7,474 nt of DNA. Source: Candidatus Desantisiibacteriota bacterium (GTDB lineage Bacteria; JACRDZ01). Position numbers and translations under genes: made by a program. Shown one piece after another: positions 1-7,474 of this stretch (the stretch's first letter is position 1; each line of letters opens with the position of its first letter). The DNA lies in contig JACQWU010000080.1 of NCBI GenBank assembly GCA_016209155.1, forward strand, positions 1-7,474, read 5' to 3'. A model generated the notes under the pieces. It saw nothing but the letters and a program-made list of their open reading frames with translations, made no database searches and was not told where the DNA came from.

Positions 1-706
1 CTTTTTTATCTTTTTGAACTTTTTCAAATATTTTTATTAAATCTTTTATAAGTCCAATATTTTTTACAGGCAGCATTCCTAAATCTTTTTTTACATTTTC
101 AATTGATTCATCTATAGTCTCTTTTACTTCAAATTTTATTTCAGTTGTATTATATGAACGCCATTTATTTTTACTCAGGAACTGTATAAATGTTGGAATA
201 GTATATATACCTTTTTCATCCGGAAGTCTGAAGCTTGATGTAACTATTTTTATATCCGTGCTGTCGCTAACTTTCAAATCCCATCTTATCTGGTCATACC
301 CGCTTATTGTACCATTGGTATTTATCAGTTCCAGAGAGTTACTATAGTTTTCCCACGCAATCAAATCAACTGCTCTATCTGCCTTAATTATGGTACGTAC
401 AGGAACAATGTTAAGAGGCTTAATATGTATTTCATTTGGCTCTATATATTCTAAAGCTCTTTGTAATAGTCCATGCAAATCTTCCTGCGAACTGCTCTCA
501 TCAAGTTTTGGTTTAAATGTAAAAAGTACTGTTTTGCCTTTATTGTTAATATTACATACTACTGCCGGCCATTTTTTCCTTTTATTTGCATCATCATCAT
601 CAAACTTAAGTAATGCTTTTAATACACCTTTAGTTAATTCAACTTTCCATATTTTACATTCAAGCTGTATATTTATATTGGGGTTATACCATGTTGTGTC
701 ATACAT
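1..706 (-). CDS. C-terminal fragment: rest of the GATase/ThuA-like domain, beta domain and helical tail (3' partial)
   Basis: The ATG at 706 follows the TAA of the preceding fragment with no spacing and is in the same frame. The frame stays open to the window edge (235 codons, no stop). The only purine stretch near the start is a weak GGGA seven bases upstream. Residues 46-90 (KWPAVVCNINNKGKTVLFTF ... LLQRALEYIEP) resemble the last strand, GKG turn and terminal helix of the glutamine-amidotransferase/ThuA-like domain begun in the preceding fragment. Residues 98-196 form a beta-rich domain (NIVPVRTIIKADRAVDLIAWE, GYDQIRWDLKV, RLPDEKGIYTIPTFIQF), similar in layout to DUF11/Ig-like repeats. Residues 197-235 are lysine/glutamate-rich and helical. 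Residues 36-39 come from four GAT codons. This is most likely the same ancestral gene cut by a nonsense codon; a separate translationally coupled gene is the alternative. Confidence 0.78.
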   Translation of the reverse strand, partial: MYDTTWYNPNINIQLECKIWKVELTKGVLKALLKFDDDDANKRKKWPAVVCNINNKGKTVLFTFKPKLDESSSQEDLHGLLQRALEYIEPNEIHIKPLNIVPVRTIIKADRAVDLIAWENYSNSLELINTNGTISGYDQIRWDLKVSDSTDIKIVTSSFRLPDEKGIYTIPTFIQFLSKNKWRSYNTTEIKFEVKETIDESIENVKKDLGMLPVKNIGLIKDLIKIFEKVQKDKK

Positions 707-1882
707 TTATATATCCCAGTCTTTTTCTCTTGAATATCCTTTAGACTTTACCCCCGTAAGATCCCCTATTGAATCAACATCAGGATCACCCTGCTCATTT
801 TTAATCAATATCAATCCATCACCTGTATATACTGCTTCAGAAACTTCAAGCAAAGTATTTTTCCAGTCTGATTCGGAAACTTTTTTTCCGCATTCTTTGC
901 ATTTTTTATCTTTGTTCTCAGTATCATTTATTATATACATATTATATTTTCTGGTTCGCATCTCTTCCTGAAATTCATTTCTGCAATTTGTTATTAAATA
1001 ATTTGCTTGAATGTTATTAAGCTGATTGGACAGGCACTGATGGTAGGACAAACGCTGTTGGTAGGACAGGCGTCCCGCCTGTTCATTAAAATTGCTGCTG
1101 TCAAATTCCTGTGGAAGATAAACCAATACTCTTTTTAATTCTGCATTAATGTTATTATCTACGGTAAGTAATAATTTTGGCTGAGGTGTAAGTATTACTT
1201 GATTAGAATAATTGCTTTCATTTCCCGCTTTATCAAGTACCGTAACAACATAATTGTATGTAGTGTAATTCTCTACGCCTGTATCATAATAATATGTATT
1301 TGTAATTAATTCCGTATTTATCTTCTGACTTCTGACTTCTGAATTCTGCCTTCTATATACATTATATCCCGCTAAATCTGAACTATCCGCGCCAGGCCAA
1401 TAAATAAAACACTCTTCATCATCTTCCTCACCATTAAGACTTGTTATAGCCTGCGGTGGAGTAGAATCTACTTTAATCACCTGTATATTTGCAAGATATC
1501 CACTTTCTCCATTACTTGTGAAACTTACTGCTGTAATTTTATTCGTACCTTCAACTAATTCTAATCTGTATTCAAAGTATCCATGTGAGTCTGAATAAGC
1601 TATCCCAGCAAGAGCAGAATCACGATAAATTTTTACTATACTGTATGGATCAGCATATCCATGAATATCAATATATTTTTGATTAACAACTTCTGCCAGA
1701 GTTTCTATATCCGGCGCTCGCGGTATGGGAATTCCTTTTTTCCAGATATTATTATCTTCGCTATATTCTCTAATCAAATTTTCAGGATCAACACTGATTT
1801 GCAATTGCATTTCTGTATTGGATTGATTTGTATTGTATTGATTTGTAGGGGCTTGATTCATCAAGCCCGCCATCATCTCCAA
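707..1882 (-). CDS. Middle fragment of the same protein: CARDB C-terminus, Ig-like, FN3 and start of a GATase/ThuA-like domain
   Basis: This fragment lies in the +1 frame relative to the upstream one and overlaps its end. The frame is open only from 1906. Possible starts are TTG 1882, ATG 1876/1873 and ATG 1861. GGAG at 1880-1877 abuts ATG 1876, so no start is well spaced, and independent initiation is doubtful. Residues 27-45 (LQISVDPENLIREYSEDNN) are the closing strand typical of a CARDB domain whose beginning is in the upstream frame. Residues 57-140 look like a bacterial Ig-like domain (IDIHGYADPYSIVKIY ... EGTNKITAVS). Residues 141-232 are FN3 (TPPQAITSLN, DLAGYNVYR, YVVTVLDKAGNES). Residues 249-391 begin an alpha/beta domain (KRVLVYLP, EEMRTRKYNMYIIND, EAVYTGDGLILIKN). 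A short CKEC motif sits at 328-331. Heptamer-encoded residues 177-187 and an 18-base tandem repeat at residues 271-288 interrupt the FN3 and alpha/beta domains. Confidence 0.8.
   Translation of the reverse strand: MEMMAGLMNQAPTNQYNTNQSNTEMQLQISVDPENLIREYSEDNNIWKKGIPIPRAPDIETLAEVVNQKYIDIHGYADPYSIVKIYRDSALAGIAYSDSHGYFEYRLELVEGTNKITAVSFTSNGESGYLANIQVIKVDSTPPQAITSLNGEEDDEECFIYWPGADSSDLAGYNVYRRQNSEVRSQKINTELITNTYYYDTGVENYTTYNYVVTVLDKAGNESNYSNQVILTPQPKLLLTVDNNINAELKRVLVYLPQEFDSSNFNEQAGRLSYQQRLSYHQCLSNQLNNIQANYLITNCRNEFQEEMRTRKYNMYIINDTENKDKKCKECGKKVSESDWKNTLLEVSEAVYTGDGLILIKNEQGDPDVDSIGDLTGVKSKGYSREKDWDI
1019..1072 (-). repeat. Three tandem 18-base units encoding RLSYQQ-RLSYHQ-CLSNQL
   Basis: Units at 1055-1072, 1037-1054 and 1019-1036 share the core ctgtcctacca/tcag. 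The third unit is the most diverged. Because 18 is a multiple of three, the array keeps the frame. It appears grown from the GTAGGACAGGCG palindrome, whose left arm is the end of the first unit, and it lengthens the loop between LPQEFDSSNF and NNIQANYLI. Confidence 0.8.
1061..1084 (+). repeat. GTAGGACAGGCG palindromic (REP-like) element
   Basis: After GTA, arms ggacaggcg (1064-1072) and cgcctgttc (1076-1084) pair over nine positions, with one G-T wobble, around loop tcc. It is translated as part of NEQAGRLSYQ in the alpha/beta domain of the middle fragment and overlaps the 18-base tandem repeat. Confidence 0.78.
1322..1354 (-). repeat. Heptanucleotide array A (CAGAAGN family) in the FN3 domain
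   Basis: On the plus strand: three cttctga units, attctgc, then cttct. The coding strand reads as RRQNSEVRSQK, placed right after the conserved GYNVY strand of FN3, where a loop is expected. Confidence 0.85.
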
Positions 1883-4800
1883 ATCTAACCTGAATTCTAT
1901 CTTCCCTTAATTCCTGTACAGACACAAAATTTTGTGTCTCTACTTCTGCTCTTACATTTATCCCCCTCGCCGGCAATTCTCTTTGCTTTTCCACTTCCAC
2001 TTTTATAATCTTGTATCCCTTGCCGTCAGGTGCAATTTCCGTACTTCCAAATTCCACATTTTTAATAACAAGATCAGGTAGTAAAGTCCCATAATCAAAC
2101 CTTATATTCTCTTCACTTTTTAATTCCCCTGCTTTTATTCTTGCTGTTATAACATGCCTGCCCGGTAATATTTGATCAGGCGCAATCATTGTTGTATCAA
2201 CACCTATCCCGTTACTTTCAATCTGCTCCTGTTTTATAATAGTTGAGTCCAATTTAATCTCAAAATCCCCTCGTCCTCCGGACACACCATAAATATAAGC
2301 ATTTAATTTTATTGGTTCGCTGCCGTAAGGATATTCCTCTCTATCAATTTTCATACCGCTTAAGTTTATATTTCCTACTTCTATATTCTCACCACCAATT
2401 AAAAAAGTTTGATTAGTTTCAGGTTCACTAAATCTATAAAACACCTGATGTATGCCTGAATGTAATGTACTAAGTTTTCCTCTAAATTCTATTCTGTTTT
2501 CACCTATATTAAAATTATATTCTCCTGATGTAAGCATTTCATCATCACCAGGAGGATTCTGTATCCAGCTTTTAAATTTTGCTTTTATATTTGCATTACT
2601 TTCAATAAAAAGTACACCTTTTATTTCATCTCCCGGTAAATATTGATAAGTTTCAAAACTTGACTGGTTTATTTCTAATTTTATTCCTGCAACATCATAA
2701 GTGACATTCCCTGTATATTCCTCATTCGTATCTTTTGGCTTAAAACTATATTGCACAGAATATGGGCCGGTCGCAATATTCCATCCCAGTTGTATTCTTT
2801 GTTTTGTCTGACCGCTTTCTATTTCTCCTTTATATATCCAATCGGCAGCGCCTGTAAGAGTTACATTCCCTGGAGTTGTATTTTCAATAGTTACTTCAAC
2901 TGTTTCACCGGGTTTATATACCTGCTTATCAGTATACAAATTAATTATTTCACCGCTTTGTCTAACATAATATTCATTCAAATACACAGACCTGTTTGTA
3001 ACAGCATTATATATTCCTATAAATAATTTCTCACCGGTTACACGAGCAATTGGGAAACTGTATTCGAGAGTTGATTGATCCTGTAAAATAAAATTCTGTT
3101 CCAGCGCTGTTGTATCATATTTTACTCTGCAATATAATGCTATTGCGGGCAAATTATCATTCGTCATATTACTAATATTTAAAGTAAGATTTAGTGTATC
3201 TCCCTGCTTATATCCCTGCTGATTGAACAACGCTTCGACATTAAGTTCCAGTCCTTTCACCGTAAATGGGATACTAACCGGTATTTTTTCCCCTTCAATA
3301 TTAATCTCTGCCTTATAACTTCCATTTATCATATCTGCCGGAACTTTAAAACTTATTGTTTCTTCTTTTTCTTCTCCTGCTATAAGCCAGATTTCTTTTT
3401 TTTCTTGATGGAAAGACGCTATGTCAATAGTCAAGCTTGCTTTTCCAGTTCTATTCCCGATATTTTTAATTTTAATTGCAAGCTGACCTTCTGCGCCGGC
3501 AGTATAGTCTCTCACATCAGTTACAGGTTCAACAGTAAATTTGCATTCACTAATAACAATACTTGTATCATAAACTTTTATAAACCCGCTTCCGGACTCC
3601 ACACTGATTTTTAAAGGATAACTGCCACCCGGTACTGCGGCGGCATTTATCTGGAACGTATAAAACTTCTCCTCACCGCTTACCAGATCAAAATTCCTTC
3701 TATCCTGATAAAACCCGGTATCAATTTCCACCTGCCCGCCAAGAGCATTATACCCCGTATTAATCACTTCAAAATTTACAGGCACAAGCCCATCACTCGT
3801 GCCGCCAATATTAATTTTATCTATTTTTAAATCTTCTTTTGATACAACATCAAAATTCACTTCACTACTATCCATCCCGTATTTTATTTTCACACAATAT
3901 TTTCCGGAATCAATATCCGCCACAAACTGTATATCTTTACTTTGCCCTTTTTCTATATATATTTTTTCTGTATTCTGGCTCCTGTCTTCTGAATTCTGCC
4001 TTCTGACTTCTATTTCCACTTCTCCATCTAAATCCAACTCCCCAATATTATTTATTGTATAGGGTATATTGATCTTCCCTGCAGGATATTTTTCTTCCGG
4101 ATTAATTTTTATTTCAATCCTCTCCCCAAATTTTATTTCTTTTTGAATTGTTCTATTTATTGAGGGATAATCTACACTTGATATTTGATAAGCAATAACC
4201 GTATCACCTTGTATATTCATATTTTTTTTCACTACTACCCATTCTTGCGGATTGATTGTTATTCTCTGTATTTCTTCTTCTGTTATTCTATCTTCTGTCT
4301 TCTGTATTCTGCCTTCAGCCTTCAGCCTTTTGACTTCAGCCTTTATTTCCATCTTCGTCGGATTATACAGTCTCAAAGTTACAGGAAAACTTTTTTCACC
4401 TGCAATAGAAGGTAAGTCAAGTGATGCCTGTATTTCAGGATGAACCACCTCTATATTTCTTACTATTGCCGGATTGGCTGTCGCGCGAAGCTGAAAATTA
4501 GAAGATGCAATAGTACTTGTTTGACATGTGTAACTTGCTCCGGAAGCAAGTATAATATTTTCTGTATATATCTCGTTTTCACCTGAGTATATTCGTATTG
4601 CACCATCATATGTCCCTGCTCCCTTATTTGATAATATTGCCTGAATATTTACAATATCTCCGGGCACATAAATCTCTTTATCTGTTGTTACTTCAAGGCT
4701 GATCCCTGATGTTCCTAAAACTCTTATCTCATCATGGCTCGATTTCAGATTTTGGCCAAGACAGGATATAAGCTTCCCTTCAATAAGATAATTCCCGGGT

Positions 4801-7474
4801 GTTCTTAATTCCCCTAAATTTTGCATCCAGCTTATTTTTTGTCCCGGATCAATTGATAATGTGCTTTCATAAGAAAAAATAGTATTCACTGAACTTGCTC
4901 CGCCAATTTCTCCCCTGTAAAATGAATAACCATTTCCATCCTGCTCGCTCCATACCTGATATAATTTATCACCTACCCATACCATACTTGAGCTTGTAAT
5001 ATTTCGATCAAGGGAGATAGAAGCCGGAGTCTGTGCTGTTCCAGGAACTACATATTTCCATTGGTTTACTGCACCATCTTGTTCATAGTATGCTATAACA
5101 ACCTGTCCATCAGGAAGCTGTACAAGATGTGAATTTTGCCCTTTAATTCCCGTAGTATAAGCAATATTAAATTTATCAAGCAAAGGCAAACTCGAATCAT
5201 TCATCCCCATTCTATAAAATTCCGTCTTTAGTTTTATTCTGCCTTCATCCTTCTGCCTTCTGCCTTCAGAACCTGCCCATTTTATATAAGGCAGTTTATA
5301 CCAATATTTCCCTTTAAGTTCGCCATATCTAAAATTATGTTTACTATTTGCGCCATATTGCGGCCATTCTATATTCTCAGGATCATACCAGGAATTTGTA
5401 TCTACAACATATACTACCGGTTTTAATTCACTGCCTTTAAGACCCATTGCTACTATTTCTAGTTTCCCGTCTCCCTCTAAATCTGTTAAAATTACAGAAT
5501 TCGCCCCATTTAACCCGAAATCAGCATCCAATTCTATTGGAAATCCATTAACTTTTTCGCCTGTGGAATGGTATGCAAATATTCTATTCTTTGTTATAAT
5601 AATTATTTCATTTTCCCCATCGCCATCTATGTCTCCTATGACCGGAGTGGTGAAGCTGTTATTACCCGAATCAGATATAGACGTTGGAAAGTTATATTCT
5701 TTCCCTTCCATACTTATCACTTTTAACCTGCTATATCCTCCATCCCAGAGACAAATTTCTAATTTCCCATCATTATCTATATCCCCCAGGGAAATACTTA
5801 CTCCCCGTAAAACATTTACTAAATCCGTGATTTTATATATGTGCATTATACTGCCGTCATTGTCATAAATTATTATTTCCCGTAAAGGTTTTCCATAAAA
5901 AGGGTTTCCGCCATAATCTGTTGTACTCCGCTCCTGTAACACCACTATTTCCGGCTCAGGATCATCATCCATGTTTCCTATTGCCTGTGAATAATAGTCA
6001 TATCTGGGATATCTTATAATATAGTTATAAGTGTGCGGCCAGCCGGAGATTGGATCGCCATTTTTATTTATCGTTTCAATCCGGTAATCATTGTAAATAG
6101 ATATATCTTCTTTATCATCTTTATTTAAATCCAAAAGCCCAATACCAACTGGAAAATAATCAGAATCAAGATGAGAATAATTATTTATATCATTCCAGTT
6201 AAACCTGTAGCGCATCATCTGTGTTCCATCTATCTTCCATGCCTTTATTTCAGGGTTTGAGGAATAATGTAAAAATTCCATATATATGTATCTGGCAATT
6301 ATCTCAGGTACCCCATCACCATCTATGTCTCCGGTACTTAATGGATTATAATTTATTCTATCATTTGGATCATAATAGTAATCGCAGGTATTTATTGCTT
6401 GCACTCTGCCCTTGTTGTCTGCCATATATAGTCCGCTTGATTTACCTGCCGCTATTGCTTCTTTCCCATCCAGATTGAAATCTTCGAGTACTGTAAAATT
6501 ATTTGCCATCCAATCATATATTTTCTCCGATAGTTTGATTGGAAAATTTTTTACATTTGTACCATCTTTTTCCCATGCATATAAATGACCTTCAGTATTG
6601 AGCAATATCTCATTTTCCCCATCCCCATCAATATCCCCGACTTCCGGATTTGTATTTCCGCCGTTCCGAAATCTTTCATCATTTAATATCTTTGGCCACC
6701 CTTCCCGCACTTTGTATTCCGGCATACTTATTACCGAGTCATACACCTTTTTTCCAACACTAAACCAGTAATTTATCCTTGATGTATTGTAGTGCGAAGC
6801 TTCAGCTTCGCTATAACTGTAGTGCGAGGCACGAGCCTCGCCTGCTATCGGCTCTATCTTCAATATCTGCACCACTCCCGGCAAACTAATTCCCTCTGTC
6901 TCCATCCACCCTTTTTCATATCCAGCCGCAAGCTCTATTCCCCTTCCGACTTCTGTATTTGTTACCCCCTTACTCTTCCCTCTTGCAAGGAGCTCTTCCG
7001 CTTCCAGACTAACCTGCCACATTTCCCGGCTATATCCCGTAGGAGAACTAAAATTCATCTGCCATACAATGTATGACATGTAGTGCGAGGCTTCAGCCTC
7101 GCTTCCTCCGCTTTGTATCCCGCCTTCTCCGCTCTGTATCCCGCCTCCTCCGCCATATACATTCCCAATTGCATAATAGACATTCCTATCCTCCCCAACA
7201 TAGCTAAGCCATATTTCCGTTGCCCGTGATCCGTTTCCCGTTGTCCGTAAAACATCAAAGCTCTCTTTATATCCATAAGGTAGCGGAACTATTTCTTCTC
7301 TTGTAAAGTTATCTTTATTCGATCGATAAGCAATCTCTTTATCCTGCCTGAGGTAAAATATAACTATATCACTGTCATTGCGAGGCGCATCCGAAGCAAG
7401 CTCTATTATCTTCGGCTTTTCCCCAATCCCAATCTTTTTCTCCTCACTCCATATTATCTGATTTCTGTTTTCTG
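1788..7474 (-). CDS. Giant multi-domain surface/secreted protein with FG-GAP propeller and tandem Ig-like/CARDB domains (5' partial)
   Basis: The frame is open from the window edge (first full codon at 7472) to TAG/TGA-free sequence ending at 1790-1788: 1894 residues. The first ATG, at 7079, is not the start: 131 coherent codons precede it, and it directly follows a translated palindromic repeat. Residues below count from that ATG. The upstream part and residues 1-130 look like beta-propeller strands. Residues about 128-586 hold eight FG-GAP/VCBS calcium loops (DIDGDGENEI near 149, DFNLDGKEAI, DIDGDGVPEI, DLNKDDKEDI, NMDDDPEPEI, DIDNDGKLEI, DIDGDGENEI, DLEGDGKLEI), with GWP/GFP strands between them. 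Residues 790-1662 form about nine Ig-like sandwiches, several opening with the TDK.IY.PG pattern. A CARDB domain starts at 1668 (PDLVIKNVEF) but is lost after VRFGDDGG at 1738. Repeat-encoded inserts lie at 80-97, 606-620, 918-935, 1026-1039, 1713-1726 and 1738-1756. Probably extracellular and adhesive; this is inference. No signal peptide or anchor is in view. Confidence 0.88.
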   Translation of the reverse strand, partial: ENRNQIIWSEEKKIGIGEKPKIIELASDAPRNDSDIVIFYLRQDKEIAYRSNKDNFTREEIVPLPYGYKESFDVLRTTGNGSRATEIWLSYVGEDRNVYYAIGNVYGGGGGIQSGEGGIQSGGSEAEASHYMSYIVWQMNFSSPTGYSREMWQVSLEAEELLARGKSKGVTNTEVGRGIELAAGYEKGWMETEGISLPGVVQILKIEPIAGEARASHYSYSEAEASHYNTSRINYWFSVGKKVYDSVISMPEYKVREGWPKILNDERFRNGGNTNPEVGDIDGDGENEILLNTEGHLYAWEKDGTNVKNFPIKLSEKIYDWMANNFTVLEDFNLDGKEAIAAGKSSGLYMADNKGRVQAINTCDYYYDPNDRINYNPLSTGDIDGDGVPEIIARYIYMEFLHYSSNPEIKAWKIDGTQMMRYRFNWNDINNYSHLDSDYFPVGIGLLDLNKDDKEDISIYNDYRIETINKNGDPISGWPHTYNYIIRYPRYDYYSQAIGNMDDDPEPEIVVLQERSTTDYGGNPFYGKPLREIIIYDNDGSIMHIYKITDLVNVLRGVSISLGDIDNDGKLEICLWDGGYSRLKVISMEGKEYNFPTSISDSGNNSFTTPVIGDIDGDGENEIIIITKNRIFAYHSTGEKVNGFPIELDADFGLNGANSVILTDLEGDGKLEIVAMGLKGSELKPVVYVVDTNSWYDPENIEWPQYGANSKHNFRYGELKGKYWYKLPYIKWAGSEGRRQKDEGRIKLKTEFYRMGMNDSSLPLLDKFNIAYTTGIKGQNSHLVQLPDGQVVIAYYEQDGAVNQWKYVVPGTAQTPASISLDRNITSSSMVWVGDKLYQVWSEQDGNGYSFYRGEIGGASSVNTIFSYESTLSIDPGQKISWMQNLGELRTPGNYLIEGKLISCLGQNLKSSHDEIRVLGTSGISLEVTTDKEIYVPGDIVNIQAILSNKGAGTYDGAIRIYSGENEIYTENIILASGASYTCQTSTIASSNFQLRATANPAIVRNIEVVHPEIQASLDLPSIAGEKSFPVTLRLYNPTKMEIKAEVKRLKAEGRIQKTEDRITEEEIQRITINPQEWVVVKKNMNIQGDTVIAYQISSVDYPSINRTIQKEIKFGERIEIKINPEEKYPAGKINIPYTINNIGELDLDGEVEIEVRRQNSEDRSQNTEKIYIEKGQSKDIQFVADIDSGKYCVKIKYGMDSSEVNFDVVSKEDLKIDKINIGGTSDGLVPVNFEVINTGYNALGGQVEIDTGFYQDRRNFDLVSGEEKFYTFQINAAAVPGGSYPLKISVESGSGFIKVYDTSIVISECKFTVEPVTDVRDYTAGAEGQLAIKIKNIGNRTGKASLTIDIASFHQEKKEIWLIAGEEKEETISFKVPADMINGSYKAEINIEGEKIPVSIPFTVKGLELNVEALFNQQGYKQGDTLNLTLNISNMTNDNLPAIALYCRVKYDTTALEQNFILQDQSTLEYSFPIARVTGEKLFIGIYNAVTNRSVYLNEYYVRQSGEIINLYTDKQVYKPGETVEVTIENTTPGNVTLTGAADWIYKGEIESGQTKQRIQLGWNIATGPYSVQYSFKPKDTNEEYTGNVTYDVAGIKLEINQSSFETYQYLPGDEIKGVLFIESNANIKAKFKSWIQNPPGDDEMLTSGEYNFNIGENRIEFRGKLSTLHSGIHQVFYRFSEPETNQTFLIGGENIEVGNINLSGMKIDREEYPYGSEPIKLNAYIYGVSGGRGDFEIKLDSTIIKQEQIESNGIGVDTTMIAPDQILPGRHVITARIKAGELKSEENIRFDYGTLLPDLVIKNVEFGSTEIAPDGKGYKIIKVEVEKQRELPARGINVRAEVETQNFVSVQELREDRIQVRFGDDGGLDESSPYKSIQYKSIQYRNAIANQC
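1815..1844 (-). repeat. Tandem 15-base duplication in the frame overlap
   Basis: Two adjacent 15-base copies, gtattggattgattt (1815-1829) and gtattgtattgattt (1830-1844), differ at one base. They encode YKSIQ-YKSIQ in the upstream frame and NQYNT-NQSNT in the downstream frame, so neither frame contains a stop. They abut the GTAG palindrome. Confidence 0.85.
1845..1868 (+). repeat. GTAG palindromic (REP-like) element at the frameshift junction
   Basis: GTAG is followed by perfect nine-base arms gggcttgat (1849-1857) and atcaagccc (1860-1868) with a two-base loop. It is read as GLDESSPY in the upstream frame and GLMNQAPT in the downstream frame. It lies in the 1906-1790 window where the protein must change frame, directly beside a 15-base tandem duplication. 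Confidence 0.85.
1916..1943 (-). repeat. GTAGAGACAC-type palindrome translated as VETQNFVSV
   Basis: A perfect 20-base palindrome (1920-1939, arms agacacaaaa/ttttgtgtct) is extended by GTA/TAC flanks to 28 bases with one mismatch (C1919/C1940). Read on the minus strand it begins GTAGAGACAC. It encodes roughly VETQNFVSV inside the CARDB domain, between RAEV and the RIQVRFGD strand. It is an in-frame insertion by appearance. Confidence 0.85.
3964..4012 (-). repeat. Heptanucleotide array B (CAGAAGN family)
   Basis: Seven consecutive heptamers (ttttctg, tattctg, gctcctg, tcttctg, aattctg, ccttctg, acttcta). It encodes RRQNSEDRSQNTEK between two strands of an Ig-like domain, in the same heptapeptide register as array A. 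Confidence 0.85.
4276..4339 (-). repeat. Heptanucleotide array C (CAGAAGN family)
   Basis: Clean heptamers run from 4291 to 4339 (tcttctg twice, tattctg, ccttcag twice, ccttttg, acttcag). A more degenerate part lies at 4276-4290, containing one extra base. It encodes EVKRLKAEGRIQKTEDRITE within an Ig-like domain. Confidence 0.83.
5235..5269 (-). repeat. Heptanucleotide array D (CAGAAGN family)
   Basis: Five heptamers (tattctg, ccttcat, ccttctg twice, ccttcag). It encodes EGRRQKDEGRIK in the linker just after the FG-GAP propeller (after LPYIKWAGS). Confidence 0.85.
6789..6812 (+). repeat. GTAG palindromic (REP-like) element, copy c, translated as SEAEASHY
   Basis: Arms gcgaagc (6794-6800) and gcttcgc (6805-6811) around loop ttca, preceded by GTAGT. 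Relative to copy a, both arm differences (A6798 and T6807) fall opposite each other, so the G-C pair becomes A-T and the hairpin is kept. Both changes are also synonymous, so the peptide is again SEAEASHY. Confidence 0.85.
6819..6842 (+). repeat. GTAG palindromic (REP-like) element, copy b, translated as GEARASHY
   Basis: Seven-base arms gcgaggc (6824-6830) and gcctcgc (6835-6841) around loop acga, preceded by GTAGT. It is in the same orientation and same coding phase as copies a and c, six bases from copy c. It encodes GEARASHY between two beta segments of the large protein. Confidence 0.85.
7080..7103 (+). repeat. GTAG palindromic (REP-like) element, copy a, translated as SEAEASHY
   Basis: On the plus strand it reads GTAGT, then arms gcgaggc (7085-7091) and gcctcgc (7096-7102) around loop ttca. 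The 24 bases are eight codons in the frame of the large gene and encode SEAEASHY. The gene's first ATG (7079) follows at once. Two more copies lie at 6819-6842 and 6789-6812. The 5' GTAG plus hairpin layout matches REP elements linked to RAYT (TnpA-REP) transposases; membership in that class is inference. Confidence 0.85.
7104..7154 (-). repeat. Tandem 21-base repeat encoding GGIQSGE/GGIQSGG
   Basis: Two full units (7104-7124 and 7125-7145, differing at two positions) and nine bases of a third. They encode a glycine-rich seven-residue repeat next to palindrome copy a. The alternative frame gives the AGYRAEKAGYKAEEA stretch of a spurious 73-codon ORF. Confidence 0.82.
7216..7250 (-). repeat. 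Heptanucleotide array E, YCCGTTN family
   Basis: Five heptamers: tccgttg, cccgtga, tccgttt, cccgttg, tccgtaa. This is a different unit from the CAGAAGN family but the same period of seven. It is translated in the large frame as LRTTGNGSRATE, between propeller-like strands. Confidence 0.83.
7374..7401 (+). repeat. GTCATTGCGAGG-type dispersed repeat, translated as LASDAPRND
   Basis: The plus strand starts gtcattgcgaggcgc and ends cgaagcaag, with short imperfect ttgc/gcaa ends. The minus strand is read as LASDAPRND in the large frame. Similar GTCATTGCGAG... sequences occur as dispersed repeats in various bacterial genomes. Only one copy is present here, so the call rests on recognition. Confidence 0.5.
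7454..7474 (-). repeat. Heptanucleotide array F, cut by the window edge
   Basis: Three degenerate heptamers (ttatctg, atttctg, ttttctg) of the same family; the array probably continues past 7474. It encodes ENRNQI at the visible start of the large frame. Confidence 0.55.

Follow-up and report, generated by a model that had tools for sequence, protein, structure and literature searches.

The palindromes in the 7474 b stretch of DNA analyzed here (the window) are very probably GTAG-type REPs lying in coding loops, spread by RAYT transposases and kept where the reading frame and the loop tolerate the encoded peptide. These REPs are scattered across the source genome, chiefly in intergenic DNA. 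Ordinary genes are strongly depleted of them, whereas a single family of giant proteins has them concentrated at positions prone to indels. Where they lie in coding sequence, mostly one frame is read, and in-frame copies occur in housekeeping enzymes of other phyla, several of them at positions where a solved homologue is shorter. The window corresponds to an entire contig (G000:C285) from a fragmented, 79%-complete MAG of 3.08 Mb in 352 contigs.

All six palindromes marked in the window by an earlier note are present at 1061–1084, 1845–1868, 1916–1943, 6789–6812, 6819–6842, and 7080–7103, and their assignment to four families is correct (F4 three times; F2, F1, and F5 once each). At a scan threshold of stem ≥7 and G+C ≥3, the window contains six GTAG hairpins, whereas 100 dinucleotide shuffles average 0.1 and never exceed 1. 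The elements carry the GTAG tag and then the palindrome with a 5–13 bp stem that characterize GTAG REPs. The three copies of F4 (GTAGTGCGARGCTTYAGCYTCGC) lie on the plus strand: GTAGTGCGAGGCTTCAGCCTCGC at 7080–7103, with a minus-strand translation of SEAEASHY and exact copies at five other genome sites; the variant GTAGTGCGAGGCACGAGCCTCGC at 6819–6842, translated as GEARASHY; and GTAGTGCGAAGCTTCAGCTTCGC at 6789–6812, again translated as SEAEASHY. The single F2 palindrome (GTAGAGACGCAAAATTTTGCGTCTCTAC; 1916–1943, assigned no strand) has GTAG on the minus strand here and GTAC on the other, and is translated as VETQNFVSV. F1 (GTAGGGGCTTGATTNATCAAGCC) is represented on the plus strand by GTAGGGGCTTGATTCATCAAGCC at 1845–1868, with six exact copies in the genome. 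The F5 element is of the GTAGGWCAGRC type; this plus-strand variant (GTAGGACAGGCGTCCCGCCTGTTC, 1061–1084, reading EQAGRLSY) is the last of a small decayed F5 cluster at 1031–1084.

Other repeats share the minus strand of the window. These are TTCTGNN heptamer arrays at 3979–4017 (reading RRQNSEDRSQNTE), 4290–4333 (reading KRLKAEGRIQKTEDRI; absent from the paralogues C287, C349, and C313) and 5236–5270 (reading SEGRRQKDEGRI), an array of CCGTNNN heptamers at 7217–7251, where an indel occurs, and a dispersed repeat, TTGCGAGG...GAAGCAA, at 7376–7402 (translation ASDAPRND), which has five intergenic copies in the genome sample. A further TTCTGNN array was seen at 1325–1353. Cyanobacterial STRR repeats are likewise tandem heptamers dispersed in a genome; in contrast to these, most TTCTGNN arrays of the genome sample sit within genes, largely those of the giant-protein family (eight intragenic and two intergenic), and CAGAA is always on the coding strand.

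The earlier note had placed all six palindromes in one coding sequence. The window instead contains two minus-strand ORFs in different frames, ORF 1 (1788–7472; 1894 aa, 5′ end cut at the contig edge) and ORF 2 (707–1882). ORF 1 encodes a giant FG-GAP/MG2/A2M bait-region-like protein, with profile matches to FG-GAP, MG2, and the A2M bait region. ORF 2 continues the same gene, as the paralogues C287, C349, and C288 cross the junction in a single open frame; the window copy must therefore have an indel or frameshift near 1870–1905, which is either natural or from assembly. This arrangement also qualifies the claim that every palindrome except the one at 1845 is in frame. The 1845 element is indeed off the usual frame in the tail of ORF 1, but only there; in ORF 2 it is read in its native frame as GLMNQAPT, within MAGLMNQAPT as in C288. 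A decaying pseudogene, in which the REPs are not truly coding, would be compatible with this frameshift and with that of a REP-rich methylase locus on contig C89. We regard this as quite unlikely, since ORF 1 is open over 1894 codons, and REPs are also present in the unbroken ORFs of the paralogues C287 (3520 aa) and C349 (4731 aa). A structure predicted for residues 1000–1250 (AlphaFold without an alignment) was set aside at a pLDDT of 38.

REPs are usually regarded as extragenic regulatory or structural DNA. The proposed count of copies in the source genome found the window palindromes dispersed and mostly intergenic, with 29 sites for F1, 30 for F4, and ~31 loci for F2 in the whole genome, each against 0 for the reversed control (≤3 mismatches). 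A sample of about one-third of the genome yielded 14 copies of F3 and 10 of F5. The genome has six or more GTAG families, of which the window palindromes represent four, and in de novo 16-mer counts these families again ranked with the most frequent repeats. A CRISPR-like repeat, GTCGCGCCCCTTGCGGGCGCGTGGATTGAAAC (16-mer CGCGCCCCTTGCGGGC), was also observed in the genome sample. BIME-like inverted pairs within 60 nt number 20 for F1, 8 for F4, and 3 for F5; F2 forms none with itself. These copy counts rule out that the palindromes occur nowhere else or are ordinary conserved residues. The presence of ETQNFAS in several paralogues is what one would expect of ordinary conserved protein sequence that is palindromic by chance, an explanation whose probability is negligible in view of the shuffled mean of 0.1 and of exact copies scattered through intergenic DNA, for F4 across many phyla. 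Two cruder approaches were abandoned. The rigid pattern GTAG(12)CTAC was uninformative, and tetramer-tag enrichment with loose hairpins raised GTAG only ~3× over most other tags, the signal being drowned by AT-rich stems; copy counts were used instead.

The location of REPs was scored in a 1.08 Mb sample of 120 contigs, partly chosen for REPs or homology, using a simple home-made gene call. In this partly targeted sample the REPs are predominantly extragenic (110 intergenic vs 21 intragenic), and the window copies are the exception. Intergenic DNA (249 kb) accounts for the 110 at 0.44 per kb, while 762 kb of genes <1200 aa contain 8 (0.011 per kb) and 68 kb of genes ≥1200 aa contain 13 (0.19 per kb). 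All 13 of the latter fall within six genes (the window gene, C287, C349, C313, C45, and C196), all of which searches connect with the window gene, and the REP density in this giant FG-GAP/MG2-like family is ~18× that of ordinary genes. Among 74 contigs picked blind to REPs, 25 copies were intergenic vs 3 intragenic.

A search of genome contigs returned no relatives of the long ORF, and 60 related genomes gave only distant matches to it, the best being a 25%-identity stretch and the rest FG-GAP segments. Paralogues from the same genome were therefore used as empty sites and aligned to the window gene at 48–59% identity. Contig C314, searched with its stops masked, had no match in NCBIfam. The F4 element at 7080 faces a gap in the paralogue alignment, appearing as an insertion vs C287 and C349, and is confined to the window gene. 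A loop of variable length houses the F4 pair at 6789/6819 and, in C313, likewise an F4; the window heptamer array at 3979–4017 shares one loop with an F2 REP of C287. Nine long-ORF repeats were tested for their placement (four REPs, four heptamer arrays, and one TTGCGAGG repeat). All nine touch indel columns, where random placement gives 3.6 of nine and never reached nine in 5000 trials. As REPs in one paralogue and heptamer arrays in another fill the same loops, these loops act as safe landing sites. We also observed that C287 (L098) carries PSPQSSPTRGEEGKK where the window (~7230) has the CCGTNNN array and C349 a short loop; this looks like yet another dispersed repeat. The total length of some loops is nearly unchanged (window ~4025, HemW in L248, and MurD in L225), and replacement rather than clean insertion looks likelier there. 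HemW and MurD were rejected as examples of clean insertion, given their little net length change vs PDB entries.

The F2 element at 1916 occupies the same place in C287, C349, and C288, and being common to four paralogues it is probably old. Between C287 and C349 it is alike at 21/21 nt, with flanks at 63–79%, and in the window copy both arms have changed together so that the palindrome is kept. Such similarity beyond the flanks fits either constraint or gene conversion. The latter would belong to a scenario in which the repeats spread within the family by recombination or gene conversion between paralogues and not by transposition into coding DNA, and F4 near 6789, also found at the same place in several paralogues, agrees with it. 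We nonetheless consider this scenario rather improbable: one loop is occupied by F2 in C287 but by heptamers in the window gene, F4 at 7080 is present only in the window gene, and the giant-protein family cannot be the origin of the REPs found in unrelated genes and in other phyla. Constraint, for its part, could mean that intragenic REPs are kept for a purpose, either as a DNA or RNA hairpin (through mRNA stability or by binding gyrase or IHF) or as a peptide useful to this surface-protein family. The conservation of F2 in four diverged paralogues and the compensating arm changes speak for a retained purpose, which we judge to be very unlikely overall, as the same loops hold different repeats, or none, in different paralogues and the same peptide recurs in unrelated housekeeping enzymes. 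Nor do we think that the REP peptides predicted from these ORFs would have a function of their own.

The F4 pattern extends to MAGs from eight or more named phyla or candidate phyla, with Chloroflexi/Dehalococcoidia, Nitrospinota, Zixibacteria, Stahlbacteria, Elusimicrobia, Acidobacteria, Ratteibacteria, Deltaproteobacteria, and others among the matches listed; in the three other genomes of the source phylum no F4 was found. At least 124 F4 copies were recovered, 16 of them inside stop-free frames ≥200 aa, most in Nitrospinota. In that phylum the same REP is in frame in homologues of HypF, GlgB, MurG, MurD, and MTAP. HypF of a Nitrospinae MAG has exactly eight extra residues at SEAKASHY as compared to 3vth, MurG has six extra residues relative to its solved homologue, and in GlgB, MurD, and MTAP the in-frame F4 lies near gaps. 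The Nitrospinae HypF gene (L299, 1396–3789, minus strand) also has SPPFKKGGTGG and PLSPPSKGGERG as extra residues vs 3vth, and these are probably other translated repeats.

The reading frame of intragenic F4 is biased. Counting one case per gene and leaving out three doubtful ORFs, the frame (S/G)EA(E/K)ASHY is used in 11 of 15 cases although four frames are open, with a binomial p of ~1e-4 that is indicative only, as the independence of the cases was judged by eye. It is conceivable, though unlikely, that the REP families have themselves evolved protein compatibility, the hairpin sequence being maintained so that one frame of the 24 nt element gives a harmless hydrophilic octapeptide (8 codons); the element could then live in coding DNA, and even a whole RAYT with its REPs could lie in frame in a host gene. 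Mobile REPs most likely persist in coding DNA only where the loop tolerates the peptide.

Dedicated RAYTs are the most likely agents of REP spread through the genome. Six PF01797 matches were found there, and three of these are RAYT-like genes with GTAG hairpins on both sides. The RAYT of C349 (17.8–18.5 kb) is flanked by pairs of the F4-like GTAGGGCAAGGCTTCAGCCTTGC, which differ by three bases from the window F4. That of C89 is flanked by GTAGGACAGGCATTCCTGCCTGTC pairs of F5, the family of the 1061 element, and that of C106 by GTAGGGAACGGTTTCAAACCGTTCC, a sixth family (F6). Against an NF047646 cut-off of 80 bits, the C349 (97.6) and C89 (88.1) proteins score above, and the C106 protein, whose REP lies inside the domain, scores below at 73.6. 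The other three PF01797 matches are relatives of 330–367 aa around which no flanking REPs were found. The genome thus has the expected RAYT genes with neighbouring GTAG hairpins, for F5 with the same family and for F4 with a three-base variant, while no partner for F1 (1845) or F2 (1916) was found in the 79%-complete assembly. Together with the dispersed copies, the REP-flanked RAYTs support the REP/RAYT reading of the palindromes that the earlier note had put forward.

TnpA-REP enzymes are GTAG-dependent and cut at a CT adjoining the hairpin (PMC8266576), and by analogy the RAYTs of the window genome may cut at a CT beside the hairpin as well. We infer that such a RAYT would cut and transfer the single-stranded hairpin, whose copies would land at many sites. 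Copies within genes would then be lost by purifying selection unless the frame is kept and a tolerated loop peptide is encoded.

Intragenic GTAG REPs were already published in 2013 in BMC Genomics, where Opitutus terrae is the richest and loop tolerance was proposed (PMC3733652), making the idea less new than the earlier note implied. The published elements resemble ours in their GTAG tag, short stem, dispersion, inverted dimers, REPtrons, and the presence of some units in frame in genes. They differ in that a single giant gene family has accumulated four REP families alongside heptamer arrays here, that new lineages are involved, and that the frame bias is measured and the inserted residues are compared with homologues of known structure. 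Beyond the 2013 work, we add the accumulation of multiple repeat families in shared loops of paralogous proteins, a preferred reading frame, the use of solved structures for comparison, and a methylase gene, itself frameshifted, with a RAYT in frame inside it. The proposed analogy with Rickettsia palindromic elements (RPEs) holds in that both are palindromic repeats translated in frame in many genes. The window elements are not RPEs, however; RPEs are CGTC-tagged or longer, whereas the window elements are all GTAG-tagged and their genome contains RAYTs. RPE-4 and RPE-6 have been treated as CGTC REPs, and CGTC families are without transposase gene association (PMC3733652 Table 1). Loops filled repeatedly by REP families and other repeats provide a natural experiment that can show which sites of a protein take up new peptide and in what way short mobile DNA contributes it. 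As F4 occurs in at least eight phyla and in housekeeping enzymes with solved homologues, the cost of each F4 insertion is directly testable.

The RAYTs described here are similar to TnpA-REP/RAYT proteins (NF047646, PMC8266576) in being Y1/HUH proteins with an HxH motif and paired REPs on both sides. Two of them differ in their genomic setting from known RAYTs. On C89, four ORFs of a restriction-methylase locus (L088, 3183–8791, minus strand; Eco57I, N6_Mtase, TaqI_C) contain in-frame F5 REPs. The methylase is also interrupted in frame by a complete RAYT, located between its segments TGSFYTPREIV and DPACGSGAF, and the host gene is frameshifted on both sides. No earlier report of an in-frame RAYT within a host gene was found in the open-access literature. 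On C106 (L089, 8439–9062, minus strand), the RAYT reading frame includes the translation of its own REP (VGNGLVRNGLKPFPT).
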